Shown: in pieces, positions 1 through 64,000 of the stretch
How positions within the stretch are numbered: the first letter of the stretch is position 1
How the letters are laid out: every line of letters starts with the position of its first letter
From: Cavenderia fasciculata
Taxonomy: Eukaryota > Evosea > Eumycetozoa > Acytosteliales > Cavenderiaceae
Length of the DNA stretch: 64,000 bases
Assembly: GCF_000203815.1 (NCBI RefSeq)
Contig: NW_004457723.1
Span: forward strand, 248,001 to 312,000
Direction: 5' to 3'
Program-made: the position numbers and the translations under genes
Notes under the pieces: model-generated
What the model saw: only the letters and a program-made list of their open reading frames with translations
Databases searched by the model: none
Told to the model about the DNA's origin: nothing

Positions 1-2630
1 GAATACCAACAATGATGACACCACGAGCATACTCGTCTGAAAAGTTGATACCTTCACTGACTTTACCACGACACACTGAAAAGAGGGTGGCACCTGTTTT
101 GACGGCATCATTGTATCCTTCCAACACTCGTTTGAAATCCTTGGTTTGTTTTGGTTCGAAAAAGATTGGTTTGCATTGATCAATCTTGTTGTACATGCCA
201 GTCATTTCCCAACGATTCTTTATCTTTTCCATAAATGCATAACTTGGGAAAAAGACCAATACTCCATTTGGAACGACTTGAAGGTGTTTGAGGATAGCAT
301 CGCCGAGTGCATCTTGAAATTGGAGATTCTCGGATCCCTTGAATGTGCAATCCATCTTGGTATTGTTGGTGCCTACGCCAAGCGTACCAATCCAAACACG
401 TTTGGTGATGTCACCTAGATTACCGAGTTCGGCAGTCACTGGGAACGGCGATGACAATTCACTGGCAAATGAATTTAACGGTGCCAATGTACCAGATGTT
501 AAAATGATGGTACGTGCCTTTTCACGAATCGATTTGAATGCCGATCTAGGATTCATACACCAAATACCATAACTATAGTATAGTTTGGTACCACGAGCCG
601 CTGGAACATACACTTCCTGACGTTGGAAAAACATTCTAAAATCGGAAATGAATTGCAAGTTGCCAAATACAAAGTCATAGACTTGAGCAAGATTTGCTAA
701 AATACCCAAGATCTTTGGACTCAGTAATTCATTGTCACGTTTTTCCATTTTAACTCTTTGCTTTGTTTTTGATTGGTGTTCGTCGGCAAGACCCTTTTCA
801 CCAGGTTTGTTTGGTGTTTCTGCAGAAACAGTACCACCACCTTCAGTATCATCCTTTTCCAATCGATCCAGAGATTCCCTCAACTTTCTATAATTTGCAG
901 CTGTCAATCCAAAATCCTTTTCCAAAACCTCTAGAATCTTTCTACCAGACCATACATTGTTTTGATTCTTATAGTCTTGATCGGTCAGTACCTTTTCATT
1001 CCTTGACATCCATGTACCCATCTTATCAAACAATGAATATAAATACAACATTGTCTCTTTTTCATTTGGTGTTGCTTGATCCATAATCATTGAATTACTC
1101 ATCGTATCTTTACATTGTGTTGTTGATTCATTAACCTCTTCTTTTGTTAATTCAAAACTTGCTGCTGACATTAATGAATCTTCTATATTACTAAAATAAA
1201 AAAGAATAAAAGTAAGTTAATAAATAAATAAATAAATAAATAAATAAATATTCTTTTCTTTTGTCTATTTTAACATACTGAGCTTCATCAAAAATAATAA
1301 TTGAATTATCAAAATGTTCTTTAAAAATTTTACGGATACTTGGTTCAATGATATAATTGTAAGGACAAAAGATTAGATTTGCATGTTCGATGAAACCTTT
1401 TGAAGCATAGTATGGACATTCACCGAGATCTTTACCACCATCGATGAAATCTTCGATTGACCAAACCTCCTTTTCTCCACCCGGTAGGAACTTTGGTATC
1501 TGGGAGAGTGAGTATTGCTTGGTACGACGTTCGAATCGACAGTTTCTCTCTTTTCTTACTTTTCTGCACTTGTCCTTTTTACGATCATACCCAGCCAATT
1601 TCGGATTGATACAATAATGATCTCTTGATGCCAATACACACATACGTGGTCTATAAGGTGTCTTTAACAATTCAGAGGTCAATTGTGCAATTTGTGAATG
1701 AGTTCTTGAACAAAAGAATATCTTTGGTACTGATGCCACTTCTTCTTTTGCTTTTTCTAATAAATCTGGTGTTGATACGTTGGTTGTTGGTGATGTAGCT
1801 GCAGAACCACCATATGGTGTTGAAGGTGGTGTTGTACTTTGACTTTGACTTTGTGATTGTGATTGTTGTGATTGTTGTGAACTTTGTTGATGATGAGCTG
1901 ACATTGTTCTTTGTCCATTACCATTAAGTGGTACATAATCAGATTGCAACTTTACACCAGTATCACTAAAATCATCGAGAAAGGACATATCACTCGATAC
2001 AATCTTGGTATCTTCATCCTTTTTAGGTCGTTTTCTTCGTTCTTCCATTAGATACCGTTCCTTGTTTGCCTTTTCCCTTTCAGCGCGTGCCAATGCGTTA
2101 ATGTTGGAGTCTCGTTCTGCCAACTTGCCCTTTTGCCACTCGAGTGTTGCACATAGCAAAGACAGTGTCTTTCCCGTACCAGTTGCAGACTCCAACAATG
2201 CATTCTGACCCTTTTCACAAGCCTCTAATATTCTATGCATCATAGTTGCCTGTGTATCATAAGGTTCATAAGGGAATTTAATATTATGACCATTGATCTT
2301 GTATGTTGTTCCATCTTCTGATTTACTCCATTCTACTGTATCTGGTTGTGTTGTAGAAGTATTAGATGTATTATTTGATGTTGTTGATGTTGTTGATGTT
2401 GTTGATGTATTTGACCATGATTTATTATAACCATTATAACCACCACCTTTATTATAGTTTGAATAAGGTGATTGTGTTGATGAAGCAGCATTATACTCTG
2501 ATTTGATAGGTGTAACAGGTGCAAATGTACTCTTTTGATTGTAAATGCTATCGGTCGATGTTGAAGATGGCTTTGATGATATCTTTAACGAGATTACCTT
2601 CTTTTGTGGTTGTGATGATGGTTGTGACAT
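1..2630 (-). CDS. BRIP1: FANCJ/BRIP1-type DEAH-box DNA helicase, C-terminus beyond window
   Basis: XPD-family superfamily 2 DNA helicase expected to act in the nucleus in crosslink repair and replication. The start is the ATG at 2630. Exon 1 (2630-1279) has a Ser/Thr/Gln-rich N-terminus, a FPYEPY Q-motif region, Walker A (SATGTGKT), a long Q/S-rich insert, SRTHSQ motif Ia, and four Cys (DHYC, DKC, RNC, ECPYY) spaced like the Fe-S cluster of this family. The DEAH box is split by an intron (1278-1191, GT-AG); exon 2 restores DEAHNIEDS. Exon 2 runs to the left edge with LTSGTLAP, FFPSY and VCRGKVSEG motifs. A FQDALGDAIL stretch and the MM..IL spacing before Walker A look more like FANCJ than RTEL1 or DDX11, but RTEL1 remains possible. 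About 790 residues are visible; the final helicase motifs lie outside the window. Confidence 0.85.
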
Positions 2631-4277
2631 GATCGTAAAAGATAGTATACAACCTACTTGCTTGAATACACAAACTTAATTGTTATTCAATAGATTATTT
2701 TAATAATAATAAAAATATTAATAATATTTTTTTTGTTTGTTTGGGCAAGCAGTGAAAGCTTTCACCACCAAAAAAGATTAGAGTATTCATTATTCATTTT
2801 TAGACAGACACCCCAATTATTATTTCTTGGAATTCTCAAGTTTGTATGAACTATTATCTCTCTATCTCTCTAACATCTCTCCCTTTTTTTGATCTTTTAA
2901 ATTAAATCGCAAACATGATTCAAGATATGATATGATATCTCCTCAATGAAATAAATGGGTGAACTATATGACAAGTTCAAACTTTGAAATACTACTATGT
3001 ATGTATGTGATAATCATAATTAATTAATTAATAAATCTAGAATAAACCCAAAAAAGTATTGTTATCACTCGTTTGTATGGTGCAATTTGACGATCGTCAC
3101 CGAAATTTGGTTTTGAAATTTCTTTCAAACGTTGGTCTGTTTTTTTGTAGTTGGTGCAGAACTTGGTGCAAGTCTGCAACGCACACTCTCTCAGATCATA
3201 AGGTTTTTTTCTTCTCCTTTTTATCTTTATCTTTATCTTATTGTAGTACTATAACTAAAACAAACAGAAACATTACGCGCATATATTATTTATTTATTTT
3301 ATATTTGTATTACCAATTTAAAAGATTAATTAGATTCAATCAAAAAATAATAACAAAAAAGGTATGAGAAAACCCAACCCCTAAACCTAGTATAGCACAA
3401 CAACACTTTGAGAAAATCAATCACCCTCCCTGAACGCACATCACGCCCGTTCAACACGCACGATCACCCCCATCATCACTAACCAAACCACACCTCAAAC
3501 AAACAAAAACAAAATTGGTTGTTGTTCCATTTCGCTTGATGTGAATTTGAACGCAGAATTTATCTCTGTATTTGTATAAATACTACTCTACTTTCTCTCT
3601 CTCTGTCTACGACGATCCAATTCATTCAGAACTACAAGTATTCTCTATCTCTTTCTTTTTAATATGTATGCTATACAATACAATACAATACAAACAATCG
3701 ATCAACAACTGTAGCATTCCCTATCGATCATCGTTTATCATCATATGATGAATATAAATTATATTCATTACGCATATTATATTCTTTTATTCTTCCTACC
3801 TTTCCTCCTCATCCATCATCTATCATTCATCTATATCATTCAAAAAATTAATTAAACACAATAGTCAGTCTGACAGAATAATCATTTATTTATTTCTTAC
3901 CCACACCACACTCTGTCTCTCTCTCTCTATATTTCTATTTCTCTCTATCTTACTCTTTCTTTAAATATTATTATTATTATTAAAAAACGATTTAATAAAT
4001 CTAACATAATTTAATTTAATTAATATAGACACGAGACATAATTAATAATTATAACAATAATAACCCGATCATCATCATTTTCCATTAATATTTCTTTTAA
4101 TATTTAAAACAAAAAAACAACAATTTCAAACCATTAATAATAATAATAATAATATATCATACGAATAGATATATTTACATACGCAATTATTATATTTATA
4201 TACATCAACAAATCAAATCAAATCAAATCAAATCAAAATCCAACCAAAAATAATAATAATTATTGATAGAATATAGA
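2631..4277. other. AT-rich intergenic region, divergent promoters
   Basis: About 1.65 kb separating two divergent genes (helicase on -, amidotransferase on +). It holds poly-A/T tracts, CT-rich runs and AATAAA-like strings, with no ORF that looks coding and no recognisable RNA gene. It presumably contains both promoters and 5' untranslated regions. Confidence 0.6.
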
Positions 4278-5350
4278 ATGTGTAGATTTATTTTTTATTT
4301 GGGATCACCAATTAAATTATCGGCCATTGTAACTGAACCAAGTCATGGTTTATTACATCAAAGTTTACATTCAATATGTCCAGGTGTTTCTTTAAATGCC
4401 GATGGTTTTGGTATTGCATGGTGGGTACCAGAGATTACTCCGATTCCATGTGTTTTCAAAGATATTACTCCTGCATGGTCAAATGTTAATCTTAGACAAT
4501 TATCAAGAGTGGTAAAGAGTGGCTGTTTGATGAGCCATATAAGGGCTGCATCTGCCGGAGCCATCACAACTACCAATTGTCATCCATTCACCTATAGAAA
4601 CCTCAGTTGGATGCATAATGGTACTCTATCTTATCATACTCAATTAAGAAGAGATGTTTTAAATCTTTTATCTCAATCTGTATGTAATACAAAATATAAT
4701 ATAAATAATATTTAATTAATTTATTAATTTATTTTTAATTTTAGGGATTTGAATTAATTAAAGGAACAACAGATACAGAATTATTATTTGCATTATTTAT
4801 TACCAATTATGAAAGAGAGATTGGATATGTACCAAAACCAAAAGAAATATCGACCACTGCCATTTATTCGACACATCATAGTTTTCTTGAACCAGAGGAA
4901 GAAGCCTATCCAAAGAGACACGACAATGCTCAAATATTTGCAAAGGTATTGAAAGAGACGATACATCAAGTTCACGCACTCATATTAAAGTATGAGATTG
5001 ACAATGGAATAGTGATGGACGAGGGTGATGCTGGTGCATCTGCGACACTACAGATAACAAAAACTTGCGCAAAACTTAATCTATGTGTGTCTGATGGTTC
5101 GTGTGTCGTTGCATCTCGTTATGTGACTGGTCCAACTACTTGCGCACATACATTGTTTTGGTCACGTGGTCAATCACTCGAATGTGACAAGGGTGCATGT
5201 CTCTTGTCGGGAAGCACCAACACTCTCAAACAATCGGTTATCATTAGTTCCGAACCTTTGGCTCTGGATTTCAAATGCAGTGAGGTCCCTGTCAACAATA
5301 TGGTCGTTGCAAATGATGATGGCTATTTTGAAATCCTTCCAATAAATTAA
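4278..5350 (+). CDS. Class II glutamine amidotransferase (DUG3/YafJ type)
   Basis: Predicted Ntn-type glutamine amidohydrolase of 335 residues. The start is fixed by the ATG at 4278 because the protein must begin MCRF: the Cys directly after Met is the nucleophile exposed by Met removal. Further family marks are NADGFGIAW (residues about 40-48), SHIRAAS and the HNGTL motif. Exon 1 is 4278-4679 and exon 2 is 4745-5350; the 65-base intron is phase 0 with GTATGT and TTTTAG ends, and the second exon (GFELIKGTTDTE) matches the family's substrate-pocket region. In yeast the relative DUG3 works in glutathione degradation; a similar role here is inference. The protein is complete. An upstream in-frame TTG at 4263 is not the start. 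Confidence 0.85.
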
Positions 5351-5426
5351 TATTAATTAATGTGATTTTAGTCAATCGCTGATACTAGAATAAAGTGAAT
5401 GATTGTTTTTCTCTTTATTACTTGTT

Positions 5427-5540
5427 TTAATAATATATATTAATTAAAAATCCATTGATCAATCCACCAACTAGAGCCAAAAGAAATATCATCCACCAGC
5501 TATTGTCTGACCTTTCCTTGTTCATCTCTTTTTTCCTTTG
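5427..5540 (-). other. Out-of-frame transmembrane tail next to the multi-kinase stop
   Basis: Just past the stop codon of the FNIP multi-kinase, and overlapping its last residues, another frame continues the coiled-coil composition and ends in a clear hydrophobic segment (WWMIFLLALVGG and following residues) with a TAA at about 5427. No GT-AG intron that I tried joins it in frame. It therefore looks like an ancestral C-terminal membrane anchor separated from the main frame by a single-base indel, either in the gene or in the assembly. The adjoining repeats contain A6 runs where such an indel could occur. Confidence 0.5.
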
Positions 5541-8500
5541 CGATACGATCTTGTTCATCTCTTTTTTCCTTTGCGATACGATCTTGTTCATCTCTTTTTT
5601 CCTTGTCAATGCGATCTTGTTCATCTCTCTTTTCTTTTGCAATACGATCTTGCTCGTCTCTCTTTTCCTTTGCAATACGATCTAGCTCGTCGTTTGTAGC
5701 CTTTTCCTTTGCAATATGATCTTGTTCATCTCTCTTAGCCCTGGCAACACGATCTTGCTGTTCTATATCGGCCATTTCTTTGGTGAATGGAATAAATCTA
5801 ATATTAAAGTATTGAGCATCCTGATACACTTGGTGAATATTATCTTCGTCCAATTCAATTAATTTGATCATATTTTTTAGTGGGTATTCAATACCTTTGG
5901 AGTTACTAAACTGATTGTTCAATGCTTCAAATTTAAGTTTATCTACTTGACAAAACAGATGTGGATAAATCGATTTTTGAACATGTGATACCACTCCAAT
6001 ATCCACCAAACCAATTGATATGAAAGTATCGTTGTTCTCCCATTGAAGAATATCCTTTTCCCTAAAAAGTAACAATGTTAATAATTGATCAAAAAAACAA
6101 TATTATTGTGGTACATACGTCTTGGTTTTACCAACTCCATAACATTTTTCACCAAGCATCAAGATGAAATCGCAGACCTTGTTGTCTTCGATGAATGAAT
6201 TGGTAATGTTGGTGTGTCCAGTGAGATGATAAATATTGATATCTTTTTCCAAATTTGACTTTATAGTATCCTTTGCTGTGGTTATGTGGATTGCACATCT
6301 AAAACCTAAAAATCCTTTGTGACCCTGCTTTAAATGGTTTAGTAACAGTGGCTGATTGAATGATTTACCAAGAACTAGTGTTTTAAGTGACTTTGGCAGC
6401 CCTTTCATTTCACTATTAAATGACGACCCTAGTATTAATGTTTCAACTCTACTAGGAATATCACCCCAATTGATCGGTTGATTGAACTTACCAAATAACT
6501 TTAATTTTAAAAGTGTTGGTGGAAGTAATCCAGTGAGGGGACTGTTGAATTCACCATCCAATATTAATGTTGTTGTGCTTGATAGGATTTGTCGTTGATC
6601 GATTAAAAACGATGTGATTCTTTGTGTGTGTTGGTTGACGTCTCCATTAAAATCATCCAATGAAAGACGATCACGAGGTGTTGCGATTAATAGTTTCGTG
6701 ACAAAATTAATTAAATGTTCAGAATATCTAATAGTTGATATTTTAATATGTTCTGCATTAAAGTTGTTTTCTTTGTGGTTCTTGATAAATTTTCTTCTAT
6801 TTTCAATATCATCTGGATGGCTAAAATAATAATAATATTATTCGAATATCATTATAAAAAAACTAAAAAGATCCAATTTAATCAAAAATAATTACCATGA
6901 AAGCAAATGTAAAAGAGTTGAACCAACCGAATATATATCACTTGAAGAGTAATATTTCTTTTGTCTTGATTCCTAAAATGAGATTTCAATTAGTTGGTAG
7001 AAGTTTTTAATTAAAAGATGTGTCTACATACCGGTGCATAATATCCATATGTTCCACGAGAGACAGGAAGATTCGAAGTGTCATTAATATTTATGGTTTT
7101 ATCAACTGGTTGATTTTGAAAATGGCAACAACCAAAATCACCAAGAACTATTTCGCCATCTGTTCCAATAAATAGATTTAGTGGTTTGATATCAAGATGT
7201 AAAAGATTGTGTTGGGATAGTTTTTCAAGTATGAGGAATAATCGTCGAATATATCGCCATATTTCTGATTCTGTAATATATTGATATTCGGTGCTTTGTT
7301 TTTGCTTTTGAGATTCATTCCTAAAAAAAAGACAATTGTCAGCGCGAGTAATGGATTGTAAACGAAAATGACATACCATTGATAGATTGATTGAAATATT
7401 TGTTCTAAATCACCACCCTCACAGAAATGTGTCAAAAGATATATCTTCTTTTCCTTGATATCATCTTGGTGATCTTTGTATTGTACAAACATATCGTCGT
7501 TGATAAATAGTTTCATCGTTGCGATTTCAAATTGTACTTTGTCATAGAGATTTGGATCTTTTTGTTTCTTTGAGTAATCTATTTCTTTGTAAACAAACTA
7601 AAATGAAATGAAATAAGATAATTTAGGTTGGTATTATGAATTAAACTATGATACATACCAATTCACCTTGTGATTCAGACATGACCAAAAACACTTGGTT
7701 GGCGGAGTATGGAAAAGAGTGAAGCTTATAATATTTGTGCTTGTTGACTGTAACATAGGAAGAGTGGTTGATAGGGTATGTCATTAAATAGTTGGAATGA
7801 AATATCGAGTTGGGAGTATGTACAGAAGTTGAGCTTGGTTCTACCTCGAATTGATCAATGTTGCCGCATTGGTCTTTAGAAAAAATGAGGATTTGATCTT
7901 TGAAACTAGGAAGCTTCAATACTCCGTATGACGTTGTCTTGATGAAACGCTTGTTAATTCCAATTGGTTGTTGGAAATCACATAAAAATCTTAGGACCGA
8001 TTTTGAACCTGGGCAATCAAACTTTAAAGTTTGTAATGATGTTGGTAATACTCCAATTGTTAGGGTGTGGTTATATCTTTTACCAAACACCAAAGATTGT
8101 AATGATGTAGGTAATACTCCATCTGATAGTGGTTGGGTAAATCTTTTACCAAACACCAATGATTGTAATGATGTTGGTAACACTCCAATCGAAAGTGCTT
8201 GATTATATTCATCACCAAACTCCAATGATTGTAATGATGGTGGTAATACTTTGGCTGATATTGATTGATCATACTCTCGACCAAACTTCAATGATTGTAA
8301 TGATGATGGTAATACTCCAACTGATATGGTTTGGTTGTAGTAATCACCAAACTTCAAAGATATTAATGCAGATTTTAATGATGGTAATACTCCAACTGGT
8401 AGAGGTTGATTATATCTATTACCAAACACCAATGATTGTAATGATGTTGGTAATACTCCAACCGGTAGACGTTGATCATATCTATCACCAAACTCCAATG

Positions 8501-11500
8501 ATTGTAACAATGGTAATACTCCAACCGGTAGAGGTTGATTATATCTATTGCCAAACCTCAATGATTGTAATGTTGGTAATACTTGATCTGACAGGCGTTG
8601 ATTATAGTCATCACCAAACACCAATGATAGTAATTTTGTTGGTAATACTCCAACTGATAGAGGTTGATTATATCTATCACCAAACACCAATGATTGTAAT
8701 GTTGATGGTAATACTCCAGCTGGTAGGCGTTGATTATATTCCCAACCAAACTTCAATGATGTTAATGATGGTGGTAATACTCCAACTGACAGAGGTTGAT
8801 TATATTTATCACCCAAAATCAATGATTTTAATGATGATGGTAATACTCCAATTGATAGAGGTTGATTAAATCCATCACCAAGCGCCAGTGATTGTAGTGA
8901 TGATGGTATCGATCTTTCTTGGTTGGGGAGATAGGTCGACATCGATTTATTCGATAGGATCTGTATATCAAAGTGAACATTGTATTCACTCTGTTGGAAT
9001 TTAGGCTCAACAACCATGTCTTTTCCATTTGTAGACTTTTTGTTCATTTCAATTGGCAAGCAAAAAGATTGACCAAATATCAAAGTTTCTACTCCTTTAG
9101 GAATATCACCCTCTTTGATCGGTTGATTGAACTTTCCTCCCAATTTTAGTTCGGTAAGTGTTGGTGGAAGTAATCCTCTGAGAGGAGTGTTGAATTCACC
9201 ATCCAATATTAATGTTGTTGTGCTTGATAGAATTTGTCGTCGGTCGATTAAAAATGATGAGATTCTTTGTGTGTGTTGGTTGACTATTTCTCCATTCAAA
9301 TCATCCAATGAGAGACGACCGTCAGGTGTTGTGGTTAATAGTTTCATGACAAAATTAATTAAATGTTCAGAGTATCTATCGGTTGATATATTAATATGAT
9401 AATCGAGTATGTATTGCTTGTGGTTGTTGATAAATTCTTTTCTATTGATAATATCATCTGGGTGACTGAGAAATAAAATTAGCACGTTGTAAGCAATAAT
9501 TATCCGTTCAATCAAATAAATTAAAATAATTACCATGAAAGTAAATGTAAAAGAGTTGATCCAACCGAATATATATCACTTGAGGGGTAATATTTCTTTT
9601 CTTTTGTTTCCTATAAATGAAATATATTAGATAATTGGTTGGTCAGTTATTAAAGGTGTATACATACTGGTGAGTAATATCCGTTTGTTCCACGAGAGGG
9701 AAGTGTTGAAGATATCATAGAGGAGGCAGTCTTATCATCGGTCTCTCGTTTTGTGGATTTGATAGATCCAAAATCACCAAGAACTATTTTGCCGTCTGAC
9801 CCAATAAATAGATTGAGTGGTTTAATATCAAGATGTGCAATTTTATGTTGATATAGTTTTTCAAGTATGAGGAATAATCTTCGAATATAGACCCATATTT
9901 CTGATTCTGTAATATATTTATATTTTGGAGGTTGTTGTTTTTGAGATTCATTCCTAAAAGAAAATGTTAGTGAACACTGTTGTTTACTGTGTGACCATAA
10001 ATACTATAAATAACATACCATTTAGTCATTGATTGACACAAATGTTCTAAATCACCACCTTCACAGAAATGCGTCAAAATATATATTTTTTTTAAATCAG
10101 AGTCATCTTGGTGGTCTTTGTATTGCACAAACATAGAGTCTTTGATGAATAGTTTAATCGTTGTGATTTCCAATTGGGTTTTGTCATAGATTGATTGATT
10201 GGAGGAGTAATCTATTTCTTTGTAAACAAACTAAAATACAAATAATGAATTAGTTATAGGATAGAGGTGTATGAATTAAACTTTGATACATACAAGTTCA
10301 CCTGATGATTCGCACATCACCAAAATAACTTTGTTGGTTGCGTGTGGAAAAGAGTGTAGCTTATAATATTTGTTAGAGTTGACTATGACATAATCTTCGA
10401 CTTTGATTGGATATCTTATTAAATGGTTCGGGATTGAATTGGAATTGTTGGCCAAAATAGAAGCGACATCGATATTGTGTTCTGACGGTGATGTAGAAAG
10501 AATGAGAGAAGATTTGGTACCCGGGAGTTTTATGGCCCCATGCGATTTTAATTTAATAAAGTTTCTGCTTACACCAATGGATTGGTTGTTTTTTTGTTCG
10601 ACAAATAATATTAAAGGAGTTGTTGGGTCCCCACCAAACACCAATGATTTTAATGATGTTGGTAATACTCCAACTGATAGAAGTTGATTATAGTTCCAAC
10701 CAAACTTCAATTCTTCTAATGATTTTGGTAATACTCCAACTGATAGTGGTTGATTATATCTCCAACCAAACTCCAATGATCGTAATGATGTTGGTAATAC
10801 TCCATCTGATAGAGGTTGATTATAGTCATTACCAAACACCAATGATTGTAATGTTGATGGTAATACTCCAACTGGCAGTGGTTGATTATATCTGTTACCA
10901 AACATCAATGTTTTAACACTATCAGGAATATCACCCTCTTTGATTGGTTGATTAAACTTTCCCAAAATCTTTAGTATTTTAAGTGTCTCTGGAAGTAATC
11001 CTTCATTGAGAGGAGTGTTGAAATCTCCATCCAATATCAACGTTGTCGTGCTTGATAGAATTTGATCGATTGAAAATGATGTGATTCTCTGTGTGTGTTG
11101 GTTGGATATTTGGGCAATAAAATAAGCCAATGTAAGACGATTTTCAGTTTCTTCGAATAGTTTCTTGACAAAATTAATTAAATTTGCAGAATATCTAACT
11201 GTTGATATTTTAATATGATCATTACTATCTCTGTGTTTGTCGATAAATTCGATTCTGTCTGCATGATCTTCTGGGTGGCTATTGAATCAAATATTTCATT
11301 GTCAATAAACCAAAATTAATTGAAATCAAATTAATAAATAAATTACTTACCATGAAAGTAAATGGAAAAGAGTTGATCCAACTGAATATATATCATTTGA
11401 AGGGTCATATTTCTTTTGTTGTTTTGATTCGAAATATATTAGAAATTGGGTTGTCGGTTCTTAAAAGATGTATACATACCGATGCGAATGATCCTTTTGT

Positions 11501-14500
11501 TCCAAGAGAGACAAGCCCCATAGATATCATATCTGAATGTGAAGTGTCAACGTAATCTTGATTATTTGTGGTTTTATCAATCGTTGGCACTGATCGGTTT
11601 GGTTGTGTTAATTTGCGACCACAACCAAACCCACCAAGAACTATTTGGCCGTCTTGCAGAATGAATAGATTGAGTGGTTTGATATCAAGGTGCACAAGAT
11701 TGTGTTGATATAGTTTTACAAGCATTTGGAATAATCGTCGAATATAGACCCATATTTCTGATTCTGTAATATATTTATATTCTGGGTAAGGTTTCCCCTT
11801 ATTCCTAAATAGATGTGTTAATAGTTAATTGGTAAATAATGAGCTGGTAATATCTTACCATTGATGCACTGATTGACATAATTGTTCTAAATCACCACCT
11901 TCACAGAAATGTGTCAAAAGATTTATCTTTTTTGAATCTCTGTTATCTTGATGGTCTTTGTATTGCACAAACATAGAGTCTTGGATGAATAGTTTCATCG
12001 TTGTGATTTCAAATTGTACTTTGTTGTAGATTGATTGATTGGAGGAGTAATCTATTTCTTTGTAAACAAACTAAAATACAAATAATGAATTAGTTATAGG
12101 ATAGAGGTGTATGAATTAAACTTTGATACATACAAGTTCACCTGATGATTCGCACATCACCAAAATAACTTTGTTGGTTGCGTGTGGAAAAGAGTGTAGC
12201 TTATAATATTTGTTAGAGTTGACTATGACATAATCCTCGACTTTGATGGGATATCGTATTAAATGGTTGGTATTATTGATAGAGTTGGGATTTGTGTCGA
12301 AAGTTGAACTTGATTCTGTCTCGAATTGATCATTGGGAACGTTTGATAAAATTAGGGTTCTGTCTTTGCAATTTGGAAGCTTCGATAATCCATATGAATG
12401 CGAATTAATGAAGCGTGTGCTGATTTCAATTGGTTGTTGGAAATCACAGAAAAATGTTAGAACTGACTTTCCTGGGCAGTCAAACTTTAAAGTTTGTAAA
12501 GTTGGTAATACTCCGATTGATATTGGTTGATCATATCTATTACCCAACGTCAATGATTTCAATGATAATGGTAATATTCCAACTGGTAAACGTTGATTAT
12601 AGTGAATACCAAACACCAATGATCGTAATGATGATGGTAATACTCCAACTGGTAGAGGTTGATTATATCTACTACCAAACACCAATGATTGTAATGATGT
12701 TGGTAATACTCCAACTGATAGAGGTTGATTATATCTATTACCAAACACCAATGATTGTAATGATGTTGGTAATACTCCAACTGATAGAGGTTGATTATAT
12801 CTATCACTAAACTTCAATGATAGTAATGATGATGGTAATACTTCAACTGGTAGTGCTTGATTATATCTATCACCAAACATCAACGATTGTAATGATGTTG
12901 GTAATACTTCAACTGATAGACGTTGATTATAGTCAACACCAAACACCAATGATTGTAATGATGTTGGTAATACTCCAACTGATAGAGGTTGATCATAGTC
13001 ATAACCAAACACCAATGATTGTAATGATGTTGGTAATACTCCAACCGATATTTCTTGATTATATCTATCACCAAACTTCAATGATTGTAATGATGATGGT
13101 AATACTCTAACTGGTAGAGGTTGATTATAGTCGTAACCAAACTCCAATGATTGTAATGATGATGGTAATACTCCAACTGATAGAGGTTGATTATATCTAT
13201 TACCAAACACCAATGATTGTAATGATGTTGGTAATATTCCAACTGATAGAGGTTGATCATAGTCATAACCAAACACCAATGATTGTAATGATGATGGTAA
13301 TACTCCAACTGATAGCGGTTGGTTATAGTCTTTATCAAACGACAATGTTTCAACTCCAAAGGGAATATCACCCTCATATATTGGTTGATTAAAGTTTCCT
13401 CCCAATTTTAATTCCAAAAGTGTTGGTGGAAGTAATCCTCTGAGAGGACTGTTGAATTCACCATCCAATATTAATGTTGTTGTGTTTGTTAGAATTTGTC
13501 GTTGGTTGATTAAAAATGATGTGATTCTCTGTGTGTGTTCGTTGATTATCTCTCCATTCAAATCATCCAATGAGAGACGATCATGAGGTGTTGCGATTAA
13601 TAGTTTCTTGACAAAATTAATTAAATGTTCGGAGTATCTATCAGTTGATATTTTAATATGGTCCATATCAAAGTTGTTATTTTTGTGGTTCATGATAAAT
13701 TGTTTTCTATTTTCAATATCGTCTGGGTGACTGAGAAATAAAATTAGGCATAGTCATTTGGACATAACGTTCAATCAAATTAAATTACTTACCATGAAAG
13801 TAAATGAAACAGAGTTGAACCAACCGAATATATATCACTTGATGCGTAATATTTCTTATGTTTTGATTCCTATAAATGAAATATATTAGATAATTGGTTG
13901 GTCAGTTATTAAAGGTGTATACATACCGGTGCATAATATCCTCTTGTTCCACGAGTTACAAGTGTTGTAGCTATCATATTTGCATATTGTGTTATTTCCC
14001 CATGATCTTCTTGATTATCGATCTTGTGATCATAGATGATTGAACGATTTTGATCAACGAAATAGTGACAACAACCAAACCCACCAAGAACTATTTGACC
14101 ATCATTTCGAATGAATAGATTGAGTGGTTTGATATCAAGATGTGCAAGATTGTGTCGAGATAGTTTTTCAAGTATGAGGAATAATCGTCGAATATAGACC
14201 CATATTTCTGATTCTGAGATATATTTATATTGTGGACTTGGCTTTCTTTTTTCAGCTTCATTGCTAAAAAATGTTTTTAGTGTTAATTGGTCATTAATGA
14301 GATGTAAATAAATAAATACCATACCATTTATAGATTGATTGAAATAATTGTTCTAAATCACCACCTTCACAGAAATGTGTCAAAAGATATATCTTTTTTG
14401 AATCTATGTCATCTTGGTGATCTTTGTATTGAACAAACATATCGTCGTTGGCGAATAGTTTCATCGTTGTGATTTCAAATTGGGCTTTGTCATAGATCGA

Positions 14501-15324
14501 TTGATTGGAGGAGTAATCTATTTCTTTGCAAGCAAACTAAAATACAAGAATAAAATAAGATATTTGTGTTTTCATAATCAAATACTGCATACCAATTCAC
14601 CTGATGATTCGCACATTACTAAAAATACTTTGTTGACAGAGTATGGAAAAGAGTGAAGCTTATAATATTTGTTAGAGTTGACTGTAACATAGGAAGAGTG
14701 GTCGATAGGGTATCTTATTAAATAGTTCTCATCGTAATTGATTGAGTTGGGATTTGGGTTGCGAGTTGAATTTGATTCTAAATTTAATTGCTCATTCGTG
14801 TTGCCATTCAATAGAACGAGTACTTGATCTTTGAAACTCGGAAGCTTCAATACTCCGTATGACAATGACTTTATGAAGTGTTTACTAATTCCTATTGGCT
14901 GTTGGAAATCACAGAAAAATCTTAAGGCTGATTTTGTACCTCCCAGGGTGCCAAACTCCAATGATTGCAATGATGTTGGTAATACTCCAAATGATAGACG
15001 TTGATTATATCCACTACCAAACTTCAATGATTGTAATGATGATGGTAATACTCCAACCGATATTGCTTGATTATAGTCTCTACCAAACACCAATGATTGT
15101 AATGATGTTGGTAATACTCCAACTGATAGAGGTTGATTATAGTCATCACCAAACACCAATGATTGTAATGATGTTGGTAATACTCCAACTGATAGTGGTT
15201 GATTATAGTCATCACCAAACTTGATGGTCTGTGTGTGTTGGTTGACTATCTCTCCATGCGAAACTTCCAAATCTTCACTGGATATTCCTAAAGTTAATTG
15301 TGAATCTATTTCTTCAGAGTTCAT
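5500..15324 (-). CDS. FNIP-repeat multi-kinase: four tandem FNIP-kinase modules in one predicted gene
   Basis: Eighteen exons on the minus strand join in frame into about 2,923 residues: 15324-14593, 14536-14325, 14263-13927, 13869-13793, 13730-12134, 12070-11859, 11804-11480, 11412-11351, 11278-10294, 10230-10019, 9953-9668, 9610-9534, 9465-7659, 7597-7377, 7320-7032, 6972-6896, 6820-6119, 6061-5500. Each module is an FNIP array of 22-residue units (YNQPLSVGVLP, SLQSLVFG), a kinase N-lobe (VYKEIDY for the ATP lysine, HFCEGGDL hinge), a catalytic loop HLDIKPLNLF, an activation segment, DIYSVG, and a HPDD linker leading into the next array. Kinase-like regions lie near residues 225-453, 965-1185, 1493-1705 and 2287-2503. 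DFG is intact in modules 3 and 4 but GFG in modules 1 and 2. The Gly-rich loop is not canonical. The tail is a small conserved domain plus an 11-residue coiled-coil repeat. The family resembles the D. discoideum fnk FNIP-kinases. Start chosen at the first in-frame ATG. Confidence 0.75.
5505..5745 (-). repeat. 33-bp tandem repeat encoding a charged coiled coil
   Basis: About six copies of a 33-base unit encode DEQDRIAKEKR repeats at the C-terminus of the multi-kinase. The unit length keeps frame, so copy number can change without truncation, but A5-A6 tracts inside each unit are natural slippage points. The heptad-compatible pattern of charged and aliphatic residues predicts a coiled coil. Confidence 0.75.
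7980..8925 (-). repeat. FNIP 66-bp repeat array, module 4
   Basis: About 14-15 consecutive units of roughly 66 bases (some 60-72) inside the exon 9465-7659. Each encodes one FNIP repeat with core LPxSLxSLxFGxxYNQPLSxGV. Several units differ in length where one or two codons are missing, which breaks the regular unit spacing but not the frame. Confidence 0.85.
10630..10915 (-). repeat. FNIP repeat array, module 3 (short)
   Basis: Four to five 66-base FNIP units in exon 11278-10294, clearly fewer than the arrays of modules 2 and 4. Neighbouring units are close to identical, a sign of recent unit turnover. Confidence 0.8.
12485..13345 (-). repeat. FNIP repeat array, module 2
   Basis: About 13 units of 66 bases in exon 13730-12134, many nearly identical at the DNA level (SLQSLVFG followed by two variable residues and YNQPLSVGVLP). 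The near-identity points to recent unequal exchange or gene conversion. Confidence 0.85.
14945..15215 (-). repeat. FNIP repeat array, module 1 (N-terminal)
   Basis: Four to five 66-base FNIP units following a short N-terminal leader in the first exon of the multi-kinase. Confidence 0.8.
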
Positions 15325-15580
15325 TCTGATATGACTCTTTCTTGGCTTGATCCTTTGAAACAAATGAGAATGTTAGCTTCACTTTACCGAACATAGAGAG
15401 CAAAGAAAAAATCAACCCATCAAAAAAAAAAAAAAATTGGTTCGCGTGGCAAATAGATATTTTAAATTTGATCAAACAATTTTAAAAAACAATTGATTAT
15501 GGCAAGCTATTATTACAATAATAATTATAATTATAACTAGTCAGTTAAAAGAGTAATAATAGTAAAACAGGTAGTTACAA
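15325..15580. promoter_or_regulatory. Divergent promoter region between multi-kinase and unknown small-protein gene
   Basis: A 256-base AT-rich gap between start codons on opposite strands. It contains a long A tract at about 15422-15435 (T-run upstream of the minus-strand start), typical of dictyostelid core promoters. Individual elements are not resolvable by eye. Confidence 0.5.
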
Positions 15581-16087
15581 ATGGAGCCTGAAGTATCAAT
15601 TAACCCAAATGATAGTCAAATAAAAGACCACATCACCGTTGTCAACTATATGAGTAGAGCAATAGTGGTGTTTATGAAATCAGGCTCACAACCCGTACAA
15701 ATCGATAATACGAAATACCTCACTACCATCTTCCCAGGTGGCACTAAACAAAGTATCGCAAAGCGTATTGCTGATGGTCAACCGATTTCTACAAACCTCC
15801 TCGTCACAGGTGAAATCGGATACCTCTTTATATTTGTAGCGGTCAATGAAGAGGGTAAAGTACCGAGATATATGCAATTGGTCGACAGAAGAGTAGTAGT
15901 TGGATCAAGATTCAATGTTCTAACAAAACATTATTATGCAGCCATACAGACCGATACTCGTCAGTTTGATGAACACTTTCAACTGATCAGAAATGATGTT
16001 CAACCAGCACCACTCTTTTATGAATTGTCTTACCCAAGCCCCACCGATCAAGAAGAACAACAAGAAGACTATGAAGATATAAAATAA
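15581..16087 (+). CDS. Small uncharacterised protein, tandem copy 1
   Basis: Intronless, 168 residues, starting at ATG 15581 and ending TAA. I do not recognise the family. There is no signal peptide or membrane span. The core looks like a beta-rich domain (ITVVNYMSRAIVVFMKSG and GYLFIFVAVNE are hydrophobic strand-like stretches), with SRFNVLTKHY and AAIQT segments and an acidic tail rich in Glu/Asp/Gln. It shares these blocks with the next gene, so the pair is a tandem duplication. It is divergent from the FNIP multi-kinase, but nothing shows a functional link. Confidence 0.75.
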   Translation: MEPEVSINPNDSQIKDHITVVNYMSRAIVVFMKSGSQPVQIDNTKYLTTIFPGGTKQSIAKRIADGQPISTNLLVTGEIGYLFIFVAVNEEGKVPRYMQLVDRRVVVGSRFNVLTKHYYAAIQTDTRQFDEHFQLIRNDVQPAPLFYELSYPSPTDQEEQQEDYEDIK

Positions 16088-16253
16088 ATTCAATTGTAGT
16101 TATTTTTTTGTTGACAAAAATAGATTCAAAAAAAAAATATCTCTATTTTTGTTTGACACATCCACATCCTCAGAGAGTTATCATCATAGATAATAAATAG
16201 TATTATTAACCCTTAATTAATTGTTGTTTAAACACAAAGAGTAGTATATAATT

Positions 16254-16775
16254 ATGATAGAACCAGATGTATCGATTGAACCAGGCAAGGGAGAGAGTGA
16301 GAGCCCTATATACCCAGTTATCACAGTTGTCAACCACTTGTCGCACCGCATCGTAGTGTTTGTCAAATCAGGTGTACCACCCTCTAATATAAAGTTAACT
16401 CCACAGATGCTTTTCGATGCCATCATCGTTAAAGGTCCCAGAAATTCCAGAAAAAGCATTGACGGTCGTGTTGGTCAACAACCACCAACATCTGCAAACT
16501 TTGATGTCGTAGGCCAACTAGGATACCTCATTATATTTGTAGCTATCAACGAAGACAATCAACCTCTTAGATACATTCAAATGCTCAGCAGAAGAATACA
16601 GAATGAATCAAGATTCAATGTTCTCCCAAGGCATTATGAAGCAGCCATTCAAACTGAAACCAATCGTTTCAATGAACACTTTCAACTGGTCGCCAATAAT
16701 GATGCTGTTCAACCATTAATTAATGAATTAAACTACACAAGTCCCGATCAAGAAGAACAAGAAGATATAAAATAA
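16254..16775 (+). CDS. Small uncharacterised protein, tandem copy 2
   Basis: Intronless, 173 residues, ATG at 16254, 166 bases downstream of its paralogue in the same orientation. It keeps the shared blocks ITVVNHLSHRIVVFVKSG, GYLIIFVAINE, SRFNVL and AAIQTET and ends in the same EEQEDIK-type acidic tail. The region between the first two blocks has diverged most. No known domain recognised. The divergence suggests an older duplication with both copies under constraint. Confidence 0.75.
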   Translation: MIEPDVSIEPGKGESESPIYPVITVVNHLSHRIVVFVKSGVPPSNIKLTPQMLFDAIIVKGPRNSRKSIDGRVGQQPPTSANFDVVGQLGYLIIFVAINEDNQPLRYIQMLSRRIQNESRFNVLPRHYEAAIQTETNRFNEHFQLVANNDAVQPLINELNYTSPDQEEQEDIK

Positions 16776-17420
16776 ACTATATATGTCTAATATTATATTA
16801 TCTATTATTTTTGCGAAAAGCAGGTAAATTATGTACAGAAGAATTTATTTATTATTTATAAATATATATTATAAATATATTTTTGGGAGAGTTGATACAG
16901 GTGTATTTATTATTACTATTATTATATATATTATAGTTATTAATTGGTTGTTGAAAAAGATACTATATTGAGGACATCCCTACTACAGGATGAACTGTTA
17001 TGATGACAATTGAATCTTTTGTTTGTTGTTTGGTTGGTTGTCGTTTTTTTGTGATTGATTAGAAAACTACTTAAACTAAAAGAATACTCTCCCTACCCAT
17101 ATTATTATTATTATTATTATTGTGTTGAAAACAACAGTCAGTTGGTTATAATGATTACAGTGTTAATGTGTTTTTTTTAAAATGGAGGCCAGCTCATAAA
17201 TAATATTGCTTGGCAATGGTGATGTTGATAGTGATGATGGTGATATGACATGTGATGATGGATTAAACAATAATTGCTGTAATTGTTGTTGTAGTTGTTA
17301 TTGTTGGTAGGATGAAGCATGTGTGACTCGGTTGTTATTAATATTATTATTATTATTATTATTTGATTATTTTGATTATTATTTGATTATTTTTGATTTT
17401 GATTATTTTTTTGATTATTA
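16776..17420. other. Intergenic, convergent 3' ends
   Basis: About 645 bases between the 3' ends of the small-protein gene and the cyclin. It is AT-rich with ATT and GTTGTT runs. I see no gene. Confidence 0.5.
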
Positions 17421-18239
17421 TTAGGCAGCGATAGAATCATTTGTTTGTTGTGAACGAAATGAACCTTGATCGCAACTTCCTCTCCTGGGGTAGTATGGCG
17501 AGTTATTTCTACGTGGAGAGTTGGAGGCGGGTGGGGTGATGTTGCCAACGGGCACTCTGATGAGTTGTGGCATTCGATAGGCGGTGAATCGATTCTTGGT
17601 CTCTTGAATGCAATTCGAGTATTCGGCAAAGACCTGGTCGTCGCACACAGCATTAAACTTTACAAGATTAAGGAAATCCAATTCCAACTTGTTCATTTCT
17701 TTTAAATTAATTCCTCCAACTTGTGAATAAAATTCATTATTATAAAATCTAAAAAGTAAAGTAAAGTAAACAAAAGTAAATAAATAAATAAATAATTAAT
17801 ATTCAATTCTATTTTGTTTTGATTTTGTTTTAATTTTGACTTACATATCATCAAGATATTTAGTTGAAATGACCAAAGTGGTAATTAAGATTCTATGGAT
17901 ATTATATGAATTTACAAGGAGATGACATTCTTTGGAGAGACGGTCGATATAGATGAGCGAAGCGATAAAACATTCGGATGAACATGGCGAGTATTTGATG
18001 AGTCTTTGGAGATAGTCTCTGATCGAGATGGAGGGGAGCTTGTTGTTGGGTGGGTAGAATTGTTCGTGGGTTTGCTTGTCAATCTTGTCGCCATAGTTGA
18101 CTATATTGGATATGCAAGAGGTATATACATCCAGTAGGATCTCTGATTCGACGGCATTGTGATATTCTTTGGTTGGATGAACCGTCTTTAAAATATCAAA
18201 CAATGATACTGGTAATAATAATGGTGTTGATATTGTCAT
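17421..18239 (-). CDS. PHO80-type (P/U) cyclin
   Basis: 240 residues from two exons (18239-17845 and 17748-17421), joined by a phase-2 GT-AG intron of 96 bases. The start is the ATG at 18239 (MTISTPLLLP); an upstream in-frame codon is excluded because it lies in a poly-A/T leader. The hallmark of PHO80/Pcl and plant P/U cyclins is present: IASLIYIDR, then ISTKYLDD, FYNNEFY and VGGI, followed by E.NKLELDFL. The cyclin box is about residues 60-170 and the C-terminal tail is Pro/Ser/Arg-rich. Such cyclins partner PHO85/CDK5-like kinases in nutrient or morphogenesis signalling; the partner here is unknown. It is complete and preceded by an unusually long gene-free stretch. Confidence 0.88.
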
Positions 18240-19685
18240 TTTTTTACAAATATATAAAAAAAAAAAAAAAGTATACAAGTTTTTAAAAAAGTTGGAAAAA
18301 AAAAACTATAATTATTATTATTATTATATATTATATAAATATAGTTTAGGGAAATAAATAAATTAAAATTAAATGAATGAAATTATATATACAAAAAAAA
18401 TAGTTGAATGAGAATTTATATATTTATATGAGTGGAGTGTGTGATGGTGATGATGATGATGATGATGTTAGTGTTGTATGATGATTGATCGTTGTTGGTT
18501 GGTTAGTTGAGTTGGTATTTATATATATACAAATTTGGAAAATATAATATATCTTTTAAAAAAAAGAGGGTGGGATATTATTACTATTATTATTATTGGT
18601 GTTTGGTTAGTTGATGTTGTGTTGTTCGATAATAAACAATTCGTGTTTTTTAAAACAACTATTAGTAAAATAATAATAATAAGGGAAAGAGGAATAATGA
18701 GAATGGTTAGTTAGTAAAGCATGTCTGGCAGTCAATCGGTCAACACAAGTATAGCTGTTGTCGCAGCTGCTCTTTTGTACAAAAGAAGTAGGAATACACT
18801 CTCCTCTCTCTCGAGAGAGAGACATGTCAAGTTGTTATATTTAAATATCGACTAACCAAATTCAACCAATTCAATTGGTTAGATGTTTGAGATGGTGTGA
18901 TCCATATTTCATTTTATAATAATTAATAAAATCATCATCATTTGGCATCGACATCATCCCCAAAAGTAAAACATATAGGTGGATGACGATAATAATATAA
19001 TATAATCTATTGTTAGATTATCGAGTATAGGAGAATTGGAAATATAGAGAGAAGGAAGAAGGAGTGGTAGGTTATATTTTGGAATAGATCCAATTGCACA
19101 CACAACAGATAAAATGGAATTGTGTGTGTGTGTTTTGATGAAATGCTATCTGTAAGCATATGTGTGTGAGTGAGAGTGCGTATAGTTGTTGTTTGATGTT
19201 TGATGTTTGAGTTGGCTTGAGTGTTAGCTTGCACACGCAACAGACAGATTTGTCTCTGGTTAGTTTGGTTGCAGATGCGCTGCTGCTGCTTTTGATTCTG
19301 CTACTGCTGCTACCGAGCTAGCAGCTGAAAATACATTTCTTGGCATGATCAATTGACGGGATATTTATGGATGGAAGGGGATTGAAGAAGAAGAGTTGGG
19401 ACGCTTTTGGAATTAAGATGATGGGGAAGATAGGATAGAGAATGATGGATTGATTGATTGGATTTACCCAAGTACAATCAATCAATGAATTTGAATATGA
19501 ATATGAATATGAATTTGATGAATTTGATCAGATGATCAATGGGCAACAACAACAACTACTTGAAAATACAAAAATGATTTAATTCTAATAAAACTACCTA
19601 CTTGTTTTGTTTGGTTTTTGGGAAGAGCTGGAAAATTAAATATTACAATCTAAGAAAAAAAAAAAGAAATGGATAATTAATATTA

Positions 19686-19686
<1 letters not shown>

Positions 19687-19724
<38 letters not shown>

Positions 19725-19725
19725 G
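19687..19725. repeat. ATT trinucleotide microsatellite
   Basis: About 13 tandem TTA/ATT units in non-coding DNA. Confidence 0.9.
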
Positions 19726-21330
19726 TTTTGATTGTAACAATCAATTTTGAAATAGAATAGAATAGAATATCAAAATAGAATAGTTTTAAGAGTTTGCTTT
19801 CTCAGCTTGTTTTCAAACAGTCAAGTCAGTTGGTGATGGATGAATGGATTGATGGATTGATTGATTGATGTAAAGGTTTGATTTGGGTTGTTTGGTTGGT
19901 TAATGATAGTTAGTGTAGGGCACCAAAAACACAAGTTCTCAATATCCTTGAATAAAAGAAGAGGAAGAGAAGGAGTAAAGGGAAATGAGAGGGCATCCCA
20001 ACAACACCAACAACAAAGAATGGGTTTAGCATAGTGTTGATGATAGACTGTTTGATGGGTTAAAGAAAAAAAAAAAAAAAAAGGTTAGATCCATCAATCA
20101 ATCAACCCCCACCATCACTATCACCACCAAAGTGTCAAATGAAATTGACCTATCAAACACTACCCATGTCATTGTTTGCCATATTTCACCCTTTGCACGC
20201 ACACAAATAATTTGCCAATATTGCAAAAGGAAGAAAAGAAATTGTGTAGAAAAGATTAAAAGGAGGAGGAGGGTCTATTTGCAGAAAACTATAACAACAA
20301 TAATCTGATCCAATTTGTTTTCGATCATTGTTGAGACATAGAGAGAGAGATGAAATCATGTCATGAGCCAAAAATAAAAAGTTTGTTGAAAAGCAAACAA
20401 ACAAAGTCAAAATGTGTACTTTTTGTTTGTGGATAATTACATTTGTAGGATTTACTGTTTTAATGATAAAACATGGATAAATAAAAAAAGAACAAAAAGT
20501 GTCAATATAATGTTTGTTTGGGGATGATTGATTGTGATTGTGATTTTTTCCCCAATTGTTGATCAATTAATTAATATTGATAATCAGTTTTAACTGATTG
20601 ATGCATGGGGGAAAGCTCCTCATACAACATACCACACACGCTCACTACAACAGTGATCAGTGGGTTTTCACAGACACACATTCCAAAAAACAAATGAAAG
20701 GTTATTGGTTCAAAAGATTGGTTTGGTTTGGTTTGATTGGTCAATGATATATAGAGAGTGAAGGAGTGAGTGGTAGAAAAGTAGGAGGATTGGTCTTACC
20801 AAAGGAGAGTTTCTTATGGTTTGGTTAGAAAAAAATATTTGGGGTTGCCTTGGTTGGGGGGTCTTCTGAACAAATAAATTATATGTACAAAAAAGTCAGA
20901 GAGACGGAAGGAAGGAAGGAAATATAAGAAAGATATAGATAACTTTTTATATATATTTATATTTATATATCTATTTATCTTAAGAGTTGAAGAGATAAAA
21001 TAATGTAATGATGTCAAGATTTGTGAGAATGTGATCACATGATTAGTGAAAGTACTTTTGGTTGCATCATGATGGACAAGCACGAAACGCTTGGCACTTT
21101 ACATCAATATTATTATGAACACCCCTCCACCCATCACATGATGCGCACACTTTGATTTCCTCAATGAACATGATGATTAGGTCAGGTACACGCGTTGAAC
21201 AATGAATTCATTGATTGAGTTAATTTAAGTCTATGCATCGGTTGAAGGCGAAGAAAGGGACAAGGTCGGGGGTATAGTTGTGTAAAAATAGTGCGATCTT
21301 GACAACGAGATAATTTCCTTAGATGTGATT

Positions 21331-21357
21331 CACACACACACACACACACACACACAC
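21331..21357. repeat. CA dinucleotide microsatellite
   Basis: Thirteen tandem CA units in non-coding DNA. Confidence 0.95.
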
Positions 21358-23546
21358 TGTTTTGATGGAACATTGGCAATGGAATCCATTACGTCGATCT
21401 GAGAGAATGGGTACTGTGTTTCCATTACAAAAAAAAAATAAAAAATGAACAAAGGGGGTGTTGTTTTGATGTTGTATCTGTCCTTTGCTGGTTTGGTTTT
21501 CATCTGTCACCCCACACCACCAATCAAAAAAAAAACCACACAATGGCAATGACAATGAGGGAGGTGAGGTTGATACGGAATCATCAATCAGATCGACAGA
21601 CTCGATCAACCTCCACCTCATTCATCTGTACACCTCCCCCAGCACCACCAACCTTGAAAGTGTCTGGAGAATCAAATGATGAATTTAGATCTAAGCGTAT
21701 TATTAGGGTTTAGGGGTTGCCATTGACAATCATGCAGAGCTCATCTGCTGGTGGTGATGGTTTTTTAAATAGTGATGTGTGAGGGCGATAAACCGACAAA
21801 AGTTGGTTGGTTGCTTGTCATTGTACCTTTTGGAAATGAAAGAAAAAAGTCTGGATGGATTCATCCAAAAAAGAAAACGATTGGTTCCACGGTTTGGTTT
21901 TTTCAAAAAAGAGTAAAAGTACAAGATAAAATAGAAACAAAAGGTAGGGTGATTATACTAACTACCTAAAACTTAATTGACCTGTTTGGACAGTGCATGC
22001 GCGGTCGACAGGTACACACAAATTCAAGAAAATGTAGGTAGATATCTACTTATTCTACTCTCTTTAGATGGATTTAACGAATGGGTGATAAAGGTTGATT
22101 TTGATGATGATGATGATGATGATGAGAGTGATTATTACCTGAACAACCAAAAAAAGAAAAAGATTTACTATAATTAAAAAAAAAGATGATAAAAATAAAA
22201 AAGGGGATGTATTTGGTTTGGTTTGGTTTGATTTAAGAATCGAAACATTAATTAATTAAGGCATCGCACACTCTCACACACAATGTGCGAGAATCTATTT
22301 ATATCTTTTTTTTTTTTTTGAAAACAATAAGTAATACTTTACTTTACTTTTTACAAAAACAGATATATCTGTTATTATTATATTTACAAAAAAGGTTGTT
22401 GTTGATCTTGATGATGTGAAAATAAAGATAAAGAGAGATGATTTTTTGTTTTACATTTAAATAGGATGGGACCTGTCTCCTATAACAATTCGAAGGTATT
22501 CTAAGCTATTTAGATCAAGTCAACACTGAAATCTAATATCTATCGGTGCTTGTGATTGAACTTGAAAAAGAGACTTGTGTCACTCGCTACATGTAACTAC
22601 TGCTACTACTATTAACTGCTAGTTTCTATTTCCTACTATTAATATATTTCTATCTTCTTTTTTGTTGTTGATCATAAAGAGTATCCACCGCGCATCGCAT
22701 CGATGCAGCCTCGGTCACCGGCCTAGAAAAGGCAAGAGCCAATAGATACCCCTAACCCTGACCACGACACACGCATCTACCCATTTACGTTTTAGATGGG
22801 TACTTGTAGGGGTGGTGATTACAAAATTGATGGCTATAAAATGTGTGAGTGGGTGTGTTTATCGAGAGAGAGGTCCTCTGACACTTCATCAAAAAACTTG
22901 ATGAGTCTGCTTTTATGAAAAAAATAAATTAAAAAAATCCAAAACCATGTTTTTGCCTTTTTGACTCTTTTTCTTTTTACAGACTCCAACCTTTTCTGGA
23001 ACGGGCTTTGTTCTTTACAGAAATTAAAATCAATCAATCGATTGATCATCAAACCATCATGATGATTGATTTTTTTTTGGTGTTTGATGAATTTAAGAAT
23101 GAAACTTTTTTAAACAAACAAAAAGATGAAGATGAAGATGAAATCTAAAGGAGTAATTGTGTAAAATTTAAAATGTGTATAGTTTTTTTTTAAGAGGAGC
23201 ATACCTGTTTTTTAGATTAAGAGTTTTTTAATTTAGTTTAGAGAGTTTGTTTTTTTTTAATTAAAGGATAGAAATAGAAATAGAAATAGAATATGATGAA
23301 TGTGTCAATCAATCTTGTCTATTCAATTGGACAATTCGTGAAAGGGTTTTTAAAGAAAAAACCTGTTCCAAGTTGTAAACGGGTTCTAGATTTTTTTTGG
23401 TTTAGTGCAACATCTGATTGTTTTTTTGGTGACGATTTCAGGTACACGCCATCTAATTGGTTGTCCATCTGAACTACCCAAAGTGTGGTTAATTAATCAA
23501 AAAGGGGTGGATTATCCCTCCAAGGTACCATTAGTAGAGATTTATT

Positions 23547-24884
23547 TTATAGGAATGGGTTTAGAGAGACAGCTGGTGGTTGAGGTGATGCAGGGGTAGC
23601 ATTACTGGACGAGAAATCGTTGTAAGGATATGAAGATTGTTGTTGTTGGAAACCCTTAGAGGATGATTGTTGTGAAGATTGGTCGTTTACGAGTGGGGTG
23701 GTTTCTTGTTCCTCACTATCGTGGTGATGGTGGTGGTGGTGGTGGCCCTCAATATTATGACGGTTCTTGATAACGATGATGGGTGCTGCGATCTATAGAT
23801 ATATAAAAATAGTCAAAAAGGGGAAGAGGAAGAGATATGTTATTAATGTGTTGTGTTGGGAACAAGCCCAAGATTAAGTTTTTGTTGTTTGTTGAGTTAT
23901 ATAAACCGTGCGAGATTGGATACTATAAGATGGAGGAAGGAAAGTGATTTGGATTGGTGGTGGTTTCATCCAATTGGTTAATTTACCAAAAATGTATCTA
24001 TTCCGATTTTGGCGTTTAACCAGAAACCACTAACCAACCAAATCTAATCGAATTTAATCCTCCACCACATCTCCTATTCCTTATCCACATCTTTGTAAAT
24101 TCATTCTCGTCGTTTATCCATTCTTTCTTTCTTTCTTTCTCAATTGTTTAAAAGAATATAATATATATCTTTTCTTTTTTCGATTTCGTTTCATTTCTTC
24201 TTACCATTAAAATAATAGCAACAATATTTAAACCAATTACCAAAATATAATTATTGTAAAGACAAACCAAACCTTGGCCAGTGGCCATACCAGGTCCATC
24301 ATCAAGACACCATGCTCTTGAAGTCTTTACTGCAGTTGCATCCAAATAAACAGAATATATAGTTAAACATGATAATACAAATATAATTATTGATGACTAC
24401 AAAATATATATAATGGGTTAGTTTAATGTATCTTCTTTCCTTCTTTTTCTTTTTCTTTGACATACAATAATTGATTTAATTTTACGACCTTTCATTAGGA
24501 AAATATAGGTAATGATTGAAATGACGACTACTGCTAAACCCAACAAGATACGAACAGTACTATTTTTAGTATCCCATTTACAAGTGATGACATGGTTGGT
24601 ATCATTCTTGAATGAAAACTTGGAGGGATTGTATGCAATTTTAGATTCACAAAACTTATTTCCATACGATTCTGATGATCCATTGCCTGTCGTCTCTTTA
24701 TCTGTCACTTGTGTAAATGAAAATAACATTACTGTTACTGTTGCTGCCTAGAATAAAATAATAAATATAAATAGAGAGAGTGAGTAGATTGATTTAGATT
24801 GAGGAGGAAAGATGATCGAGTGACTCTACTTACAACTATCAACAACAATAGAGTAGTGAATAGTATTTTATGTGAAACTGCCAT
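23547..24884 (-). CDS. Four-span membrane protein with His/Gln-rich tail, family unknown
   Basis: 256 residues from four in-frame exons: 24884-24834, 24747-24466, 24396-24205 and 23792-23547, all introns phase 0. The N-terminus (MAVSHKILFTTLLLLIV, continuing hydrophobic) is a signal peptide or first span. Further spans are near residues 85-107 (ILLGLAVVVISIITYIF), 112-130 (IIIFVLSCLTIYSV) and 155-180. The two loops on the same side each hold a Cys pair, as in tetraspan proteins with disulfide-bonded loops. The cytoplasmic tail carries eight His in a row, Gln runs and a Pro/Ser-rich end. No family recognised; it resembles four-pass families only in layout. Divergent from the CudA-like gene. 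Confidence 0.75.
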
Positions 24885-25826
24885 TATTATTTATTATTAT
24901 TATTATTATTTATTATATTATGATGATGGTGATGTTAAAGACAATGATGATACATGTACTTCTTGTTTACTACTCTGTCTATCTATCTATCTATCAATTC
25001 GGTTTTCTCTCTTTTTTTGTTTTCGTTGTGTTTGTTTTAAAAAGTACTACTACTACTACAACAACAACAATGACGATAACAACAAAAAGAATCTCTGTTA
25101 TCTCCAAACTACTATTAGCACAAAAAGACAAAGACAAAGGGTTGGGTGTGAAAAGCTGTTTTCCTACTAATCCAAGCGGGGGAGAGTAAGCGTTTGATTC
25201 ATTCAATTTTTTTTGATTTTTTGTTCAAACGAAACGTCACATGAAATCTTGAGATCAAATGTGGACAAGCAGCAAACCATGTTTATTTGTGTGAATAACA
25301 ACAAATAAAGAGAGAGAGAGAGAATCATTAAACGAGTATAATGTCTGTCTACCTCTACCTCTCTACCTCACACTCACACTCTCTTTCAAATTAAGAGATT
25401 TCAAAGTGGTGAGTGATGGTGGTTACTTTTTTGGATAGTGATTCATGAATATTACCATTAATGGTAATAATCTCAATCACATTTTAAATCAATCAAAGGA
25501 TGATGGCAACGGATAATATATAACATATATAAAGGTGTATCAACATTGAATCAAAACAACCACACTTACACAACCAAACAAACAGACGTACCTCTACTCT
25601 ACTCTGCACTGCTCCTACTCTACTCTACTACTATGCTCACTTTTTTAAATCATTCATGATTAATCATTTAACAATTTTTAAATTATTCATAATTTATCCT
25701 CTTCCATTGAAATAATAATAATCAATAATAATCAATAATAGTTAATAATAGTTAATAATACTTGATAATTAATATAGTAAGAGTAGTACCTTTGTTGATA
25801 CTTTTTTTTTTAAAATTTTACAAGTC
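24885..25826. promoter_or_regulatory. Divergent promoter region, membrane protein / CudA-like regulator
   Basis: About 940 bases between opposite starts, with ATT runs, ACT/ACA repeats, a GA run near 25310 and T-rich and A-rich tracts close to both start codons. No RNA gene seen. Developmental regulators in dictyostelids often have long upstream regions, so control elements of the CudA-like gene probably lie here (inference). Confidence 0.5.
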
Positions 25827-27284
25827 ATGATAATAAATCAACCAATTGTTGAAATTATTAAACAAGGAGCAGTGGCAGTAGAGGATGTAAGGATAGCACC
25901 AAACAAAAACCAAAGTAAAAGATTCCTCCCCACCTTTTACCACCCACCTCCTGCTGCGATGGCGGGTATGCATCCATTGCATCTGGCTGCACACCATGCC
26001 CATCAGTACCACCAACAATCGTTGATCAAGCAGGTACATGTCATTGTCAAGAACACTCCGTTTGGCATCACACTCAAGAGTAATGATCTGTCGTTGGTCA
26101 ACTTTCACAGCTATGTTGTCAAGGCCACACTGCTCTATGACTGCGACCCACCCAAGCCAGTTGACTTTATACACCAACAACCACTACAATATGTTGCTAC
26201 AGTGTCTGAAGATGGAAATGAGGTGGTGGTCGACATTAAAATGTCTATCCTATCCTCTCAACACCAAGGATCACTCTTTATCGTAGTACTTCATGTCAGT
26301 CATACAAGTGCACCAACACCGGCCAACAATGAACCACTTTCCACCATTTCAGCACATCTAAATAATAATGTTTTGACTGGTAGTACCAATTTGAACCAAC
26401 TGTGTGTCATTTCACATCCAATTCGTATAGTTTCCAAAGTAGACCATGTTAAAAAGGAGGGTATCCCCATTTTGAAAAAGAAGACCTTTCACGAGATCCT
26501 AACAGACAAGTTGAAAAGATTACAAAAATGTCAAGATGGTCAAAGTAAATGGATCAAAAATCTATTTGATCAACATCATTGTCAATTTGATTATCGTCCA
26601 TTTATCGATCCAGAATGTAATAATAATAGTAGTAATAATAATAATAGTAATAATTCAAATCATTCAACTCCACAACAACATTTTATAAATCATTTAAATT
26701 CAGAAGATGATGAAGATCAAATTGAAAAAGATAATGAAAATGATGATGATCAAGATGATGATGACAATTGTAATAATAATAATAATATTGATGAAGCAAA
26801 TATAAATCAAATTAAACAACAACAAAAAGTAGTAAATCCAACAACAATATTAAATGGAGAAATATATTTTCAAAATAGTTTTAATAGAGTTGTTGAATCT
26901 TATAAATGTATAGTATCGATTGATGATAGAAAAGAGGAAATTAAGAAAATGGTTAAAATCCTACACAGTGAGGATTTGGAACAATTGGTAAATGTCTTTA
27001 TTGAAGAATTACATGATAAAGAAATTCCCCATGTTCAACAACAACATCAACAACAATCAACAACAAGTAGTCATTATCATCAACTTTATCCTCCCATCCA
27101 CCCTAATCATCATCCACATCATATGCATCAACAACACCAACAATATAACCAACAAGAAATATCACAAAACTTTTTAATTAATAGTAATCCATTAGCATCA
27201 CCAAATTTAAATCATCATATGATTATGATTGATCCAAGACATAATGATTCATCATCATCATTATTTTATTCACAATTTAATTAA
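25827..27284 (+). CDS. CudA-like transcriptional regulator (STAT-related DNA-binding core)
   Basis: Intronless, 485 residues, ATG at 25827. The conserved core at about residues 68-255 includes VHVIVKNTPFGITL, YVVKATLLYD, VVDIKMSIL, SHPIRIVSKVDHVKK and a basic KKKTFHEILTDKLKRLQ segment. This matches what I know of dictyostelid CudA proteins, nuclear regulators of prespore and tip gene expression with a core distantly related to STATs. After the core come Asn and Asp/Glu runs, another conserved block near residues 345-400 and a His/Gln-rich tail. The N-terminus is His-rich and of low conservation. The low-complexity runs are normal for the phylum. Which CudA paralogue this is cannot be decided here. 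Confidence 0.8.
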   Translation: MIINQPIVEIIKQGAVAVEDVRIAPNKNQSKRFLPTFYHPPPAAMAGMHPLHLAAHHAHQYHQQSLIKQVHVIVKNTPFGITLKSNDLSLVNFHSYVVKATLLYDCDPPKPVDFIHQQPLQYVATVSEDGNEVVVDIKMSILSSQHQGSLFIVVLHVSHTSAPTPANNEPLSTISAHLNNNVLTGSTNLNQLCVISHPIRIVSKVDHVKKEGIPILKKKTFHEILTDKLKRLQKCQDGQSKWIKNLFDQHHCQFDYRPFIDPECNNNSSNNNNSNNSNHSTPQQHFINHLNSEDDEDQIEKDNENDDDQDDDDNCNNNNNIDEANINQIKQQQKVVNPTTILNGEIYFQNSFNRVVESYKCIVSIDDRKEEIKKMVKILHSEDLEQLVNVFIEELHDKEIPHVQQQHQQQSTTSSHYHQLYPPIHPNHHPHHMHQQHQQYNQQEISQNFLINSNPLASPNLNHHMIMIDPRHNDSSSSLFYSQFN

Positions 27285-27348
27285 AAATAAATAAATAATT
27301 AAATAAATAATTATTATTTTCTATTTCTATTTCTATTTTGTTTGGTTT

Positions 27349-28880
27349 TTAAAATTGTAAACTTTTTTTATAAACAATTTCTAAATGATTATATAATTGT
27401 TGTAAACTTTGTTTACTTGATACTAGGTCATCAGGTTTTACACGTAGATTGATTTGATCGATTGTATGTTTGATGACATCTAAATTCTTTCGTACAAGTG
27501 ATCCCAAAAACTCTTTACTCGGGTGATTTGATAATAGTAGAAATGATTTCTCGTTACCACAAATCGTATCATCTACCAATCCTTTATGGGTTTCCCAATT
27601 CTCTCCACATTTTACAGTTGCATTGAATAAATCTCTTCGACATACCGATATGGTATCTTGAAATTGATTTTGAAATTGATTCCAAAACTCTTTATGTAAT
27701 TTGTTATCTAATGTTATTCCACATAAAATGGTATAAATATTAGTTGCTACATTCATTTCTAAATGTAATATTTGCTACAAACATAAAAATAAAATAAAAT
27801 AAATCATAATTAATACAAAATAATAATATTATTATTATCTCTATTTACATACATTTTGAATAGTTTTAAATTTTGGTAAATGTTGTTGAAGAAAAAATAC
27901 ATAGACATGTTTCATATTTGATCTAACAGATTCTTGTTTTGATCCCAATTGATTTGAATTTAATGATATCAATAATTTTAATTGTTTATCAAATTCTTTA
28001 AATAATACTGATAATTCATTTTGTATATTTAATACTTCCTACAATTAATTAAAAAACAATAATTAATATATTATAATATTCTTTTCTTTCTTTTCTTTGT
28101 ATTCTTACATTATAGACTTGTAAAAAAGTTTCTCTATTTTTTGGAGAAGATCTTGTGAAATCGACAATTGATGATGCAAGGTATTCAAAGTTTGGAATAG
28201 ATGCTACAATTGCTTTACGGAGGAGTGTTTGTTCGTTGTAGATGAGGTAGAGGGGATTTGATTCTTTTGATTGTTTGACGTGTTCGTAGTATCTTCGATT
28301 TGATTCTTCGGCCATTGCAACAATGACACATGCCTCACAATAATTGATTACTTGTCCTTCTCTCAATACTCCTGTTATATCATTACTCGATAGTTTGGTT
28401 ACACATTTGTTACAGAAATTGATTTTACATAGTCCGCATACAACCATGTTGGTAAAGATTCCAAATTTTATTCTAAACAAAAAGAGAGAGAGATTAAAAG
28501 AAGTAAGTATAAAGGTATTATCATTTACTATAGTCTACTTCTTGTACATACCCACAATGACCACAATAAGGTTTATTGATTAATAATTCTGTTGCTGGTG
28601 GTTGTTGTTGTTGTTGTTGGTGATGATGTGATGGAGGAGGAGTAGTTGGTGGACTAATCAACTTTTTATTTACAAATACATTTGGGAATGATAATTGATC
28701 GATTAATCCTCCCCCACCACCTCTATTATTATTATCTACTGTATTATTTGATAATCTTAATGATCTTTCAAGTTTAAAAGATAAGAATTGGTTCTTGTCA
28801 AACAGCTTTTTCTCTTGTCTGTGTACATCTCTAAATTTAAAGAATTGTTCTGATTTATCTTTTATAATTGGTTTGTTCAT
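27349..28880 (-). CDS. FYVE-like zinc-finger protein, uncharacterised
   Basis: 434 residues from four exons (28880-28552, 28472-28109, 28038-27853, 27774-27349), all GT-AG and phase-compatible. After a Gln/Pro-rich N-terminal region comes a cysteine cluster near residues 105-170: YCGHCG, VVCGLC, FCNKC and later YCEAC. The spacing is like a FYVE-type double zinc finger but without the basic R+HHCR patch, so lipid binding is uncertain. The rest is helical, with coiled-coil-like stretches and no further recognised domain. The first intron falls directly after CGHCG; reading through it would give a truncated protein. It could be a FYVE-related endosomal factor or another treble-clef protein; I do not assign a function. 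Confidence 0.65.
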
Positions 28881-29298
28881 TCACTGTTTGTAGTAGTAGT
28901 TGTTGTTGCTGTATTGGTATCTTTTGGTCTTGTTGTTGTTGTTTGATTAGTCTACACTATAATGAAACATAACTAATGATTAGATTTTTGATCAAAATTG
29001 ATTACATAATTATTTAAAAAGATTCTCTAAAAACAAAGCAATTTGTTTTAAAAATTTGGGAAGATAGATTCTTCTTCATTTTTCTTGCTTCACTATTCGG
29101 TAATAAACTTATTAATAATACGAGCTGTACACAAAGAATATTCAAAAGAACTAAAGTTCTCGAAGAATAGCCTCACCAAAACGAACTGCAGTCCTCAGGA
29201 CTCAAACAAAGATTATTTGCTTCAAGTAAAAGAGAATTGTTATTGTTATATGACTTGGCATTTCAAAAACCATTACTTGTACAATTTAGCAAAGTATC
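28881..29298. promoter_or_regulatory. Divergent promoter region, zinc-finger gene / FNIP-kinase
   Basis: 418 bases between two opposite start codons, AT-rich, with no gene seen. Confidence 0.45.
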
Positions 29299-32216
29299 AT
29301 GGATGAAAGTACTTCACATACCAAAACTTTACAATCATTGGAGTTTGGTGATGAATATAATCAACCTCTATCAGTTGGAGTATTACCATCGCCATTACAA
29401 TCATTGGTGTTTGGTGATAAATATAATCAACCAATAGCAGTTGGAGTATTACCATCATCATTACAATCATTGGTGTTTGGTAATAGATATGATCAACCAC
29501 TATCAGTTGGAGTATTACCATCATCATTACAATCATTGGAGTTTGGTTGGCACTATAATCAACCTCTATCAGTTGGAGTATTACCACCATCATTACAATC
29601 ATTGGTGTTTGGTTGGAGCTATAATCAACCTCTATCAGTTGGAGTATTACCAACATCATTACAATCATTGGTGTTTGGTATTAGATATGATCAACCACTA
29701 TCAGTTGGAGTATTACCACCATCATTACAATCATTGGTGTTTGGTTGGAGCTATAATCAACGTCTATCAGTTGGAGTATTACCATCATCATTACAATCAT
29801 TGGTGTTTGGTGATAGATATAATCAACCAATATCAGTTGGAGTATTACCATCGTCATTGCAATCACTAAAGTTTGATTTTACGTACCCTGAATTATTATT
29901 ATTATTTTTAGTTGATTTCAAGCAACCAATTGGAGTAAGCAGAAACTTTATTACGTCCAAATCACATGGAGTAATCAAACTTCCAAATACCATAAAATAT
30001 CACCTCACTCTTTCAACAACCTTATCTCCAAAAGAACAAGGTATCGATATTATTTCTGTTTTAACAAACAGTGAACAACCAATTACACTCGACTCCAATC
30101 CCAACTCAATCCATTACGACCGCAATTATTCAATGGCATATCCTATCGACCACTCTTCCTATGTTACAGTCAACAGCCACAAATACTATAAGCTACACCC
30201 TTTTCCATATTCTGTCAACAAAGTAATTTTAGTAATCTCTGAATCATCAGGTGAAATGGTATGTAAATTGGTTGATCATTGTAAACGATTACATCAATCA
30301 GATCACCACCAACTACTAATTTATCTTTTAGTTTGTTTACAAAGAAATAGATTACTCCTCCAATCAATCGATCTATGACAAAACACTATTTGAAATCACA
30401 ACAATGAAATTATTCATCAACGACTCTATGTTTGTGCAATACAAAGATCACCAAGACGACAGTGATTTAAAAAAGATATATATTTTGGCACATTTCTGTG
30501 AAGGTGGTGATTTGGAACAATTATTTCAATCAATGACTAAATGGTATGTTATTACCAGATTTCCCAACGAGGTTTTATTAATGACCAAATTAACACTAAC
30601 AACACTCTATTTAGGAATGAATCCCAAAAACAACAACCTCATCCAGAATATAAAAATATCCCCGAAACAGAAATATGGCGACACATTCGGCGATTATTCC
30701 TCATACTTGAAAAACTATCTCAACACAATATTGCACATCTTGATATTAAACCACTCAATCTATTTATTCGTTATGACGGTGAAATAGCTCTTGGTGATTT
30801 TGGTTGCTGTCACACTTACGTTGATCAAAATAATTTGTTAGATGATAACGTAAATATTGGTGAAGACACAAATAATAATCAAGAAACAACAGAATATGCA
30901 AATATGATAGCCACAACTCTCGTAACTCGCGGAACAAAGGGATATTATGCACCGGTATGTTTGCAACGCCCTTTAATTAAGCTCTGCGACTGATGACTAA
31001 CATTTACATTTATAGGAATCAAAACAAAAGAAATATTACGCTACAAGTGATATTTATTCTGTTGGTTCAACTCTTTTACATTTACTCTCATGGTAATTAT
31101 TATTATTGATCAAGTATTGCATAATCATATCCTTGATAACTAATTTATTTATAGTCATCCAGATGATATTGGAAATAGAATTGAATTTGTCAAGAACCAC
31201 AAAAATAACAACTTTGATGCAGATCATATTAAAATATCAACAGATAGATATTCTGAACATTTAATTAATTTTGTCAAGAATCTATTAATCTCAACACCCT
31301 ATGATCGTCTTTCATTGGATGATCTAAATGGAGAAATAGTCAACCAACACACACAAAGAATCACATCATTTTTAATCGATCAACGACAAATTCTACCAAA
31401 CACAACAACATTAATATTGGATGGTGAATTCAACAGTCCTCTCAGAGGATTACTTCCACCAACACTTTTAAAATTAAAGTTATTGGGAAACTTTAATCAA
31501 CCAATCGAATGGAATGATATTCCCAATGGACTTGAAACATTAATATTTGGACCATCATTTAATAGTGAAATTAATTCCCTTCCATGGTCATTAAATAATT
31601 TAGCTTTAGGAAAATCATTCGATCAACCATCGGCTCTAAAATTTGATACAAATACCACAATACACATAACCACTTTTAAGAAAAAAGAAATTTTGTTCAA
31701 ATGGACAGATAGATTGAAACGTATAAATACCTACTACTGCCAAGATTCAGAGCAGGTAACCATCAATTCATTTATTAAAAACAAGATTGTTGAATCGAAT
31801 CTGATCATGACCATCGGTGAACAATGCTATGGTATTGGTAAAATCGAGAGGTATGTAAATCTGGCAAGTCTAATAATAAAACAATGATACTGACCAATAT
31901 TTTGAATAGGATCAATAATATACTAGAGTGGAAGAAGAATGATGAAATCAAATTCATTATCAATCTAGAAGATGTCAAAGTGATATCACATGTTCAAGCA
32001 TCAATCTATCCACATTTATTCTGTCAAATAGATAAATCAAAATTTGAATCAATCAATCAACACTTTGTCGAATACCAACCCGACTCTGAATACCCCCTAA
32101 AGGAAATGGAGCAACTATTTGAATTGGATGAAGACAACATTCATCAAGTGTTTGAAAATAATGATCAATATCTAAATATTAGATTGATTATCAACCTACC
32201 TAAAGAGCAACAATAA
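29299..32216 (+). CDS. Single-module FNIP-repeat protein kinase
   Basis: 863 residues from six exons: 29299-30258, 30332-30543, 30615-30954, 31016-31092, 31155-31850, 31910-32216. Intron positions and the 212- and 77-base exons match those of the four-module gene on the other strand. The order is a short leader (MDESTSHTK), about nine FNIP units, a kinase with VYKEIDY, HFCEGGDL, HLDIKPLNLF, GDFG, YYAPES and DIYSVGS, then a HPDD linker, three FNIP-like units and a conserved C-terminal domain (SIYPHLFCQ, LDEDNIHQV). The catalytic Lys, Asp, Asn and DFG Asp are all present, but the Gly-rich loop lacks its glycines and HRD is HLD. It lacks the coiled coil and anchor seen in the larger relative. 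Of the three loci it looks the most intact. Confidence 0.85.
29325..29870 (+). repeat. FNIP repeat array of the single-module kinase
   Basis: About eight to nine 66-base units, very similar to each other (TCATTACAATCATTGGTGTT cores). They are inverted relative to the arrays at 8-15 kb and direct relative to those at 42.9 kb. Confidence 0.85.
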
Positions 32217-32843
32217 TATTAAACAAATAAATAAAAATTATTTAGTGAAACACTGTTTATCGATACCCTGCTCTCGAGGTAATAGGTGCCACCAACAGTG
32301 AAAGGTACCATAGATGGTTTACCAATAATCAAGCTGTTGGTGTGGAGATGTCATATATAACTAGAGTACTGACAAGATATTTTGATTGTTGTTGCAACAC
32401 CACTTTTTCCAAGCAATAGGGAATCTCTCTCTCTTGCACTTGTACGACTTTTGCAAAAGAGAATCTTAAGAGGAATTGCATGTATTGGATTACGTTGCTG
32501 GGGATGTGCCAGTTTGTAAAAGATTAAACATCAACACACTTTAGTCTTGATGATATTGTGTCTTTCTTTAGATACTTAATTATTTGTTTCATTATTATTA
32601 TTATGTTCAGCTTTGAAATACAAAAATGTTTTAGGTGGGAAATGTAAGTCGATGGTGCAATTGATTTGATTTTTTCTTATTTTTTAGATATTTTTATGAA
32701 TTCATTCACACTGGGATTTTCGTGGTTTTCAGCCCTCGTTTTACTTGACCATGTCTTGCTACACTTTTTTTTTTTCTTTAATCACTAGATATTTACTTTA
32801 GTAAAGTTAAAGACAGATAGAGATAATAGATAAATAGATAGAG
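32217..32843. other. Intergenic
   Basis: About 627 bases between the FNIP-kinase and the glycosidase, AT-rich with scattered less AT-rich patches. I see no gene; the promoter of the glycosidase is presumably at the right end. Confidence 0.5.
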
Positions 32844-34455
32844 ATGATGAAAACAATCATTGTATTTCTAACAATTATTGTTGGTTTGGTTGTTTCTCAA
32901 AGTAGTAGTAGTGCTAGCGGTAGTGGATCAGTAGTTGAATTTACATCTGATCTTTCTGTATGTTATTTTAATAAATATATTAAAACGCAAACCTTATAGA
33001 TCTAAAGTACTAATATATCTATTTCTATCTATTTATATCTCTATTTCTATTTAGATTTCATCAGAATGGGATCATTATTGGGAAAGATGTGTTGGTAGTG
33101 GACATGCATGGTTGGGAACCAGAAGAGATTGGCAAGATGCGCTCAAGATTGCACATGACAAGTTGGGTTTTGAACGCGTCAGATTCCACGGTATTTTCGA
33201 TAACGATATGAACGTCTATCAACAAGGTGCCAACGGTGAAGCCATCTACTCGTGGTACAATGTCGATGTTGTCTATGACTATTTAGTGTCGATTGGCATG
33301 AGTCCATTTGTCGAACTCAGCTTTATGCCCAACGACATGGCATCGGGCGACGAGACCATCTTTCACTATATGGGCAACATTACACCACCCAAAAACTTTA
33401 CCACTTGGAACAACCTCGTCGTTGCCTTTTTAGAGCACGTTATCGATCGTTATGGTATCACCGAAGTGAGCAAATGGCACTTTGAAATTTGGAACGAGCC
33501 AAACTGTGGGTTCCTCTATGTGCCAGGTTACGCCAACCAAACCACCGAGGTACTCCAAACCGCCTACTTTGAAATCCTCAATGAAACCTTCTCGGCTGTC
33601 AAGTCGGTCAATGCTGACCTGTCTGTTGGTGGACCCGCCACATGCCAGTCGCAATGGATCCCCGAGACACTCCAATACTGCAAGGACAATGGTATCGAGC
33701 TCGACTTTGTATCGACACACGAGTACCCAACCGACATTGTCCCTTTGCAACGTAACATTATGTACCAAGTACTCAGCAAGTCGAGAGAGATTGTCGGCGA
33801 CGACATGCAACTCTTTTACTCGGAATACAACGATGGCTTGTTTAACCGTCACGACACTACCTATGCCTCGGCCTTTGCCATCTTTAACATTATCGATGTC
33901 TATGGCTTGAGTGACATTTTCTCTTGGTGGACCTTTTCCGATGTCTTTGAAGAACAAGGACAACAATCGGTCCCATTCAACGAAGGCTTTGGTCTCCAAA
34001 CCATTTACAATATCGCCAAACCATCATTCAAGGCTTTTGAATTGCTTCATGAAACTGGTAACCTTCGTTACAATACTACTGGTTCTCATCCAACTGCCGG
34101 TATCCTCGTCACCAACTCTTGGAATAAAAACGAGGTCCTCGTTTTGGTCTACAACCACAATATCCCAGACGCACCTATGGACACTGAAACACTCGCCATC
34201 ACCCTCGAAAACATCCCATCCGACGTTAAAAAGGCTACCATTCGTCGTATCGATGAAGACAATTGCAACCCAATCGCTTTGTGGACCGAAATGGGATCAC
34301 CATCTTACCCATCGACCTCAGAGATTGAACAATTATTAAAGTCGACCGAATTTAATGAAGTATCCATCCCAATTACTAAACTCGATAAACATACCATTCA
34401 AGTTCAACTTGATATCCCTCCTCAAGGTGTTGCTGCTATTAAATTACATTTTTAA
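32844..34455 (+). CDS. Secreted GH39-type glycoside hydrolase (beta-xylosidase-like)
   Basis: 504 residues from two exons (32844-32957, 33055-34455; phase 0). The N-terminus is a signal peptide (MMKTIIVFLTIIVGLVVS) followed by a Ser/Gly linker; the first of two adjacent ATGs was taken as start. The mature part has a beta/alpha-barrel pattern with the acid/base motif WNEPN at about residue 162 and a likely nucleophile Glu in FYSEYNDG about 110 residues further on, as in GH39 beta-xylosidases and alpha-L-iduronidases. The C-terminus is a beta-rich accessory region. Expected to be extracellular or lysosomal, cutting plant or microbial glycans. Exon 2 is much richer in G+C at third positions than its neighbours, which also creates long shadow frames on both strands. 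Xylosidase versus another GH39 specificity is undecided. Confidence 0.85.
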
Positions 34456-34820
34456 ATAAATAAAAAAGAAAAGACAAATTAATTAATATGATGAAAAAAA
34501 AACGGGCAAATAAATATAAATAGTAGATCAAAGAATTTTATTTGATTTTTCAATCGATTTTTTTTTTTGAACAACCTCGAGAATAAAACTTTGAGCAAAA
34601 AGGGAATGACTCATTGCTTATTTTATTTGTTTCAAACAGTTATCTTATTTGTTTTATACTTCTTGAAAGACAGAGCATCACTAGTCCACAGCTATACTTC
34701 TTCCTCTTTGACCTTCAATAGGTTGTAGGTATACACGACTTACACAACAGCTGAAATAGTTTTATTTTCGAGCGACTTGTCTTGCCGGTTGCTCGTTGTT
34801 GGCAAAAAGAGTCAAAAAGT
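34456..34820. other. Intergenic between the glycosidase and the tRNA-like gene
   Basis: AT-rich. On the minus strand the bases after the tRNA-like gene contain T5 runs (complement of AAAAAG at 34804-34820), good pol III terminators. Nothing else seen. Confidence 0.5.
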
Positions 34821-34906
34821 TGGACAAGTTGGGTATCGATCCCAACACCTACCCGAAATTCGAACAAAATGCGAACAGGTCGCTCTGCCATCTGAGCTAC
34901 AAGCCC
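34821..34906 (-). tRNA. tRNA-Ala(CGC)-like gene with a predicted 13-base intron
   Basis: On the minus strand 86 bases fold as a tRNA: acceptor GGGCTTG with CTTGTCC then A73; D arm GCTC/GAGC with loop AGATGGCA; anticodon stem ACCTG/CGGGT; loop TTCGCA...T with anticodon CGC; a 13-base intron at the usual 37/38 position; variable loop AGGTG; T arm TTGGG/CCCAA with loop ATCGATA. A and B boxes are good, T5 runs follow, and the G3-U70 pair is the alanine identity element. Two acceptor pairs (5-68, 6-67) are T-T mismatches, so it may be a pseudo-tRNA. Upstream on the same strand (34943-34958) is another T-arm-like string containing GATCGATGC. Confidence 0.6.
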
Positions 34907-35107
34907 ACCAATAAAGGACGAAAATGCAGAATTTGCTCCCCGTGGGCATCGATCTCGCCGCTCGATCTATGAAATCAATTTATGCTCAAAAAAAAAGAAA
35001 CCTTGATTCCTTTTATTTCTTTCCACGCTCCTTTATTCATTGAGCTTTAATCGATTTGTCAAAAAAAAAATCAAAGATTTTGTCTCCAATTATTTCTTTT
35101 TTTTCTG

Positions 35108-35184
35108 CCAAGTCAAAAAGGTTAGACAAGTTGTCTATCAATCTCAACACCTACCCGAAATTCGAATCTATGGTTAACCTGTCA
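35108..35184 (-). repeat. Decayed partial copy of the tRNA-Ala-like sequence
   Basis: A stretch on the same strand repeats the 3' part of the tRNA-like gene (the shared piece AATTTCGGGTAGGTGTTG, then a mutated T arm and ACTTGTC) together with its 3' flank (CTTTTTGACT). The 5' half is not recognisable. It could be a duplication of the tRNA locus or a short tRNA-derived element. Confidence 0.6.
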
Positions 35185-35290
35185 GTTTTACATTTTATAT
35201 GAAATACAACAAAACATATTTTTATATCATTCTAAAAAAATATCTAAATAAATCAAATTATATCTTTTTTTTATCTAACTATTTTTTTTT

Positions 35291-36909
35291 TTAACCTTTT
35301 ATTTCTTCTCTTCCAAATATTTCATTAAATTCTTGATACATAATCTTGTTAAATAGATGAAATGGGGATCCTTCTTTTTCAATCTTCAACAATCTAGAAA
35401 TAGTTGTGATACCTCCAAAAAAGTAGTTTTGACCAATAAAAACGACAGTGTCATCATCTTGATTTATGAATCTAAAATCAATCTTTTCATTTTTGACATT
35501 CCAATTGATCGAGAATGATCTTTTGTTTCTAACAATCCATTCCAAATTATGTGAATAACCAAACATATTACTTGATATCAATTTGCATGACCTAGGCAGT
35601 ACATCTGCCGAAATATCCTTTTGCAATAACCAACAAGAATCTATAAAAGTAAAACTTTCTAAACTCTCTGGAAATAATCCAACGTAAACTGGAATATCAA
35701 ATCTAAATACACTTAGATTTTTTAAGTTATTTGGGAATCTAATATTTGGATTATTCATTTTTTCATCTAAAAAAAAAGAAAATGGATGTTAGATTAAAAA
35801 TATTATTATTATTATGATTATTTATATTTACAAAGAATTTTTAAATGAGTAAGAGTTGAGGGTAAACTATTCATATGATGTTCATAATTGTAAACTTTTA
35901 AATGAGTGATTTGAGTAGTGACAATCATTTGTTTCCATTGTTGGGTTGGTTCTGTTTGCCATTGTGAAATGTCGAGATGAGTGAGTGAATTGGGAAAGGA
36001 TGGGATATGAACAAAATGTTCAGAGTTGTTGACTAGTCTCTCCAAGTTTGGTGGGTATTCATCTAGATGATCCAAATCGATACCTTGAATGACACGTACA
36101 GTGTCTGGTACCACGCCATCAGGTATTGGTTTACTATAGTTGCTTCGAAGAAACTTTAGTGATTCTAGTTTGGATGGGATTGACCCTGGTTCCAATTCAT
36201 GGTAGAATCTAGGTCCAAATGTGAGAGAGGTAACACTTGATGGAATGGCACCAGGTGACACTATAGAGTTTGAAAGAATCAAATCGGTCACCGAAGATGG
36301 TACGAGTAAAGGATCATTGATTTCCTTGTTATGATGGGTACCAAATTCAAGTGTTTTAATCGTAGATGGTATCGATCCAACCACTATAGGTCTATTACAA
36401 TCATACACCAAGTTATTGGTCATTGGTGGTAGAAATGATAAATTAATCGGATTGTTGTTCTCTACTTCTTCCACTGACCTTACTATAACCCTTGTAATAT
36501 CATTATTTTCTATTTTATCCAATTCAATATTAAATATTACAATCAATTCTAATGAAAAAAAAAAAGAATAAGAAGAGATCATCATCATCATCATTATAAT
36601 AGTTTACATACCATTGTGAATAAAAGGTAATTGATTTTCAAGTGATTTGATGATACTATTATTGAATGATTTTAGATTGAATTGTTTAAACGCATCTCTT
36701 TTGATCATTGTGATCAGATGAGAGATAGAGTTTTGATTGCAACCATGAATCTTGATAAACTTGCTTTCAGGTAGAAATGCTTTTGCGAATAACTGTTCTC
36801 TCTTGAAGTAAAAGAATTTACTAGTCAATGATAAGCATATACTATCAATAGGTTTCAAGAATGATATGATATGTATAACTATGATATTTGATAATTGTGT
36901 GATGTTCAT
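35291..36909 (-). CDS. F-box-like FNIP-repeat protein
   Basis: 496 residues from three exons (36909-36612, 36548-35832, 35766-35291), phases compatible. The N-terminal 50 residues (IIVIHIISFLKPIDSICLSLTSKFFY) look like the F-box-type motif found at the start of many dictyostelid FNIP/LRR proteins. Degenerate FNIP units follow (IPSTIKTLEFG, IPSSVTSLTFG, FPNSLTHLDI, FPNNLKNLSVF). The C-terminal 100 residues have no recognised domain. The repeats here are far more diverged than those in the FNIP-kinases, and no kinase is present. A role as a substrate adaptor for ubiquitin ligases is a family inference. Confidence 0.8.
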
Positions 36910-37176
36910 TTAAATTTAATTTAATATTATTTCATTCGAAAAGGTCGCTTGTTTTTTCACAGCATTTGCTTATTCTTTTTCTTTTTCTTCCTCCTCTTAA
37001 TCCCACCGATCAATAAATGTCCATGTCTCTAAAAATCAATGAAATAAATAAATTGATATTCTAAATATAGACAACTCTTATATTATTAATAAATTACAGA
37101 TTTTTTATATTTTAATAAAAATTCATTATCTACTTTATTTAATTTAATATATTTGTCTTGTTGTTTTTTGTGTTTT

Positions 37177-40100
37177 TTAAGAGGTAATAACCATATTATC
37201 CAATTCTCTTGAAATTTCTTCTTTGTAATCCATAAAGTCACCATCATATTTGGTGACGGTACCATCCTTTTTAACGACCCAAATTTCATTGGCAACCATA
37301 TTGATAAGATGTTGATTGTGAGAGATGAGGACGACACCACCTTGGAAGGCGTTGATACCTATCGCAAGGGCCTCGATGGCATCGATATCCAAATGATTGG
37401 TAGGTTCGTCGAGTAGGAGGACATGTGGTTGAGCCCAAGCAAGTTCTGCTAAAATGACACGAGACTTTTGACCACCGGAAAGGGTAGTGATCTTGTGGAG
37501 TGGCAAGTTGCCGCAGATACCAAAACGACCAAGATGGTTACGAATCTCTTGTACTGGGGGATTGCTAAATTTGGTTTGGAAGTATTCGATCGGGGTTTGG
37601 TCAGTGTTGAGTTGATCGACAAAATGTTGAGAGAAACGAGCGATACGCATCTTTCTCGAACGTTCAATGTAACCTTCGGTTTCGAGGAGATCGCCCATCA
37701 TGAGCTTCATCAAAGTACTCTTGCCTACACCGTTCATTCCGACCAGGGCAATCTTGCTGTCCATGTCAACACCAGTCTCTAGATTTCTAAACATGGTTGG
37801 ACGTCCTGGATAACCAAACGATACATTGTCAAAACGTAAAAGAGGAGGGGTGAGCTTTTCAGGATCGGGGAACGAGACAACCAACGACTTGTCTTCCTTT
37901 TCAGCAACGACCACTTCAATCTTGTCAAGCTTTTTCTGACGTGACGATGCACTCTTGGCCTGAGTATTGTTTTTGTTCTTTTGAATAAACTCTTTTTCCT
38001 TTTTAATCTTTCTCTCCATCTTGTCAATGGCCTTGTCCTTGGTTCTGACCATCACCTCTCTTTGCTTGAGGAAAGCGTCATAATTGCCACGGTATTGGTC
38101 AAGACGTTGGTCGTGAATGTGAATGATATTGTCGACAACTTCATTTAAAAAGGTGGCTTCGTGAGATACGACCAACAAGGTACGATCCCAAGCATAGAGA
38201 TACTTTTCCAACCACACACAAGCATGAAGATCCAAATGATTCGATGGTTCATCCAACAATAATACTTCAGGCTTACAAAACAATGCTCTCGCCAATGCAA
38301 TTCTCATTCTCCATCCTCCTGAGTAATCTTTACTTGGTTTAGTTGCAATTTCTTCAGTTGTAAATCCTAAACCTACTAAAATGGTTGATGCTCTAAAATA
38401 AAATAAATTAATTAATAAATTATTATTATTATTATTATTTTCTATTTTCTTTCTTTTCTTTTTTTCTTACCTATGAGCAGCTTTATCAGATTCAATTTCA
38501 CGTAATCTATCATAAATATCACGAAGATTATAATTTCTTTTTTCTCTTGGTTCATATGGCCAATTTGGATTGGTTCTATCCAATTCGGTGAGAATCTTTT
38601 CTTCTTCGAGCAACCATGCACGTTCAGAGTCTGCCTTTAGTACACATTGGAGTGGAGTGTTTTCATCACCAACGACTTCCTGTTCGACATAGAGTACTCT
38701 GAGATGTGGGGCAATGGTGATTTCATCACGAGAGGCAATCTTTTTGACAAGACATGATTTACCAATACCATTTCTACCAACAAAACCATACTTTTTACCA
38801 TAGGCCAAGGTGAGTGAAGCGTCTTGGAGAAGGATCTTGCCTGGTACGGAAAGAGTCAACTTGTCAAACTTGATATCATTACCAATGTTGCTACGAAGAC
38901 CGGCAGAGGTTCTTAAATGTACATAGGCGGGTGGTTCACGACCTGGTACATCGTCAATGTCTACATTGTCATAATCAATCTCTTGAGTTGGTACATTACC
39001 AATGATTGGATCTTCATCTTGTTGTCTCTTTTTAATTGCCTTTTCTTTCTTTTTCTCCAATTTGGCTTTCTTTTTGGCTAATTTGGCTGCTTTTGCTTCT
39101 GCAATTGTTAATACTTTTGGTTCATCTTCAAGTTCCTCTTCTTCTTCAAGTTCTTCCTCTTCTTCTTCTTCTTCTTGAATTTCCAATTTTGACAACTTTG
39201 ATGATAATTTATCCTTTTTAGATGATTTTTTGGTTGGTTTGACTTCCTCCTCTTCTTCTTCAAGTTCTTCTTCTACGACTTGTTTCTTTCCACCCTTTTT
39301 GTTGTCTTTCTTTCCACCCTTTTTGACTGGTTGTGGAATCTCCTCTTCCTCTTCTTCTTCTTCTTCTACAACTTGTTTCTTTCCACCTTTCTTGTTGTCT
39401 TTCTTTCCACCTTTTTTAACTGGTTGTGGGATTTCTTCTTCTTCCTCTTCTTCTTCTTCTTCTTCAGATTCGACTACAACTTGTTTCTTTCCACCTTTCT
39501 TGTTATCTTTCTTTCCACCTTTCTTGACTGGTTGTGGAATATCCTCTTCCTCTTCTTCCTCTTGTTCATCTTCAGATTCTTGTTTCTTTGGTGTTGGTTT
39601 CTTGTTGTCCTTCTTTCCACCCTTCTTGACTGGTTGTGGGATTTCTTCTTCCTCTTCTTCTTCAGATTCTACAACGACGGCAGCTGGTTTCTTTTGAGCA
39701 GCTTGTTTGTTACCACCCTTTTTAGCTGGTTGTGGAATACCATCATCTTCATCTTCTGATTCATGTTGTTGTTGTTTCTTTCCACCCTTTTTGTTGTCTT
39801 TCTTTCCACCCTTTTTAGCTGGTTGAGGAATACCGTCGTCTTCTTCTTCAGACTCTACTACAACTGGTTTCTTTTGAGCAGCTGCTTGTTTGTTACCACC
39901 CTTTTTAGCTGGTTGTGGAATACCATCGTCTTCATCTTCAGACTCGTCTTGTTGTTGTTGTTGTTTCTTTCCACCTTTCTTGTTGTCTTTCTTTCCACCC
40001 TTTTTAGCTGGTTGAGGAATACCGTCGTCTTGTTCGTCTTCACTCTCTTGCTTCTTTGGTGGTGTTGTCTTTTGAGCAGCTGCTTGTTTGTTGCCACCCT

Positions 40101-40263
40101 TCTTAGCTGGTTGAGGAATGTTGTCTTCGTCAGAGTCAGCTGCCGCAGCCTTCTTTCCCTTGGCTCCTCCTTTAGCTCCACCTGCTTTCATGGCTGCTTC
40201 GATTGGGTCAACAAAGTCGTCGTCACTATCTTGTTGATGTTTTCCTCCTTTCTTTTTTGCCAT
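37177..40263 (-). CDS. abcF4: ABCF-family twin ATPase (ABC transporter F, AbcF4-like)
   Basis: 1,002 residues from two exons (40263-38471, 38392-37177). The N-terminal 385 residues are a charged low-complexity region built from repeats of KKGGKKDNKKGGKKQ and IPQPAKKGG separated by acidic runs. Two ABC cassettes follow with no membrane spans: Walker A GRNGIGKS, signature SGGWRMRIALA and LLLDEPSNHLD; a linker rich in Lys/Glu; then Walker A GMNGVGKS, LSGGQKSR and LLLDEPTNHLD. All catalytic residues are intact. ABCF proteins are soluble, ribosome-associated ATPases (GCN20, ABC50). The long Lys/Glu-rich head matches my recollection of D. discoideum AbcF4, so the symbol is given with moderate certainty. 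Confidence 0.88.
39240..40130 (-). repeat. Low-complexity coding repeats in the ABCF head
   Basis: At least eight imperfect units coding KKGGKKDNKKGGKK or IPQPAKKGG, separated by Glu/Asp runs of varying length. Unit number and acidic-run length differ between copies, consistent with replication slippage in frame. Confidence 0.8.
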
Positions 40264-40577
40264 CTCTATCTATCTACTTTAATATTAATATAAATATTTT
40301 AAATAAAACGATTGAAAGTATTAATAGTAATAGGATGAGAAAATCAGTAGAAAGCAGAGATAGCTACGTGTTTGAACTCAACGCTCCTCGTTTTTTTTTT
40401 TTAATTTTTAAAATTTGTTTTTTTTTTTTTTAATTGTAAACTTAAACTTTACCCAATTTATTTGGATTGCCTTTTCGGGATAAGAAATTATTTGAATTGG
40501 ATGAAGATATCTGGTTTAGAATTATTATTATTAGTTTGGTTGGGTCGTCGTTTATTGTTGTTTGGGAAAGGTAGGGA
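40264..40577. other. Short intergenic between chaperonin and ABCF genes
   Basis: Both neighbours are on the minus strand. The gap holds the promoter of the ABCF gene, with long T tracts on the plus strand at about 40389-40432. No other gene seen. Confidence 0.5.
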
Positions 40578-42630
40578 CTAAACAGAGGGAGGTTTGAATC
40601 TTTCTCTTGGTTCATTGATCACCATATTATTGATACGCAAAATCATTTGAGAGGCTCGTGTTGCCAACGTTAAAATATTGACGAGCAAGCATGATGGTTC
40701 GACCACTTTTAATTGATTGACCATATCTACTATCTCACCATTATCCAAATTAATACCTTTCCATTTATTGATTCCATCATCTAATCTATGTAAATCTTTT
40801 AATTTTGATATTAATTCAATATTATCGTATCCAGCTAAAATAAATAATTAAAATAAATAACTTGTAAATATTAAATAAATAAATATTTTATTGATCAAAC
40901 ATACCATTTTGAATTAAAATAAAAGGAATGGATTCCAAAGAATCAATAAATATTTGAATTGATAATTTGATTTTTTGGTTCATATCTACTTGTTCATTTA
41001 ACCAATTCTTTAATTGATTCATTAAATATAAATATATACATCCACCTCCACTAAATAATAATAATAACAAATACACATACAAATATAAATATATAAATAA
41101 ATAAATATAATTAATAAATAATATTTTCTTTTTTTTTCTTTTTTTTTTTTAGATATTCTATTACATACCCAATAATAAAAGGATTATTAATTGAAGATGA
41201 TAAGATACTCAACATATCTCTAAAAGATCTAATACATTCTTGTGAGATGGTGTCTGTTGGTGACCGAATGATGATTGTTGGAAGACTGATTTCATTGGTT
41301 GCATTTTGAATTTGCATAAATAATTTGTTGGTTGTCGTCGTGTTGTCACCAATCACAACGGTTGTGATCTTTTTCAATCCAGATACTACTTGTGAGTTGA
41401 TAGAATATAAACTATTCACCAGTTTACATCCAAGATTGAGTGCAATCGTTGATAGATCACGATCATCTTGAACATTAAAATGAAATATTCCATTGTCTTG
41501 CATCATCGATTCAATCGGTGGTGGTAGATATCCACTATCACTAAATACAACCGATATATCATTTGTCAATAACAACTCTTTGAATCTATTGACTACTACC
41601 GATACATCCTTTATATTTTGTAGTTGTAGTTTACCAACCAACACTCTACTCCCTCCTACTCCTCCTTCTCCTTCTCCTTCTCCTTCTCCTTCCTTTTGTT
41701 GTTGTTGTTGTTGTCTTTGTAATAGTCTATCTAATATCTGTGATTTATTCCATCCACTTGGTATCTCCATCAATACACCATCCAATAATTCAGAATCCAA
41801 CATAGTCGGACCGTTCACAGCAATCACTCTCACCAAATCTAAATTCTTATTATCTTTTAATCGAATGATAGATTCTACTCCAAGTTTAATAAAATGTTTT
41901 AAATATTTTCCTAGTATCTTTTAATATACAATAAAATAAAAATAAATTAAAAGAAGAAGAACAAGTTAATAAATACATTCATCTTTATCTTTTTGTATAT
42001 TAGTAATAGTAATAATAATAATAATAATAATAATATATGTATATACCTTTGATGATAATGAAGTAGATGCAATTTGATACAACTTTTCTATAAATTCAGT
42101 GTTATTGTATTTATGATCTAGATCATCTCGTTGTTGTTTGGTTGTTGTTATAATAGGTAATTGTATCTTTTCAATCTCTTTTAGACATTGATCAAGTGAT
42201 AATTGAAATCCCTTTATAATGTTGATAATATATTATATTAGTTAACTATAGTAGATAGATATAGTAAGTGTAATATATTACATACATCAACAATAGTAAT
42301 AGGATGAATTGAAGAATCGGATAGATATTTTAGACAGTTTCGAAGTAATGAACAAGTCAATAGGACGACACTAGTTGTACCATCACCAATGGTTCTATCT
42401 TGTGCTTTAGACAACTCTATGAGTAGTCTGGGTATAGGATGTTTGATTTCTAGATGCTCTAGAATGGTGGCTCCATCATTTGTTACAATGTAATCACCAG
42501 TGCCTCTTTGGTCGACAATTAGTTTATCGCTACCATAGGGTCCTAGTGTTGTCTTTAAACTGTAATATAGTGATTCTAAACTATTGATATTGTTTATAAT
42601 ATTGGTGTTCTTGTCATTGCTATTTATCAT
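40578..42630 (-). CDS. Divergent group II chaperonin subunit (CCT7-like)
   Basis: 553 residues from five exons: 42630-42286, 42211-42047, 41917-41169, 41050-40905, 40834-40578; every phase fits. The ATP-binding marks are present: LGPYGSDKL, NDGATIL, GDGTTSV, and the equatorial GGG after an ECIRSFRD helix. The C-terminal block (GINLDNGEIVD, then EP and INEPRE-like residues) is closest to CCT7 (eta) by eye. The apical domain is unusual: the conserved region is strongly diverged and holds a Gln run followed by a Glu/Gly run (about residues 230-245), and the helical protrusion is not recognisable. It may be a fast-evolving CCT7 or a CCT-derived paralogue; which one depends on whether the genome has another CCT7. 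Confidence 0.75.
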
Positions 42631-42825
42631 TATTTATTAAGCCTGATAGGAATTTATTCATAGATATTTTTCAAAGTTAAATATTATCTCCACCTCAAAA
42701 GGGTGCAAAAATATTCTTAAATATCTAGTGATATGGCACCAAACCCAATTCTCAACGACTACACCCTTCCCTTCTCCACAGACCTTTAAGGGTTAATTGT
42801 TATAAATTTCATCTTTCTATCAAAA

Positions 42826-44662
42826 ATGAATGAACAACAAAAGTTACAACTCCTCCAAGAATCAATTCCCACTATAGAGCCATTACAATCATTGACATTT
42901 AGTTATAACTACAATCAACCTCTATCTCCTGGAGTATTACCAACATCATTACAATCATTGGTGTTTGGTGATAGATATAATCAACCTCTATCAGTTGGAG
43001 TATTACCATCATCATTACAATCATTGGTGTTTGGTTATTACTATGATCAACCTCTATCTATTGGAGTATTACCATCATCATTACAATCATTGGTGTTTGG
43101 TGGTTACGAAAATCAACTATCAGTTGGTGTATTACCATCATCATTACAATCATTGGTGTTTGGTTATCACTATAATCAACCTCTATCTATTTGTGTATTA
43201 CCATCATCATTACAATCATTGGAGTTTGGTGATGAATATAATCAACGTTTGGTAATGTCACAAATAATAATCAAGAAAATAATGAAACTGTTAATCAAAC
43301 AACACAACCTTCAGACAAGGTATCCATGGCACCTGCCTCTCGTGGAACAAAGGGATATTACTCACCGGTATGTTGATGTCTTTTTATTAATAGTTAACTA
43401 CCAACTTTAATTTAGATTTTTTTTATAGGAATCAATACAAAAGATATACTACCCGTCAAGTGATATATATTCAGTTGGTTCAACTCTTTTCCATTTACTT
43501 TCATGGTAATTATTTAGCCGATCTTATCATTCAATGAGAGTTGATTTTATTATTGATTTTTTTATTTTTAGTCACCCAGATGATATTGGAAATAGAAAAG
43601 AATTTGTTAAGAACCACAAAGAAAACAACTTTGGTGCTGGCCATATTAAAATATCAACTATTAGATACTCTGAACACTTAATTAATTTTGTCAAGAAACT
43701 ATTAATCGAAAAACATCAAGATCGACTTTCATTGGGTCATTTAAATGGAAAAAAAATCAGACAACACACACAGAGATTCACATCATTTTTTATCGATCAA
43801 CGACAAATTCTATCAAGCACAACAACATTAATATTGGATGGTGAATTCAACCGTCCTCTCAAAGGATTACTTCCACCAACACTTTTAAAGTTATCTTTAT
43901 TTGGAAAGTTTAATCAACCAATCAAACAGCTTGATATTCCCAAAAGCGTTGAAATACTAATATTTGGATCATCATTTAATAGCTAAATAGAAAATTTTTC
44001 ATTGCCAGAGTCACTCGAAATACTAGTTCTTGGTAAATCATTCAATCAACCATTACATTCATACGTCGCACTCGACCCTATGATTTTATATCGATCCACA
44101 ATCCACTTGATCAGAGATAATTTTAGTGATTCAATGATTTCAAATTTATATCATTTTTATGAAAGGAATCTCAATATATATTACTGCTCTGTACACGACA
44201 ATAATATAATTGCCTATTCATTCCTCAAGGAGAACATGAAAATTGACTCTTTTATCCTGACCGTTGGTCAAGAATGTTTTGGAATTGGTCAAATCAAAGG
44301 GTATGCTTTTTTTTACACCTTCTTATCATTGCTACGATTTGATCATTAATATTATTATACTATTTAGAGATAACAATATGATACAATGGAAGAACAATGA
44401 TATTTCAATATCAATAGATTTAATGGATTTTGGTGTGATATCACATGTTAAACAATCAATTCATCCACATTTATTTTGTCAAGTAGATAAAAGTAAATTT
44501 GAAGCATTGAATAAGCAGTTTGGTGACTCTCATGGTATTGAATACTCACTTATATATGTGGCCAAATTATTTGAATTGGATGAAGATAATATTCATCAAG
44601 TGTATCAAGATGGTCAATATCTGAATATTAGATTAATTCCATGGAAGTTCCGAAACAAATAA
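42826..44662 (+). pseudogene. Decayed FNIP-kinase with most of the kinase domain lost
   Basis: Starts like its relatives (ATG 42826, leader, six FNIP units) but at about 43238 the array joins directly to the activation segment, which is in another frame (FGNVTNNN through SRGTKGYYSP). The N-lobe, hinge and catalytic loop are missing. Downstream, the usual pieces are present with the conserved introns: the 77-base exon (ESIQKIYYPSSDIYSVG), the HPDD linker, FNIP units and the C-terminal domain (SIHPHLFCQ, LDEDNIHQV) ending at 44662. A stop interrupts the FNIP part at 43984. So at least one frame change and one premature stop separate it from a working gene. The first 420 bases could still encode a small FNIP-only protein. 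Confidence 0.75.
42890..43245 (+). repeat. FNIP repeat array in the decayed FNIP-kinase
   Basis: Six units, five of 66 bases and one shorter (missing YNQP residues), closely matching those at 29.3 kb. Confidence 0.8.
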
Positions 44663-44729
44663 ATCCATGTGTTCATTTTTTATCTCTTGGTATATTTTAT
44701 TATTTTATTTACAATGGTATATGAATCTT

Positions 44730-45754
44730 TTATTCAGTTGACTGTTCTTTACCGACCTCTACAATATCAGGTTGATTAAAATTATTATTATTATTATTAT
44801 TTGAAAGATCAACAGGATTAGAGGGACGATTATCCTTGTCGGCCTTTTGAATGATTGATTTTAATTTTGCGAGACCAAACTGTTTCTTTAAAATATAATC
44901 TGAAAGCCAAGTCGGAAGATAGGATAGGAACCTTAGAATGACCGAGCCAGGACCAAATGCAGCATTAGCTGGTATACGACGAGAAAAGATGGTTGATAGC
45001 ACAAAATCTGCAAATGATTGAACGGGTACTTGACGTGATTTAGACATTTGAGGACGATTATTTATGTCACTAGCAATAGCACGATACACTGATCGCTCCA
45101 TGATGTGATCGAGTAGTGGAGTAGCCTTTTCAATGATCCCGGTTGAAATGGGACCCGGTGCAATGGTGATCACCTTGATATTGAAAGGATCCAACTCCAT
45201 ACGAAGTGCATCTGACCAATTATGAAGAGCTGCCTTTGAACTACTATACGACGATCCAAATGGCATACCATTCCAAGCAGCGACACTACCGATATTGATA
45301 ATGATCCCTTTTCTAGCGTTGATCATGTGAGGTGCCACTTGATTGGTAGTAGCAATAAGACCAAAGAAATTAACTTCAAATAGAGTTCTGAGATCGATCA
45401 TGGGTACCTCGATCGCCGGACCAAACATAGTGATACCTGCATTATTGATCAGTATATCTATTCGACCTTCTACCTCTACTATACCCTTGATTGTCTGTTC
45501 AATACTATCTTGACTTGTCACATCCAACTCCAACACTTTAATACCCATCTCCAACATATCATTCATCCTCTCTATGTTTCTTGATGTTGCGAATACCTTA
45601 AACCCATAGTTATGAAATGTCAAAGCTAATGATCTACCAATCCCACTTGATGCTCCTAACAATCATACAAGTACAAATTATAAGTTAATATCTCTATCTC
45701 TATATGTATCTATCTATTCATTACCTTACCTGTAATAACTACAACTTTATTCAT
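44730..45754 (-). CDS. Short-chain dehydrogenase/reductase
   Basis: 316 residues from two exons (45754-45730 and 45655-44730); the tiny first exon supplies MNKVVVITG, and the 74-base intron splits the cofactor motif, restored as TGASSGIG. Other classical SDR marks are DVTSQDS, NNAGI, a catalytic Ser in IGSVAAW, YSSSK (Tyr and Lys) and APGPI. All catalytic residues are present. The C-terminal part (FLSYLPTWLSDYILKKQFG) resembles SDR9/DHRS-type or retinol dehydrogenase-like members, and the tail is Asn-rich. The substrate is unknown. Convergent with the decayed FNIP-kinase, 67 bases apart. Confidence 0.9.
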
Positions 45755-45987
45755 TTTTTAATCTATATTAAAGTTCATTTTCATTCCCAAAGTGTCTTCA
45801 CTTTGTAATCATTTGTTTTTTTTTTTAAAATTAATTAATTCTATTTTATTTATTAATTTATTTTCTATTATTACTTTTATATTTATATATATATATATGT
45901 ATTAGATAATTCATTATCTATTTCTTTATCTATTTCTTTATAATATTATTTGTTCTTTTCTTTTTTGTTTGTTTTTTGTTGTTTGAT
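45755..45987. other. Intergenic between SDR and ABCB genes
   Basis: Both neighbours are on the minus strand: the SDR promoter lies to the left of its start, and the 3' end of the ABCB gene at 45988. AT-rich with TA repeats; no gene seen. Confidence 0.5.
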
Positions 45988-48900
45988 TTAAAGTTGTCTT
46001 GAAACCAATTTAGTATAATAACCATTCATTTCTAATAATTCTTGATGACTACCTTGTTCGACGATACGACCACCCTTGAATACAGCGATAATGTCTGCGT
46101 TGATGATAGTACTGAGTCTGTGAGCAATGACGACGACGGTACGACCCTTCATTACATTGTCTAGGGCAATTTGTACTTCCTTTTCACTGACTGTATCCAA
46201 AGCACTGGTAGCTTCATCCAACAATAGAATCTTGGGGTTACGAATGATAGCACGGGCAATGGCAACACGTTGTTTCTGACCACCAGACAATTGAGTAAAC
46301 TTGTCACCGAGTTGGGTGTCATATTGGTTTGGAAGTGCAGAGATAAAGTCGTGAGCATTGGCAGCCTTGGCACAATCGATCACTTCTTCAAGAGTAGCAT
46401 CTGGTTTACCATAACGAATGTTTTCAAGAATAGTTCCTGAAAAGAGGAATGGTTCTTGTCCAACCAAACCATACACTGCACGTAATTGAAGTAAATTGAT
46501 ATCTTTAATTTCGATACCGTCCAATGTAATGCTACCGGCACTTGGATCATAGAAACGTTCCAGAAGAGAGATGACAGTTGACTTGCCACCTCCACTGTCA
46601 CCGACTAGAGCAACCTTTTTACCAGCTGGAATGTCGAGTGTAAAGTCGGCAAAGATTTGACGGTTGGGACGTGATGGATAGGCGAATTGAACGTTGGCAA
46701 ATTTGATGTCACCCTTGACGTCGGCCGGACTGATGGGTTGGCCCGACTTGGCGAATGGGTCGATCTTGGAGACACGGTCAATGAGTGCAAAGATGGCGTT
46801 GGTGGCAGTGGTAGCCTTGGCCATATCGGGTGCAAAGGCGCTGGCATTACCAATACCCATGGCTGAGAGGACAATGGCGAAAAAGACACGTTGCATCTGT
46901 CCGAAACCCTCAATAGTGTCCCAGACCTCTTCGCAACGGTCGCCAAAAATGTTGCCGGGTTGGCAGTACTCGTCGAGTGTGCTTTGCTTGGCCTTCCACT
47001 CGCCGTCGTTGACGAGCTTGCCTCCGTACCAGTATCCGAGTGCCCAGACGAGGAACATGACTGCTTGAGTAAACCCAAAGACGACACCGGCGACATTACC
47101 CTTGCGGATCGAGAGACGGATGGGGTCGGCGAGCGCATACTCGAATTTACCATAGATCTTTTCCTCGGCATTGAATGCAGCGACGGTACGAATACCCGAG
47201 ATGGCTTCAGTGGCGATTTGACTCGACTTGCCGTACGACTCTTTACCTTCTTTGCTAAACCCACCCATAAAGTCCATTTCAACCTTGGCCGAAAAACCAA
47301 TGACTGGGACACAAGCTAAAATGACTAGAGTCAACTTCCAACCTGCGACAAATGCAATGATGAGACCGACAATGGTAGTGACTAAATTTTGGAGCAATAG
47401 ACCGAGACGCTGACTAGTCATACCTTGGACATGAGTAGCTTCGGTAGCCAAGTCATTTGTGAGAATACCAGTTGCATTTTCGGGCAAGTCAAACCACCCG
47501 ACATCTTGACGAATGATGGAACGGAACGATTGATGACGTAGACGATGAGTAAGCTTCTCACCGATATAAGTAAACGAAGCAATTTGAAGGAAGTTGGCAA
47601 CACCCGATCCAATGGCCAAAATGACAAACCACATGGCAAGTAGAGCAGCACGACGTTTCATATCTTCAATGTCGGGTGTTTGGAATACCTTTAGAATCTC
47701 GGAAAAGATGATAGCAAAGATTGGCATAATAGTACCGTTAATCAGTGCACCAACACTACCAGTTACAAAGTATGGCCATTCGACTCTATTCATTCTAGCA
47801 ATACGCATAATTGGTACTTTACTCTTTTCTTCTTTCTTTTTACCACCCTTTTTTCCCTTTCCTTTTCCACCTCTTCTCTTTCTCTTTCCTTTTCCACCGG
47901 CTGTTAGGTTTTCATCTGATTCACCTTCGACCGATGATGATGAAGCGGAATCTGAAGTCTCCCTTTCCTCTTCCTTTTCAATTTCCTTGACTCCCGATTT
48001 CTTTTGTTCTTTCTTGTCACCACCACTTTGTTGACGACGTACCAAACTAGTGTAGACACCTTCTTTGGCCAATAATTCGTCGTGGGTACCTTGTTCGATG
48101 ATTTGACCCTTTCTAACAACTGCAATGATATCAGAGTTTTCAATGGTACTGAGTCTGTGAGCAATGACAATGACGGTACGACCCTTCATGACATTATCCA
48201 GTGCGACTTGTACTTCCTTTTCGCTGGCACTGTCCAAAGCACTGGTAGCTTCGTCAAGTAGGAGAATCTTGGGGTTCTTGATGATAGCACGGGCAATAGC
48301 AATACGTTGTTTCTGACCACCAGACATTTGCACACCCTTTTCACCAACTTGGGTTTTGTAGCCCTCTGGCAACGCCGAAATAAAGTCGTGAGCATTGGCA
48401 GCACGAGAAGCATCGATAATCTGCTCCATCGTAGCATTTTCATTACCATATCTAATATTGTCCTCTATACTCACACCAAACAACACTGGTTCCTGACTAA
48501 CCAAACCAATATTCAAACGTAGCGATGATACATTGATTTCTCTAATATCAACACCATCCAAAAGAATTTGTCCGTCCTCTGGATCATAAAATCTTTCCAA
48601 TAATGCAATTGCTGATGATTTACCTCCTCCACTATCTCCAACCAATGCACTAAAGTAAATTAGAAAGAATGAAAAAGAAAGATTAATAAATATATTTCTA
48701 TTTTTGATTTTGATTTTGATTTTTTTTTTTTAACATACACAGTTTGACCTTGTTTAATTGATAAATTAAAACCATTAAAGATTTTAACATCTGGACGTGA
48801 TGGATAAGAGAATGATACATTGTTGAAATCAATGTTACCTTGAGCAGCGATTTCAATACCCTTTTTGGAGAATGGGTCGATTTTGGATTGACGATCAATG

Positions 48901-50229
48901 ACACCAAAGATTTTGTGGGCGGCACCACGACCGTTGGCAAAGTTGGTGACTGATGGAGCAGCTTGGCCTAATGCCATAGCACCCATAATCACACTGAAAA
49001 AGACTGTGAGCACATCACCACCGGTCCATGCATGATCCTTGACTGGATTCCATGAGCCGTCGGCAATCAACTTGCTTCCATACCAAAAGGCTAGCGAATA
49101 ACTACCAAAGAGAATGAAAAAGACGAGACCGATACCAATACCATTCATGACACCCTTCTTTTTACCGACTACCATAGCCTCTGCAAGACGATCGTAGTAA
49201 CGTTGAGACTCACGTTCCTCACCTGAAAAGGTGACCACCGTTCTAATACTACCAATCTTTTCCTCGGCAACAGCACCAGCCTTGGCATAAGAGTCTTGAC
49301 CCTTCTTGGTCAAATCAGTCATCATCTTGGTCATAAATGCTCCAGCAGCTGCCAATAAAGGTGTCAAAGCTAAAATAACTAAAGCCAATTGCCAACCATT
49401 AATCAAACCAATAACAAACCCAGAAATAAATGTTGATGTGAAATGAAGAAAACTTCCAACCTAAATTGAATCAAAAATATAAGTATGATATATTATATTT
49501 GTTTGTTTTGTGTTTGTTTGTTACCTTTTCACCAATAGCTTCTTGAAATAATTGAGTATCTGAAGCGATACGAGTTGAAAGTTCAGATGCTTTTGTGATA
49601 TCGTACCAACCAATTTCTTGTGAAAGGATGGCTCTAAAGTAGAGCTTGCGACAACGAACCGATTGACGTTCACCAGCCATGGTCCAAAAGGCGACTTCGG
49701 CATAACAGAGTACAAACATACCGGCGGCAATGTACAAAAAGTAGACAGAGATTTTAGAGACGTCGTCGTAGAGACTGTACGACTCGTCGAGGAACTTGGA
49801 TGGCGCAAAGGCGTCCATCACCTGACCCAATACAATGGACAAGGCTGGCATGGCAACACCAGCACCAACGGCACTGATCGAACCAATAATCATAAACAAC
49901 ATGTCCAATGGCTCGGCAAATCTAAACAATTGAAAGAATCCAACCATTGGTCCTACTTCTTCCTTTTTATCTTTGTCATCTTTATCTTTACCGTCCTTGT
50001 CATCCTTTTTAGTATTGAAATCAGTATATTGAGTACCAGTTTCTGAAAATACTAAACTATCACTACGATCTCTTGGATCAATCTTTATCTCTCCTCCTCC
50101 TTCAACACCTGGTGTTAAAATTGGTGATAATGATCCTTCTCCTCCACCATTTTGATTTTGATTATTTTGATTATTATTATTATTATTATTTAAATCTTGA
50201 AGAGGTACACCCTCTCCTTCTCCTTCCAT
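45988..50229 (-). CDS. Full-size ABC transporter, ABCB (P-glycoprotein/MDR) family
   Basis: 1,362 residues from three exons (50229-49525, 49460-48739, 48649-45988), phases compatible. The N-terminus is Asn/Gly-rich, then TMD1 with six spans, NBD1 (GDSGGGKSS, MSGGQKQR, ILLLDEATSALDS), a charged linker rich in Lys/Gly/Glu/Ser, TMD2 with six spans, and NBD2 (GDSGGGKST, LSGGQKQR, ILLLDEATSALDT). Both Walker B Glu and both H-loops (AHRLST) are present, so both sites look active. The second intron splits the NBD1 Walker A region (V|ALVGDSGGGKS). It is an exporter of hydrophobic compounds at the plasma membrane or vesicles by family, closest to dictyostelid AbcB2/AbcB3; I do not choose between them. 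Confidence 0.93.
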
Positions 50230-50481
50230 TTGTTATTAATAAAAGAGAGAGAGAAATATATAAAGATTTAAATGAATGTGTGAATGAATGAATGAAAAAC
50301 TATAAAAAAAGATCTTTGTTTTAAAAGAATCTAAAAATACTGTTACTTGGGGAAAATTAAAAAAAAAAAAAACGAAAACGGAAATTGAAACGTCGTTGTC
50401 GAATTTAATATAATAGTTATTAATTGTTGTACAACAATGATTAAAATAAAACGTTAATCAATTATATAAATAAATAAATAC

Positions 50482-50514
<33 letters not shown>

Positions 50515-51969
50515 CGGATTGTGATTAACTTCTCTTAGTTGTGAAGTTAACTTAACTCTTTTTTTAAAAAAAAATATATAAATGATGTAATTTATATGTG
50601 TGTATTTGTGTGTTGATGTTGTGGGTTATATTATGTGTATGTGTATGATGTGATATGTATATCTTTTTTTTTTTTTTTTAGAAAGTAAATAAAAGAAAAG
50701 AAAAAAAGTAGACTTTAGTTTATTAGTTTTATTATCTTTATCTTTAGTAAAGGAATAAACAAACAAATGAATGAATGATTCGTTTTACGTTTGTCCTCCT
50801 TTGCTTTGTTAGACCCAATAAAAAATCTTTTATTTAATCTAAGGGCAGATCTGTCTGAGTCTGATTGTTGCCAATACAAATAGAAATAGATAACTATAAA
50901 AAACTAAATTAATGACTGGGTTTGGTAAAGGTGTCGAACAGTCTTTTAAACTTCTAGGAAATGTAGAGGAATGGAGGAGAGGATGGTCTACTCTTATATT
51001 GTAATTACGATGATGCTCAGCCCGCCCGCCGGCGATAATATTAATAATATATTTATTTTTAATCTAAGCATTGCGTTGTTGGTTTTATCCTGGTGACAAA
51101 AAACAAACGTCACAGCTCTCATCGCACCCTTAGATCATCAAAGTGACTCAACGATTGTGTGTGTTATTTTTAAATGGGTTGACGAGCCGATTGCAAGGTT
51201 GATGGGGTGCAGTATGTTTCGGTTGTGATCTCACCTCATCAATTGATTTATCTTAACCGTGCTATAAGATATTACCTTCTAAATTTGATCAACTTGATTT
51301 TTACCGCCAAATTTCGACCACCCACGCACCTCATATCATATCGTTATCACCCACTTGTTGGCGGTCAATACAAACCTTGTCTCGATGATAACTCATCGCA
51401 TACTCCTTAAAACACATCGAGTCGACTAAAATGGAAGTTATTTAGCAAAACTTTGCAACATCATCATGACGATCAGATGATCACATACACTTTAATTATT
51501 GTACTGTCTATTTTAATTTACCTACAACCCTTTTATCTCTCTATTTTTATTTTATAAATAAATCATAACAATCTACGAAACCAACTTGAACTAAAGAAGA
51601 AATTGAAGAGACAAAGCAAAAGACTTTTCTTTTTATTTTTCTTTGAGAGGGCCTTCTAGCTCGTATCACATGATGATATACTTTTTTTTATTCATTGCCA
51701 AGTACTCACTTTCCAACTGGAATACAAAACCATTTTTTTATTTATTTATTTATTTATTTCTATTTTTTCAATAAAAAAAGAATGAATGGATGACTTGGCT
51801 TACTATATTTTATTATATAAATCACTATGTGGAAATTTCTTCTTTGGTTCAAAGAACTACTTTTTTTAATTTTTAAAAATATTAGCATTATTTTTGAATA
51901 TTAGGATTGCCAATGAATGATGTTTTATTGAATTTTATTTATATCTTTTATTAATATAATATAATAATA
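50230..51969. other. AT-rich intergenic region, divergent promoters
   Basis: About 1.7 kb between the ABCB start (-) and the ankyrin-type gene (+). It holds an ATTG tetranucleotide repeat (50483-50514), an inverted repeat TTAACTTC/GAAGTTAA at about 50523-50553, poly-T/A tracts and a small GC-rich patch (CCCGCCCGCCGGCG near 51020). No RNA gene or coding frame recognised. Confidence 0.5.
50483..50514. repeat. ATTG tetranucleotide microsatellite
   Basis: Eight tandem ATTG units in non-coding DNA. Confidence 0.9.
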
Positions 51970-54617
51970 ATGTCTTTGTCGCTAGTTCAAAAAGAAGAAG
52001 AGGTGGGTTGGGTTCATTGTCTCATGTATTTTTTTTTAATTCATTTTATTAATTTAATTTATTCAATTTATTTGTTTGTTTATCTATCTAGATAAAGACA
52101 GCAACAACAATAGATATTAATGAAGAGACAATTAAAAGAGTATTGACAAACAAGATACTATTTAGAAAGATTATTCAAGTTGGAAGAAAGACAACACAGA
52201 ATCTACTACAATGTTATAGTTATAATCAGATTATTAGTGTAGAGTGGATGATTGTACATGGTCATTTGGGTCTACTAGAGTACAAGTTGAAAAGAGATGA
52301 TCCGTTACATTTTACATTGGTATCGATAGAGTTGGTATGCAAGTGTATTGGTGGTGGTGGTGATAGTAGTAGTATGTCACTGTTTACTCGCATCTATGAA
52401 AAAAAGAGATCAATGTTTTATGCAAATACATTGTTAGAGTATGCTGCTTCATCTGGTAACATGAAAGTATTTAAGCTCTTGTTGGCACAGACTTATCCCA
52501 CTCAACTACACTTGCGTGACCAACCGAGTGTGTCACTGACCAAAGCCATCAACGGGTGTCATGTAGAGCTGTTTGAGCTGCTCGTCGTAGAGCTTGGTAT
52601 GCAGCCATCCAACCCTGCCAAGATATTCAATCATGGTGTTAAAAGTACTCAATTACTAGAATCGCTGTATCGTCATATTGTTGGAACTGAAAGTAATCAC
52701 ACTGCGGGTGTCGTCGCCCATGCCAAACGGTACATCCTCTTACTGTACTATTCATTGTTAAAGACCAATAATCTGGAGTTGATCAAACAGTATTCCCAGT
52801 GTGACAGAGCCATCTTTGTACTAGATGATTTTGTCCGATGGTTTCAAGATTTAGCGTCACTATCACCCGTGGAACTTGGTAGAGTTGGTGCATTGGAGAT
52901 AGTTGAATGGGTGTTGGAGACGTTTATAGGAGACCAGCCAAGCATAATACTGGTGCGAGATGCAAGAGAGTTGACTGCTCTATTCGGACGGTTGAGTCGA
53001 ATCGAGCAAGAGTATCTATGTTTTGTACAGTACTCTACAAATTATACCAGTTATTGTGTAATAGACTATAAACACCACATTTTAACAATGTATTCGAAAT
53101 ACTATCAATTGGAGACAGAGTCTGTAGTAGAGACACTCAACACTGAACAATTGGCATTTATTACACATATTTTTAGTGTGTGTAATGTTGGTGATATTAT
53201 CCAGTATGGGTCGGTTCCATTACTACGTTGTGCGTGGGCGATTAAAGGACAAGGATATTTTGCAAGTGTAATGCATCGATTCACATCGAGTGATAGTCTA
53301 GAAGCACTAGAATACATACATGAAAAGATACCAAATTGTCTAGGTCGCAAAGACCTGCAGTATGCAATCACCAACCATCATGCCGACATTGTCCAATTCA
53401 TCGCACACCATTATCCAAACTTAATGGTCGATCTTGGAAACGACAGTTTAATCTTGGATGCATACACTAGTCTATATGACCCACACGTTGCCAAAGTACT
53501 CATTGACAATGATGCAACATCTCATCCAGTATTCGATCAAGTCAGTATCCTACCACTCGCCACTACATTCCCCAGTCTTGACGCACTCATCTTTTACCTT
53601 ACCTACATTGACCATACACTCGAGAGTATTACTGTCAATTTCAATTCTGAAGACGAATTGCCAATTCTAAAGTACCTTGTCCAACACTATGGGGCAACAT
53701 TAGATATGAACAGTATTATGAAAAAAGCATGTGAAAGTGGATACCTATCATTTGTACAATATCTTGTAGAAATACATTATGAAAAGTCAAATACCGGTAT
53801 TGCATCGACCTTTGTAGACACTGCATTTGTCCGTGGTCATCGATCAATTGTACACTACCTAGTCACTGAAAAACAGAATCATTTTGGTCAATCATCTTGG
53901 CAAAAGGCTGGTAGTCTTGGAGACGCCGATCTATTCGAATTTGTCATTTCACATACCATTCCTTCTCAACTACAATCTGCAATCAAAACTTCAATGTTAC
54001 AAGCTTGTAAAAATGGAATGTTTAATCTTATTCAATATATTCATAATAATTATTTAATTAATAATATAAATAATAATAATAGTAATAATAGTAATAATAG
54101 TAATAATGTAGATAGTATAGATAATAATAATAGTGAAGAAGAAGAAGAATTTTTATTTTTATCAAGATTAATGATTGAAGCAGTTGGATATGATCAATCA
54201 AGAATATTAAAATATTTAATTGATAATACAAAAGTTAGAGATGACGGTAGTGATAAAGATAAAGATGTAAAATTGAAAGTTTTTAAAAGTAAATCAACAA
54301 GAACAGAGTTACTTGAAACATTGATGGTATCAATTATTAATGGATGTCAATTGGAATGTTTCAAGTTACTTGTTGATAGTAATCAATACAACTATCAAAT
54401 CAATAAGGGGCATACTATGGTGTTGGCAAAACATAGTGCCAGTTTTCCACTACTACTCCATCTTATCGAGAGCGATAAAGATATCATGTATCATATTTAC
54501 ACGGTCAGTCCAACACCTTTAAATCTAAAACTTCAAAGAATCATAACTGACAAACAAAGAATAACAAATAATATTAATGAAATGCTCAATAATAATAATG
54601 ATGATGATTTTGATTAA
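51970..54617 (+). CDS. Ankyrin-repeat-type dictyostelid protein
   Basis: 852 residues. A short first exon (51970-52002, MSLSLVQKEEE) is joined across an 89-base phase-0 intron to exon 2 (52092-54617). Helical repeats in the style of diverged ankyrin units run through the protein: YAASSGNMKVFKLLL, INGCHVELFELLV, ITNHHADIVQFIAHH, ACESGYLSFVQYLVE, AFVRGHRSIVHYLV, AGSLGDADLFEFVI, ACKNGMFNLIQYI. An Asn run and an acidic run lie near residues 645-680. This is the layout of the large dictyostelid family annotated as ankyrin repeat-containing; partners are unknown. The start depends on the predicted small exon; otherwise the first downstream ATG would remove the leading part. Confidence 0.8.
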
Positions 54618-54742
54618 CAATATAAAATAAAAAAATATGAGGCATATCAATATAATATAATAATATCATCAATAATAATAGTGATGATTTTGATTAACAA
54701 TAATTAATAGCCGGCCCTATAGGGTTTTTATTTAAATGATGA

Positions 54743-55045
54743 TTAAGCATGATTGTAAGGTGGAGTACAAGTAACTGGGAACCATCCGTTATTGTTGCAA
54801 TATGCGACGTTGCTACCGTAGCCTTGATCGGCAAACTTGATAGAACAGCCATTTTGTGGTTCAGAACTAGATCCACCACCAGAGCCTGTACCAGAAGCAG
54901 TGATAAATGGTTGACCATATGGATCACCCGGTGAGTACTTGCCTGTTGACAAGGAACTACCAGCTGAATTTTGGTAGTTTCCATTGTAATAGGTAAAATA
55001 GGAATTGTATTTTTCGTTGAAACGGAGTGAAGTGACTTGATTAAA
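54743..55045 (-). CDS. Orphan 3' exon encoding a Cys-containing Gly/Ser-rich C-terminus
   Basis: A frame open for 100 codons on the minus strand begins right after a likely splice acceptor (AATAG) and ends TAA at 54743. It reads FNQVTSLRFNEKY, then a Gly/Ser-rich linker, then NGCSIKFADQG, YCNNNGW and VTCTPP, a small domain with three Cys that looks extracellular. No matching upstream exon is visible before the next gene at 55302; a frame at about 55098-55200 (minus, ending LARK and stop) is not joinable. It is either a truncated gene relic or the last exon of a gene whose 5' part I cannot recognise. Family unknown. Confidence 0.45.
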   Translation of the reverse strand, partial: FNQVTSLRFNEKYNSYFTYYNGNYQNSAGSSLSTGKYSPGDPYGQPFITASGTGSGGGSSSEPQNGCSIKFADQGYGSNVAYCNNNGWFPVTCTPPYNHA

Positions 55046-55301
55046 CTATTGATTATTTAATAACAACCATCTTGATTATCATTGCAACAAAAGTGGTCAT
55101 TTCCGAGCTAAACCTTGCATAAACTTGGTAGAATCAATCGAATGACTTTCTGAAGAGAGCATAAGTTCTCCATATTGCAAGTTCCAATTTCGAAAAATAT
55201 CTAAAAAAACAAATAATATTGATCAATAATTTTCATCTTCTTTAGTGGGCTAATAATATTATTTATTGTTTTTATTTATTTAACTCGTACATACGAGTAA
55301 A

Positions 55302-58288
55302 ATGTATGCCCTCCCAACTGTCAAAGTTGAAGAAGAGATACAGAAATTAACAACAAACCAACAACTATCTACAGTCAATCAACCTATAAACGAAATTGCA
55401 AAACAACTTTCAGCATCCGAATCAAATAACAATAAGATCATCTTGTTGAATGAACTGACTGAACAACAAAAAGAATACACTTGTTGTTTGCAAGAGTATA
55501 GTGGTGTTTCAAAAACCTTGGTTGCTGCCTTTATAGATCAATCGTCACTTGCAAACACTATAGTGTTTGAAAATGTATCACAAGAAATCGTACAAGTAGA
55601 GTTAAATCTCTCTAGGTTGTTGGAAAAAAGAATTAGTATTCTCAAAGGGTTGATCCAAAATCAACAGTCACAACCACAAGACGAGGAAAAGGAAAAAGGT
55701 AAAAAGATTAGTGGAGGAATACAACAACAAGTTCAAGAACCGGTTTGGGATCTATACGCACCTCCAACGTTTCAGTCTGTGGAGATGTTGGTTCCTACAC
55801 CAACTGGTTCAAATCCAAAAAAGAAAAAGCAAACCATGCAAGTAGTTAAAATGATTGGAGAAGCACAAGTGTACATCAAATCCACTCAAGACCACCCCAA
55901 AGTCACCAATGAATTGGAGGAGAAGGAGAAGGAGAAAGAAAAGGAGAGGGAGGATCACGAAGCAAGTTTAATTATAAATTATATCAGACAGATAGATTAT
56001 ATTCAATCTACACAAAAGACTGTATGTATCATGGTGCATACAACAAAAACCATTCTTTTTTTAAACCTAACCCAATATTAATATTATCTTTTAGTATGAT
56101 GAAATAGTTGAAATCTTTTTAAAATGTAGACCTCAAAGATTAACAAAGTTGGGATGTCATATCGATCAAATATCTGAATTGCCAGTAGATATAACACATG
56201 ATCAGTACAGCAGTATGGTGATGTCGTCAATGTTTGAAGGGTTGAGACAACAGATGGTTGTCAATATCTTGGACAGTGGTGGAAAGATTGACTATAAACT
56301 CACCGACGGTCTGTTGAGCTTTAAAAGAATCCAAGGAGATCCTGCCAAAGCAAATTCTCTCACCGCCACCAATAATGGAATGTTGCTAGATTTTGAATAC
56401 AAGACTAAAACAAGAGCCAATGATCTACACAAACAAGATCTAGTCTTGATTCAAATCAAACCAATGGTAAAGTGGGTGTTTGCTCTGGTCATCTCTACAC
56501 AACTACCCACTACTGGAAAGTTAGATCAATCGTGTAGAGTCTATATCATCGACGGACAGACATTGGCACCTCACACAACAGAGTTTATAGAAGCTCTACC
56601 GACCGTACTCAAACGCCAAATAGAGTTTGACGTATTAAGGGTGGCCAACTTCATCACATTTAAAAGAGAATTGGAAGTTAGAAAGAATCAACCAATGGAT
56701 ATTAATGGTTTGGCTTTATTTAGTGGTATGTTTAATATTAATATATATATATATATATAAATATAAAGAGGTTATATTAATTAATATTATTGTTTTTTAA
56801 AAAAAAAAGAATCCAAAGTATCGAAAGAGACACATCTACTCTAGTCATCAAAAATATGATGAACAATTGGAGAGACTATTTTCTAATTTTGGAGACCATG
56901 ATGACGATAGTGATGATAGTGATGATGAAGAAGAGGATGAATGCGAAATGGTCAACAATAGTATTTCAAATTTATCTATCGATCCAAACGCCGTCGACTA
57001 TGTTGAATCATTGATAAAACAAGTGGAAATTGATATTAGTCAATACAACAAGATTAAAGCAGATAGAAACTCTGAAACAAAGGTACAAGCTAAAAGTGCC
57101 TATTCAAGAGTTAAAAATAATCTTGATCAATTGGTTATCATCAATCAAAAGGTCAATATTATTTCATCCCCTCAACCACCACTTGGAGATATCGCCGATA
57201 ATCGAGTGATTAATGATTTATTGGTAACTGCATTTACCGATAAAAAGTGTAGTCAACAAATAATGACAGCCAAGAAATCTAGTTGGAATGATCTTTTAGA
57301 GTTGTTAAAGATTAATTTCCCAAGAGACGGTTTCGAGCCATACGGGTCATTTGTAAATGGTATTCAATTGGAATCAAGTGACGACATTGATGTTTGTTTC
57401 AAGACCTCGTTTGATACATCTAATGCCATACGTCTAAAGATTCTAATGAAGAGTGTGGTTAGATGTCTTAAAAAGCGTAAGGGTGGTCGCAGGGGTAACA
57501 AACTCAAAGGACCGTATTCAGTGGAGCGAATTTTCGATTCTATCAAAGAGGTAGGAATCATTCGATTCAGAGATTATAAGCACCGTGTGTCGTTTAACAT
57601 GTCCTTTAACAATCGTTTGGCAATTGGTAACTCGCTGTTGGTAAAGTCGTATGCTGAAATTGACGAGAGAGCCAAACAACTCATGTTACTAGTCAAGTAT
57701 TGGGCATCGAGAAAGGATATCAATGATGCTAGCGGTGGCACCCTTTCATCATACGCTTGGTTGAATATGGTTATATTCTATCTTCAAACTGTTCAACCTC
57801 CCGTACTCCCATCGTTGCACTCGAATGTCTCTTCAAACTGTCCAACCAATCAACCAGTACAAAAAGATGATTGGAGTATTAAAGAGGATGAGTGGAAGTT
57901 TGTTGATCATCGTCACACTGGATTTGTCAGCCAAAACAACAAAACATTATTCCAACTATTCTATGGTTTCTTTGACTTTTATTGCAAGTTTGATTTTACG
58001 AATCAATTGATTTGCATTCGTTTGGGTAAATCAACTACAAACAAGATTGGAATGGATCAAAACAATCATAGCCAAATTTGTATAGAAGATCCATTCGATA
58101 CATCTTCTAATCTTGGTGCATCTGTTAAATCAACCTCATTTAATATTATTATTTTTGAATTCATGTCAATGCAATCAAAGTTATTAGAACTAGTATCAAA
58201 CAATCAAAAGATTATTCGTCAACAAGATTTTGATCTTCTCTTTGCACAATCCTTAAAATTGAATCAACTGTATAAAAAATCAAAATAA
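55302..58288 (+). CDS. Helicase-N-terminus/nucleotidyltransferase fusion, copy 1 (probably inactive)
   Basis: Exon A (55302-56021) encodes a coiled-coil region, exon B (56095-56725) a UPF1/Sen1-like accessory domain (YDEIVEIFLKCRPQRLTKLG, DLVLIQ, FALVIST, VANFITFKRELE), then a phase-1 intron leads to a Cid1/Cid12-type nucleotidyltransferase with PAP-associated domain (YGSFVNGIQLESSDDIDVCF, KYWASRKDI, SSYAWLNMVIFYLQ). The helicase core is absent. The acceptor matching copy 2 (near 56810) would break the frame; a downstream T-rich acceptor at 56893-56894 keeps it, giving 914 residues but losing about 27. The third catalytic Asp is Asn (SFNMSFNNRLA), so catalysis is doubtful. Proposed role: RNA tailing or surveillance, by family inference only. 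Confidence 0.7.
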
Positions 58289-58343
58289 ATAAAATAAATA
58301 AATAAATAAATACAAAAATAAATATCCTGTTTTGGGGCAAATC

Positions 58344-58375
58344 GAAAACTCGCTTGGATTTAATTTAGATCTTGG
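58344..58375 (+). repeat. Shared 5' flank motif of tandem copies
   Basis: GAAAACTCGCTTGGATTTAA and the following bases recur almost unchanged at 61768-61799, at a similar distance upstream of copy 3. This marks the duplicated unit as including the promoter region. Confidence 0.7.
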
Positions 58376-58536
58376 TGAAACCCTCAAAAAGATGACTCAG
58401 CAACTTCTTTGATCAGATATTTTTTATTTTCTTTTAGGCAACTTCACTTTAATTAGGGCAATATTGTTCTTTTTCAACTTGTTTAATTATTTATCTATTT
58501 TAAATATCCCATCCCATTAGTAATAGTAGTAAAAAT

Positions 58537-59150
58537 GGATACAACAATCTCACCTCTTCTGGACTAGAGCTTGAGCGAGTGCTGGAGCTTGAACAGGTGC
58601 CTGAACTTGAACTGGTGGACGACTGACTTGATCTGGTGATTGTGGTTGTGACACAAGAGATGGTTTTTGGATGACCTGAATCTTCTTCTTTGATTCGAGG
58701 GTACTTTTGACAAGCTCACTCGATCTGACCAACTCTTGAATAATGGCTATCCTTATTTCCAACTTTGTAATTTTTGATTGGTTATAACGACTTGGGACAT
58801 TTGAGATTAAAGACTTGACTTTGTTCCTTAATACCTTTATTTCACCTCCAACCTGATTATTATAACCAACCTTGGAAAATGGTGATTGGTCGATAAAGGC
58901 AACCAAGGTTTTAGATAAACGATTATATTCTCTCAAACATAGGTTGTACTCTGCTTGTTTGTCAATCAATTGATCCAAGATCAAGGTATATTTCCTGATT
59001 AATTGTTTTCTGTTGGGCGTGCCAGGAGGATATTTTGTTGTAATATCCTTTACAGACTCTCTTTGTTGATTGATTTGTATCTCAACACTTGACAGTTGAC
59101 TTGTTAATTTCTTTATCTCTTCCCCGACTTTGATAGGACATTCGCTCAAA
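58537..59150 (-). pseudogene. Inverted N-terminal exon of copy 2
   Basis: On the minus strand this block encodes about 200 residues (IKVGEEIKKLTSQL through a Pro/Gln-rich VQAPVQAP tail) clearly homologous to the N-terminal coiled-coil exon of copies 1 and 3 (shared SLCLQEY/NLCLREY, SKTLVAFIDQSP, ARIAII/IRIAII). It abuts head-on the plus-strand continuation of the same exon (NSNQEKEKE at 59152 on). A plus-strand ATG at 58534 sits where the original start would be but now runs into the reversed DNA and stops. The minus-strand frame has no ATG of its own; it starts at TTG. So this is a local inversion that separated the head from the body of copy 2. Confidence 0.8.
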
Positions 59151-59209
59151 ATTCAAATCAAGAAAAGGAGAAGGAAAAGGAAAGGGAAATATCGAAAAAG
59201 ATTGGAGAA

Positions 59210-61697
59210 ATGGAAGAGTCTATCAAATCTACTAAAGCCGATTTCAAAGCCACCAAAGCATACATCACCCCAATGGATCGACCAAAGATTTTAAAAGAAC
59301 ACTCAGCCAAAATTAATTTCATAAAAAATGAGCTGAAAAAATTACAAGGAGAGTTGTTGGTGCTTGTGCTTCATGAAACTAGTGCACTTGAAAATGTAAT
59401 CAGACGGATTACCAATGATTATGTTCAATCATCTACACAAAAGACTGTATGTATCAACTTAAAACATTAAAACAAACTATTCTTAAGTATCTTTAGGTAA
59501 GATTTAGTGACTAACAAGTAGTCTCTCTCTCTTTGTTTCATGTTGATCAGTATGATGAAATAGTTCAAGTCATTTTAAGATGTAGACCACAAATATTAAC
59601 AAAGTTGGGACGTCATATTGAATTGTCTGAACTAGTCTTGCCGACAACAAGTTCAACAAACGATCAGTACAACAGCAGTTTAGTTGTGTCTTTGGTGTTT
59701 GAAAAGCTGAGACAGGAGATCGTTGGCAATATCATAGACAGTGGTGGAAAGATTGATGTCAAAGACGGTGGTCTATTGACAGCTAATTATATTAAATCGG
59801 TTGCAATAGTTACAAAGGCACAGTCTCTCACTGCCGCCACCAACAAGAATGGCATGATACTAGATTTTAAATTCAAGTCTAAAACAAGAGTAACTGATCT
59901 ACACAAACACGATCTAGTCTTGCTTCAAAACAAGGCAAGGTCAACGTTGTGTGTGCTTGCTCAAGTCATCTCGGCACCACAACCTACTACTGGAAAGTCA
60001 GATCAATTATGTAAAGTCTACATCATCGATGAACAGATATTGGCACCTCACACTACAGAGTTTATTGACTCTTTGTCTACCGTCTCCAAAAACAAAACAG
60101 AGTTCCATGTATTAAGGGTGGTTAGAAAGAACAAACAAACAATGAATATGAATGTCTCAGATTTAATTGATGGTATGTATTTTTAAAAATACAATTAGTA
60201 CTATTTAATTTATATATATATATATATATTCCTCGTGTATTAATATTAATATTATCCCCATTGTTATTAAAAGATCTAAAGAATCCAAAGAAGTTTATCA
60301 GTCCCAATTTCAAAACCTTTGGCCAAGAGTTTGAGGAATTATGTTCGCCATCATTTGTTGAGAATGATCAAGATAGTGATGATGATGATGACGATGACCA
60401 GGCAGACAAGGTGGTCAATAGTAATAGTACTGTTGAATCATTGATAAAACAGGTGGAAATTGATGTTATCGAACGTAACAAGATTAAAGCAGATAGAAAA
60501 CCTGAAACCAAGGTTCAAGCTCAAAATGCAATTTCGCGAGTTAAAAAGAATCTTAATCAATTGTTCAACTATCAAAAAGCCAATACTATTTCTTCTCCCT
60601 CTCAATCTTCACCACTTGGAGATATCACCGATCGTCAAGAGATCAATGGTTTATTGGTAACTGCATACACTGTTAAAAAGTGTAGCGATAAAACATTGTC
60701 AGCCAAGGAGTCTAGTCGTAATGACCTTTTCAGTTTGTTAAAGTCCCAATTCCCAAAAGACAGTTTCGAGGCATACGGGTCATTTGTAAATGGTATTCAA
60801 TTGGAATCAAGTGACATTGATGTTTGTTTCAAGACCGACATTAATACATCTGACCCAGTCCTTCGTAAGGATCTAATGAAGAGTATAGTCACACGTCTTT
60901 ATAATCGTAAGAGCAAGAGATCCAAGCTCAGAGGGCCGTATCAAGTAGAGCGAGTACTAGACTCTATCAAAGTACCAATTATTAAATTCAGAGATCTAAG
61001 GTACAATGTGTCGTATGACATGTGCTTTAACAATCGTTTGGCAATTGGTAACTCTTTATTGGTAAAATCGTACGCTGAAATTGACGAGAGAGCCAAACAA
61101 CTCATGTTACTCGTCAAGTATTGGGCATCGAGAAAGGATATCAATGATGCTAGCGGTGGCACCCTTTCATCATACGCTTGGTTGAATATGGTTATATTCT
61201 ATCTTCAAACTGTTCAACCTCCAGTACTCCCATCATTGCATGCCAACATCTCTTCAAAACCAACCAATCAATTAGTACAAAAAGATGACTGGAAGTTTGT
61301 TGATCATCGTCACACTGGATTCGTCAGACAAAACAAAAAGACATTATTCCAACTATTCTATGGTTTCTTTAATTTCTATTGCAAGTTTGATTTCACCAAT
61401 CAATTGATTTGTATTCGTTTAGGTAAACCAACCAGCTATAGTTTGGCATCAAAATCCTACAAGGATAACAACAATCAAAGTCTCATTCGCATTGAAGATC
61501 CATTCGATACATCTGCTAATCCAGGTGCATCTGTTAAATTATCATCTTCATTCAAGATTATCATCTTTGAATTCACGTCGATGCAATCAAAATTATTACA
61601 ACTATCCAACAAAAAAGATATTATTTATCATCAAGATTTTGATCATCTATTTTCAAAATCATTAAAATTAAATCAACTTTATAAAAAATCAAAATAA
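59210..61697 (+). CDS. Helicase-N-terminus/nucleotidyltransferase fusion, copy 2
   Basis: Because the N-terminal exon is inverted, the first usable ATG is 59210 (MEESIKSTKADFKATK), giving 760 residues from three exons: 59210-59446, 59551-60172, 60274-61697. Open coding sequence of the original exon extends back to about 59150. Exon B is the UPF1/Sen1-like accessory domain (YDEIVQVILRCRPQILTKLG, DLVLLQ). The phase-1 intron leads into the Cid1-type nucleotidyltransferase: YGSFVNGIQLESSDIDVCF (first two Asp), YDMCFNNRLAIGNS (third Asp present), KYWASRKD, SSYAWLNMVIFYLQ and the PAP-associated domain (FFNFYCKFDFTN). All three catalytic acids are intact, unlike copy 1. Likely adds U or A to RNA 3' ends; the target is unknown. 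Confidence 0.78.
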
Positions 61698-62003
61698 ATA
61701 AAGATAAATAAATAATTAAATATAAAGAATTAAATATATAAATCTTTTTTTGATGTCTAATTTAATTGAAAACTCGCTTAGATTTAATTTGAATCTTGGG
61801 TTGGCCCGCTAAGATGATCAAGATCTTTTTCAAGATCCATATTTTAATTTATTAATTTTTTTATTTGGATTAAGAGAAGGCTTCCCCTCACTTTGAAAAG
61901 GGACCCTTGAAGTCACTATACTAAAAGTATATATTCAAATAACGATATTATTTATCTATCTCTATATATTTATATTTATATTTTTAATACTACTATTAAT
62001 ATT
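61698..62003. other. Intergenic between copies 2 and 3
   Basis: 306 bases, AT-rich, with the duplicated flank motif at 61768-61799 and poly-T/A tracts close to the copy 3 start. No other gene seen. Confidence 0.5.
61768..61799 (+). repeat. Shared 5' flank motif of tandem copies
   Basis: Second occurrence of the motif at 58344-58375, differing at a few positions, upstream of copy 3. Confidence 0.7.
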
Positions 62004-64000
62004 ATGACAAACCCAGCTGTAAAAGTTGTTGGGGAAGGGATCAAGAAACAGACCTTTTACCTATTGGAATTTGATAGACATATCAAAGAACAAGAGGAAG
62101 CTATAGTCAATCTTCAAACAAAATTTCCTCTCAACTCACAAGGTAGAAGACAAAATATCATCCAAGCTCGGAATGAGATTCAAGTCACCTTGAAGAAACT
62201 GAATGTAGGACGAAAAGGGATCTCTTTGTGTTTGCAAGAATATACTCGTATTTCAAAAGCCTTGGCTTCCTTTATCGACCATTCACCTATCTCGAATGTC
62301 ACATTTAACGATGTAGCCAAAGAAATCAAACTATTAGAGGAAAGACTTAGAAATTTTGCCCGTGGTAGAGATGGTTGTAAAGATCAACAAAAGAAAATAT
62401 ATCTAAGTGCTAGGATTGCTATTATCACCCAATTGCTCAAATCTATTGATCTTGCTAAAAGATCCAGAGAGACCATCCCTAATCCATCTCCTTTATCCAA
62501 ACCACCAGTTCACCAGTCACCAGACCTCAGTCGTACACAGCCACCATCAGTAGTTCAAGTTCCAGCACCTGTCCAAGTTCCAGTCCAAGTGCAATTTACT
62601 CCTCGACCAATTTCAAATCAAGAAAAGGAAAAAGAAATAGTTAAAAAGATTGGAGACCTAGAGTTTTTTATGAAATCCACTAGAGATCATTTCAACTCTA
62701 CCAAACAATCCATCAGTCAAGAGGATAGACCACAGATTCTAAAAGAGTACTCTACCAAACTTTCTGTCAAAACAAATGAAGTGAAAAAATTACAAGCAGA
62801 GTTGTTGGTGCTTCGTGAAACTAGTTCACTTGTTAACAGCGAAGAGATAGATTATGTTAAATGTACACATAAAACTGTATGTATCAACTTACTTGCATAG
62901 TTTACAAACTATTCTGAAACTAACAATATATCTTATTTATAATAGTATGGTCAAATAGTTGATATCTTTTTAAAATGTCGACCACAAAGATTAACAAAAT
63001 TGGCACATCATATTGATCATCAATCATCAATTATTGATAATAATGATAGAACACACGATCAGTATAATAGTTTTATTGTACCTTTGATGTTTGAAGAATT
63101 GAAAGAACAGATTGTTAGCAAGATTACTGATAGTGGTGCTACTGTGAATGGTCATGACGGTCTATTGAACCTATTCAAGATTCAGTCAGTTGCTACTAAA
63201 GTAAAATCACTTACTGCTGACAGTACTGGTATGTTACTAGATTTTAATTACAAGGCTGAATCAAGAGACAAGGATCTGTACAAAGAAGATTTAGTATTGC
63301 TTCAAATCAATGCAAAGCCAACACCGTTGTATGTATTTGCTAAAGTCATTTCGGCACCTCTACCAACCGGTAAATCAGATCAATCTTGTAGAGTCTACAT
63401 CATCGATGAAGAGACATTGGCACCTCACACTACAGAGTTTATCGAAGCTCTAGCCAACCTACGTAAAACTAAAACAGAGTTTTATGTATCAAAGGTTGCC
63501 AACCTCATCACATTTGAAAGAGAATTAAAATCAATTAAACAATTTACATCACATCGATTATCAAAACTAGTTCTATCACCAAGAACTTTTATAGAAGATA
63601 GAAAGAATATGATTGTTAAAAAACAATCATTTATTATTCCATCTCATCTCGACCTTGGTAATCTCAATCCATCACAATTATCTGCAATTCAAAAATCAAT
63701 GATTCAAGATGAATTAACTTTAATTCAAGGTAAATATATATTTATAGAAATATAGAAATATTTATTTATAATTATTATTTGTATTAATTATTTCTCTTTA
63801 TTTTAATTATTTTTAAAAGGACCACCTGGAACAGGTAAAACAACTATTATATTAAATTTATTAAGAATATTTCATTCAATACTCGGAGAAAAGGAAACTA
63901 TTTTAGTTTGTGCACCAAGTAATACAGCAGTTGATGAAGTTGGGTTGAGATTGTTGGATGATGGATTGGGTCTTGGGTCAGAGACACCTGACATTGTTCG
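62004..64000 (+). CDS. UPF1/Sen1-like SF1 RNA helicase, copy 3, cut by right edge
   Basis: Three exons are visible: 62004-62876 (ATG, MTNPAVKVVGEG; coiled coil, Pro/Gln-rich linker, second coiled coil), 62946-63729 (accessory domain YGQIVDIFLKCRPQRLTKLA, DLVLLQ, VANLITFEREL, then the helicase Q-motif-like NPSQLSAIQKSM), and 63820 onward with Walker A GPPGTGKTT and motif Ia CAPSNTAVDE. The last visible intron is phase 1, splitting QG|PPGTGKT. This is the classic SF1 UPF1/SETX/IGHMBP2 order, so it is the likely parent of the N-terminal parts of copies 1 and 2. Motifs II-VI lie outside the window, as does any C-terminal nucleotidyltransferase. No damage is seen in the visible part. Confidence 0.85.

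Follow-up and report, generated by a model that had tools for sequence, protein, structure and literature searches.

Judged from its sequence, a predicted gene on the minus strand of the window, the 64,000-nucleotide stretch of DNA analyzed here (contig C7, 248001-312000), is a real and unusual FNIP-kinase variant with four kinase domains. Taken together, the data are best explained by one four-module protein that arose by repeat exchange and that contains two pseudokinases and two kinases, and we regard this combined explanation as moderately probable. For its structural part, one predicted gene with one open frame and four modules, our confidence is high.

Structure of the predicted gene and its relatives

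Splicing of the minus strand was modeled at conserved sites. The predicted gene extends from an ATG at 15324 to a stop codon ending at 5500, and its frame is open throughout 2,923 codons. This model, re-derived from the sequence, is that of a preliminary description of the same DNA: 18 exons and 17 GT-AG introns with matching phases, with N-lobe exons of 212, 212, 212, and 221 nt and C-lobe exons of 77, 62, 77, and 77 nt in modules 1 to 4. The introns are 54 to 75 nt long (n = 17). The parts of the predicted gene are as follows.

5500..15324, minus strand: whole predicted gene, spliced model of 18 exons and 2,923 codons
14951..15221, minus strand: FNIP array 1; the preceding leader ends GEIVNQHTQ and resembles the post-kinase linker
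13557..14718 (approximate), minus strand: kinase module 1, exons 1-5; K, HLD, GFG (DFG Asp lost), and APE present
12503..13347, minus strand: FNIP array 2, in exon 5, where kinase 1 ends and kinase 2 begins
11112..12268 (approximate), minus strand: kinase module 2, exons 5-9; K, HLD, and GFG present, APE segment and aligned acceptor lost
10633..10954, minus strand: FNIP array 3, exon 9
9297..10434 (approximate), minus strand: kinase module 3, exons 9-13; K, HLD, DFG, and SPE
8909..9070 (approximate), minus strand: non-repeat in-frame insert of about 55 residues at the third join; one AATAAA at 8951
8031..8908, minus strand: FNIP array 4, exon 13
6648..7799 (approximate), minus strand: kinase module 4, exons 13-17; K, HLD, DFG, and APE
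5770..6400 (approximate), minus strand: C-terminal tail, exons 17-18; single-module relatives have this tail after their one kinase
5517..5757, minus strand: 33-bp repeats encoding an R/D/E/K-rich C terminus

The modules are joined by exons 5, 9, and 13 (1597, 985, and 1807 nt), each of which closes one kinase, continues through a linker and a FNIP array into a bridge of about 100 residues, and then opens the following kinase. That one exon holds both a linker and the next array had been described earlier. The window is about two-thirds A+T, and each join exon was stop-free in 0 of 1000 base shuffles. The earlier claim that the modules are not separated by intergenic gaps also stands: the joins contain neither a stop nor an AT-rich gap, and a single frame crosses them. 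Among the 14 GC-poorest segments listed, the intron-free ones all lie outside the gene (15401-15600, 5301-5450, and 16051-16250). Upstream, translation of 15325-15600 in three frames revealed no kinase remnant by eye, and a broken fifth module was rejected. A search of the 64-kb window for tRNA genes found none.

All four kinase modules matched the Pfam Pkinase profile (PF00069) above its cut-off of 31.7 bits, with 89.7, 66.8, 91.6, and 95.5 bits (E values of 2.8e-25, 2.6e-18, 7.2e-26, and 4.7e-27) for modules 1 to 4. In the first of four protein pieces submitted to Pfam, the profile of the FNIP leucine-rich repeat (PF05725) scored 208.9 bits against a cut-off of 21. The arrays are built of 66-bp repeats, and a pattern search of the protein found 33 regular 22-residue LxxLxFGxxFN units, whose register is kept across the joins of modules 1 and 2 and of modules 2 and 3. 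In these 33 units the core leucines, asparagine, and proline changed mostly silently. Replacement changes peaked at positions 5, 8, and 9 (replacement/silent, 0.49/0.18, 0.58/0.38, and 0.60/0.28) and also exceeded silent ones at positions 2, 6, 12, 15, 16, 17, 18, 21, and 22, that is, at 12 of 22 positions in total and beyond the presumed contact positions. This pattern, which is no test of selection, fits variable binding surfaces. The C-terminal tail gave only weak Pfam matches at E ≤ 1, the best of them (E = 0.0042) below its cut-off. The R/D/E/K-rich C terminus encoded by the 33-bp repeats is probably a coiled coil and was not seen in the 19 relatives (of 21) for which the terminus was examined.

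The genome (31.0 Mb, 21 contigs) was searched for relatives. All 28 N-lobe candidates were scored, giving 27 N-lobes, 4 in this gene and 23 elsewhere, and none of the 23 has a second N-lobe match within 9 kb. Three of the 23 are weak matches (C5:299026, C8:570710, and C18:1337345; E values of 3e-4 to 5e-7), some of which may not be FNIP-kinases. In a tail search in which all 41 candidates were scored, 20 of the 23 loci had a tail match within 4 kb downstream, some of these matches containing stops; with L054, recognized by spliced alignment, the number is 21 of 23, the two tail-less loci being C18:477982 and C5:299026. Twenty loci of the same genome were modeled with a spliced aligner together with the single-module relative that had been noted at 29299, which proved real and occupies window positions 29299 to about 32200. 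In 20 of these 21 relatives one kinase is followed by the conserved C-terminal tail (L057 stops short), and 14 have no frameshift or stop in the aligned part. The other seven (L041, L043, L045, L051, L052, L054, and L057) have a frameshift or stop, though some of these may be aligner artifacts. The single-module FNIP-kinases are laid out like the modules, with a FNIP array, a bridge, a kinase interrupted by like introns, a linker, and a short FNIP stretch. A 77-nt exon occurs in 16 of the 21 and here in modules 1, 3, and 4 (62 nt in module 2). They differ from the present gene in that each has one kinase and a tail, whereas here four kinases precede one tail, which follows module 4 and is missing after modules 1 to 3.

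These comparisons bear on whether the chain might instead be several overlapping or closely packed genes, with internal promoters or alternative ends yielding shorter proteins and the long frame incidental. The relatives are single-module genes, and if intron 7 were retained the protein would end within module 2, after residue 1188. Moreover, the gene strand from 15600 to 5201 has two AATAAA sites. One, at 5419, follows the stop by 81 nt; the other, at 8951, belongs to the third-join insert (itself not mentioned in the preliminary description) within coding exon 13, where the frame runs through it, and is a point against a single transcript. Against several genes, modules 1 to 3 lack the tail that 21 of 23 other loci have, no join has a stop or an AT-rich gap, and the join exons encode a kinase end and the next array in one frame. 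Four separate genes were dropped as the leading reading on these grounds, the AATAAA in the third join remaining on their side, and we consider the several-gene interpretation improbable. Frame, splicing, single tail, joins, and the 23 other N-lobe loci lend good support to the one continuous gene of four FNIP-kinase modules proposed in the preliminary description.

Catalytic residues and the weak intron of module 2

Most kinases have an HRD motif; all four modules have HLD instead. The VAIK-type lysine and the HLDIKPLN sequence are present in 4 of 4 modules. The four kinase-like domains reported previously are borne out by the Pkinase matches, but it had gone unnoticed that modules 1 and 2 have GFG where modules 3 and 4 have DFG. 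The codon at the DFG aspartate is GGG in both modules 1 and 2 and GAT in modules 3 and 4 and in four relatives checked. The aspartate is retained in 19 of the 20 single-module relatives that have the segment, the sole loss being in L058, with codon GGT. Given that modules 1 and 2 have an identical codon here, their loss is probably a shared one, due to descent or exchange.

Three residues, K72, D166, and D184, serve as criteria of activity for protein kinases (PMC1420674, section 13, in the part available). Equivalents of all three are present in modules 3 and 4, and that of D184 is missing from modules 1 and 2. By these criteria modules 1 and 2 are probably inactive. By inspection, none of the four modules has a GxGxxG ahead of its VAIK-type lysine; the Pfam Pkinase matches start at profile position 14. 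Because this glycine-rich loop is missing, modules 3 and 4 are predicted to be active only with qualification. Overall, a division into pseudokinases (modules 1 and 2) and kinases (modules 3 and 4) appears likely. With module 4 as the query, the solved kinases nearest by sequence were NEK2, NEK1, and then the cdc2-inhibitory kinase.

Beyond the DFG aspartate, the APE segment and the normal acceptor are gone from module 2, which was overlooked in the first description. Its 62-nt exon depends on the acceptor of intron 7.

11413..11479, minus strand: intron 7, with a weak AAAG acceptor; alternative in-frame intron 11382-11475

This acceptor has 4 of 13 pyrimidines, the lowest count of the 17 introns, and the remaining 16 all have TAG or CAG ends. 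A scan of GT-AG pairs with donors within 60 nt and introns of 35 to 199 nt found three frame-keeping splices: that of the model, one from an earlier donor at 11512, and one from 11475 to 11382 with a TTCAG end. The APE region is missing under all three. The last, with the better acceptor, also takes out the segment matching SSDIYSVG, that is, more of kinase 2.

Exchange, selection, and proposed origin of the array

Among like introns, 24 pairs were compared: 22 are 41 to 68% identical and 2 are fully identical, namely those of intron 1 in modules 2 and 3 (63/63) and of intron 3 in modules 1 and 3 (57/57). Both lie in exact tracts.

12027..12235, minus strand: 209-bp tract with an exact match at 10187-10395, across intron 1 of modules 2 and 3
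10187..10395, minus strand: second copy of the 209-bp tract, an exact match of 12027-12235
13867..13926, minus strand: 60-bp tract identical to 9608-9667, containing intron 3 (modules 1 and 3)

The 209- and 60-bp tracts, with their identical introns, point most readily to recent exchange among the modules, which the preliminary description did not raise. The 66-bp repeat arrays and the exact 209-bp repeat between modules are also what might mislead an assembly into joining repeats wrongly. Outside gaps, however, exons 2 to 4 differ by about 8 to 27% between modules, so the modules are not copies of one stretch, and collapse at the 209-bp repeat would by reasoning delete a module, not add one; we consider an assembly artifact very improbable.

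Duplication within the gene does not account for the array by itself. In a kinase tree of 24 rows (L057 left out), in which 12 of 21 inner branches were open and the bootstrap was not settled, the four modules were not united and only modules 2 and 3 paired (90/96). When exons were compared with those of 17 relatives (L054 to L057 left out), the N-lobe exons of modules 1 to 4 and the catalytic exons of modules 1, 3, and 4 were closer to single-module genes than to their sister modules. The bridges were closest among the modules themselves, although in modules 2 and 3 the exact tract accounts for about 100 of 330 nt. Since these N-lobe and catalytic exons are closer to single-module relatives and the modules are unplaced in the tree, an origin purely by in-gene duplication is not supported. 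Either genes that had diverged beforehand may have been put together into the array, or conversion may have acted family-wide. The leader of module 1 contains GEIVNQHTQ, as does the linker after kinase 3; this, with the repeat register kept at the joins of modules 1/2 and 2/3, suggests recombination in the linkers and FNIP repeats. A search of IMG/VR for viral kinase relatives, made with one kinase query and reaching close relatives only, matched one stretch by pattern and none on confirmation by tblastn.

We propose that unequal exchange, in which the short run of FNIP units downstream of a kinase recombined with the array at the N terminus of a different copy, would have chained units of a many-membered family of single-module FNIP-kinases, and that later conversion would have partly homogenized the modules.

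Estimates of dN/dS were 0.45 to 0.60 between the module kinases (six pairs) and 0.29 to 0.49 between the modules and eight relatives. A pN/pS computed by hand with W29 as the outgroup was about 0.85 for module 2 versus about 0.44 for module 3, faster evolution such as may be expected of a domain losing constraint. The chain could be regarded as a decaying fusion, a pseudogene in the making whose modules were chained by chance and are losing function one by one. The DFG aspartate is gone from modules 1 and 2; module 2 lacks its acceptor and APE and evolves fast; and the family has broken members, among them one at window positions 42826-44662, which contains a stop in frame and where no N-lobe turned up, as well as the seven of 21 modeled relatives with a frameshift or stop (with the above reservation about aligner artifacts). 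On the other side stand 2,923 codons without a stop and a dN/dS below 1 in all module pairs. In addition, neutral decay of the module 2 kinase, simulated without indels, closed the frame in 1997 of 2000 cases at 12.5% divergence (open in 3) and in 1961 of 2000 at 6% (open in 39). We consider such decay unlikely.

Proposed working of the chain and comparison with known systems

If the four modules do form one functional protein, the FNIP solenoids would bind proteins through surfaces whose variable residues change between one repeat and the next. Modules 1 and 2, without the metal-binding DFG aspartate, would be noncatalytic binding or regulatory domains for modules 3 and 4, the whole being a scaffolded kinase with built-in pseudokinase control. 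That the pseudokinases control the kinases of the same chain is a tentative proposal; the preliminary description had suggested that the units might regulate each other. To the same degree doubtful, the number of modules might be neutral length variation, with each module an ordinary, independent FNIP-kinase or binding unit and no regulation between them. Each module is built like a single-module gene, which favors such variation, but two of the four domains are predicted to be inactive while 19 of 20 relatives keep the DFG aspartate.

The arrangement had been called undescribed. This holds for the titles and abstract openings listed from open-licence PMC papers, none of which dealt with a protein that combines FNIP repeats with three or more kinase domains; in a literature search on FNIP-kinase gene names, the 12 matches listed of 127 looked unrelated. 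Proteins with two kinase domains are, however, known in Dictyostelium discoideum (PMC1420674, in the part available). As described in that part of the kinome survey, dual-domain kinases of D. discoideum and kinase-pseudokinase proteins of the JAK/GCN2 type carry active and inactive kinase domains in one chain, as the present protein is predicted to do, and in most of those described the N-terminal domain is the inactive one. They have two kinase domains, compared with four here, and "fnip" has no match in the available text of the survey.

Plant WTK1/Yr15 likewise has tandem kinase and pseudokinase domains, as are predicted here by sequence (PMC6170490, here and below in the part available). 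Its KinI is a non-RD kinase, and the HLD motif would make the present modules non-RD as well. The plant tandem kinases, of which 92 are described there, differ in having two domains and no other conserved ones, and most belong to receptor-kinase families; among solved kinases, module 4 is nearest by sequence to NEK2 and NEK1.

For the repeats, the closest comparison is with the viral proteins Crov588 and Crov539 (PMC9525666), FNIP/FGxxFN repeat proteins that share the same 22-residue LxxLxFGxxFNQ repeat. Positions 8 and 9 are their most variable, as in the FNIP units here, and a kinase domain is not mentioned in the available portion of that text. The FNIP/B-box family counts 55 members in D. 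fasciculatum versus 206 to 381 in three other species (PMC4334915), and D. discoideum FNIP genes have been linked with autophagy regulation (PMC4554924) and with social behavior (PMC3559258), each according to the parts of these reports available.

Relative to these systems, what is new here is a chain of four kinase domains with FNIP arrays between them, two of the domains being probably inactive. Against the D. discoideum kinome survey, in which the multi-kinase proteins described in the part available have two kinase domains (PMC1420674), the four found here stand out. It is a long shot that the chain is a tandem sensor, in which each FNIP solenoid would read a different protein ligand and the two pseudokinases would gate the two kinases. 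If true, it would be an amoebal, independently evolved counterpart of the plant tandem kinase-pseudokinase receptors, built and reshuffled by recombination inside the FNIP-kinase family. The predicted gene, with its clear exchange tracts, offers a natural case of how kinase-pseudokinase proteins may arise via repeat recombination, and its four-kinase chain would be a testable system for regulation between domains.

Second frame and tandem repeats in the window

Window 5519-5430, minus strand: transmembrane-like stretch in an alternative frame, SWWMIFLLALVGGLINGFLINIYY
Window 39226-40031: large, overlapping tandem repeats of 90-189 bp

At the stop of the four-module gene, a second frame encodes the transmembrane-like stretch and runs without a stop through the gene's final 33-bp repeats. 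No other copy was found in the genome, the sole match being the site itself. This frame could reflect chance, a base error, or a tail anchor that has since been lost. Elsewhere in the window, positions 38001-40000, which overlap the tandem-repeat region, have an AT skew of -0.35.

A broken relative and a likely relic

Window 42826-44662, plus strand: FNIP array, partial kinase C-lobe, in-frame TAA, and conserved tail, in that order
C7:316388-317206, in L046 (locus of a single-module relative): FNIP and tail sequence of the kind that follows a kinase, lying upstream of a complete FNIP-kinase

The former is a broken FNIP-kinase relative, and the latter is likely a relic. The genome-wide N-lobe search gave no match within the former and no N-lobe belonging to the latter. 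That search placed 11 of the 23 N-lobes outside the four-module gene in the first 0.7 Mb of contig C7, scattered on both strands.

A relative with altered kinase motifs

C21:2379500-2387500: L058, single-module FNIP-kinase relative

In L058 the Asp of DFG has been lost (GGFG), and so has the Lys of the catalytic loop (HLDIN). Judged by these motifs, L058 is probably a stand-alone pseudokinase.
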